Below are positions 1-33,463 of a stretch of 33,463 nt of DNA, one piece after another (the stretch's first letter is position 1; each line of letters starts with the position of its first letter). The notes under the pieces are model-generated. The model was given only the letters and a program-made list of their open reading frames with translations, ran no database searches and was not told the origin of the DNA. The stretch comes from a virus. Where the stretch lies: the IMG/VR virus record IMGVR_UViG_3300032296_000894, positions 1 through 33,463 of that record; one strand, written 5' to 3'. The translations under genes and the position numbers were made by a program.

Positions 1-120
1 GGGTCCATTATTGCCCTTGGCAAACCTAAAGTCGCTCCCACACCGGGCGCAAGTTACTTGTTGCTTGAAGACGACTCATTTGTGCTGCTCGAAGACGACA
101 GCAAAATTGAATTGGAGTAA
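1..120 (+). CDS. C-terminal end of a phage fibre/structural protein (partial)
   Basis: The first 39 codons are open in frame 1 and end at TAA, so this is the tail of a gene that begins outside the window. The peptide ends with a repeated leucine-aspartate motif (LLLEDDSFVLLEDDSKIELE). Such LLLEDG/LLLED repeats are common at the C-termini of phage tail fibre and neck-type proteins, but that is family knowledge and the function cannot be fixed from 39 residues. The next gene starts four bases later, so both are likely in one late operon. Confidence 0.55.
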   Translation, partial: GSIIALGKPKVAPTPGASYLLLEDDSFVLLEDDSKIELE

Positions 121-123
121 GTC

Positions 124-840
124 ATGGCCGACACTAAGATTAGTGCATTAAGTTCCGGCGCACCGGCCCAAGCAGGCGACGAGTATGTCATTGCCCGCTC
201 CGGCGCTAACTACAAATTAACCGGAACGAACATTCTTGGGCTAGTCACTAGCACTGTTAACACCTTCACGGCAGCCCAGACGTTCCGCGCTGCGAGTGCG
301 GTGCGCTCCGAGGCTGCCGCCACGCAGGACGCTGTGGTGTTGGCTGGTCGCGCTGGCGGTACGAATTCGTATGCCGTTACGCTGACCCCGACGACGCTAT
401 CTGCGAGCCGCACAATGACGTTGCCGGATGCCAACACGACGGTGCCGGTATTTACGCAAGTTATTACGTTCAGCGGCCCGTCTGCTGCGCGTACCGTGAC
501 GCTGCCGGATGAGAACTTCAGCGTTGGTTTTCGCAACATCCCGCAGTCTGGATCGGCTAAAACGACTTCCTATTCGCTGGCTACCGGCGATGTCGGTAAG
601 TTTATCGAAGTGGGCGCTTCTGGCTCTATCACGATTCCCGATGCGACATTTGCGGCTGGCGATGTGGTGTCTATCTTTAACAACACCTCGGGCGCTATCA
701 CGATTACTTGCACGATTACGACGGCGTACATCGCGGGTACGGATGCGGACAAGGCGAGCGTGTCATTGGCTACAAGAGGCGTTGCGACGATTCTGTTCCT
801 TTCGGGTACGGTCTGCGTTATTTCCGGCAACGTGAGTTAA
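124..840 (+). CDS. Tail fibre-like structural protein with KIS N-terminal module
   Basis: This 238-residue protein begins with KISALSSGAPAQAGDEYVI, which resembles the N-terminal module of the two beta-helix proteins at 3197 and 4523. The rest is rich in Ala, Thr, Ser and Val with alternating beta-strand-like segments (for example TLTPTTLSASRTMTLPDA and its near-repeat ARTVTLPDENFSV, residues about 85-133), as in trimeric phage fibre proteins. The C-terminal part (about 145-235) resembles the small beta-rich domain found in many phage appendage proteins. It lies between other receptor-binding genes, with 3-4 base gaps on both sides. I infer a virion appendage protein; no enzymatic motif is visible. 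Confidence 0.6.
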   Translation: MADTKISALSSGAPAQAGDEYVIARSGANYKLTGTNILGLVTSTVNTFTAAQTFRAASAVRSEAAATQDAVVLAGRAGGTNSYAVTLTPTTLSASRTMTLPDANTTVPVFTQVITFSGPSAARTVTLPDENFSVGFRNIPQSGSAKTTSYSLATGDVGKFIEVGASGSITIPDATFAAGDVVSIFNNTSGAITITCTITTAYIAGTDADKASVSLATRGVATILFLSGTVCVISGNVS

Positions 841-843
841 GCC

Positions 844-2859
844 ATGAGCGGTTCACAGCATCTCTTGCTGGGCGCTGTCCCGCAGGTCGCATCTGATCCT
901 AATTTCGAGTACAACACTCTGCTGCTGCCCGGTAACGGCACCAACGGAGCGCAAAACAATACGTTCCTAGACTCGTCTACTAACAATTTCACGATTACCC
1001 GCAACGGCAACACCACGCAGGGTACGTTCTCGCCGTTCTCGCAGACGGGGTGGGGGAACTACTTTGACGGGACGGCTAACGGATTTTTAAGTACGCCGCC
1101 AACGACAGATCTTGATTTAAGTGGAGATTTCACTCTTCAAGCGTGGATATTCCCAACTGCCGCATCTCAAGCAAACGGTTCAGAAATTCTTAGCCGAGGT
1201 GCGCCAACCACGTTTAATGGTTGGCATTGGTACTACTACAACGATAAATTAAATTTCGGTTTTAATTATTCCGGGTTTTTAGGAGCCAATAACAGCCCTA
1301 TTCCATTAAATTTTTGGACTCATGTTGCACTTACAAGAAGTGGAAATACATTTACTTACTATCTCAACGGCGTAGCAGACGGAACTTTTACTTCTTCTGG
1401 AACCCCGACTACAAATGTTAGCGATGTTGTATATGTTGGAAGAGCATCGTATGACACGACAAACCGCCAATTTCCGGGGTATATGGCGCAAGTGTCTGTT
1501 ATTAAAGGCACCGCACTAACCACGTTCAACACTACAACTCCGCTTTCAACGTCAACGTCGGGGCAGTCTTTGCTCACCTGTACGTCAAACAGGTTCATTG
1601 ACACCAACACGGCTACAACCGCAAAAACAATTACTGCGGGAAGCGGCGCATCCGTCCAAGCCTTCAGCCCGTTCAACCCCACGGCAGCGTGGAGTGCAGC
1701 GACGTATGGCGGGAGTGGGTATTTTGATGGAAGTGGGGATTATTTGCAGGTCGCTAATAATGCGGCATTTGATTTTGGTTCTGGAAACTGGACGATTGAG
1801 ACTTGGGTGTATCCCACATCTTTAGCCAGTCCTCTTGCAATAACCTCAAAACGCACAAACACCGATTTAGATTATCGTTGGCTTGTTGGCACCATTAATA
1901 CAAATGGGACAATTAGCACTCAAGTAACAACAACGGGAAGTTCTTGGGGCATCAATGCCAATTCAACCTCTGCTATATCGGCTGGGCAATGGAGTCATAT
2001 TGCTTGGGTTAGAAACGGATCAGACGTTTCCGTTTATGTAAATGGTGTTAAAAACACACTATCGGGCGCATTTTCTGGAAGCGTTTACGTTTCTACAGAA
2101 GCGGTAAATATTGGAGTTGGTGGAACAACTGGTTCATACATTTATGCGATGAACGGTTACATTGCTGATTACCGTATTGTCAAAGGCACTGCTGTCTACA
2201 CCGCAGCCTTCACGCCTCCAACCGCTCCGCTCACAGCCATAACCAACACCTCGCTCCTGCTGAATTACACCAACGCTGGCATCTACGACGCTACGTCCAA
2301 AAACAACCTTGAGACGGTGGGTAACGCGCAGATCAGCACGACGCAGAGCAAGTTCGGCGGGTCGTCGATGTATTTCGATGGGACGGGGGATTATTTGCTT
2401 GCGCCAAGCGGCCAAAATTTCTCATTATCTGGCGACTTTACGGTTGAGTTCTGGGCTTACAGAAACAGCGGAAACTTCCGAGCATTTACTATTGGTGATG
2501 ATTACTTTTTTACGGGAATAGGGTTTTACTATTCAACGAGCGCATCTGCTTGGCGCGTATATAACAACGATACCGTCAGAATCAGCGCCGGATCATCGTC
2601 AACATCAGTCTGGGAGCATATTGCTTTAGTCAAATACAACAATACCGTGCGAATTTATGTCAACGGAACTGATACGGGCAGTTCGTGGACATCATCAACG
2701 TTTGTCCCAAGCGGAAATCTGTATGTTGGCGCAGAATTTTATAATGGAAGCGTAACTGCCGACACTAACGGTTACATCGACGACTTTCGAATCACCAAAG
2801 GTATTGCCCGTTACACCAGCAACTTTACACCGCCGACTACGGCGTTCCCGCTTCTGTGA
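844..2859 (+). CDS. Triple LamG/concanavalin A-like lectin domain tail protein
   Basis: This 671-residue protein holds three copies of a lectin/glucanase-like jelly-roll domain at about residues 73-222, 293-447 and 510-652. Each copy has the same landmarks: YFDG(T/S)G.Y near the start, then a (D/N)(F/W)T.(Q/E).W strand, then W.H(I/V)A, then YVNG or YLNG, and finally a GY(I/M)..(F/V).(I/V).KGTA segment. Linker segments also repeat (FLDSSTNNFTIT and FIDTNTATTAKTI, both followed by an FSPF motif). Such domains bind sugars, so a receptor-binding role at the host surface is likely. The middle of the gene is more AT-rich than its neighbours, which suggests module exchange. It starts four bases after the previous stop. 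Confidence 0.75.
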   Translation: MSGSQHLLLGAVPQVASDPNFEYNTLLLPGNGTNGAQNNTFLDSSTNNFTITRNGNTTQGTFSPFSQTGWGNYFDGTANGFLSTPPTTDLDLSGDFTLQAWIFPTAASQANGSEILSRGAPTTFNGWHWYYYNDKLNFGFNYSGFLGANNSPIPLNFWTHVALTRSGNTFTYYLNGVADGTFTSSGTPTTNVSDVVYVGRASYDTTNRQFPGYMAQVSVIKGTALTTFNTTTPLSTSTSGQSLLTCTSNRFIDTNTATTAKTITAGSGASVQAFSPFNPTAAWSAATYGGSGYFDGSGDYLQVANNAAFDFGSGNWTIETWVYPTSLASPLAITSKRTNTDLDYRWLVGTINTNGTISTQVTTTGSSWGINANSTSAISAGQWSHIAWVRNGSDVSVYVNGVKNTLSGAFSGSVYVSTEAVNIGVGGTTGSYIYAMNGYIADYRIVKGTAVYTAAFTPPTAPLTAITNTSLLLNYTNAGIYDATSKNNLETVGNAQISTTQSKFGGSSMYFDGTGDYLLAPSGQNFSLSGDFTVEFWAYRNSGNFRAFTIGDDYFFTGIGFYYSTSASAWRVYNNDTVRISAGSSSTSVWEHIALVKYNNTVRIYVNGTDTGSSWTSSTFVPSGNLYVGAEFYNGSVTADTNGYIDDFRITKGIARYTSNFTPPTTAFPLL

Positions 2860-2867
2860 GGTAGCCC

Positions 2868-3197
2868 ATGACACTCTATAGTTTTAAAGGCCATTACCCG
2901 GTTGAAGTCATCGACAACAATAAGGGCTGGTATGAAGTGCCTGCCAAACCGGAAGCGCCGGAGGGTAAGGAAGTTGCTTGGCTGAACGGCGAGTGGGTCG
3001 TGCGTGATCCCAAGCCTGCCGACCGTCCCGGCTACCAATGGAACTGGAACCACGGCCAGATGGCTTGGGTAGAATGTGAGTATGCTGTGACGTTGCCAGA
3101 AGGCGAAGTGCCGCCGGTTGTTGAGCCGACGTTACCGACCGCATCTGGCGTTATCAGCAATGAGTTTGGCATTACTGTAGATGGAGCGCCGATCTAA
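2868..3197 (+). CDS. Small conserved-looking phage protein, possible tail fibre accessory
   Basis: This gene encodes 109 residues and starts eight bases after the lectin-domain gene with a GAGGTAG ribosome binding site. The N-terminal half is rich in Trp, Pro and Glu (GWYEVPAKPEAPEGKEVAWL, then a QWNWNHGQMAWVE segment), and the C-terminal third is Pro/Val rich. I do not recognise the family. Its position between receptor-binding genes and its size fit a fibre assembly helper or a short virion protein, but that is only context. Its stop overlaps the start of the next gene by one base (TAATG). Confidence 0.65.
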   Translation: MTLYSFKGHYPVEVIDNNKGWYEVPAKPEAPEGKEVAWLNGEWVVRDPKPADRPGYQWNWNHGQMAWVECEYAVTLPEGEVPPVVEPTLPTASGVISNEFGITVDGAPI

Positions 3198-4510
3198 TGA
3201 GTACGATTAAGATTTCGCAACTGCCTGCCGCCACGTTGCCGCTGTCGGGTGCGGAATTTGCACCTATCGTACAAAGCGGAGTGACAAAAAAGGCAGCCGT
3301 GTCGGCGTTGGCTACGATGGCTAACGTTAAGGCGTTTGGCGCTGTCGGCGACGGTATTGCCGACGACACTGCGGCGTTTGTTGCTGCAATGGACGTTTCT
3401 ACAGCGGTATACGTCCCACCCGGAACGTACAAAATCACTTCTACGCTTGCCGTTCCTGCTAACACTAGTTTGATTGGCGCCGGTCGAGGCACTAGCAAGT
3501 TAATTCACGCCTTTAACGGCGACATGATGACGTTAGGTAATTACGCCAACCTTTCTGGCCTTTGGTTGGATGGTCAGGGTTCCACCTACACCGGCCAAGG
3601 CGTTGTTATTAACAACGGCAACGGTCGGCAAAACATCACTAGTTGCCGAATCACCAACTTTGCGGCTGCCTGCTTGTACTTTCAATCGCAGGGTGGCGCT
3701 CAGTGTTCCGTGTTTGACCTAATCGCCTCGCAAACCAACGGCGCAACCGGAACCGGCAACTTTGCTATTGTTATTCAAGACACCGGCAGCGTGGAGTCCG
3801 GCGCGTACCCGCGCAAGTTCGCGCACATTGAGACAAATGGGTTCTGTTCTTTCTCGTTTGGTTCTAGCAACAACACTTACGTTACCAATAGTTTTTTGGC
3901 TGATTTGTTCTACAGCCTGAACTCTCGCGCCACGTTGATTAGCAATTGCCGATTGGCAAACCAATTAGCGCTGACGATTCAGGGTAACAACCACACTATT
4001 ATTAGTTCGGCTATTACCCCGCAGATTACAATTCAGACAACCTCTGACAACATCGCGTTGCAGGGCAACAGTTACAACAATCTGCCGATTATTGATAACG
4101 CTAACAACACGCGAAATCTGTTAGACGCTTGGCGACAGGCGTATACGCCTTCCCTTACTTCCGGCGGCACAGCACCCAGCCTTGGCAACGGCACGATTAC
4201 TGGCTCTTTCTCTCGATCAGGTTCTACTACGTCAATCGTGGGTGAACTGACGATTGGCAGCACTACGACTTTGGGAACGGGAATCCTGAGCATTTCGTTG
4301 CCAGCCGCCATGAAAAATGACATTAACTTTGCTGGCGGCACGGTGTACATGAACATCGGCGGAACTATTTATGAGGGATTTTTGCAGATTCCCGTGGGTT
4401 CCTCTGTGGCAAACCTGCTTCGAGACACCAGCGGTTCCGTAACGGCTACCAGCCCCGGAACCTTTGGAACCGGCGACTTTATTCGCTGGTCGGCAACGTA
4501 TCCGAATTGA
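3197..4510 (+). CDS. Tailspike-like beta-helix protein (pectate lyase superfamily)
   Basis: This is a 437-residue protein. Residues 5-33 form the KIS module (KISQLPAATLPLSGAEFAP, then SGVTKKA), which is nearly the same as in the next gene and probably anchors the protein to the virion. At about 46-61 stands AFGAVGDGIADDTAAF, the hallmark entry of Pectate_lyase_3 type right-handed beta-helices. The following region (about 80-300) has the Asn-rich, short-turn pattern of a beta-helix. The C-terminal 120 residues are a separate beta-rich Gly/Ser/Thr domain. Tailspikes of this class bind and often cleave host surface polysaccharide; catalytic residues cannot be assigned from sequence alone. Confidence 0.75.
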   Translation: MSTIKISQLPAATLPLSGAEFAPIVQSGVTKKAAVSALATMANVKAFGAVGDGIADDTAAFVAAMDVSTAVYVPPGTYKITSTLAVPANTSLIGAGRGTSKLIHAFNGDMMTLGNYANLSGLWLDGQGSTYTGQGVVINNGNGRQNITSCRITNFAAACLYFQSQGGAQCSVFDLIASQTNGATGTGNFAIVIQDTGSVESGAYPRKFAHIETNGFCSFSFGSSNNTYVTNSFLADLFYSLNSRATLISNCRLANQLALTIQGNNHTIISSAITPQITIQTTSDNIALQGNSYNNLPIIDNANNTRNLLDAWRQAYTPSLTSGGTAPSLGNGTITGSFSRSGSTTSIVGELTIGSTTTLGTGILSISLPAAMKNDINFAGGTVYMNIGGTIYEGFLQIPVGSSVANLLRDTSGSVTATSPGTFGTGDFIRWSATYPN

Positions 4511-4522
4511 TTGGGGTAAAAC

Positions 4523-6394
4523 ATGACCACCGTTAAAATTTCTCAGTTGCCGGATGCTACGACTCCGCTGACGGGCAATGAAGTTCTGCCTCTTGACCAA
4601 TCCGGCGTCACCAAAAAAGCCACGGTTGCGTCTATCGTAAACGGACAAGTCTTGACCCCAGAACAGTTTGGGGCCATAGGCGATGGCACGACGGACGATA
4701 CGGTTGCCATGCGCGCTGCTATGGATGCGGCTGTTGCCCAAGGCAAGACTTTGCAGTTGCGTATGGGAGCAACGTACTTGCTTTCTACGTGGACTGAATA
4801 TCAGACCGCAGGCCGATTAAGAATCATCGGCGGCGCTATTAGCGGATCGTCGGGCAACTCAACGCTACGCGGTCCTGCTACTGCGGTGCCGTGTCTTTCT
4901 CCGTCAACCAACTTTGAGGTTGAAAACGTCGTATTTGACCGTTGGACAAGTGCGATTCGCCGCACTACCGCTCAAGGCGGCTCCTACACGTATTTTCATA
5001 TTTTGAATTGCCGATTTGTAAACTGCACTAGCAACGTGGTTGCTATTCAGGTTCCGATTGACAATTACCACATTGAAAACAACGATTTTGAGGGATGCGT
5101 AGGCACCAGCGGCTCTACTGCCTACGGCGTTTTAATTGGCACTAACACTTACGCCGACCAAGACACTTGGCAGAACGGCTGGATTGTTAACAATCGTTTT
5201 AAAACCTTGTCGGCTACGGGGACTCGATCCTTAGCGGCAATTCTGGTATATGGCCGTGCCGTTACAATTGCTGACAACAAGATTGACGGATTGTCGCAGA
5301 GCGGAACCGGCGAGGCTTGGGGCATCTACACCAAGGTTCGTTGGGGGCAAGTGTACGGCAACTACGTTACCAACGTTCACGCCGCCGGTAGCGCCGATAA
5401 CCAAGGCATCAACATCAAGGGTAACACCCGCGCTGCTCCGGTTTCCCCGCAGGGTTACTCAAACTCTGTGTGGGGCAACAACGTCAAGAACATTACTAAC
5501 GGCGTTTCTGCGTCCGGCAAAGGCGGGGCTATTCGCGTTCAGACTGATGACGCGGTGGTTTACGGCAACCTCTGCGAAGAGTGCGGTATTACTTGCGATG
5601 AATCAACGACGTATCAAAACGTCCAGATTAGCAACAACATCATTCAATGCGCTGCCTCAACCAACATCGTTGGCATCCGTTTAGAAGGTGCTGGCACGTT
5701 TGTGGTGGCGGACAACAACATTATCCGCAACTGCCAAACGGGCATTTTCTTGGCAAGCCCGGCTACCGGAACCATGACCGATGCCCACATCACTTTTAAT
5801 CGCATCATCGGATCGACTTACGGAATTGTATGGGATTCGTATTCTGGCGCTACGCTGACTCGAACGGTCATTGAGAACAACGTCGTTAAGAGCGGCGATT
5901 ACGGTTTGCTTTACAACGGCAGCGCTGGAACGGTGTCCAACACGCGCATCCGTTACAACGACTTTGACGGTGCCAGCACCGCAGTAGCGGGCGGAACCGG
6001 AACCAATCCGATTATTGTTGGCAACATTGCGTCTAACCTGACGGCACCTGTCACGACGATTGTGACTAACTCGCTGGTTCAGCGGGACGCCACCAACAGT
6101 TACGGTTATACCGTTAACTCTGACGCTGCCAAGATTCTGTGGAATACCAACTACGGCGGCGCTTACTTTGCGTTCCGAGTTAATGCCAATCCGAACGACA
6201 CCTTGGCTATCAAGGAATACAACGTCGGAATCGGCACAGAAACCTTTGGCACTAGCGCCGAAAAGGTATTGGCAATCGCCAACGGCACGGCTCCGTCAAC
6301 TTCCCCCACGGGCGTGGGTCAGTTGTACGTTGAGTCGGGTGCTTTGAAGTACCGAGGCGCTGGCGGAACCGTTACCACCATTGCGGCGTCATAG
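4523..6394 (+). CDS. Second tailspike-like right-handed beta-helix protein
   Basis: This 623-residue protein begins with the same KIS module as its upstream neighbour ([19 protein letters not shown], then SGVTKKA). It then has [16 protein letters not shown] at about 48-63, the start of a pectate lyase-like beta-helix. The long central part is full of short N-rich turns (IENNDF, VNNRF, ISNNII, ADNNII, IRYNDF), the ladder pattern of a right-handed helix that carries parallel strands. The last 60 residues ([19 protein letters not shown]) match a C-terminal cap common in environmental phage fibres. A GGGG ribosome binding site sits before the ATG. Likely a receptor-binding or depolymerising spike; the substrate is unknown. 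Confidence 0.78.
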
Positions 6395-6432
6395 TTGCGC
6401 CCTGTGAAGCCATACAGTATTGTCTATCCGTA

Positions 6433-6449
6433 CTGGTGCGGTTCACCAG
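6433..6449 (+). promoter_or_regulatory. Intergenic hairpin between spike and head genes
   Basis: A perfect inverted repeat, CTGGTG-N5-CACCAG, lies in the 74-base gap before the scaffold gene and is followed by GTTTCC. The T-run is too short for a strong terminator. It may be a weak attenuator or an mRNA processing/stability element separating the spike genes from the head genes. Confidence 0.35.
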
Positions 6450-6468
6450 GTTTCCGTAAGGAAGTGTT

Positions 6469-7248
6469 ATGACGGACGAAAACCAAGTCCCTGAAGTTGT
6501 AGCGGAAGTACCCGCGCCGGAACCGGAGGCTACGGCGGCCCCGGAACCTGAAGTCGTTGCAGAAACGCAACAGCCGGAGGAAAAGTCAGCCAAGACGTTT
6601 ACTCAAGAAGAGTTGGACGCAATGGTTGGCAAGAGGCTTGCGAGGGAACGTCGCAAGTGGGAGAGAGAGCAGGCGCTAAAGGCCCAGCCGTCACAGGTTG
6701 ATGCCGCTGCCCTGCCTAGCAAGGACGAAGACCCTGACGCTTATGCCGAGGCTCTGGCCGAACGCAAAGCAACGGAACTCCTCGCCCGACGCGAAGCAGA
6801 GCGGGAGCAGATGGCTCTCTTAGAGGCGTATCACGAGCGTGAAGAAGCGGCGCGTGACAAGTACGACGACTTCGAGCAAGTCGCGTACAACAACTCGCTG
6901 CCGATCACGACTGTGATGGCACAGACGATTCAGGCGTCAGATTTGGGGCCAGATATAGCCTACTTTCTGGGGTCTAATCCGAAAGAAGCCGAGCGCATTT
7001 CCCGCTTACCGCAGTTCCTTCAGGCTAAGGAAATCGGGAAGATTGAGGCCAAAATGGCCGACAGTCCTGCCCCTGTTAAAAAGACTACCAGTGCGCCCCC
7101 GCCTATTAAGCCTGTCACGGCAAAAGGCACTGGCGCTCCGGTCTACGACACGACGGACCCACGGTCAATTTCGGCCATGAGTGCGTCAGAGTGGATCGAG
7201 CGCGAGCGTCAGCGACAGATTAAGAATTGGGAAGCGCGTAACCGCTAA
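6469..7248 (+). CDS. Putative capsid scaffolding protein
   Basis: The 259-residue product has an acidic, Pro/Glu/Val-rich disordered N-terminus (1-40). Next come FTQEELDAMVGKRLARERRK at about 44-63 and a long charged helical stretch to about residue 140. A basic C-terminus ends in a cluster of Arg and Gln. The EELD..V.KRL.RER pattern is typical of phage scaffolding proteins, and the gene lies directly before the coat gene, the usual position. Its role would be to assemble the procapsid and then leave it. The start has an AAGGAAG ribosome binding site. There is no protease motif, so it is probably not a fused protease-scaffold. Confidence 0.75.
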   Translation: MTDENQVPEVVAEVPAPEPEATAAPEPEVVAETQQPEEKSAKTFTQEELDAMVGKRLARERRKWEREQALKAQPSQVDAAALPSKDEDPDAYAEALAERKATELLARREAEREQMALLEAYHEREEAARDKYDDFEQVAYNNSLPITTVMAQTIQASDLGPDIAYFLGSNPKEAERISRLPQFLQAKEIGKIEAKMADSPAPVKKTTSAPPPIKPVTAKGTGAPVYDTTDPRSISAMSASEWIERERQRQIKNWEARNR

Positions 7249-7269
7249 CATCTTTTTGAGGACACGAAA

Positions 7270-8475
7270 GTGGCTAATACACTTCTTACTATTGACATGA
7301 TCACTCGGAAGGCTCTCGAAATCCTTGAGAACAACCTTGTGATCACCCGCAACGTGAACCGTCAGTACGACGATTCGTATGCCGTGGAAGGCGCCAAGAT
7401 CGGCACCACGCTGCGTATCCGTCTGCCGGACCGCGCCCTTGTGACCGACGGTGCCGCCCTGCAAGTTCAGGACGACAACGAGCAGTTCACGACCTTGACG
7501 GTTGCTTCGCAGAAGCACATCGGCGTCAACTTCACGACCGCCGAAATGACGATGCAGTTGGACGACTTTGCCGAGCGCGTGCTGAAGCCGCGTATCAGCC
7601 AGTTGGCCTCCAGCATCGACGCTGACGTTGCCAACTCGTTCAACAGCATCTACCAGTCGGTTGGTACTCCGGGCACGACTCCGGGCACCTCGCTCGTTCT
7701 GTTGCAAGCGCAGCAGAAGTTGAACGAAGCCGCCGCTGGCATGTCGCCCCGCTACGCCACCGTGAACCCGGCTGCTAACGCCGCGCTCGTGGAAGGCATG
7801 AAGGGTTTGTTCAACCCGGTGTCGACGATCAGCAAGCAGTTCAAGAGCGGCTTGATGGGCGAAGGCATCCTCGGTTACGACGAACTTGCCATGTCGCAGT
7901 CGATCAAGCAGTTCACGACCGGCAGCCGCTCGGGCACGCACACCGTCACTTCGACGATCTCGGCCCAAGGTACTTCGACCATTGCCATCACCGGCACTGG
8001 CACGCAGACCATCAAGAAGGGCGACGTGTTCACGATTGCTAACGTGTACTCGGTCAACCCGCAGACCCGCGAATCGACTGGCTCGCTCCAGCAGTTCGTG
8101 GTCACTGAGGACGTGACGGCTGTTGCGGGTGCTTACGCTGCTGTGAAGATTAGCCCGGCGATCTACACCTCTAGCGTTGCGCTTGCCACGGTTGACTCGT
8201 TCCCGCAGGCTGCTGCTGCTGTCACCTTCTTGGGTGGCGCTTCGAGCCAGTACCCGCAGAACCTCGTGTACCACCGCGACGCGATTGCGTTTGCCACGGC
8301 TGACCTCCTGCTTCCGCAGGGCGTTGACATGGCTTCGCGTCAGGTCCACAACGGTATCTCCATGCGCGTTGTTCGTCAGTACGACATCAACAACGACCGT
8401 ATGCCGTGCCGTATCGACGTGCTGTATGGCTACTCGGTGATCCGTCCGCAGATGGCTGTCCGCCTCTGGGGTTAA
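7270..8475 (+). CDS. Major capsid (coat) protein, P22 gp5-like
   Basis: This 401-residue protein resembles the P22 coat protein family, which is about 430 residues. The N-terminal MITRKALEILENNLVITRNV helix is followed by YDDSYAVEGAKIGTTLRIRL, the usual opening of that family. The QLDDFAERVLKPRISQLASS spine helix follows at about 98-117. An inserted beta-rich domain (about 215-300, TSTISAQGTSTIAITGTG onward) matches the place of the P22 I-domain. The start is GTG with a GAGG site eight bases upstream. Codons are strongly biased (many GCT, GGC, AAC, CCG), as expected for the most highly made protein. It forms the HK97-fold shell around the packaged genome. Confidence 0.9.
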   Translation: MANTLLTIDMITRKALEILENNLVITRNVNRQYDDSYAVEGAKIGTTLRIRLPDRALVTDGAALQVQDDNEQFTTLTVASQKHIGVNFTTAEMTMQLDDFAERVLKPRISQLASSIDADVANSFNSIYQSVGTPGTTPGTSLVLLQAQQKLNEAAAGMSPRYATVNPAANAALVEGMKGLFNPVSTISKQFKSGLMGEGILGYDELAMSQSIKQFTTGSRSGTHTVTSTISAQGTSTIAITGTGTQTIKKGDVFTIANVYSVNPQTRESTGSLQQFVVTEDVTAVAGAYAAVKISPAIYTSSVALATVDSFPQAAAAVTFLGGASSQYPQNLVYHRDAIAFATADLLLPQGVDMASRQVHNGISMRVVRQYDINNDRMPCRIDVLYGYSVIRPQMAVRLWG

Positions 8476-8501
8476 TGGTTAAATTTAAGGAGTAACTAAA
8501 A

Positions 8502-8903
8502 ATGGCACTTCCTAATGGTTCAGGCGGTTATCAAATTGGCGATGGCAATCTTGGTGAGCCGCTGTTTTTCATGCAGAGCGCTCCGACTGCGCTGACGGCT
8601 GCTGCTACGGCAACCCCGGCTCAGTTGGTCAATGGCCTTTTCACCTTCAACGGAACGGCTGGCGACTTGACGTTGCCGACCGTTGCCGACCTTGAGGCGG
8701 CTTTTTCCTCAATGAGCGAGAAGGTAGATAGCGCGTTTGATTTCTTCGTCATCAACATTGACGCAGGAACGGACGACGTGACCGTGGCGATTGGCACGGG
8801 CTGGACGCTCGTTGGTGCTGGACAGGTTGACAATGGTACTTCGGGCCACTTCCGTGCCCGCAAGACCGGCGTCGGCACTTGGACTTGCTACCGCGTTTCG
8901 TAA
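8502..8903 (+). CDS. Putative head decoration or minor virion protein
   Basis: This gene encodes 133 residues, with an AAGGAG site and an A-rich spacer before the ATG, so strong translation is expected. The sequence is Ala/Gly/Thr rich and beta-prone (PAQLVNGLFTFNGTAGDLTL, then NIDAGTDDVTVAIGTGWTLV and a closing GTWTCYRVS). The pattern LPT...D....F..........V.NIDAGTDDVTVA.G.GWT resembles small virion proteins encoded next to coat genes in environmental phages. It is placed right after the coat gene and before a GC-rich hairpin, which supports a structural role such as capsid decoration. I do not recognise a named family. Confidence 0.65.
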   Translation: MALPNGSGGYQIGDGNLGEPLFFMQSAPTALTAAATATPAQLVNGLFTFNGTAGDLTLPTVADLEAAFSSMSEKVDSAFDFFVINIDAGTDDVTVAIGTGWTLVGAGQVDNGTSGHFRARKTGVGTWTCYRVS

Positions 8904-8910
8904 TGGCAAC

Positions 8911-8938
8911 GCCCCCGGTAGGTAACACTGCCGGGGGC
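8911..8938 (+). terminator. GC-rich hairpin after the coat/decoration pair
   Basis: GCCCCCGG pairs perfectly with CCGGGGGC, with three more possible inner pairs and a six-base loop. There is no T-run after it, so it may be a partial terminator or an mRNA-stabilising 3' end that raises expression of the coat and decoration genes over the downstream tail genes. Confidence 0.55.
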
Positions 8939-8959
8939 ATCACCTAAAGGGGTATTGAT

Positions 8960-9424
8960 ATGCCTAATACTAAGGCAGTTGGTGTTGCCTTCGCGGACCC
9001 GGAGTTTGAGAGCGTAAGCGTCACTGGAGCCGTTACTGCGGCTTCTGCGTCGGTTACGGGTGCGGTAAGCGCCGGTAGCGTCTCGGCTTCGACTGTGACG
9101 GCTTCTGGCTCGTTGGTCATCAAGTCGGCTACGGTGGCTGCGGCTGGTAACAGCCAAGGCACGGCGGCTGCGGTTGCTGCTGGTTTTACGCTAGTTAGCG
9201 CCGCTGACGGCACGAAGGGCGTGGTTCTTCCGGCTGCGTCGGCTGGGTTGGTTGTGATCATCAAGAATGGTGCGGCGGCTACGTTGAAGATTTACCCGGC
9301 TTCGGGTGATGCGGTCAACGCGCTGTCGGCTAACGCTTCTTACGACATCGCGGCTAACACCTCGACGTTGTTGGTTGCTTACGATTCAACCACTTGGTAC
9401 AGCGTACCGCTCTTGGCCTCGTAA
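8960..9424 (+). CDS. Ala-rich small virion protein of unknown function
   Basis: This 154-residue protein is very rich in Ala, Ser, Val, Thr and Gly. It has an N-terminal repeated segment in which the S.TGAV.A pattern recurs (VSVTGAVTAASASVTGAVSA), then a beta-rich half with GTAAAVAAGFTLVSAADGTKGVVLPAA and YDSTTWYSVPLL at the end. Proteins with this C-terminal pattern occur beside coat genes in many uncultured phages and are taken as structural. No enzymatic motif is seen. It follows the coat hairpin and precedes the head completion genes. Confidence 0.6.
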   Translation: MPNTKAVGVAFADPEFESVSVTGAVTAASASVTGAVSAGSVSASTVTASGSLVIKSATVAAAGNSQGTAAAVAAGFTLVSAADGTKGVVLPAASAGLVVIIKNGAAATLKIYPASGDAVNALSANASYDIAANTSTLLVAYDSTTWYSVPLLAS

Positions 9425-9425
9425 T

Positions 9426-9632
9426 ATGTCCAATATCTACCTTCGCCACCCCAGACATGGGGAGAAAATTGCTATCTCGTGGATGGAAGCGAGGGAAGAT
9501 ATGGAACAAGGATGGGAGGAGTTTGACCCCTCTGATCCTGATGAGTCTGAACCCTCGGCGTCGTCAGATGTGGCGGCGCTGGGGGATTCTCAGCATAATG
9601 CGTTGAGAACGCGTCGCCGCCGTAAGGAGTAA
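9426..9632 (+). CDS. Small acidic protein between head genes
   Basis: This 68-residue protein starts with MSNIYLRHPRHGEKIA, has an acidic middle (EEFDPSDPDESEPSASSD) and a very basic tail (RTRRRRKE). It begins two bases after the upstream stop and ends three bases before the next start. I chose this ATG, since upstream in-frame codons overlap the previous gene. Short proteins starting with Y..HP.HG.K and sitting between head and tail accessory genes are widespread in phages, with unknown function. The acidic-then-basic layout would suit a nucleic acid or virion contact role, which is inference only. Confidence 0.65.
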   Translation: MSNIYLRHPRHGEKIAISWMEAREDMEQGWEEFDPSDPDESEPSASSDVAALGDSQHNALRTRRRRKE

Positions 9633-9635
9633 ATC

Positions 9636-10349
9636 ATGGCTACAACTGCTGCCGATCAAATCAACGGCGCGTTGCGGCTGATCGGGCAGTTGGCCGAGGG
9701 CGAAGTCCCTTCTGCGGCCACCTCGCAGGATGCCCTCACCGCATTGAACCAGATGCTCGACTCGTGGAGTACCGAGCGTTTGGCGGTCTATTCAACCCAA
9801 GACCAGATTTACAACTGGCAGCCTAACATTCGCACCATTACGATGGGACCGACCGGCACGTTCGTAGCCGAGCGTCCTATTCTGATGGACGACGCCACCT
9901 ATTTCCGTGACGCCTCGACCAACGTGTCGTATGGCATCAAACTGATCAATAACGAGCAGTACAACAATATTGCTGTTAAGACCGTAACGTCTACGTATCC
10001 GCAGTTGATGTGGGTCAACATGACCTACCCAGACGTGGAGATTTACGTGTATCCAGTGCCGACTCGCGTACTGGAGTTCCATTTTGTGTCGGTGCGCCCG
10101 CTGGCAACTCCTGCCGCGCTGGACACTGACTTGGCGTTCCCGCCGGGATACTTGCGGGCGTTCCGATTTAACTTGGCCTGTGAACTTGCGGCGGAGTTTG
10201 GTGTCGAACCCTCTCCGCAGGTGCAGCGCATTGCTATGACTAGCAAGCGCGACTTGAAGCGCATCAACAACCCGGATGACATGATGGCGATGCCTGCGGC
10301 GCTGCTCGTCAACCGTCCGCGCTTTAATATCTTTACGGGCAACTTCTAA
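9636..10349 (+). CDS. Head completion/tail accessory factor, P22 gp4-like
   Basis: The 237-residue protein has the features of the P22 tail accessory factor gp4 family: an N-terminal helix-rich segment (AADQINGALRLIGQLAEGE, then ALTALNQMLDSWSTERLAVY) and a central beta region. The helix with YLRAFRFNLACELAAEFGVE at about 179-198 is typical. The family usually has about 165-250 residues. In P22, gp4 forms a ring under the portal that receives gp10 and gp26. The next gene is a gp10 relative that overlaps this stop by one base, the same order as in P22. Confidence 0.8.
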   Translation: MATTAADQINGALRLIGQLAEGEVPSAATSQDALTALNQMLDSWSTERLAVYSTQDQIYNWQPNIRTITMGPTGTFVAERPILMDDATYFRDASTNVSYGIKLINNEQYNNIAVKTVTSTYPQLMWVNMTYPDVEIYVYPVPTRVLEFHFVSVRPLATPAALDTDLAFPPGYLRAFRFNLACELAAEFGVEPSPQVQRIAMTSKRDLKRINNPDDMMAMPAALLVNRPRFNIFTGNF

Positions 10350-11971
10350 TGAAGACGCCGATCCTCGGGTCGTCGTATGTAATCCGGTCGGTCAACGCAG
10401 CCGACAACCGGATGGTCAATCTTTACCCAGAGGTTATTCCCGAGGGTGGCAAGGAGCCTGCTTACCTGCAACGCTGCCCCGGCTTGGCCTACAAGGGCTT
10501 GGTCGGCACCGGCCCAATTCGCGCCGTGTACTCGCTCGGCAGTTTCTTGTACGTCGTGTCGGGCGAAGAGTTCTACAAGGTAGACGCTGCGTACAACGCC
10601 ACCAAGATTGGCGATGTGACGGGCACTGGCACGGTGTCTATGGCCGACAACGGCACGCAGATATTCCTTGCCTGTAACCCTGATGGGTTTATCTACAACA
10701 CCGACACTTTGGCATTTGCCAAGATCACTGACGAGGACTTTCCCGGCGCAGTGACGGTCGGATACCTTGACGGTTACTTTGTATTCAACGAGCCGAACTC
10801 GCAACGCGTCTGGGTCACGAGCCTATTGGACGGCTTGTCTATTGACCCCTTGGATTTTGCAAGCGCTGAGGGTTCACCAGACGGGCTAGTATCCCTGATC
10901 GTTGACCATCGAGAGGCGTGGCTATTTGGCACGAACTCCGTGGAGGTCTGGTACAACTCCGGCGACGCCGATTTTCCGCTCACCCGCATCCAAGGCGCTT
11001 ATAACGAGGTCGGCTGTATTGCGCCGTACTCGGTAGCCAAGATGGATAACTCCGTCTTCTGGCTCGGCGCAGACGCTCGGGGTCAGGGCATTGTATACAG
11101 AGCGCAGGGATACCAAGCGGTGCGCGTATCTACGCACGCCGTTGAGTTTGCGATTCAGGGTTACGGCAACCTTGCCGATGCCGTGGCGTATACGTACCAG
11201 CAGGACGGTCACACGTTCTATGTGCTGAACTTTACGGACGCCGACACGACATGGGTGTTTGACGCGGCTACGGGCGCTTGGCACGAGCGCGCTGGATTCC
11301 GTAACGGCGACTTCAAACGTCACCGTGGCAATTGTCATGCTCGGTTTCTTGGTGAGCCGGTTATTGGTGATTACCAAAACGGCAACTTGTATGCGTTTGA
11401 CCTGTCCGTTTACTCGGACAACGGCGCTACACAGAAGTGGCTACGCACTTGGCGTGCGTTGCCGACCGGCGCTAACGATCTAAAGCGCACCGCTCATCAT
11501 TCGCTCCAGATTGACTGTGAAACCGGTGTGGGTTTGCCCGGTGTTAGCGCGTTTGACCCGCCGACCGAAATCACAACGGAAACGCAGGTCATTATTAACA
11601 CCGAAACTGGCGCACCGTCGCTTAACGCCAACCTCGGCACAAACGTGCCGCAGGACATTGAGACGCAGACTTGCAACAACATCTTAGGCGTTGTGCAAGA
11701 TGATGGCTTGAGTCTAATTGTTGAGACATCGCCTGTGGTTGGCGCCAATCCTCAATTGTTGCTGCGCTGGTCGGATGACGGCGGCCACACTTGGAATGGC
11801 GAGCGCGCGGTATCTATGGGCCGCGTTGGTCAATACGGCACTCGCGCCATCTTCCGTCGCCTTGGCATGACCTTAAAGTTGCGTGACCGGGTGTATGAGG
11901 TGTCCGGCACTGATCCAGTGAAGATCGCCATTATGGGCGCCGAACTTCAGATCAGCGGCACTTCGTCGTGA
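10349..11971 (+). CDS. Packaged DNA stabilization protein, P22 gp10-like
   Basis: This is a 540-residue protein, somewhat longer than P22 gp10 (about 470 residues). The start MKTPILGSSYVIRSVNAADN, followed by RMVNLYPEVIPEGGK, and the GL.....G.GPIRA.Y.....LYVVSG block are the family hallmarks. Several short repeats follow with G.V.....NG.QI/F and YLDGYFVF strands, as in a propeller-like fold. Gp10 sits between the gp4 ring and the tail needle and closes the head after packaging. The ATG overlaps the gp4-like stop by one base, so the two are translationally coupled. Confidence 0.85.
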   Translation: MKTPILGSSYVIRSVNAADNRMVNLYPEVIPEGGKEPAYLQRCPGLAYKGLVGTGPIRAVYSLGSFLYVVSGEEFYKVDAAYNATKIGDVTGTGTVSMADNGTQIFLACNPDGFIYNTDTLAFAKITDEDFPGAVTVGYLDGYFVFNEPNSQRVWVTSLLDGLSIDPLDFASAEGSPDGLVSLIVDHREAWLFGTNSVEVWYNSGDADFPLTRIQGAYNEVGCIAPYSVAKMDNSVFWLGADARGQGIVYRAQGYQAVRVSTHAVEFAIQGYGNLADAVAYTYQQDGHTFYVLNFTDADTTWVFDAATGAWHERAGFRNGDFKRHRGNCHARFLGEPVIGDYQNGNLYAFDLSVYSDNGATQKWLRTWRALPTGANDLKRTAHHSLQIDCETGVGLPGVSAFDPPTEITTETQVIINTETGAPSLNANLGTNVPQDIETQTCNNILGVVQDDGLSLIVETSPVVGANPQLLLRWSDDGGHTWNGERAVSMGRVGQYGTRAIFRRLGMTLKLRDRVYEVSGTDPVKIAIMGAELQISGTSS

Positions 11972-12675
11972 CCCAGAACATCACGCAAATCCCTGCCCCG
12001 CGTGTGCCGTTTATTGACGAGCGCACTAACCAGATTTCGCGTGAATGGTTCCGCTTTCTTAATAACCAGTTTCAGTTGACAGGTGGCGGCACCACGCAGA
12101 CCTCTATTGCTGACCTTGAGTTGTCGCCTTCGTTGGCGGCTAACGTCGAGGACGAGATGGCGGTTGTAAAGAGCCAGATAGACGATTTACAAAAAGGTCC
12201 GCCTCGGTTTGAGCCGGGTCTTATTAACTACGGGTCGTTTTTTTCAACGCAGACTCAAGTAGCGGCAGTTATAAACACAGCCTACGCCATCACGTACAAT
12301 AATGCTGATCCGGCGTATGGCGTTTACCGTGACCCAGCCGATAGCAGCAAGATTAAAGTTACTCGACCTGCTATCTACAACGTCCAGTTTTCTATTCAGG
12401 TAGACAAAACTTCGGGCGGTACGGGGCGACTGTACATTTGGCCTGCTATTAACGGCACTGCCGTAGCCAACTCTGCGTCACTGATTCAGATTCAAGGCAA
12501 CAACGCCGAAATCTTCTCTGCCGCTAACTTTTTCTTGCCGTTGTCTAACGGCGATTACTTTCAGTTGTACTTTTCCGTGGATGCGCTGGACGTGCAGTTG
12601 CAGCAATTTGCCGCCGCTCCTCCAGTTCCGGCCATTCCTTCAATCATTTTGACTGTTATGCAGGTGTACGTATGA
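11968..12675 (+). CDS. Tail/neck protein with jelly-roll-like C-terminus
   Basis: A GTG start overlaps the previous stop (GTGA). The 235-residue product has an N-terminal adaptor (ITQIPAPRVPFIDERTNQIS, then REWFRFLNNQF, about 4-35) often seen in phage neck and tail proteins. After a short helical linker (about 55-75), the rest is beta-rich with the pattern of a C1q/TNF-like jelly roll (YNVQFSIQVDKTSGGTGRLY, ending with LPLSNGDYFQLYFSVD). Such a fold often tips a trimeric needle or fibre. Position after gp10 matches where P22 has the needle gp26, but sequence similarity to gp26 is not visible to me. Confidence 0.65.
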   Translation: MTQNITQIPAPRVPFIDERTNQISREWFRFLNNQFQLTGGGTTQTSIADLELSPSLAANVEDEMAVVKSQIDDLQKGPPRFEPGLINYGSFFSTQTQVAAVINTAYAITYNNADPAYGVYRDPADSSKIKVTRPAIYNVQFSIQVDKTSGGTGRLYIWPAINGTAVANSASLIQIQGNNAEIFSAANFFLPLSNGDYFQLYFSVDALDVQLQQFAAAPPVPAIPSIILTVMQVYV

Positions 12676-13472
12676 CCGTTTACCTTTCACCCTTTGCGGG
12701 AGCCGGGGCGCAGTTCTTTACCGACGACGGCTCTGTGCTGTCGGGCGGAAAGATCTATACCTACGCCGCTGGCACCACAACCCCGCTGACGACGTATACG
12801 TCGATTCTCGGCACAACGGCTAACTCCAACCCCATCATTCTTGATAGCGGCGGACGACTGCCAGAGGACATGTGGCTGCAAGAAGGCGTTAAGTACCGCT
12901 TTGTGCTGACCGACTCGTGCGACATCCAGATTGGCGAGTACGACGACATCGCTGGCATCAACGACATCTCTACGGAGACTGTCGCGTGGTCCACGATTAC
13001 CGGCACGCCGACGACGGTAGCCGGATATGGCATCACCAACGCCTTGACGACGACGGCTGCGGCAGCGACCTATGCGCCGATTGCCTCGCCCACGTTTACT
13101 GGTACGCCGTTGATCCCGGACAACGACTCGGTTAGCGCCAACTATGCGGTCGGCTATCGAGAAGCCCCGCAGGTGTCGAAGACCGCTAACTACCAGTTAG
13201 TGCTGGCGGATCGCGGTAAGTCGATTCTGATGAACGGCACCAGCCTGACGCTGACCATTCCGGCCAACTCTGCCGTCGCGTTTCCGGTAGGCACCGTAAT
13301 CATTATCGTCAACGTCAATACGAGCGCGCTATCAATTTCCATTACAACCGACACGCTGACTCTGGCAAATAGCACCACAACCGGCACGCGCACTTTGGCT
13401 CGTAACGGCTTGGCTACCTGCGTCAAGATTGGCAGCACGTCTTGGCTGATCAGCGGAGCGGGATTGTCCTAA
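12672..13472 (+). CDS. Tail fibre protein with GGKIYTYAAGTTTP N-terminal domain
   Basis: The 266-residue product begins with an N-terminal domain seen in many phage fibre proteins: GGKIYTYAAGTTTPLTTYTS, then NSNPIILDSGGRLPEDMWL and KYRFVLTDS, with GEYDDI. This domain ends near residue 95. The middle (about 105-160) has fibre-repeat-like stretches (YGITNAL, ASPTFTGTPLIPD). The last 100 residues are a small beta-sandwich with Thr/Ser-rich strands similar in style to the end of the gene at 124. It overlaps the upstream stop by four bases (ATGA), so the whole set from gp4 to here is one coupled operon. Confidence 0.7.
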   Translation: MTVYLSPFAGAGAQFFTDDGSVLSGGKIYTYAAGTTTPLTTYTSILGTTANSNPIILDSGGRLPEDMWLQEGVKYRFVLTDSCDIQIGEYDDIAGINDISTETVAWSTITGTPTTVAGYGITNALTTTAAAATYAPIASPTFTGTPLIPDNDSVSANYAVGYREAPQVSKTANYQLVLADRGKSILMNGTSLTLTIPANSAVAFPVGTVIIIVNVNTSALSISITTDTLTLANSTTTGTRTLARNGLATCVKIGSTSWLISGAGLS

Positions 13473-14134
13473 TGGGCGGCGCTACCTTAGCAGCGGCGAT
13501 TGCAGGCACGACGGGGGGAGCCGGTGCCGGTGTATTCGACTTCTCGTCTGGGTCGGGTAGCGTCACGATTCCCACGGGAGCCACTGGCGTTACCATCGAG
13601 GTATGGGGTGCGGGCGGTGGCGGTGGCTACGGTACTGTCACGCAGATATTTGGCGAGTTCTTGTACGAGCCGCAAGAGAACCCCGGTGGCGGTGGTGGCG
13701 GTGGCGCCTACGCCAAACGAGTCATTGTATTGACGGCACCAGATGCCGGTAAAACTATCCTGTACACTGTTGGTGCTGCCGGTAGAGGTGGCACGGTTGG
13801 TGACGCTGTGGGCGGCGCTGGCACTCAATCTGTCGTCTACGCCGGAACCTACGCCCTAGACGAAATGATTGCGACGGGCGGTTTTGGCGGCTACGGCGGT
13901 ATTGGCATATTTGGCAGCCAGCAAGGCGCTGGAGGCACGCAGACGGGCGGTACGGTGCCGCCGTCAGTAAATGGCAACGGAGGGGCTGCCTTTACCCAAA
14001 CCGGCGCTACGGGCATCGTAGGCGATAATAGCCTCACTGCTGGCGCTGGCGGCAACGGTGGCGACCCGGTAGAGGGCGGCGATCCGGGCTTGGTCGGCAC
14101 TAACGGTCGCGTCCGAATGGTATTTACCTTTTAG
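13472..14134 (+). CDS. Glycine-rich tail protein
   Basis: I start this gene at the ATG that overlaps the previous stop by one base. A TTG thirty bases upstream would be possible, but it lies within the neighbour. The 220-residue product is extremely Gly-rich: VWGAGGGGGYGTVT, then NPGGGGGGGAYAKRVI, GAAGRGGTVGDAVGGAGTQS and GAGGNGGDPVEGGDPGLVG. This is the layout of glycine-rich adhesin tips and fibre ends that form polyglycine helices or a beta-structured spine. The closing NGRVRMVFTF is a typical C-terminal strand of such proteins. It probably lies in the virion near the fibres; the receptor is unknown. Confidence 0.65.
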   Translation: MGGATLAAAIAGTTGGAGAGVFDFSSGSGSVTIPTGATGVTIEVWGAGGGGGYGTVTQIFGEFLYEPQENPGGGGGGGAYAKRVIVLTAPDAGKTILYTVGAAGRGGTVGDAVGGAGTQSVVYAGTYALDEMIATGGFGGYGGIGIFGSQQGAGGTQTGGTVPPSVNGNGGAAFTQTGATGIVGDNSLTAGAGGNGGDPVEGGDPGLVGTNGRVRMVFTF

Positions 14135-14141
14135 GTGACAC

Positions 14142-14477
14142 ATGGCAGTTAACGTAAAAGTCCTGATCCCGGCCAAGATTGCCGAGAACACGCAAGTAAC
14201 CCAATACACGGCTACGAACGTATCGGCCATTATCGACAAGTTCACGGCCACGAACTACAGCGCGTCGGCGGCTACGATCTCGATTAACCTTGTGACGCAG
14301 TTTGACTCGTCGGGCAACCAAAACTTGATCATCAAGAACAAGACCCTGCTGCCCTCTGAGACGTATACGTTCCCTGAGTTAGTCGGTCATGTGCTGCAAC
14401 CGGGTGGGTTTATCTCTACGATTGCCGGCACTGCCTCGGCTATCAACATCCGATCCTCTGGTCGGGAAGTGTCGTGA
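14142..14477 (+). CDS. Small beta-rich virion-associated protein
   Basis: This gene encodes 111 residues, almost all in beta-like alternation: IPAKIAENTQVTQYTATNVS, then IDKFTATNYSASAATISINL, LPSETYTFPELVGHVLQPGG and a closing AINIRSSGREVS. The layout resembles a small jelly-roll/immunoglobulin-like phage appendage protein, but I cannot name the family. Its stop overlaps the GTG start of the next gene by four bases, so the pair is translationally coupled. Confidence 0.6.
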   Translation: MAVNVKVLIPAKIAENTQVTQYTATNVSAIIDKFTATNYSASAATISINLVTQFDSSGNQNLIIKNKTLLPSETYTFPELVGHVLQPGGFISTIAGTASAINIRSSGREVS

Positions 14478-14923
14478 CCGAAGCCGAATACTGGCTAAGG
14501 GAGAACTTTGCAGCACTGGAGTTGCCGCCAGATGCGGTGGCTTGGCTGATTGACTTGTGGCACGTCACGCAGGTGTTTGACGACGTAGCCGATGGCGACC
14601 CAGTAGACCGTAAGTCGCTGGACGATACCGTGTGGCGCACCCTTGTGGGTATGCCTGCAAACAGTTTCTTTATGGCTCATGCAGGGCAGTTATTGCCTGC
14701 GGTGGGCACGGCGATTCTGAAGTGGAAGGCTTCGGATGACGCCGAGCGCAGTGGCTTGGCCGACGAACGGTCGTTCGTGTGGCGTGCCGCTTACTATGAC
14801 TTGGTTCTTTTAGTGGTGCTGTTGTGTCAGGGCCGAGAGTCTGCTATGGAAAAAGCAGGTGCGGTAATGGCACTATACGGCGAAAGTTTTGCGACATATC
14901 GCGGGGAATTCCCTCATGCCTGA
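14474..14923 (+). CDS. Hypothetical helical protein upstream of ejection genes
   Basis: The GTG start overlaps the previous stop (GTGA). The 149-residue product is helical, with W-rich segments (AVAWLIDLWHVTQVFDDVAD near 22-41) and a hydrophobic helix YYDLVLLVVLLCQG near 108-121. The acidic FDDVADGD motif and alternating helices recall small phage proteins found next to ejection genes in environmental podoviruses; I know of no assigned function. The hydrophobic helix could be buried or a single membrane segment. The stop overlaps the next start by eight bases. Confidence 0.6.
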   Translation: MTEAEYWLRENFAALELPPDAVAWLIDLWHVTQVFDDVADGDPVDRKSLDDTVWRTLVGMPANSFFMAHAGQLLPAVGTAILKWKASDDAERSGLADERSFVWRAAYYDLVLLVVLLCQGRESAMEKAGAVMALYGESFATYRGEFPHA

Positions 14924-15668
14924 TCCAATTTCAGCAACAGTTGCCGCAGTCAGCAGCGCAGGTAGTGCCGCTATCGGCGCTCGTGGCGCTAAGAAAGCCG
15001 CGCAGGCTCAAGAGCGAGCCTCGCAGCAAGCGCAAGACACGCAGCGTGAGATATTTGAACGTCAGACAGAACTAGCCGAGCCGTTCCGTCAGGCTGGCAT
15101 TACCTCGCAAAACGAACTGATGCGTTTGCTGGGTATTGGCGGTGACGCCTCTGCCGCCGATTACGGGATGCTAACTCGCGGCTACCGACCGGAAGACCTG
15201 CAAATAGACCCCGGTTACGCGTTCCGTTTGTCAGAAAGCCAAAAGGCGTTGGAGCGATCTGCCGCCGCCCGTGGGGGTTTGCTGTCTGGTTCAATACTAC
15301 AGGGTACTTTGGATCGCAGCCAAACTTTAGCCTCGCAGGAATATCAAAATGCCTTTAACCGCGCTCAGGCTCAGTTGGGCAACCGCCTTGGCGCACTCGG
15401 TAGTTTGTACGGTGCGGGTCAAACGGCCACACAGCAGGTTGCTGATCAAGCCGGTCAATATGGCGCCAACGTCGGCAATTTGATGATGCAGTCCGGTCAG
15501 GCTCGCGCATCTGGCTATCTCGGTCAGGCTAACGCTCTTTCCAATGCACTCGGTCAAGCGGCTGGCGCTTATGGCATGTATCGAGGTGGCTACTTTGGTT
15601 CGCCCGGTGGCGGCCAGAATTTGATGGCGGTTAACTATCGAGGCCCGCAATACGGGAACGTGGTGTAA
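14916..15668 (+). CDS. Ejection/internal virion protein (DNA transfer protein type)
   Basis: I start this at the ATG with a GCGGGGA site, giving 250 residues. It opens with an Ala-rich helical segment (ISATVAAVSSAGSAAIGARG) and a Gln-rich coil (QAQERASQQAQDTQREIFER). The block IDPGYAFRLSESQKALERSA followed by AARGGLLSG and ASQEYQNAFNRAQAQLGNRL at about 96-160 is a recognisable pattern of phage proteins annotated as DNA transfer or internal virion proteins. The C-terminus is Gly/Ala-rich and amphipathic. In P22, such proteins leave the virion with the DNA and help it cross the envelope. It is the first of three such genes. Confidence 0.75.
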   Translation: MPDPISATVAAVSSAGSAAIGARGAKKAAQAQERASQQAQDTQREIFERQTELAEPFRQAGITSQNELMRLLGIGGDASAADYGMLTRGYRPEDLQIDPGYAFRLSESQKALERSAAARGGLLSGSILQGTLDRSQTLASQEYQNAFNRAQAQLGNRLGALGSLYGAGQTATQQVADQAGQYGANVGNLMMQSGQARASGYLGQANALSNALGQAAGAYGMYRGGYFGSPGGGQNLMAVNYRGPQYGNVV

Positions 15669-15670
15669 TC

Positions 15671-16933
15671 ATGGCAGTCATAGGCGCTACCCAAATTGAG
15701 CCGGTCAACGTGCTTGGCGCGTACACGCAAGGCGTAGAACTTGGCCGCATGAATCGCCTTGCTCGCCAGCAAGAAATGGCGCAGTTAGAGGCCGCTAAAC
15801 GCGAAACAGAACTGCGTAACTATCTGTCATCGGCAGACCTTTCGTCGCCGGAAGTGCAAAATCAGTTGCTTCGGTTTGGTCCGCAAGGCGCCGAAATTGC
15901 TAAGAACCTAGCAACGATGGGAACCCAGCGCTCACAGGCGGCCAAGGCTGATTACGAAGCGCAAAGCCAACGATTGAAGGACATGTATAACTTGGTAACG
16001 TCTGCTGTGGACGCGCCGAGTTACGCTCGTGTTCGCGGCATGGCCACAAATATGGGGCTTGACGTTGCACAGATTCCTGAGCAATACGATCCCGCGTTTG
16101 TTGAGCAAGCCAGAAACGCTGTGCTTACTGCGTCTGAGCGACTTGATGCGGAGTTAAAAAGAGATACTATCGCCGTCCAGCGTCGCCAAGTTGCACTGGC
16201 CGAACGCAAGCAAAGTTTTGAAGAGCGTACCGCTAATGCTGGTATGTCAGGCATGGTTAAACCACCTGAACTACAGAAAGGCGAGCGTTGGAATTCCGAG
16301 GCTGGCCGTGTTGAGGCTGTGGAAGGCTCTGATATTTATATCAAGCAATCCGGCAGGCACAACAAGGACTACACCGCCCTCAACGCTATCAACACGCAGC
16401 GTTCACTTGCTACGAGCAAGATAGATCGTTTGCTGGACCCCGCAAACACCGACTCGTTTAACAACTTGTTTGGTGGATATGGCGCTTACGCTTCCCGCGA
16501 GTTGTCCGGCAAGACCGCTAACCTGCGATCAGACTTGGAATCGCTGAAGAACAACTTGAAGGCAGCCGGTAAGAAGATTATTGCTGGTGCTGGTCCGGGC
16601 GCTATCGGTCAGATTACTGAGCGCGAGTGGCCGATTCTTGAGGGTATGATTGCGGAACTTCGCCCAACCATGACCGAAGAAGGTGCGCGTGAAAAGTTGC
16701 AAGAAATCCGCACATTCTTGGACGGACTAGCAGTTCAGGCCGCAGATGAGTACGACACCACATGGGGTCGAACTCAATATGGCAAGGCACCTAAAGGCGC
16801 TGTTGAACCTTCCGCTGCGCCTGCCGCTTCAGCAGCAGCCCCAGTTAAAGTTAACTCAAAGGCTGAACTAGACAAACTGCCGTCTGGTTCGTTGTACGTT
16901 GGCCCTGACGGAAAGACCCGGAGAAAGCCGTAA
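15671..16933 (+). CDS. Probable second ejection/internal virion protein
   Basis: The 420-residue product has the N-terminus typical of such proteins (VNVLGAYTQGVELGRMNRLA, then RQQEMAQLEAAKRETELRNY), followed by long helical coils to about 185. A second helical half follows (about 215-370, INTQRSLATSKIDRLLDPAN onward), then a Pro/Ala-rich linker and a basic end. There is no enzymatic motif. It begins two bases after the previous gene and overlaps the next by one base. The length and place correspond to P22 gp20/gp16-like ejection proteins, but the match is by context and composition only. Confidence 0.65.
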   Translation: MAVIGATQIEPVNVLGAYTQGVELGRMNRLARQQEMAQLEAAKRETELRNYLSSADLSSPEVQNQLLRFGPQGAEIAKNLATMGTQRSQAAKADYEAQSQRLKDMYNLVTSAVDAPSYARVRGMATNMGLDVAQIPEQYDPAFVEQARNAVLTASERLDAELKRDTIAVQRRQVALAERKQSFEERTANAGMSGMVKPPELQKGERWNSEAGRVEAVEGSDIYIKQSGRHNKDYTALNAINTQRSLATSKIDRLLDPANTDSFNNLFGGYGAYASRELSGKTANLRSDLESLKNNLKAAGKKIIAGAGPGAIGQITEREWPILEGMIAELRPTMTEEGAREKLQEIRTFLDGLAVQAADEYDTTWGRTQYGKAPKGAVEPSAAPAASAAAPVKVNSKAELDKLPSGSLYVGPDGKTRRKP

Positions 16934-18339
16934 TGGCTAACTGGTGGGAATCTGGCAAGGTTGTTGAAGAACAACCTGCCGAGGAGTGGTGGACGGCTGG
17001 TGAAGAAGTCGCTGCTCCGGCTGCGGTTATTCCCGCTAGAGCGCCCGATGTAATGCCGAGCAGACGTGCCCCATCATTAGGGGACATTGGTGATCGAGCA
17101 ACAGGCTTTCGCGCACAGGTAGCCGAAACCGGCATGATGCCTGAAGAGCGTATGCAGGCTGTTAGAACTGGTGCTCAAGTCCTTGGTGGTTTTGCCGCTG
17201 GTCCTGTTTTAGGCGGCGTAGTGCGTACCGCTGGCGCCGCATCACCTGCGTTACGCGCCCTCGGCACTGCGATTGAAAGCGGTGGGTTCCGCACTGGATT
17301 TGCGCCCGGTACATCCCGCGTTGCTGATATTGCTACTCGTACTGCTGGCGGCGCTATCGCTGGCGGTGCCGGTGCTGGCGTGGTTTCGCCAGAGCAAATA
17401 GCAGAAGGCGCCTTGATTGGCGCTGCTGTGCCCGGTGCGGGCAAGGTTGTTGGTCGTTTCATGCAGCCTAAAGGACCGTCTGTTGAAGACGTAAAGGCTG
17501 CGTCCAAACGCAAATATGATTCGTCAGAAAAGGCGGGCGGCGTAGTTCAGTTAGACCAGTTTAATGAATTTATTAGCGGCCTGAAAAACAGTTTGGCCGC
17601 TGAACGATACAACCCCGTTGCTCACGTCAAGATCAACAAACTGATCAACACGCTTGAGTCCGATGCTGCACTTGGCTTGGACGTTAGCCTTGAGCAATTA
17701 GACACCGCTCGACGTATTGCCGCCCGTGCCGCACAAAGCAGCGGTAAAGAGCAACAACTTGGATCGGTTGCTATTAAACAGATTGACCAGTTTGCCGAGC
17801 AGTTCCCCAAGGTAGCGCGAGAGGATTTGGAAGAAGCGCGGTCGTTGTGGACCAAGATGAGTCGCGGCAAGAAGATTGACGACATCATCAAGGCGTCTAA
17901 CCGCTCCTCACAAGAACCTGCCGTGTTTTTGCGTCGTAAGTTCCAACAGTTGAACGACGACGAACGGGCTATGAAGGCGTTTTCCGAGGAAGAGCGTAAG
18001 GTCATTAAAGACCTTGCCGAAGGTAACTACACCGTAAATGCTCTTTCGGGCATCGGCACGTTAGCGCCGCCTAGAATCAACGAACTTCGCACGCTGCCCG
18101 GTCGTATTGGCGCTGCTGGCTATGGTGGTGGTTTCTTTGTAAGCCCCGCTTTTACCGCTGCTACAGCAGTGACGGGCTACGGTTCTCGCGCTGCTGCCAA
18201 CCGTTTGGCGCTGATGCAGGCTGCTCGTTTGCGTCAGCAAGCCTTGACCGGCTCACCGATCATGCCGCAATCCATCATGCCGCAGGTTGTGCCGCAAGTC
18301 GGCCCGACGTTGTATGCGGCTGGAATGTTACCCGAGTAA
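16933..18339 (+). CDS. Probable third ejection/internal virion protein
   Basis: The 468-residue product begins with MANWWESGKVVEEQPAEEWW, an aromatic/acidic opener seen in many podophage internal proteins. A Gly/Ala-rich region (about 80-185: GAQVLGGFAAGPVLGGVVRT, then TRTAGGAIAGGAGAGVVSPE) could insert in a membrane. A long charged helical part follows (about 195-365). The last 70 residues include another Gly-rich hydrophobic stretch (GRIGAAGYGGGFFVSPAFTA). It overlaps the previous stop by one base and is followed at once by the lysis cassette. I infer that it forms part of the channel used for DNA delivery. Confidence 0.65.
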   Translation: MANWWESGKVVEEQPAEEWWTAGEEVAAPAAVIPARAPDVMPSRRAPSLGDIGDRATGFRAQVAETGMMPEERMQAVRTGAQVLGGFAAGPVLGGVVRTAGAASPALRALGTAIESGGFRTGFAPGTSRVADIATRTAGGAIAGGAGAGVVSPEQIAEGALIGAAVPGAGKVVGRFMQPKGPSVEDVKAASKRKYDSSEKAGGVVQLDQFNEFISGLKNSLAAERYNPVAHVKINKLINTLESDAALGLDVSLEQLDTARRIAARAAQSSGKEQQLGSVAIKQIDQFAEQFPKVAREDLEEARSLWTKMSRGKKIDDIIKASNRSSQEPAVFLRRKFQQLNDDERAMKAFSEEERKVIKDLAEGNYTVNALSGIGTLAPPRINELRTLPGRIGAAGYGGGFFVSPAFTAATAVTGYGSRAAANRLALMQAARLRQQALTGSPIMPQSIMPQVVPQVGPTLYAAGMLPE

Positions 18340-18350
18340 TTGGAGGCCAC

Positions 18351-18545
18351 ATGCTTCAAGGCGCACTCAAATCCAAGACCGTTTGGTGGAATATCCTGCT
18401 TGCCGTCCTTGGCGGCCTTGAACTGATGGGCGGTCACATGACCGTGCTGTGGGGGCAGGAAGTGGCTGCGGCGATCCTAATGGTCGGCGCTTTGGCAAAC
18501 CTCGTGCTGCGGGCTGTCACCACGCAGGCGCTTTCGGAGAAGTGA
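18351..18545 (+). CDS. Holin-like small membrane protein
   Basis: This 64-residue protein has two hydrophobic segments: about 11-27 (TVWWNILLAVLGGLELM) and about 35-57 (GQEVAAAILMVGALANLVLR). Basic residues precede the first one. A KSKTVWWN opener with a second helix ending in LR.VTT is typical of small phage holin-like proteins beside endolysins. The GGAGG site is strong. It starts the lysis cassette, ahead of an XhlA-like protein, spanins and an endolysin. Confidence 0.7.
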   Translation: MLQGALKSKTVWWNILLAVLGGLELMGGHMTVLWGQEVAAAILMVGALANLVLRAVTTQALSEK

Positions 18546-18546
18546 C

Positions 18547-18768
18547 GTGGATTATCAGGCGGCTTTTAACATTGCGGTGGCAGTTGCAGCAGCGTTTGGC
18601 GGTTGGACCTTGCGCTCGATTACGACGAGCCTAGAGAACCTTCAGCGCGACCACAAAGAGATGATGAACCAGTTCGTGCGCCGCGATGACTACAAGTCCG
18701 CCTTAGAGCGTATTGAGCAAATCCTGACCCGCATCTGGGACAAGTTGGACGAAAAGGCTGACAAGTGA
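18547..18768 (+). CDS. Small membrane-anchored coiled-coil protein in lysis cassette
   Basis: This 73-residue protein uses a GTG start one base after the previous stop. It has one membrane segment near the N-terminus (FNIAVAVAAAFGGWTL, about 7-22), then a charged amphipathic helix (SLENLQRDHKEMMNQFVRRD, with ERIEQILTRIWDKLDEKADK at the end). This layout is like XhlA/DUF2730-type proteins that accompany holins. It could be an antiholin or a holin partner; the exact role is not determined. It overlaps the next gene by four bases (GTGA). Confidence 0.6.
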   Translation: MDYQAAFNIAVAVAAAFGGWTLRSITTSLENLQRDHKEMMNQFVRRDDYKSALERIEQILTRIWDKLDEKADK

Positions 18769-19241
18769 CCCCGCTGTTCCTAGCGAGGATAGCCCCTTAT
18801 GCGATTATATCGGCACTCGTCATCATCTCCGGGTTTGCAGCAGGACAGTGGATTAAAGAGCAAGGACGCAAAGAACTCAGGCCGCAGATTGAACGACTGG
18901 AGGCCGCCTTGGCTGCGGAACGGGCTGACCGTGCGCGTGCTGAACGCGCTTCAGACTCGTATCAGTTGGAGATTGAGCGCCTTCGTAAACGTACTCTTGA
19001 TCGTGCTGTTAATCGCCCTGTTGTCCGGCTGTGCAACAACGTCCCAGCCACGAGCGACGGGGATGCCGCCCTCAGAACTACTAGTTCCTCCGCCACCACC
19101 GGGAGCGATGAGCGAACTACTGGAACAAATCCTACGCCGGGGCCGGACATCGGAGCCGACCTCTACGCCCTAGCCGCCGCCTGTGACGCGGAAAACGCTA
19201 AACTGCGTGCCTTGCAGGGGTGGGTAAAAGACGGGGGTTAG
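18765..19241 (+). CDS. Rz-like inner membrane spanin (i-spanin)
   Basis: The 158-residue product has an N-terminal membrane helix (about 10-28: APYAIISALVIISGFAAGQW) and then a coiled coil (about 36-76: RPQIERLEAALAAERADRAR, then the LEIERLRKR end). The rest is low-complexity Ser/Thr/Gly. This is the layout of Rz-type inner membrane spanins, which span the periplasm and fuse the inner and outer membranes with the Rz1 lipoprotein. An Rz1-like lipoprotein is encoded in another frame inside this gene, which strongly supports the call. The start is GTG, overlapping the previous stop. Confidence 0.8.
   Translation: MTPLFLARIAPYAIISALVIISGFAAGQWIKEQGRKELRPQIERLEAALAAERADRARAERASDSYQLEIERLRKRTLDRAVNRPVVRLCNNVPATSDGDAALRTTSSSATTGSDERTTGTNPTPGPDIGADLYALAAACDAENAKLRALQGWVKDGG
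18931..19173 (+). CDS. Rz1-like outer membrane lipoprotein (o-spanin) embedded in Rz
   Basis: In the +1 frame relative to the i-spanin, the product contains a signal sequence with a strongly hydrophobic stretch (FVNVLLIVLLIALLSGC) ending in the lipobox LSGC. The mature part is short and Pro-rich (MPPSELLVPPPPPGAMSELL), the hallmark of Rz1 lipoproteins. The whole gene is nested in the i-spanin frame, as in lambda Rz/Rz1. The start is uncertain: no ATG lies close before the signal, so I chose a GTG with a GGAA about ten bases upstream; a TTG at 18973 or the ATG at 18799 are alternatives. About 46 residues would remain after lipid attachment. Confidence 0.75.
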   Translation: MRVLNALQTRISWRLSAFVNVLLIVLLIALLSGCATTSQPRATGMPPSELLVPPPPPGAMSELLEQILRRGRTSEPTSTP

Positions 19242-19242
19242 C

Positions 19243-19614
19243 GTGGATTGGGCGTTCGTACCAAACTTTAAGGCTGACGAGTTCAACTGCTCGCACTGCG
19301 GAAAGAACGAGATGAAGCAGGAGTTTATGAACAAACTCCAAGCCCTGCGTTCTGCCTACGGCAAGCCGATGACGATTACGTCCGGCTACCGCTGCGCTAA
19401 ACATCCTATTGAGGCTAAGAAAGCCAAGCCCGGAGCGCACGCCTCGGGCTGCGCCTGTGACATCGCTGTGGTCGGAGCGGATGCACACCGACTATTGAAG
19501 TTAGCCTTTCAGATGGGCTTTACTGGTATTGGTGTTCAACAAAAAGGTAATGGCCGCTTCATACATTTGGATACTTTGGAGGGCGGTCTAAGACCCAGCG
19601 TTTGGTCATATTAG
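19243..19614 (+). CDS. Endolysin, peptidase M15 family (peptidoglycan peptidase)
   Basis: The 123-residue protein has the zinc-site pattern of Peptidase_M15-type enzymes: ITSGYRCAKHP at about 45-55, HASGCACD (HxxGxAxD) with H66 and D73, and HLD with H108. The family includes D-Ala-D-Ala carboxypeptidases and L-alanyl-D-glutamate endolysins, and the compact size fits a phage endolysin. A Cys-rich N-terminus (FNCSHCGKNEM) is usual in this branch. It lacks a signal peptide, so it needs the holin. It uses a GTG start directly after the i-spanin stop. Confidence 0.85.
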   Translation: MDWAFVPNFKADEFNCSHCGKNEMKQEFMNKLQALRSAYGKPMTITSGYRCAKHPIEAKKAKPGAHASGCACDIAVVGADAHRLLKLAFQMGFTGIGVQQKGNGRFIHLDTLEGGLRPSVWSY

Positions 19615-19623
19615 GAGGCGTAT

Positions 19624-19920
19624 ATGAGAACTGACGGCATACCTGAGCGCTTCCAACTAGCCGGTCATACCATAAAAGTCAAAGTAATTTCGCCCTCCAA
19701 GTGGCGCCACGGCAAAAATTGTGTTGGAATGTGGCTTCCAGACAAATACGAGATACACATCGTAAGTTCTTGTAAAGGCACAAACCGGCAGCAAGTGTGG
19801 GCGCATGAGGCAATCCACGCAATGCTCGACATCGCTGGTCACGATGACCTTAGCCGCGATGAGCAATTTGTAGATCGAATCGGACACTTGCTGCAACAGA
19901 TGCTCACTACTATGGGGTAA
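19624..19920 (+). CDS. Zincin-like (HExxH) small protein
   Basis: This 98-residue protein has an AGGAGG site before its ATG. It carries VWAHEAIHAMLDIAG with the HExxH metalloprotease motif at 61-65 and a possible third ligand in the acidic DDLSRDEQFVDRIGHLLQQM helix (74-93). The fold recalls ImmA/IrrE or SprT-like zincins, which are common in phages as small free proteins. Substrate and role are unknown; by family they could cleave a repressor or a host protein. It sits between the endolysin and a metallophosphoesterase, three bases from the latter. Confidence 0.65.
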   Translation: MRTDGIPERFQLAGHTIKVKVISPSKWRHGKNCVGMWLPDKYEIHIVSSCKGTNRQQVWAHEAIHAMLDIAGHDDLSRDEQFVDRIGHLLQQMLTTMG

Positions 19921-19923
19921 GCA

Positions 19924-20988
19924 ATGCGAGCAAAGGCAACCGACGATCAAATACTAGCGGCGCTACAGGAAGCCAACGGGATACGAGCAAAGGTCGCTAT
20001 CAAGTTTGGATTGAACGAGCGCAGCCTGCTGATGCGGATAAAGAAGATGAAGGAGAAGGGGTATACGATTCCCGACTCCACGTATCAGCAGGGACAGCAG
20101 ATTGTAGAAAAACCGGGGTTTTCGTTTACCCCGTTGCCTGACGACGATATTCCGATTGAAGAGTTAGTCGCTCATCGGAAAAAACAATTTGCCCAGAAAC
20201 AGAGGCACGAAGAGGCTTCTAAACTTATCCCTGTCAGGGTCACAATTGATGGCCCGGTAGGCATCTTGCATTTCGGCGATCCGCACGTTGATGACGACGG
20301 CACGGACATTGGCCTGCTAGAAAAGCATGCTTTATTAGTACGCAATACTAAAGGCTTGTTTGCGGCCAACGTGGGCGACTCAACAAACGCATGGGTAGGC
20401 AGGCTCGCTCGATTGTATGCAGAGCAGTCCACGTCTGCCGCACAGGCTTGGAAACTGGCCGAATGGTTCTTAGGGCTGTGTCCGTGGTTGTACATGATTG
20501 GAGGCAACCACGACCTATGGGCTGGGGCCGGAGACCCTCTTAAATGGATTACGAAGTCTCAGGGGACGATGTATCGGCCATCCGAGTGCCGCATCCAATT
20601 GCAATTCCAGAATGACGCCAGAGTCCGTATAAACGCTCGCCATGATTTTTCCGGCTCGTCGATTTGGAACCCAGCGCACGGGCCGATGAAGGCCTTAACG
20701 ATGGGCGTCAGAGACCACGTAGCAGTAGCGGGCCATAAGCACGAGTCGGCGTATGCCGTTCTTAAAGACCCAGATAGCGGCATTACCATGCACGCTTGCA
20801 AGGTGGCCTCGTATAAGACTTACGATAGATACAGCAAGGAGAGAGGGTTTAGAGACATGACCCTTTCGCCTTGTGCGGTCACGATCATTGACCCATATTT
20901 GCCGCCAGAGCATCCCGATTTGGTCAAGGTGTTCTGGGACCCTGACGAGGGGGTGGACTTCCTTAAATTTAAGCGCAGGAAGTTCTAG
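19924..20988 (+). CDS. Calcineurin-like metallophosphoesterase
   Basis: This 354-residue protein has the motifs of the metallophosphoesterase superfamily: HFGDPHVD (D119, H121), NVGDSTN (D152), GGNHDLW (N195, H196, D197), a histidine at H240 and AGHKHE (H271, H273). The first 50 residues look like a helix-turn-helix module (DDQILAALQEANGIRAKVAI, then FGLNERSLLMRIKKMK), so it may bind DNA. The family includes nucleases of the Mre11/SbcD type and many phage relatives of unknown substrate. Its stop overlaps the stop of the opposite-strand HNH gene (CTAG), leaving no room for a terminator. Confidence 0.8.
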   Translation: MRAKATDDQILAALQEANGIRAKVAIKFGLNERSLLMRIKKMKEKGYTIPDSTYQQGQQIVEKPGFSFTPLPDDDIPIEELVAHRKKQFAQKQRHEEASKLIPVRVTIDGPVGILHFGDPHVDDDGTDIGLLEKHALLVRNTKGLFAANVGDSTNAWVGRLARLYAEQSTSAAQAWKLAEWFLGLCPWLYMIGGNHDLWAGAGDPLKWITKSQGTMYRPSECRIQLQFQNDARVRINARHDFSGSSIWNPAHGPMKALTMGVRDHVAVAGHKHESAYAVLKDPDSGITMHACKVASYKTYDRYSKERGFRDMTLSPCAVTIIDPYLPPEHPDLVKVFWDPDEGVDFLKFKRRKF

Positions 20989-21593
20989 GGCATATCAGGC
21001 CACCTGCGATTGTTCTTGGAGTAGTTTTCTATCGCAGGAATAATTTGCAGGTTGGCCTCACAGTGCAGCCCGCACACTAATTCTGAAATTAAAGGAACTA
21101 TGTGATCCACATGATGCCCCGGCTTGCTTTGGCACTCTTGGTATATACGCGATATTGCGTCGCCATTCGCCCATAACGGAATAGCATTTCTAAGCGCCGC
21201 CCGTCGCTTGCCGGTCATTGCGGCAACGGCAGCAGGGTTATTCTTTTTCCATGCGGACTTCCACGCCCGCGCCTTTTCGCGGTTTTGTGCAGACCATTCA
21301 CGGGATCGTGCGTTTTCAACTTCGCGGCCAACGCTCTCGATTCGCCGCTTATACGCCACGCCACGGTTACGCTGGTTCCAGCGCTTTGAGGCTGCTCGCG
21401 TCTTGTCTCGATTGTTTTCCGCCCACTGCTTATATCGGGCGTAATACTTGTCGTGGTTATCGCGCTGCCACTGCGCGGAGTCAGCAGAGTTACACGGCTT
21501 GCAACGGGATTTATGGCCGTCCTTTGACGACTTAAACCGATGGAATTCAGTTAGTGGTTTGATTTGAAGGCACTTGGTGCATTGCTTCTGCAT
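20985..21593 (-). CDS. HNH homing-type endonuclease
   Basis: I begin this 202-residue protein at MQKQCTKC. It has an N-terminal zinc site (C5, C8, C31, C34), then a long basic helical stretch (about 40-135). The HNH domain at the C-terminus is HHVDHIVP (H161, D163, H164), then N181 in ANLQII and N190/K193 in ENYSKNN. This is the layout of free-standing HNH endonucleases that often spread as selfish elements in phage genomes. The gene overlaps the small gene at 21547-21801 by 47 bases and meets the phosphoesterase stop head-on, consistent with insertion. A TACAAT hexamer lies exactly six bases before the ATG. Confidence 0.8.
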   Translation of the reverse strand: MQKQCTKCLQIKPLTEFHRFKSSKDGHKSRCKPCNSADSAQWQRDNHDKYYARYKQWAENNRDKTRAASKRWNQRNRGVAYKRRIESVGREVENARSREWSAQNREKARAWKSAWKKNNPAAVAAMTGKRRAALRNAIPLWANGDAISRIYQECQSKPGHHVDHIVPLISELVCGLHCEANLQIIPAIENYSKNNRRWPDMP

Positions 21594-21801
21594 TATCCAA
21601 TTGTACACCAACCGCAGGCTTGGCGGCGGCGCTGAATATCTCAGCCCGTTCGCGGTTTGCACGCAGGGTGCAGTACCGCTGGTGCAAGCGCTTGAGGAAC
21701 GTGGAACGCCGCTGACCGGCAATCTCCTCGTCCAAGAGTGCCTTAACCTCGGCCTCGTTAAACAGATTCAGGTTTTGGTTCAATACGCGCCAGTTCTTCA
21801 T
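21547..21801 (-). CDS. Small helical protein of unknown function
   Basis: This 84-residue protein has a charged helical core (EAEVKALLDEEIAGQRRSTF, then LKRLHQRYCTLRANRERAEI). The L.RLHQRY..LRA.RER.E pattern looks like a conserved small phage protein of unknown role. The C-terminal 25 residues overlap the HNH gene in another frame and look less coherent, so the end may have been altered when that gene arrived. There is no Shine-Dalgarno, but a TTGCAG-N18-TACAAT promoter-like pair stands so close that transcription could start at the ATG itself. Confidence 0.6.
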   Translation of the reverse strand: MKNWRVLNQNLNLFNEAEVKALLDEEIAGQRRSTFLKRLHQRYCTLRANRERAEIFSAAAKPAVGVQLDNAEAMHQVPSNQTTN

Positions 21802-21807
21802 GGCCGT

Positions 21808-21837
21808 ATTGTAAATGAATTATTTAAGGCGCTGCAA
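21808..21837 (-). promoter_or_regulatory. Candidate promoter giving a leaderless start
   Basis: On the minus strand, TTGCAG (21837-21832) and TACAAT (21813-21808) are 18 bases apart. Six bases separate the -10 from the ATG at 21801, so the expected transcription start coincides with the start codon. No ribosome binding site is present. The call rests on hexamer match alone. Confidence 0.4.
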
Positions 21838-22128
21838 GTAAAGTGCCTGTAGGGCGCATACGGTGTCGTCCGGGTCACGGGCTTCGTACCACTCGCCCCT
21901 CGGCTGGAAGAAGCCCTGAAAGCGTTTCTGGCCTTCTGACAGCCGCCCGCCCTTAGCCTTGACTTCTATCCAGCAAATCCACGCCATACCGTCGTGCATT
22001 GGCTTGACGGCCAACAGGTCAGGGATGTCGTGCCCTGCCGAGGCGTAGTCGATGACCTCGAAGTTCGCCTTACGTAAGGCTTCTACGATGTCGGTGTGGT
22101 TGTTGTCTCGACGTTTGGCGTAGCGCAT
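21820..22128 (-). CDS. PD-(D/E)XK nuclease (VRR-NUC/resolvase-like)
   Basis: This 102-residue protein has the compact nuclease layout: an N-terminal helix with E16 (DIVEALRKANFEVIDYAS), then AGHDIPDLLAV with D37 and CWIEVKAKGGRLSEGQKRF with E55, K57 and Q67. D...E-x-K with a trailing GGRLSEGQ.RF is the VRR-NUC/Holliday junction resolvase-like signature. It would cut branched or flapped DNA with a divalent metal. It lies two bases after the TGT-like gene, in the same operon. A role in recombination or in cutting replication intermediates is likely. Confidence 0.75.
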   Translation of the reverse strand: MRYAKRRDNNHTDIVEALRKANFEVIDYASAGHDIPDLLAVKPMHDGMAWICWIEVKAKGGRLSEGQKRFQGFFQPRGEWYEARDPDDTVCALQALYLQRLK

Positions 22129-22130
22129 CT

Positions 22131-22871
22131 TTAACCAAATAACTCAAAATTCTGATAAGCGGCTATTGCGGATTCCGACCAGTACGCCGCACTTGCGTGA
22201 CGTTCAATTCGCTCCATTAAACATACGGCTCGAACGTAGCGCGATGTCATAGCATATGGCCCTTTCCACGCCGTATCCATGCCGACGTTGCGTGAGACAT
22301 AACAACTATCTGCACTGGCTAATGGTAACTTGCTAAAAACACCGGGGTCTAACATTCGCAAGCCGTGCAATTTAACCCTCGGATGTCCTTGTTCGTCGCA
22401 AATCACCCGCATTGCATCTGCAATACGTTTCCACCACAAATCGTTTCCAACGCTGGCATAAGCCCCAGAGGAACCCAAGGCAATCCGAGGATATTCTAAA
22501 AGGCGCTCAAGTCGATCCAACGACTCGTGCATGTGCCATACCGGAACAGATGAGTGTTTCGGTAATCCCCAATCTCGCAGCAAAGCGTCATTGTCGCTTT
22601 CAGTGCCATCAATCTTGTCCGGTATCACGCACCAATCAACTGCGGGATGTCGAATCCACTTTTCGGCCCAATTTGCATACCCGGAAAAATCATATGTCTT
22701 GTTTTGACGCCACGCGCTGAATGCCCCGTTGTCTAAAACAACGGACTGGCAAATCTCTGCTGCAATTTCAATTTGCTGCGGATGCTCGTAACTTACCATT
22801 GCATGTCGCGCCGCAAACGACTTAATCATGTCGCCGATTGGGGTCATGGGTGTTCCGTGATAATGAATCAT
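22131..22871 (-). CDS. TGT/DpdA-like (tRNA/DNA transglycosylase-like) protein
   Basis: I start this at the ATG overlapping the stop of the upstream small gene (ATGA), with a GGAAG site eight bases before it, giving 246 residues. The layout suggests the barrel fold of the queuine tRNA-ribosyltransferase/DpdA group. VLDNGAFSAW (D47) takes the place of the TDSGGF catalytic motif, ALGSSGAY at 131-138 recalls the GG(L)AVGE region, and PLASADS (D188) could hold the nucleophilic Asp. DpdA enzymes swap guanine in DNA for 7-deazaguanines, which protects phage DNA. No queC/queD/queE/folE-type gene is visible here. The assignment rests on motif reading, so a different TIM-barrel activity is possible. 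Confidence 0.5.
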   Translation of the reverse strand: MIHYHGTPMTPIGDMIKSFAARHAMVSYEHPQQIEIAAEICQSVVLDNGAFSAWRQNKTYDFSGYANWAEKWIRHPAVDWCVIPDKIDGTESDNDALLRDWGLPKHSSVPVWHMHESLDRLERLLEYPRIALGSSGAYASVGNDLWWKRIADAMRVICDEQGHPRVKLHGLRMLDPGVFSKLPLASADSCYVSRNVGMDTAWKGPYAMTSRYVRAVCLMERIERHASAAYWSESAIAAYQNFELFG

Positions 22872-23056
22872 GGAACGTGCTTCCATCGTTTACGAGCCAT
22901 TACATCCTTAACCGCTTTTGGGCTAATTCCGTATTTGCGGGCTAATGATTTGTCAGTTAATTTATTACGCAATGCTTGAGCCTTTCTGATTTTTTTCACA
23001 ATCTCAACCGTCATCGTAGCGTTTGGATTTTCTTCGCCGATTTTGCCCCATGCCAT
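22868..23056 (-). CDS. Small helix-turn-helix protein
   Basis: This 62-residue protein is mostly one HTH module: EIVKKIRKAQALRNKLTDKS, then LARKYGISPKAVKDVMARKR and a WKHV end. The pattern LTD..LA.KYGIS...V..V..RK.WKHV is common in DNA-binding modules attached to HNH homing endonucleases, but here it stands alone. It could be a regulator, or a remnant of a homing endonuclease. AGGGG lies nine bases before the ATG. It is coupled to the TGT-like gene through an ATGA overlap. Confidence 0.65.
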   Translation of the reverse strand: MAWGKIGEENPNATMTVEIVKKIRKAQALRNKLTDKSLARKYGISPKAVKDVMARKRWKHVP

Positions 23057-23060
23057 TGCT

Positions 23061-23396
23061 TCATCCCCTGTTCGTCGTTGATTCGTGCGGTTTACACCTA
23101 GCCTTCAACTTCGTCACGCCCGGCTCGCCCCACAGTTCCCTCACCATTCCCCGAACGTGCGGGTCGCCGTATGCCTCCGTGGCATCGTCCAGCGAACGCA
23201 GGATGTCGCCCACGTAGTTCTTCAGCCACGAGGTGCGCTCCGCACGCTGCGACCAGTCGCCTACGCCGATCCGAGCAAGGTACGCATCGGCTAACCGCAG
23301 TTTGCCAAATGGCGTGTGCTTGACGCTTTCCCAATACCGCACGTTGGCCTGTGACGCCCACGATATGTCGGTGCTATTTGTGACTGGATTATTCAT
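23061..23396 (-). CDS. Conserved-looking phage protein of unknown function
   Basis: The 111-residue product is mainly helical and polar, with W-rich segments (ISWASQANVRYWESVKHTPF), then ADAYLARIGVGDWSQRAERT, SWLKNYVGDILRSLDDATEA and a GDPHVRGMVRELWGEPG block. I do not recognise the family. It is the second gene of the leftward operon, overlapping the Cro-like gene by eight bases, with GAAGG before the ATG. The antisense and alternative frames here are weaker. Confidence 0.55.
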   Translation of the reverse strand: MNNPVTNSTDISWASQANVRYWESVKHTPFGKLRLADAYLARIGVGDWSQRAERTSWLKNYVGDILRSLDDATEAYGDPHVRGMVRELWGEPGVTKLKARCKPHESTTNRG

Positions 23397-23547
23397 TGAC
23401 CTTCAGCACGCATTGAATTTGATAGAGGCGCAACGCAGGAATCTTGTCTTCCTTGAACCAGCGCAGCACAGCCTGCCGGGTTACGCCCAACGCCCGAGCA
23501 ATCTCGCTCTGGGAACCATAAATCTTCAGTAGTTGTTTCGGTGTCAT
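23389..23547 (-). CDS. Cro-like helix-turn-helix regulator
   Basis: This 52-residue protein is a single small HTH domain: GSQSEIARALGVTRQAVLRW at about 11-30, with FKEDKIPALRLYQIQCVL after it. The SQSEIA..LGV..QAV..W pattern and the length are typical of Cro/YdaS regulators. It is the first gene of the leftward operon and faces the recombination operon across a short promoter region with an 18-base palindrome, its likely operator. The ATG has no Shine-Dalgarno and lies seven bases after a TACTGT -10 hexamer, so the mRNA may be leaderless, as known for lambda cI from PRM. Confidence 0.8.
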   Translation of the reverse strand: MTPKQLLKIYGSQSEIARALGVTRQAVLRWFKEDKIPALRLYQIQCVLKVNE

Positions 23548-23554
23548 AGATTGC

Positions 23555-23583
23555 ACAGTAACAGGTGTTGACAGTATCGTCAA
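23555..23583 (-). promoter_or_regulatory. Leftward promoter of the Cro-like operon
   Basis: TTGACG (23583-23578) and TACTGT (23560-23555) are 17 bases apart on the minus strand. The -35 lies in the right arm of the palindrome at 23567-23584. The -10 is seven bases before the ATG of the Cro-like gene. Confidence 0.65.
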
Positions 23584-23584
23584 C
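23567..23584. promoter_or_regulatory. Palindromic operator shared by two divergent promoters
   Basis: GTTGAC-AGTATC-GTCAAC is a perfect 6-6-6 inverted repeat. Each arm supplies a -35 hexamer, TTGACA for the rightward and TTGACG for the leftward promoter. A dimeric HTH protein such as the Cro-like product would block both promoters at once. That the Cro-like protein binds here is inference. Confidence 0.65.
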
Positions 23585-23595
23585 GGGAGTATACT
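23568..23595 (+). promoter_or_regulatory. Rightward early promoter of the recombination operon
   Basis: A perfect TTGACA and a TATACT are separated by 16 bases. The expected start is near 23602, giving a leader of about 27 bases to the GGAG and ATG of the first gene. It is the best sigma70-like promoter I see in the window. Confidence 0.75.
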
Positions 23596-23628
23596 GCACT
23601 TCGGGGATTGGCCCCGATGGAGAAAGCA

Positions 23629-23841
23629 ATGGAAGACGATTATCAAATCTTGGCCGAGCAGGAACGTGACCGACTCATGGAGTTGCACTGCCGCGCCGAA
23701 CACGCCGCCTTCAACGTCATCGAAGGCTTAAACGAACTCAACCGCATCGAAGCCGAAGGCGCTTTTAAACTGCACCAAGCGTTTGCCGAGTGCATCGCTG
23801 CGATTGACGCCGCATCCGCCAAACTGAGGAACCCGCAATGA
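23629..23841 (+). CDS. Small helical early protein
   Basis: I start this at the third in-frame candidate, an ATG with GGAG six bases before it; the earlier TTG and ATG lie upstream of or within that site. The 70-residue protein is acidic and almost entirely helical (DDYQILAEQERDRLMELHCR, then AEHAAFNVIEGLNELNRIEA). The first gene of an early operon is often a host-takeover or regulatory protein, but nothing here identifies a function. It overlaps the ERF gene by four bases (ATGA). Confidence 0.6.
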   Translation: MEDDYQILAEQERDRLMELHCRAEHAAFNVIEGLNELNRIEAEGAFKLHQAFAECIAAIDAASAKLRNPQ

Positions 23842-24413
23842 AGGTCTACGAGAAGATTGCCGCTGTCACCGCCGAACTATCCAAGATCGGCATCAGCAAA
23901 GACAGCAAGAACCAGTCGCAGGGCTACGCTTTCCGTGGCATCGACGCCGTTTACGGTGCGCTCTCGCCGCTGCTGTCAAAGCACGGCCTGTGCATCCTGC
24001 CTCGCGTCACCGACCGACAGGTTATCGAGCGCCAGAACCGCCAAGGCACTGCGCTGTTCTACGTCACGCTGACCGTAGAGTTTGACTTCGTAGCCGCCGA
24101 AGACGGCAGCAAGCACACGGTCATTACCGTAGGTGAGGCGATGGACTCGGGCGACAAGGCCAGCAACAAGGCCATGTCTGCCGCCTACAAGTATGCCGCC
24201 TTCCAAGCGTTCTGCATCCCGACCGAGGGCGACAACGACGCCGACTCGCAGACGCATGAAGTCGCCGCAGCCACTACCGATCCTGCCGTTGAAGCGGCAG
24301 TACAACTAGCAGCCACTATCGAGGAGTTAAACGGAATATGGAAAAGCCTAAACGCAAGCGAGCGAAAGGTGCATCTGAGCCTGTTCAGCGAAAAGAAAAG
24401 CAAGTTGGCCTAA
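23838..24413 (+). CDS. erf: ERF superfamily single-strand annealing protein
   Basis: The 191-residue protein has the ERF family pattern: VYEKIAAVTAELSKIGISKD, then GYAFRGIDAVYGALSPLLSK, LFYVTLTVEFDFVAAEDGS and the GEAMDSGDKASNKAMSAAYK block, followed by YAAFQAFCIPTEG. P22 Erf is the founder of the family. These proteins anneal complementary single strands during phage recombination. A YqaJ-type exonuclease that would make those single strands is encoded at 25744. The C-terminal 45 residues are variable, ending with an acidic/basic tail. Confidence 0.88.
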   Translation: MKVYEKIAAVTAELSKIGISKDSKNQSQGYAFRGIDAVYGALSPLLSKHGLCILPRVTDRQVIERQNRQGTALFYVTLTVEFDFVAAEDGSKHTVITVGEAMDSGDKASNKAMSAAYKYAAFQAFCIPTEGDNDADSQTHEVAAATTDPAVEAAVQLAATIEELNGIWKSLNASERKVHLSLFSEKKSKLA

Positions 24414-24433
24414 GCCTAAAGGAGCAGAGGCTA

Positions 24434-24649
24434 ATGAAAGAAATACTGAATGATGTTGAGTCATACATCGTGGCTTGGTCGCTGACCAATACCGTCGAAA
24501 CGATGGAGCAGATGATCAAGGAGCGTAAGGCTGGTGCGTATCCAAACGGCGTGTTTGAAAAGAACAAGGCCAAAGACCTGCGCTTGCTGAAAGATCATCG
24601 TGATGCGGCTGAGATTGTCTTGTCTTGGTACAAGGTGCCGAGCGCATGA
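24434..24649 (+). CDS. Small protein downstream of ERF, function unknown
   Basis: I start this at the ATG with GGAG nine bases upstream, giving 71 residues; an upstream ATG at 24338 would overlap ERF by 76 bases and add a Lys-rich head. The protein is helical (MKEILNDVESYIVAWSLTNT, then VETMEQMIKERKAGAYPNGV and KDLRLLKDHRDAAEIVLSWY). I do not know the family. It overlaps the next gene by four bases. It could assist ERF or the exonuclease, but this is only context. Confidence 0.5.
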   Translation: MKEILNDVESYIVAWSLTNTVETMEQMIKERKAGAYPNGVFEKNKAKDLRLLKDHRDAAEIVLSWYKVPSA

Positions 24650-25140
24650 CTTATCCCATTATTGAACTAGAACGGTGGGAGTATGACTTGGTAAACCTTG
24701 TCGGCGCTCGACGCTGCTCGGCAAGGTGGGATAGCCAAGACGCCTTACACTACGACCCGAAGCGCATGGAAGACGACCGCACGGCGCAGGTGGCTGCGTG
24801 TGCAGCAGAGTTGGCCGTAGCCAAGTACACCAACCGCTATTGGCACGCCCATGTGTGGGACGCCCGCGATCACCAACTCTATAAGGATTGGCCTGACGTT
24901 GGCAGGAACATTGAGGTTCGTCGCGTGCGAACCAGTAACACTGCCGCTGTGCGACAACACCAGATCGGTAAAGGCTTGGTGTTGTTCGTCGCCAAGCCCG
25001 TCATGCCAGAGATACGAGCCGTCGAGATTCTCGGTTGGTTGCCGCATGACTTGGCATGGGAAAAGGCGACACCTTCTGACTATTCAGAAACCACACGAGT
25101 TATTTCCCCTCAACACCTACGATTGGAGAAATATCCATGA
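24646..25140 (+). CDS. Unknown protein with nuclease-like pattern
   Basis: The 164-residue product starts at the ATG overlapping the previous stop. The pattern ACAAELAVAKYTN near 53-65, DVGRNIEVRRVRT near 85-97 and a GLVLFVAKP strand resemble the core of PD-(D/E)XK-fold nucleases (an acidic residue, then an E-x-(K/R) pair), here with Arg in place of Lys. It may be an endonuclease or an inactive relative. The gene is in the recombination operon and overlaps the next gene by four bases. No sure assignment can be made. Confidence 0.5.
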   Translation: MTYPIIELERWEYDLVNLVGARRCSARWDSQDALHYDPKRMEDDRTAQVAACAAELAVAKYTNRYWHAHVWDARDHQLYKDWPDVGRNIEVRRVRTSNTAAVRQHQIGKGLVLFVAKPVMPEIRAVEILGWLPHDLAWEKATPSDYSETTRVISPQHLRLEKYP

Positions 25141-25412
25141 TTAGTCATCTCGCCAAACGTCCGAGCGACGTAGATCGGCCATCAACAGATGACTCGGGCT
25201 ACCGCCGACTGTGGTCTGCCGTGCTGTGGCAGGCGATTAAAGACGCAGACAACGCCGATGGCCGAGGCGCTGCGTTTCATTGGATTTTTTCACGTCGTGA
25301 TGACGCTGGGTCGATGCGCTGGATTTGCGACATGCTCGACTTTGACTACAACAAGTTGCAGTCGTTGTGCATGACCCGCGATGGCCGTAAAAAAATCTTA
25401 GGGAGAGTGTGA
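25137..25412 (+). CDS. Conserved-looking small phage protein
   Basis: The 91-residue product has the pattern RRLWSAVLWQAIKDADNADG, with AAFHWIFSRRDDAGSMRWIC and DMLDFDYNKLQ near the end. W..VL..A..DA.......A..WI.S......S..WIC..L seems a family signature among phage early genes, but its function is unknown. It overlaps its neighbours by four bases upstream and one base downstream. A regulatory or DNA-linked role would be a guess. Confidence 0.55.
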   Translation: MISHLAKRPSDVDRPSTDDSGYRRLWSAVLWQAIKDADNADGRGAAFHWIFSRRDDAGSMRWICDMLDFDYNKLQSLCMTRDGRKKILGRV

Positions 25413-25744
25413 TGTTGAAGAAAACGATATTGATTGGTTTGATGGTTTCGGTTCCGGCTCAGGCTGGAGTGTTCGCTACGGCAGATAACGCGCCGAAGTT
25501 TGGCGGCAAGACAGTGCTGACAACCGATCCGTGTGTGCTGAAGATTGATGCCAACCAATTTGGCACTAGCAAGGCAAACCTTGATGGCTTGCAGCGTGCG
25601 TTCTATTACACCAAAGACGGTGAGACGAACGAAGGCTGCTGGAAGCATGAGTACGGCTCTGTGCTGCTGGTGTGGCCGAGCGAGAACATCATGCGCCGCC
25701 GACCGATTGCGAACTTTGACCTGAGCCAGCGAGGGTGGCAGTGA
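25412..25744 (+). CDS. Exported small protein with signal peptide
   Basis: I start this at the ATG that overlaps the previous stop by one base (TGATG), with GGGAGAG a few bases upstream, giving 110 residues. The N-terminus MLKKTILIGLMVSVPAQAG is a classic signal peptide with AQA before the cut. The mature part of about 92 residues has two Cys residues that could form a disulfide (TDPCVLKID and NEGCWKHE). A periplasmic product is odd within a recombination operon. It could act in superinfection exclusion or envelope modification, but no family is recognised. Confidence 0.6.
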   Translation: MLKKTILIGLMVSVPAQAGVFATADNAPKFGGKTVLTTDPCVLKIDANQFGTSKANLDGLQRAFYYTKDGETNEGCWKHEYGSVLLVWPSENIMRRRPIANFDLSQRGWQ

Positions 25745-26355
25745 TGGAGCAAAGGACAACAGAATGGCACACCGCCCGTCTGGGCAAGGTAACTGCCTCG
25801 AAGGTGTCTGACGTAGTGGCACGCACGAAGAGTGGCTATGCCGCTACTCGCGCAAACTACATGGCGCAGTTGGTATGCGAACGCTTAACCGGCAAGCCAA
25901 CGGAAGGTTTTTCTACAGCAGCGATGGAGTGGGGTGTAGAGCAGGAAGCCGCAGCGCGTGACGCTTACAGCGCCAAGGTTGGCGAACTCGTCACAGAGGT
26001 CGGCTTTATCAACCACCCTGCAATCGAGATGGCAGGAGCCAGCCCTGACGGACTGGTAGGCGTAAACGGCTGCGTTGAAATTAAATGCCCCTCAACTGCC
26101 ACGCATATTGAGTACCTTTTTGAGCGCGACCCGCCGCAAAAATATTTTTATCAGATGCAATGGCAAATGGCTTGCACGGGTACGGACTGGTGCGATTGGG
26201 TTTCATACGATCCTCGCATGCCCGAGGAGTTACAACTGCTGGTGCTGCGTATCCCAAGGGATACAGACTGCATCACCCTTTTGGAGAAAGAGGTATTTGA
26301 TTTTTTGGCTGAGTTGGATGCTAAAGTTTCTAAACTGAAGGAGATGACCCTGTGA
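25744..26355 (+). CDS. YqaJ-like/lambda-exonuclease family nuclease
   Basis: The ATG overlaps the previous stop, giving 203 residues. MEQRTTEWHTARLGKVTASK with SDVV is the usual YqaJ opener; GVEQEAAARDAY follows at about 64-75. The catalytic core is AGASPDGLVGVNGCVEIKCP (D102, E112, K114), with Q139 in YQMQWQMACTG. It would resect one strand of double-stranded DNA to give the single strands used by ERF. Together these two genes make a complete phage recombination pair. Confidence 0.88.
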   Translation: MEQRTTEWHTARLGKVTASKVSDVVARTKSGYAATRANYMAQLVCERLTGKPTEGFSTAAMEWGVEQEAAARDAYSAKVGELVTEVGFINHPAIEMAGASPDGLVGVNGCVEIKCPSTATHIEYLFERDPPQKYFYQMQWQMACTGTDWCDWVSYDPRMPEELQLLVLRIPRDTDCITLLEKEVFDFLAELDAKVSKLKEMTL

Positions 26356-26624
26356 ACTATGACAATACCAATCGTGGCGTGCTGTTTCCGAACGACAAGA
26401 AGGGCAACGAAAAGCGCCCGGACTTCACTGGCGACCTAAACGTGGGCGGCACGGAGTACAAACTGTCTGCGTGGAAGAAAGCCTCAAAGGCTGGTAACAA
26501 TTTTTTGTCCATTAGCGTCCAGTTGAAGGAAGGCCAGCAAAGGCCGCAGAAGCCTGCGCCTGCTGCGGGGCTGACTGAGGACAACTGGTCAAAGGCTGAC
26601 CTCAACGATCCGTTGGGCTTCTAA
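26352..26624 (+). CDS. DUF736-like small protein, possible ssDNA-binding
   Basis: The GTG start overlaps the previous stop by four bases. The 90-residue product has NRGVLFPNDKKGNEKRPDFT, then GDLNVGGTEYKLSAWKKAS and NNFLSISVQLKEG, with an acidic end. This resembles DUF736-type proteins (N.G.LF....K.....P.F.G...V.G.EY...AWKK.S..G..FLS), which probably have an OB-like fold. Placed beside an annealing protein and an exonuclease, it may bind single-stranded DNA, but that is inference. Confidence 0.6.
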   Translation: MNYDNTNRGVLFPNDKKGNEKRPDFTGDLNVGGTEYKLSAWKKASKAGNNFLSISVQLKEGQQRPQKPAPAAGLTEDNWSKADLNDPLGF

Positions 26625-26944
26625 TGATTAGCGAAGAAAGAGCCGAGAAAGCGCTGCGGTACCTCGTCGATACAGACGAGCCGTGTGCGCTGGCAAAGGC
26701 TGAGATGGAGCGTGCTGAGTATGGATGGAAGGCGACCCGTGAGGCCGTCTTTACCCATGCTGAGGGTACGGTGGCGGAGCGGCAAGCGATTGCCGCGACC
26801 CACCACGCCACCAAAGAGGCGCATGAGCGATACTGTGCGGCTGTGGCGCTGTACTCGAAGATGGCGAATAAGCGCGAGACTGAGCGGATCGTCCTCGACA
26901 CTTGGCGCACCATCTCGGCTAACCGACGAATGGGCAGTCCATAA
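26624..26944 (+). CDS. Helical protein ending the recombination operon
   Basis: The ATG overlaps the previous stop by one base. The 106-residue protein is helical and charged: EERAEKALRYLVDTDEPCAL, then AKAEMERAEYGWKATREAVF and TVAERQAIAATHHATKEAHE. It looks like a conserved early protein of unknown role found next to exonuclease/annealing genes. A hairpin follows its stop at once. Confidence 0.55.
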   Translation: MISEERAEKALRYLVDTDEPCALAKAEMERAEYGWKATREAVFTHAEGTVAERQAIAATHHATKEAHERYCAAVALYSKMANKRETERIVLDTWRTISANRRMGSP

Positions 26945-26970
26945 AAAAAGCCCCACGGTGAGGTGGGGCT
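26943..26970 (-). terminator. Intrinsic terminator acting on leftward transcription
   Basis: AGCCCCAC-N6-GTGGGGCT is a perfect 8-bp stem. Its T-run (seven T) follows on the minus strand, so by its layout it stops leftward RNA. No T-run follows on the plus strand, so any effect on rightward transcription would be weaker. Confidence 0.7.
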
Positions 26971-26991
26971 GAAGTCTCTCTAGGAGAAGTA

Positions 26992-27017
26992 CACGGAGAA
27001 AATCGCAATGCTCCGTG
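26992..27017 (+). promoter_or_regulatory. Hairpin that sequesters a ribosome binding site
   Basis: CACGGAG pairs perfectly with CTCCGTG across a 12-base loop. The stem holds the GGAG of a 14-codon leader reading frame, and the loop holds its ATG. It lies just upstream of the helicase gene and could gate translation. Confidence 0.4.
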
Positions 27018-27052
27018 AGAATAGCAGATTAGTGGGGTTATGCAATGGATGA
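27008..27052 (+). CDS. Possible 14-residue leader peptide before the helicase
   Basis: A short frame with GGAG nine bases upstream encodes MLRENSRLVGLCNG. Its stop falls within the first codons of the helicase gene, so translation of one could couple to the other. There is no other support that it is translated. Confidence 0.25.
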   Translation: MLRENSRLVGLCNG

Positions 27053-28370
27053 ATACGAAAGTCTCGCGGATGGTGATGTATCGCAGTTGGCACCGGCTGA
27101 CTGGTTTAAACGATTCGTTTACGTTGCCGAGGGCGACCTGTTTTTCGATGTAAAGACGCATCAGGATTATTCCCGGCAGACGTTTAACGCCCTGTTTCGG
27201 GGCACGCCGTGCTACTCAGTACACAACAAGGCTAGACGCATCGAGGCGGCTACCTTCTTTGATGAGAACCGTGCGGCCATGGGTAGTTACGTCGCTAACG
27301 CCCTGACCTATGCGCCGGGTGAAACCGAGTTGCTAAAGAAAGCCGGGGTGGGCTACGTCAACAAGTGGAAGGACTCACGGCCAGCCGCACAGAGCGCGGA
27401 CGTAACGCTGTGGCTGAACCACTTGCATCGGATGATTCCTGCCGACTTTGAGCGCGAACACGTTTTGAACGTGATGGCGTACAAGCGGCAGAACCCACAG
27501 CGCAAGATCAACCACGCCGTGCTGCACACCGGGCTACCGGGTGGCGGTAAGGACACGCTCTGGGCGCCCTTCCTATGGTCTATTGGCGGCGGTTCGCTAA
27601 AGAACATAGCCGTGGCTAGGGCTGAAGAAGTCGCCGGTTCGTGGGGCTATACCTACGAGTCCGAGGTGATCGTGCTAAATGAGATTCGTTATCGAAAAGG
27701 CGATGACCGCCGAGCGATGGAAAATAACCTCAAACCCGTGATCGCTGCGCCGCCCGAGTTGCTGCTGGTCAATAAGAAACAACAGCACCCGTACTATGTG
27801 GTCAACAGGCTCTTCGTTCTGGCTTTCAGTAACGACCGAGCGCCTATCACGATCCCGGCTGACGATAGACGCTGGTTCGTGGTGTGGTCGGTAGCGCCAC
27901 GCCTACCAGACGATGAAGCCGCAAGGCTCTGGGATTGGTACGGCAAGGGCGGGTTTGAGGCTGTGGCCGGTTATCTGGATGCGCGAGACGTTAGCGCGTT
28001 CAATCCCGGAGCCGTGCCGCCATTGACCGATGCGAAATTGGCGATGGTCGATCTTGGCATGAGCGGCGGCGAGGCATTTATCTGTGACATGGTTCGGCAA
28101 CGTCGCGGAGTCTTTGCCAGAGGCGTTATAGGGTCGCCGTGGTCAGAGGTGCTGTCTGGTATTGCCGCAGGTACGGACGGCCATAAGCCCTCCAGAGAGA
28201 CGTTATTTGTGGCACTACGGGAGAGCGGCTGGAAGGACATTGGCCGAGTTATGAGCCGCGAATATCAGACCCCGAAACACCTCTGGGTGGCTCCCGAGTT
28301 GGCCGACCGTAGCAAGTCCGATATCAGGGCGATGCTTGAAGGCAAACCAGACTTGCAGATGGTGAAATAA
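27045..28370 (+). CDS. Superfamily 3 helicase (DUF5906-type replicative helicase)
   Basis: The 441-residue protein has a Walker A motif GLPGGGKDT (163-171), Walker B EVIVLNE (207-213), an FSND sensor (261-264) and DDRRWFVV with the likely Arg finger (R275/R276). Order and spacing fit the SF3/DUF5906 helicases of phage primase-helicases. The N-terminal 130 residues (FVYVAEGDLFFDVKT, then SRQTFNALFRGTPC) match the region just before the helicase in such proteins, but no primase (AEP or Toprim) motif is present, so it is the helicase part only. It is probably the replicative helicase of this phage. A GGGG site eight bases upstream serves the start. Confidence 0.82.
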   Translation: MDEYESLADGDVSQLAPADWFKRFVYVAEGDLFFDVKTHQDYSRQTFNALFRGTPCYSVHNKARRIEAATFFDENRAAMGSYVANALTYAPGETELLKKAGVGYVNKWKDSRPAAQSADVTLWLNHLHRMIPADFEREHVLNVMAYKRQNPQRKINHAVLHTGLPGGGKDTLWAPFLWSIGGGSLKNIAVARAEEVAGSWGYTYESEVIVLNEIRYRKGDDRRAMENNLKPVIAAPPELLLVNKKQQHPYYVVNRLFVLAFSNDRAPITIPADDRRWFVVWSVAPRLPDDEAARLWDWYGKGGFEAVAGYLDARDVSAFNPGAVPPLTDAKLAMVDLGMSGGEAFICDMVRQRRGVFARGVIGSPWSEVLSGIAAGTDGHKPSRETLFVALRESGWKDIGRVMSREYQTPKHLWVAPELADRSKSDIRAMLEGKPDLQMVK

Positions 28371-28388
28371 AGGGGGCTTGCGCCCCCT
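28371..28388. terminator. Hairpin between convergent operons
   Basis: AGGGGGC-TTGC-GCCCCCT follows the helicase stop directly. Its T-run is weak in both directions, so it is probably a hairpin terminator of limited strength or an mRNA 3' end. It sits where the rightward helicase transcript meets the leftward small-gene block. Confidence 0.6.
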
Positions 28389-28391
28389 CGT

Positions 28392-28454
28392 TCAATCGTC
28401 GAACAATATCGACGCAAGTACCGTCAAGGCGACGGCGATCAAGAATCCCGCCAT
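28392..28454 (-). CDS. 20-residue membrane micropeptide
   Basis: The frame encodes MAGFLIAVALTVLASILFDD, a single hydrophobic helix with an acidic end. A GAGGG site lies eight bases before the ATG. It is the last frame of the leftward small-gene block, ahead of the hairpin at 28371. Phages often make such tiny membrane proteins, but the only evidence here is composition, the ribosome binding site and position. Confidence 0.45.
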   Translation of the reverse strand: MAGFLIAVALTVLASILFDD

Positions 28455-28472
28455 AAGTTAGCCCTCGCGGTA

Positions 28473-28553
28473 TCAATGCAGCGCGACAGATACGTTATCC
28501 AGTACCGGCGGGTGCAACGGGTTAGCCGTGGATAGGTTGGCTGCAACCCCCAT
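28473..28553 (-). CDS. Possible 26-residue peptide
   Basis: A short frame between two better supported ones encodes MGVAANLSTANPLHPPVLDN followed by VSVALH. No clear ribosome binding site is present. It fills the space between 28570 and 28454 in the same direction as its neighbours. Treat as tentative. Confidence 0.25.
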   Translation of the reverse strand: MGVAANLSTANPLHPPVLDNVSVALH

Positions 28554-28569
28554 CGTTCGTGAAACTCAG

Positions 28570-28779
28570 TCACGGCCTACCCTCCAACGCTCGGCGCACT
28601 TCCTCCACAAAAGGCGCGAGTTCTCTCACGGTTAAGTCATCGTCCCACGCGCTGATAAACGCCCGCACAGCCGTTTGGAGCCGCGCAGCGTCAGGGGGTG
28701 CGCGGTAGGTGAGGGGTGTATCGTCCTCGGCAAACATAGCCTCTAGTTCTTGTAGGGTGGGTATGTGTGGCTTTTCCAT
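28570..28779 (-). CDS. Small acidic helical protein
   Basis: This 69-residue protein has a polar N-terminus (PTLQELEAMFAEDDTPLTY) and a helical second half (ARLQTAVRAFISAWDDDLTV, then ELAPFVEEVRRALEG). I do not recognise the family. It starts four bases after the stop of the next upstream gene, with GGTGAG before the ATG. In this block such proteins are probably early regulators or host-modifying factors. Confidence 0.55.
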   Translation of the reverse strand: MEKPHIPTLQELEAMFAEDDTPLTYRAPPDAARLQTAVRAFISAWDDDLTVRELAPFVEEVRRALEGRP

Positions 28780-28783
28780 AGGC

Positions 28784-28912
28784 TCACCAATAGTTAGACA
28801 ATGGGTGCTGTGCGCGGCTAGAGCGGACGTTTGGCGGCGGCACTTCCCGCCAGTCGATCAAGCCACGGCCAAACCACCTAGTCAGTTTGCGCCAGAGTTT
28901 ATAGCAAGACAT
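28784..28912 (-). CDS. 42-residue basic protein
   Basis: The internal ATG has a GGAGG site four bases upstream and yields MSCYKLWRKLTRWFGRGLID, then WREVPPPNVRSSRAQHPLSN and a YW end. The start overlaps the upstream HTH gene by 14 bases, and the stop is four bases before the next start. An amphipathic, Trp/Arg/Leu-rich N-terminus could contact membranes or nucleic acid. The only support is spacing, the ribosome binding site and composition. Confidence 0.5.
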   Translation of the reverse strand: MSCYKLWRKLTRWFGRGLIDWREVPPPNVRSSRAQHPLSNYW

Positions 28913-29108
28913 AAGGCCTCCGCAGTTGGTAACGGGCGTATCGCTTGCCGTTTTTAGTTTCGTTAATGCACTCGATGTCCATACCCTCACGGCGGAGGTC
29001 GGCAATCCGAGCGGCAAGGCGGAAACAGCCGTAATCCTGGAGCGCGTCCAGAGGGGTAAGCGACCGCCCTAAAATCAGGGCGGCGCGTATCTGATCAGTC
29101 TGCGACAT
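28899..29108 (-). CDS. Small winged-helix/HTH-like regulator
   Basis: The 69-residue protein reads SQTDQIRAALILGRSLTPLD, ALQDYGCFRLAARIADLRRE, then GMDIECINETKNGKRYARYQ. This is the common small wHTH of phages and mobile elements: QI...L..G..LTPLDAL...G..RLA.RI.DLR.EG..I, with a wing at the end. It probably binds DNA and regulates this block or host genes. It has a GGAG site nine bases before the ATG and overlaps the neighbour upstream by 14 bases. Confidence 0.7.
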   Translation of the reverse strand: MSQTDQIRAALILGRSLTPLDALQDYGCFRLAARIADLRREGMDIECINETKNGKRYARYQLRRPYVLL

Positions 29109-29280
29109 CTAGGGGGTCTCCTACGTTGACCTCTTCTACTTCCCAATCAAGGGTGGAACAAGCCACATGACCGGCTTTCACGATAGATAGGGCTATCTCT
29201 GCGGCTTCGTCCTCATCCCTTGCGCCTACGCTCACAACCTCTTGCACGGTCGCATATAGCACTACGTCAAAGTACTTCAT
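29095..29280 (-). CDS. Small acidic protein
   Basis: This 61-residue protein begins MKYFDVVLYATVQEVVSVGA and continues RDEDEAAEIALSIVKAGHVA with an acidic end. The VV.V.A.DEDEAA..A pattern is shared by small phage proteins with a beta-alpha fold. It overlaps its upstream neighbour by four bases and has a GGAGG site. Function unknown; DNA mimicry is a possibility because of its acidity, but that is speculation. Confidence 0.6.
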   Translation of the reverse strand: MKYFDVVLYATVQEVVSVGARDEDEAAEIALSIVKAGHVACSTLDWEVEEVNVGDPLDVAD

Positions 29281-29462
29281 GCGATAACCTCCGCGCCGTC
29301 CGAGTCAATACGGACGCGCTCGACGGGTTCGTCGGTAACGTCGAACACTTCCCACCCTGTCACCTCGCTTCCGATTAGTTCGTCAAATCCCCACTTTGCA
29401 GGGTGGTATACGTCCTCGTCTTCGTCAATTTCTAGATGAATTATGACAGCGTACTTTTTCAT
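29277..29462 (-). CDS. Small acidic protein
   Basis: The 61-residue product MKKYAVIIHLEIDEDEDVYH, then PAKWGFDELIGSEVTGWEVF is strongly acidic, with mixed alpha/beta layout. Its start resembles that of the neighbour (MKYFDVV and MKKYAVI), so the two may be paralogues. It is preceded by GGGGAGG and overlaps the upstream gene by four bases. Function unknown. Confidence 0.6.
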   Translation of the reverse strand: MKKYAVIIHLEIDEDEDVYHPAKWGFDELIGSEVTGWEVFDVTDEPVERVRIDSDGAEVIA

Positions 29463-29665
29463 AAAGCCTCCCCGCTAGCCTTAGCGATAGCGGCTCGAAC
29501 CTCTGCAAGCGTTTCCCATGCGGGGTGTTCTCGCTCGGGGTCGTACTCCGGCAGGATGCCCTCAAGGTCGGCAAGCGCACAGCGGCAAGCGTCCAGAAGG
29601 TCAGGCGCGGCAGATAGTAGGTCGCCCGTGTACTTACCACGCGCTCCGATAACTTCGATTTTCAT
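29459..29665 (-). CDS. Small helical protein with Cys pair
   Basis: The 68-residue product is MKIEVIGARGKYTGDLLSAA, then PDLLDACRCALADLEGILPE and AWETLAEVRAAIAKASGEAL. GD.L.AAPDLL.AC..AL.DLE is a familiar pattern of small phage proteins of unknown role. It has an AGGAGG site and overlaps the upstream gene by four bases. Confidence 0.65.
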   Translation of the reverse strand: MKIEVIGARGKYTGDLLSAAPDLLDACRCALADLEGILPEYDPEREHPAWETLAEVRAAIAKASGEAL

Positions 29666-29961
29666 GCGGCCTCCTGCTTGATGGCGTCCAACATATGCTC
29701 GGCAATCTCTCGCCAGTTAACGTCAGACAGGAAAGCGCGGGCATAGTCAGCGGCTAACCCCTCGACGGTAGCGCACTCGAACAACACTTGATCGGCGTAG
29801 TCAGACAGGCCGTCAGCCAATGCGTCGATATCGTCAGCGTCAAAGCCTGAGAAATAGTCAGAGGGGTCGAACCCGTCGAATATCTCCAGATTGACGCGCC
29901 ATGTAGCGTAATTAGTCCATCCGTTGTAACGGTTGTCGGTGTCGTTGATTGTGTATCCCAT
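29662..29961 (-). CDS. Conserved small phage protein (NGWTNYATW family)
   Basis: I start this at the ATG with CACGGAG upstream, giving 99 residues. RYNGWTNYATWRVNLEIFDG is the hallmark of a widespread phage family (DUF7249-like), here followed by an acidic helical part (DADDIDALADGLSDYADQVL) and a helical end. Function unknown. It overlaps the downstream gene by four bases. Confidence 0.7.
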   Translation of the reverse strand: MGYTINDTDNRYNGWTNYATWRVNLEIFDGFDPSDYFSGFDADDIDALADGLSDYADQVLFECATVEGLAADYARAFLSDVNWREIAEHMLDAIKQEAA

Positions 29962-29983
29962 GATTGTTCTCCGTGTTTGGTTA

Positions 29984-30124
29984 TTAATTGCGGCAGTAGT
30001 CGATAAGGGCGGCGATACCGGCAACGGTTATGCCACCGGCTCCGAGTGTAAATGAATCTATGACAATGGCAACACAAGCGAGGGTGAAGCCGACAAAAAC
30101 GATGGAGTTAAGGAAGCGGGTCAT
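29984..30124 (-). CDS. 46-residue membrane protein
   Basis: The frame gives MTRFLNSIVFVGFTLACVAI, then VIDSFTLGAGGITVAGIAAL and IDYCRN, two hydrophobic segments split by a Gly-rich turn. The ATG overlaps the upstream stop (ATGA) with GGAG eight bases before it. It is too short for standard length cut-offs but fits perfectly between its neighbours. A membrane role is likely, function unknown. Confidence 0.6.
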   Translation of the reverse strand: MTRFLNSIVFVGFTLACVAIVIDSFTLGAGGITVAGIAALIDYCRN

Positions 30125-30357
30125 TTTGCAGACTCCATATAAGCGCTAAGGGTGGCGGTGAAGTGAGCGTCAAAGTCAGCGAATGACTCAGGATTGTTCA
30201 GAGACTTTCGCCAATGGATGCGAGCACGCTCGATCTTTAGCGGTAATTGGTCGATGGTGAGGCTTCCATCCTCTACCTGCTCGATGAGGTAGTTAGCCTC
30301 ACACAAAGCCTCTTCTTTTTCATAATCGTATGTCCCGGTGAAGTCTGTGGTTTGCAT
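30121..30357 (-). CDS. Small acidic helical protein
   Basis: The 78-residue product MQTTDFTGTYDYEKEEALCE, then ANYLIEQVEDGSLTIDQLPL and ERARIHWRKSLNNPESFADF has a helical, acidic layout. An ACGGAGCATCTAGCC leader, nearly the same as that of the gene at 30641, lies right before its ATG. Function unknown. Confidence 0.6.
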   Translation of the reverse strand: MQTTDFTGTYDYEKEEALCEANYLIEQVEDGSLTIDQLPLKIERARIHWRKSLNNPESFADFDAHFTATLSAYMESAK

Positions 30358-30374
30358 GGCTAGATGCTCCGTAA

Positions 30375-30641
30375 TTAAAAGTTAAACAGCGAGCGCAAGC
30401 CGGTAACGTCTGCGTCTTTGCTCTTAGCGTTGCGGAATTGCATCTCAGCAACTGAGCCGCACTTCACGCCGTTATCGGTTTCGTAAAAGCAAACTCGATC
30501 AGCAAGTTTGCGGCCTACGGTGTAGTAACTACCGAAACAGTAAACACGCTTGCCCTCAGCCTTCAGCGCTTGGCTGATGTGGTAGGCGCTGAGGCCTCTG
30601 TCAATCATGGCTTGAATCTTTCTAATGGTCTGGATGCTCAT
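30375..30641 (-). CDS. Small HTH-like protein
   Basis: I start this at the ATG with ACACGGAG nine bases before, giving 88 residues. The first half (SIQTIRKIQAMIDRGLSAYH, then ISQALKAEGKRVYCFGSYY) looks like a small helix-turn-helix. The rest (ETDNGVKCGSVAEMQFRNAK) is mixed. A regulatory role is likely but unproved. Two hairpins lie in its 5' leader. Confidence 0.55.
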   Translation of the reverse strand: MSIQTIRKIQAMIDRGLSAYHISQALKAEGKRVYCFGSYYTVGRKLADRVCFYETDNGVKCGSVAEMQFRNAKSKDADVTGLRSLFNF

Positions 30642-30675
30642 GGCTAGTTGCTCCGTGTTAGTTGGTCTCGTCAGT

Positions 30676-30708
30676 AGCGGCATTACCGCTAGACTGCCTC
30701 TCGGCAGT
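30676..30708 (-). promoter_or_regulatory. Two tandem hairpins in a 5' leader
   Basis: ACTGCC-N4-GGCAGT (30693-30708) and AGCGG-N5-CCGCT (30676-30690) are adjacent stem-loops between the first and second genes of the leftward block. They lack strong T-runs, so they may slow or process the transcript rather than end it. Confidence 0.4.
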
Positions 30709-30714
30709 TTCGAC

Positions 30715-30945
30715 CTAGTCCGCTAACCGTCGCCCGAGGTTGTCGTAGTAGGTTGACTCACCTTTGGCATAAGCGCCCATGTTGCCGACAAGCCTACGGA
30801 TGTTTTCTGCGGTTACATCTATATCCATTCCGCAAATTTCAAACTCGTCATTTAATATGGCGCGACCTTCGGTTACCGCTTGCTTCAAGGTTGCATAAGC
30901 GCCTAACGAAATGCCTTCGAAACTTTCGACTACGTAAAACCTCAT
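30715..30945 (-). CDS. Small protein at the start of the leftward block
   Basis: The 76-residue product MRFYVVESFEGISLGAYATL, then KQAVTEGRAILNDEFEICGM and DIDVTAENIRRLVGNMGAYA has a mixed alpha/beta layout of unknown family. ACACGGAG sits eight bases before the ATG. A TTTACA-N17-TAGGCT promoter-like pair lies just upstream, so this is probably the first gene of the operon. Confidence 0.6.
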   Translation of the reverse strand: MRFYVVESFEGISLGAYATLKQAVTEGRAILNDEFEICGMDIDVTAENIRRLVGNMGAYAKGESTYYDNLGRRLAD

Positions 30946-30972
30946 TTCTATGTCTCCGTGTTTGTTGTCAAC

Positions 30973-31200
30973 ATGGAGAGCCTAGAGACTTCCGTTATGG
31001 TTGTAAACAACTTTTTTACAGTCACTCTGTTAGGCAAGGCTGAAAAGGCTGAGACTGTGGATAACTTGTGGATCACTCTATTACAGGCGATTTCAGAGCA
31101 AACTAAGGGCAAGGCTAAGGGTTGCTCGATGTCGTCTGTAAAACGTTTTATGACGGTTTGGCGAAAAAGGGTTACTTACGCTGAAGTGGCTGAAAAATAA
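30973..31200 (+). CDS. Possible 75-residue basic protein
   Basis: An open frame gives MESLETSVMVVNNFFTVTLL, then GKAEKAETVDNLWITLLQAI and a basic tail (KGCSMSSVKRFMTVWRKRVT). Codon use looks coding-like, but there is no ribosome binding site, it overlaps a leftward promoter candidate, and it contains the two DnaA boxes. I list it as tentative only. Confidence 0.25.
   Translation: MESLETSVMVVNNFFTVTLLGKAEKAETVDNLWITLLQAISEQTKGKAKGCSMSSVKRFMTVWRKRVTYAEVAEK
30979..31007 (-). promoter_or_regulatory. Candidate promoter of the leftward small-gene block
   Basis: TTTACA (31007-31002) and TAGGCT (30984-30979) lie 17 bases apart on the minus strand. The expected start is near 30972, about 27 bases before the ATG at 30945. 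The -10 is a fair but not perfect match. Confidence 0.4.
31056..31075 (-). promoter_or_regulatory. Pair of DnaA boxes, 11 bases apart
   Basis: On the plus strand TGTGGATAA (31056-31064) is the exact complement of the DnaA consensus TTATCCACA, and TGTGGATCA (31067-31075) has one mismatch. The starts are 11 bases apart, about one helical turn, so DnaA could bind side by side on one face. Confidence 0.6.
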
Positions 31201-31305
31201 GGGAGATCGAGGAGTGTTAGTAAAAAAGAGAGTTTCTAGCCTGATTCGTAAAAATGTACCGTGTAGAAAACTAGTTTTAAAAAAATGACTACGTACTGAC
31301 ATTAC

Positions 31306-31443
31306 TAACAGAATCACCGCTTCTGCCTACCTTGTTGCACCTACGCAACAATGACTGTTGCATCTACGCCACAACCTAGCCATGTTGCACAAACGCAACG
31401 TGTTGCATCTACGCAACATAACGTATTGCAAACGATTCTGTTA
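31306..31443. repeat. 10-bp inverted repeat flanking the first four iterons
   Basis: TAACAGAATC (31306-31315) and GATTCTGTTA (31434-31443) are exact inverted copies that bracket the main iteron group. The distance is about 118 bases. It could be a boundary of an inserted or specially folded segment. Confidence 0.5.
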
Positions 31444-31512
31444 TGGCTAATAAGAATGATTAGCGTCTAGGGTTGTGGTACACGCACAACAGGGTGTTGT
31501 GGCAAAACAACA
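31332..31512 (+). repeat. Array of palindromic iterons (TGTTGC-N6-GCAACA)
   Basis: At least four copies share a 6-6-6 layout: TTGTTGC-ACCTAC-GCAACAA at 31332-31351, TGTTGC-ATCTAC-GCCACA at 31356-31373, TGTTGC-ACAAAC-GCAACG at 31383-31400 and TGTTGC-ATCTAC-GCAACA at 31401-31418. Two related inverted repeats follow: GTTGTG-N7-CACAAC at 31472-31490 and TGTTGT-N6-ACAACA at 31495-31512. The spacer AYCTAC is conserved in three copies, so the sites have an orientation. Possible roles are origin iterons, an operator array or a TerS packaging site. Confidence 0.75.
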
Positions 31513-31634
31513 GGGGGGGTGGGGCATGGCGTTGGCCGGTCACGATTACGATGCCCTCACAAAAACTTTTTATTTTTTTATTAACCCTCTCCACTAATAA
31601 ACCTTTTACCGTTATCCTTTATTAGCAACGTCTG

Positions 31635-31784
31635 ACCAGATGCGCTGGTAGCGACCGAGAGGTAACTGAAGGAAAGGATTCCACCATCTAAGGCACTAAA
31701 CGTCTTTCTCCCTAGACGCTTCCGCCTCGGCACACAGGCTCCACGGTTGTTGGAGATCGCGGCCTCCCGGCAGGATCACCCTGC
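31635..31784 (+). other. Cluster of four small hairpins before the terminase genes
   Basis: ACCAG-N5-CTGGT (31635-31649), CGTCT-N8-AGACG (31701-31718), CTCCA-N7-TGGAG (31739-31755) and GCAGG-N5-CCTGC (31770-31784) form a run of stem-loops within 150 bases. This may be a structured leader or noncoding RNA, or a packaging recognition site. I see no tRNA-like cloverleaf. Confidence 0.35.
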
Positions 31785-31835
31785 ACGTTGCTCTTGCTCT
31801 TCCTTCCTTGCCAAACCTTCTGTTACAGTCCGCTT

Positions 31836-32039
31836 ATGTCGATACGTATGTCGGAGTTGGAGTGGGCAGAGTTTGCTGCCAAGTCTCTGGTATGCCGCTC
31901 TTGCTTCTGGGCCGCTCAGGTGACTAAGGTTGCTGAGAAGGTCTGGTGTGCCCACGCCACCCACCACGGCTGGATGTCTGACGTTCCCGCCTGTTCTGGC
32001 AAAGAGTTCCGGTATGAACCTCGTAACAGAATCCTTTAA
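31836..32039 (+). CDS. Small Cys-rich protein, possible zinc ribbon
   Basis: The first ATG after an extended -10-like TGTTACAGT gives 67 residues. Cysteines at 20, 23, 38 and 53 (LVCRSC, KVWCAH, PACSG) form a CxxC-C-C pattern, as in small zinc-binding phage proteins that lie before terminase genes. There is no Shine-Dalgarno, and the -10 hexamer ends six bases before the ATG, so the mRNA may be leaderless. Its end overlaps the TerS start by 26 bases. Confidence 0.55.
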   Translation: MSIRMSELEWAEFAAKSLVCRSCFWAAQVTKVAEKVWCAHATHHGWMSDVPACSGKEFRYEPRNRIL

Positions 32040-32502
32040 GTCCATTCCTTTTGCGCCTCGTGAACTGAAGGCATCGCCGGAGGTTCTGGAGAAGATTTAC
32101 GACGCCGCTAAACTCGGGCTAAAGGGTGACGCCTTGGCCTTTGCGGCTGGGTTGTTGCCCGTTGAGTACCGTAGACTCTGCCAGTTAGATAACGCGGCTG
32201 CGGTCGCCGAGGGGAAAGGTCGTGCGGACTCTGAAGTTGAGGCAGCGTCGGCCTTGCGAGAAGGCGCGATTAATGGGGACACCAAAGCCGCGCTCGCCCT
32301 GCTCCAAAACCTTCATGGTTGGGTGGCTAAACAGCAAGTCCAAGTGGATATCAAATCCCAGATTAGTATTGTCGCCGCGCTGCAAGAGGCAGAATCTCGC
32401 GTCTTGGCGGGCCGCGTATTTGACGCTACACCGGATCAATTAGCGCATGAGGCTACTGAGCCGCTAACCCTGAAGGACGAACGTGCAACAGCCGATCTAT
32501 AG
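32014..32502 (+). CDS. Small terminase subunit (TerS) candidate
   Basis: I start this at the ATG with AAGAG upstream, giving 162 residues. It has a helix-turn-helix-like start (PEVLEKIYDAAKLGLKGDAL, then AFAAGLLPVEYRRLCQLDNA), a central helical hairpin (EVEAASALREGAINGDTKAA, then LALLQNLHGWVAKQQ), and a beta/helix end (VDIKSQISIVAALQEAESRV). This is the usual plan of small terminase subunits, which recognise the packaging site. It directly precedes the large subunit, which overlaps its stop by 20 bases. Confidence 0.75.
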   Translation: MNLVTESFKSIPFAPRELKASPEVLEKIYDAAKLGLKGDALAFAAGLLPVEYRRLCQLDNAAAVAEGKGRADSEVEAASALREGAINGDTKAALALLQNLHGWVAKQQVQVDIKSQISIVAALQEAESRVLAGRVFDATPDQLAHEATEPLTLKDERATADL

Positions 32503-33463
32503 CCCCGAAGAAGAAGAGTTGCTGATGAGCAAACTCTGGTCGCCCGTGATTAAGGACGACCCAGAGGCCTTCGTGCTACTCGCTTTCCCTTGGGGCCAGA
32601 AAGGCACGCCTTTAGAACACTTCAAGGGTCCGCGTAAGTGGCAGCGGGAAATCCTGCGAGATATCGCCGCACATGTTGCGAAGAACAAGACTGCCACTTC
32701 TTACGAAGTCCTGCGTATGGCTACGGCTTCGGGTCGCGGTATCGGTAAATCTGCGCTCGTGTCGTGGCTCATCCTCTGGATGCTAAGTACCCGCATAGGC
32801 TCAACGACCATTGTGTCGGCTAACTCGGAAGCGCAGTTACGCTCGATCACATGGGCAGAAATTACTAAGTGGGCAGCGCTCCTGATCAACTCGCATTGGT
32901 TTGAGATTAGCGCTACCCGCGTGATGCCCGCTAAGTGGCTTGCCGAACTCGTTGAGCGTGACCTTAAAAAAGGCACGCGCTACTGGTCCGTCGAAGGTCG
33001 CCTGTGGTCGGAAGAGAACCCCGATTCATATGCCGGTGTCCACAACTTCGACGGCGTTATGGTCATCTTCGACGAAGCCAGCGGTATCCCTGACCCCATC
33101 TGGTCGGTGACGGCAGGCTTCTTTACGGAGAACACCCCGCACCGTTTTTGGATGTCTTTTAGCAACCCCCGTCGTAACGAGGGCTACTTCTTCGAGGCGT
33201 TCCACTCTAAGCGTGCGTTCTGGAACACCCGCAACATTGACGCTCGCACCGTTGAAGAGACGGATAAGTCCGTCTACCAGCAGATCATCGACGAATACGG
33301 CATCGACTCACCGCAAGCCAAGGTGGAAGTCTATGGTGAATTTCCGTCTGAAGGAGACGATCAATTCATACCGCCAAGCCTTGTGGATTTGGCGATGTCG
33401 CGTAGCAAGTACAAGGATGAGACGGCGCCTATTGTTATTGGAGTCGATCCGGCTCGCAGCGGA
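32483..33463 (+). CDS. Large terminase subunit (TerL), 3' part outside window
   Basis: A GTG start with AAGGA five or six bases upstream begins 327 codons that run off the window. Motifs: Walker A SGRGIGKS (83-90), Walker B VMVIFDEA (192-199, D197/E198), coupling motif SFSNP (225-229) and the first nuclease motif GVDPARSG (D322). TerL hydrolyses ATP to pump DNA into the procapsid and cuts the concatemer. The nuclease domain continues beyond the window. An earlier in-frame TGA makes this GTG the only likely start. Confidence 0.9.
   Translation, partial: MQQPIYSPEEEELLMSKLWSPVIKDDPEAFVLLAFPWGQKGTPLEHFKGPRKWQREILRDIAAHVAKNKTATSYEVLRMATASGRGIGKSALVSWLILWMLSTRIGSTTIVSANSEAQLRSITWAEITKWAALLINSHWFEISATRVMPAKWLAELVERDLKKGTRYWSVEGRLWSEENPDSYAGVHNFDGVMVIFDEASGIPDPIWSVTAGFFTENTPHRFWMSFSNPRRNEGYFFEAFHSKRAFWNTRNIDARTVEETDKSVYQQIIDEYGIDSPQAKVEVYGEFPSEGDDQFIPPSLVDLAMSRSKYKDETAPIVIGVDPARSG

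Follow-up and report, generated by a model that had tools for sequence, protein, structure and literature searches.

What is the function of a cluster of palindromes in a gene-free stretch ahead of phage terminase genes? The question arises in a phage fragment that makes up an entire IMG/VR virus record (33,463 bases; hereafter the window). It comes from a relative of the P22-like podoviruses, with genes for Erf, a RecE-type exonuclease, a major head protein, a head closure protein and terminase. The first-pass annotation placed the palindromes in such a stretch, just upstream of the gene for the terminase small subunit (TerS). The gene-free stretch is present, at about 31201-31835, and the array is indeed on the upstream side of TerS. 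It is not close to it, however, as TerS begins at 32014, ~600 nt away, and the interval holds a structured RNA, which is described below, followed by a 67-aa ORF with four cysteines (31836..32039, plus strand). This ORF is conserved in relatives that carry the same type of array (type A, see below) and had no Pfam or PHROG match. TerS itself (32014..32502, plus strand) has a weak match to PHROG 309, and the gene for the large subunit (TerL, 32483..33463, plus strand) is truncated by the contig end. The best explanation for this region is that it is the head of the late (terminase) operon and is built of separable modules. Elsewhere in the window, the minus-strand segment 22131-22886 strongly matches the phage queuine tRNA-ribosyltransferase family (phrog_887, E 5.5e-61, DpdA-like), which points to a possible 7-deazaguanine modification of the phage DNA.

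The palindrome array

Four 18-bp palindromes of the form TGTTGC-N6-GCAACA had been reported, and all were confirmed, with starts at 31333, 31356, 31383 and 31401. On the plus strand they read TGTTGCACCTACGCAACA (site 1, 31333..31350, conserved in relatives), TGTTGCATCTACGCCACA (site 2, 31356..31373), TGTTGCACAAACGCAACG (site 3, 31383..31400) and TGTTGCATCTACGCAACA (site 4, 31401..31418, abutting site 3), and the core AYCTAC was likewise found in three of the four main sites. Two looser sites that had also been claimed exist on the same strand, TGTGGTACACGCACAACA (site 5, 31470..31487) and TGTTGTGGCAAAACAACA (site 6, 31495..31512, adjoining a G-run), at distances that are kept in relatives; site 5 is nearly universal among close type A relatives. 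When the 33 kb window was scanned with TGTTGCANNTACGCAACA, allowing up to 3 mismatches, 6 matches were detected against 0.41 expected, a number that none of 100 shuffles reached. One of these matches is intragenic (6555) and another is the site at 31401 on the opposite strand. A 17-base pattern search of the record returned only the four main sites. These are enclosed by an inverted pair, TAACAGAATC (31306-31315) and GATTCTGTTA (31434-31443), which together span 31306..31443. The pair is included among the copies of TTCTGTTA, which occurs 4 times in the window, always within 31306-32031 (0/100 shuffles reach four).

On the downstream side, the array is followed by a G-run (GGGGGGGTGGGG, 31513..31524, plus strand) that was found with both array types, a core motif (GGTCACGATTACGATG, 31538..31553, plus strand) with variants in the lineages inspected, and an A/T tract (CACAAAAACTTTTTATTTTTTTATTAA-like, 31558..31584, plus strand), which may be an UP-like or unwinding element and which corresponds to the AT-rich DNA that had been noticed near the array.

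Conservation and replacement of the array

Conservation in related phages, which the first-pass annotation had proposed as a check, was observed: the same array stands upstream of the terminase operon in at least 39 regions. Its presence across related phages makes the array a conserved element. The totals for the array and the RNA in the collection are lower bounds; loci overlap, some contigs are represented repeatedly, and duplicates were removed at the level of sequences rather than of phages. A palindrome scan of the collection yielded many contigs with the array, several of which have two sites exactly 68 bases apart, like the window, and most contigs oriented on the array encode the 67-aa ORF, TerS and TerL at similar distances. 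In 39 upstream regions, the number of sites varies from two to six, with dominant spacings of 18, 23, 27-29 and 94-95, i.e., both copy number and spacing turn over among relatives. The arms are strong and the core is weak and variable in the 71 distinct sites, and the array is confined to one place per genome. BLAST searches with the array and the RNA against named phages and plasmids returned nothing relevant.

The TGTTGC palindrome array is designated type A here. More distant relatives (TerS 62-71% identical) are without these palindromes; the corresponding position is occupied by 9-mers TTGCCCACA in tandem, and in other distant relatives by arrays of the 9-mers ATGACCCAA or TTGCCTAC. The type of array changes with the gene module: among loci showing a replication module, type A was associated with Erf/RecE (24 loci, and one more with both signals), and types B-D were found only with a polymerase module (20 loci). 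Array type tracks the replication module, a correlation for which shared ancestry may partly account. Judged from these comparisons, the array is a conserved and lineage-specific array, putatively for protein docking, in a family of related phages. As a separate observation, one type B phage (L187) has thirteen tandem 7-mers GACGGCT between the array and the core motif, upstream of the RNA.

Candidate roles and binding proteins

The array would be bound by a dimeric, sequence-specific protein that is encoded by, or tied to, the Erf/RecE replication-recombination module. It is most likely an iteron-like set of sites for a replication-module protein, used as an origin or an operator, and of the roles considered an initiator-binding origin array would be the most likely. 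The O-protein sites of the lambda origin are several imperfect palindromes of ~18 bp, at short spacings and near A/T-rich DNA, and the array has the same organization. Unlike the lambda origin, which is located inside the initiator gene, the array is intergenic and precedes the terminase genes; its sequence also swaps between lineages, and an initiator is only putative here. GC skew was uninformative on the origin. A pair of DnaA boxes had been reported close to the array, and two DnaA-box-like 9-mers are indeed present on the minus strand (31056..31075), one exact (TTATCCACA, 31056-31064) and one with a single mismatch (31067-31075). However, they are not conserved, with an exact box in 5 of 23 close relatives, and they lie outside the module, within a sporadic ORF (30958-31200). 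A DnaA-dependent origin was therefore rejected, and the DnaA part of the earlier reading is unsupported.

It had also been suggested that TerS binds the array, which would then be a pac site. The pac sites of SPP1 and P22 are TerS-adjacent, as is the array, and several of the relatives have overlapping ends that close them into circles, consistent with circularly permuted (headful) packaging. Unlike these pac sites, the array switches to unrelated 9-mers while the helix-turn-helix of TerS stays nearly identical; this domain does not co-vary with the array sequence across array types, and TerS is thus unlikely to be the reader. The distance of ~600 nt between the array and terS in the window also argues against a pac site, which we regard as improbable. 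A dual role in replication and packaging, also raised in the earlier reading, found no specific support. The helicase-like protein (27045-28370) was considered as another reader and rejected: its C-terminus has diverged (33% identity among phages with the same array), and this variation within type A leaves the protein unsupported as the reader. No reader was found among the candidates examined.

A different possibility is that the array serves the late promoter as an operator or enhancer with multiple sites, where a phage regulator, e.g., the P22-Cro-like protein (23389-23703), would bind and switch late transcription. The array sites end ~110 bp upstream of the predicted transcription start (see below), the two looser sites are at fixed distances from the core motif, and the Cro-like gene is present in 9 of 11 genomes with the Erf gene. 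However, the main sites are located at about -290 to -205 relative to the predicted start, no copy of an array site occurs near the promoter of the Cro-like gene itself, and this gene is missing from two genomes whose arrays are variants of type A. Sites for the late activators Ogr/Delta of P2/P4 are 18 bp long, have the form TGT-N12-ACA and lie upstream of late promoters. The palindromes of the array share this outer geometry in 18 bp, but there are 4-6 of them instead of one or two, and no match to Ogr/Delta was detected among the subset of window proteins scanned with Pfam or PHROGs. An operator or enhancer role is possible rather than probable, and an origin array read by an initiator is the role that we prefer.

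A structured RNA adjacent to the array

The array is adjoined on its downstream side by an element that was absent from the first-pass annotation. In an alignment of 29 upstream regions, a block at about 31626-31840 was at least as conserved as the adjoining genes, and a 40-mer of this block occurs exactly in at least 71 viral contigs. Its diverged copies contain compensatory changes, and covariation defines a structured RNA of ~165 nt (31625..31791, plus strand). The RNA is closed by a 7-bp helix, P1 (31625-31631/31785-31791), and contains helices P2 (31635-31639/31645-31649), P3 (31655-31659/31726-31730), P8 (31739-31742/31752-31755) and P9 (31770-31774/31780-31784), a probable pseudoknot helix P7 (31722-31725/31759-31762) and many invariant unpaired bases. 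In 27 non-redundant sequences, the 32 pairs of these six helices were paired in 98.8% of cells, and 18 of the 32 had changes on both sides. This level of pairing was reached by 0 of 500 shuffles, and slid versions paired in 32-42% of cells. RNAalifold independently recovered most of the structure, and in its fold 19 pairs had changes on both sides. Because the helices were first spotted by eye on related sequences, it is the slid and shuffled controls and the RNAalifold fold that carry weight. When the window sequence was folded thermodynamically by itself, z was about 0; energy alone therefore fails to reveal the RNA, and the evidence for it is covariation. The strand of the RNA is weakly indicated by the numbers of G.U and A.C cells (9 vs 6).

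P7, which does not vary among the 27 sequences, would make a pseudoknot with P3. In a reduced variant of the RNA (L355-L357), CAGC/GCUG replaces CCGC/GCGG in this helix; the variant, for which the alignment was read by hand, supports P7 from a single lineage only. Two other copies (L026 and L230) have insertions in the P8 loop, with the flanking helix preserved. In a further copy (L264:3038-3190), P9 and P1 resemble the T-arm and acceptor stem of tRNA (ACAGG-UUUGAAU-CCUGU, then ACACCU); loops are shorter in other copies, and tRNA mimicry is therefore just a lead.

Might the conserved block instead encode a protein, or be a cos site used in DNA packaging? In distant relatives, the DNA immediately ahead of terS is very highly conserved, and in many copies the block is overlapped by antisense ORFs. 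However, its lengths are not divisible by three, none of the frames stays open in all 90 instances, the nested helices show compensatory changes, and several relatives assemble as circles. We consider either explanation highly improbable. The 4227 covariance models of Rfam 15 gave no match at the RNA in the window or its relatives (E<=0.5-1), and no description was found among open-licence papers.

Occurrence of the RNA

With a covariance model, a single copy of the RNA was detected per genome in most relatives, and several relatives had no copy. The model also detected the RNA in phages that, a few small genes excepted, have no proteins matching those of the window's group. It precedes a different TerS/TerL pair in L264, L290 and L293, TerL in L274, and small genes ahead of TerL in L287 and L355-L359, and the RNA always shares the strand of the terminase genes. 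The terminases downstream of the RNA have differing PHROG best matches (phrog_38 vs phrog_5902/phrog_2). In two loci (L063 and L098), the array is retained together with part of the core motif, and the RNA is absent. The array and the RNA thus occur without each other and are separable modules. The RNA was absent in DSL-LC05 and ctNMl277, the two named phages whose terminases are closest, and in the terminase regions of Caulobacter, Brevundimonas, Roseobacter and two Manatee Spring phages. A search of the genome collection found no exact 40-mer, and a shorter pattern gave one chance-like match.

Possible function of the RNA and of the region

In most distinct RNA loci, only a few bases separate P1 from the end of a -10-like motif, which is preceded by an A/T tract. 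The putative -10 region of the window is GTTATCCTT (31611..31619, plus strand), with a predicted start near 31625. A consensus promoter scan detected no standard sigma-70 site, and we therefore infer the promoter from conservation only. Transcription would begin at about 31625, and the first ~165 nt of the late transcript would fold into the structured RNA and act in cis.

The RNA probably serves the late transcript as a leader that acts in cis, and its most likely role would be that of an antiterminator targeting the polymerase during elongation, by analogy with HK022 putRNA. The latter is a structured RNA in the nascent phage transcript, with putL located just downstream of PL (PMC9378689), and the window RNA is similarly structured and putatively close downstream of a promoter. 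Unlike put, which is ~70 nt long, has two stem-loops and occurs in early transcripts, RNAs of the window type are ~115-210 nt long, with six helices and a probable pseudoknot, and head the terminase operon. The window RNA did not match the two-stem, ~70-nt fold of the put type.

Alternatively, the RNA might act in trans or in packaging, as phi29 pRNA does, or be a riboswitch that responds to a ligand. It is a discrete RNA, with a 7-bp closing helix and many invariant unpaired bases, and is always near terminase genes. On the other hand, it is always on the strand of these genes, no terminator was found after it, and its presence beside unrelated terminases makes a terminase-specific partner unlikely. 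These roles appear somewhat unlikely to us. We lean slightly towards a new class of structured phage RNA, common to unrelated phages mainly via its position ahead of the terminase genes, which would act directly on a host component to influence late expression or packaging.

In the model as a whole, an iteron-like origin array would be followed by the G-run, the short core motif and the A/T tract, a promoter at ~31625 and a cis-acting antiterminator RNA; we propose this combination tentatively, as quite possible but short of probable. To our knowledge, few phage RNAs that control genes without a protein have been described. A conserved RNA that is absent from Rfam and common to unrelated packaging modules is a concrete and testable candidate, and the swapping arrays allow one to ask which protein reads them and whether they serve as an origin or as a late switch.
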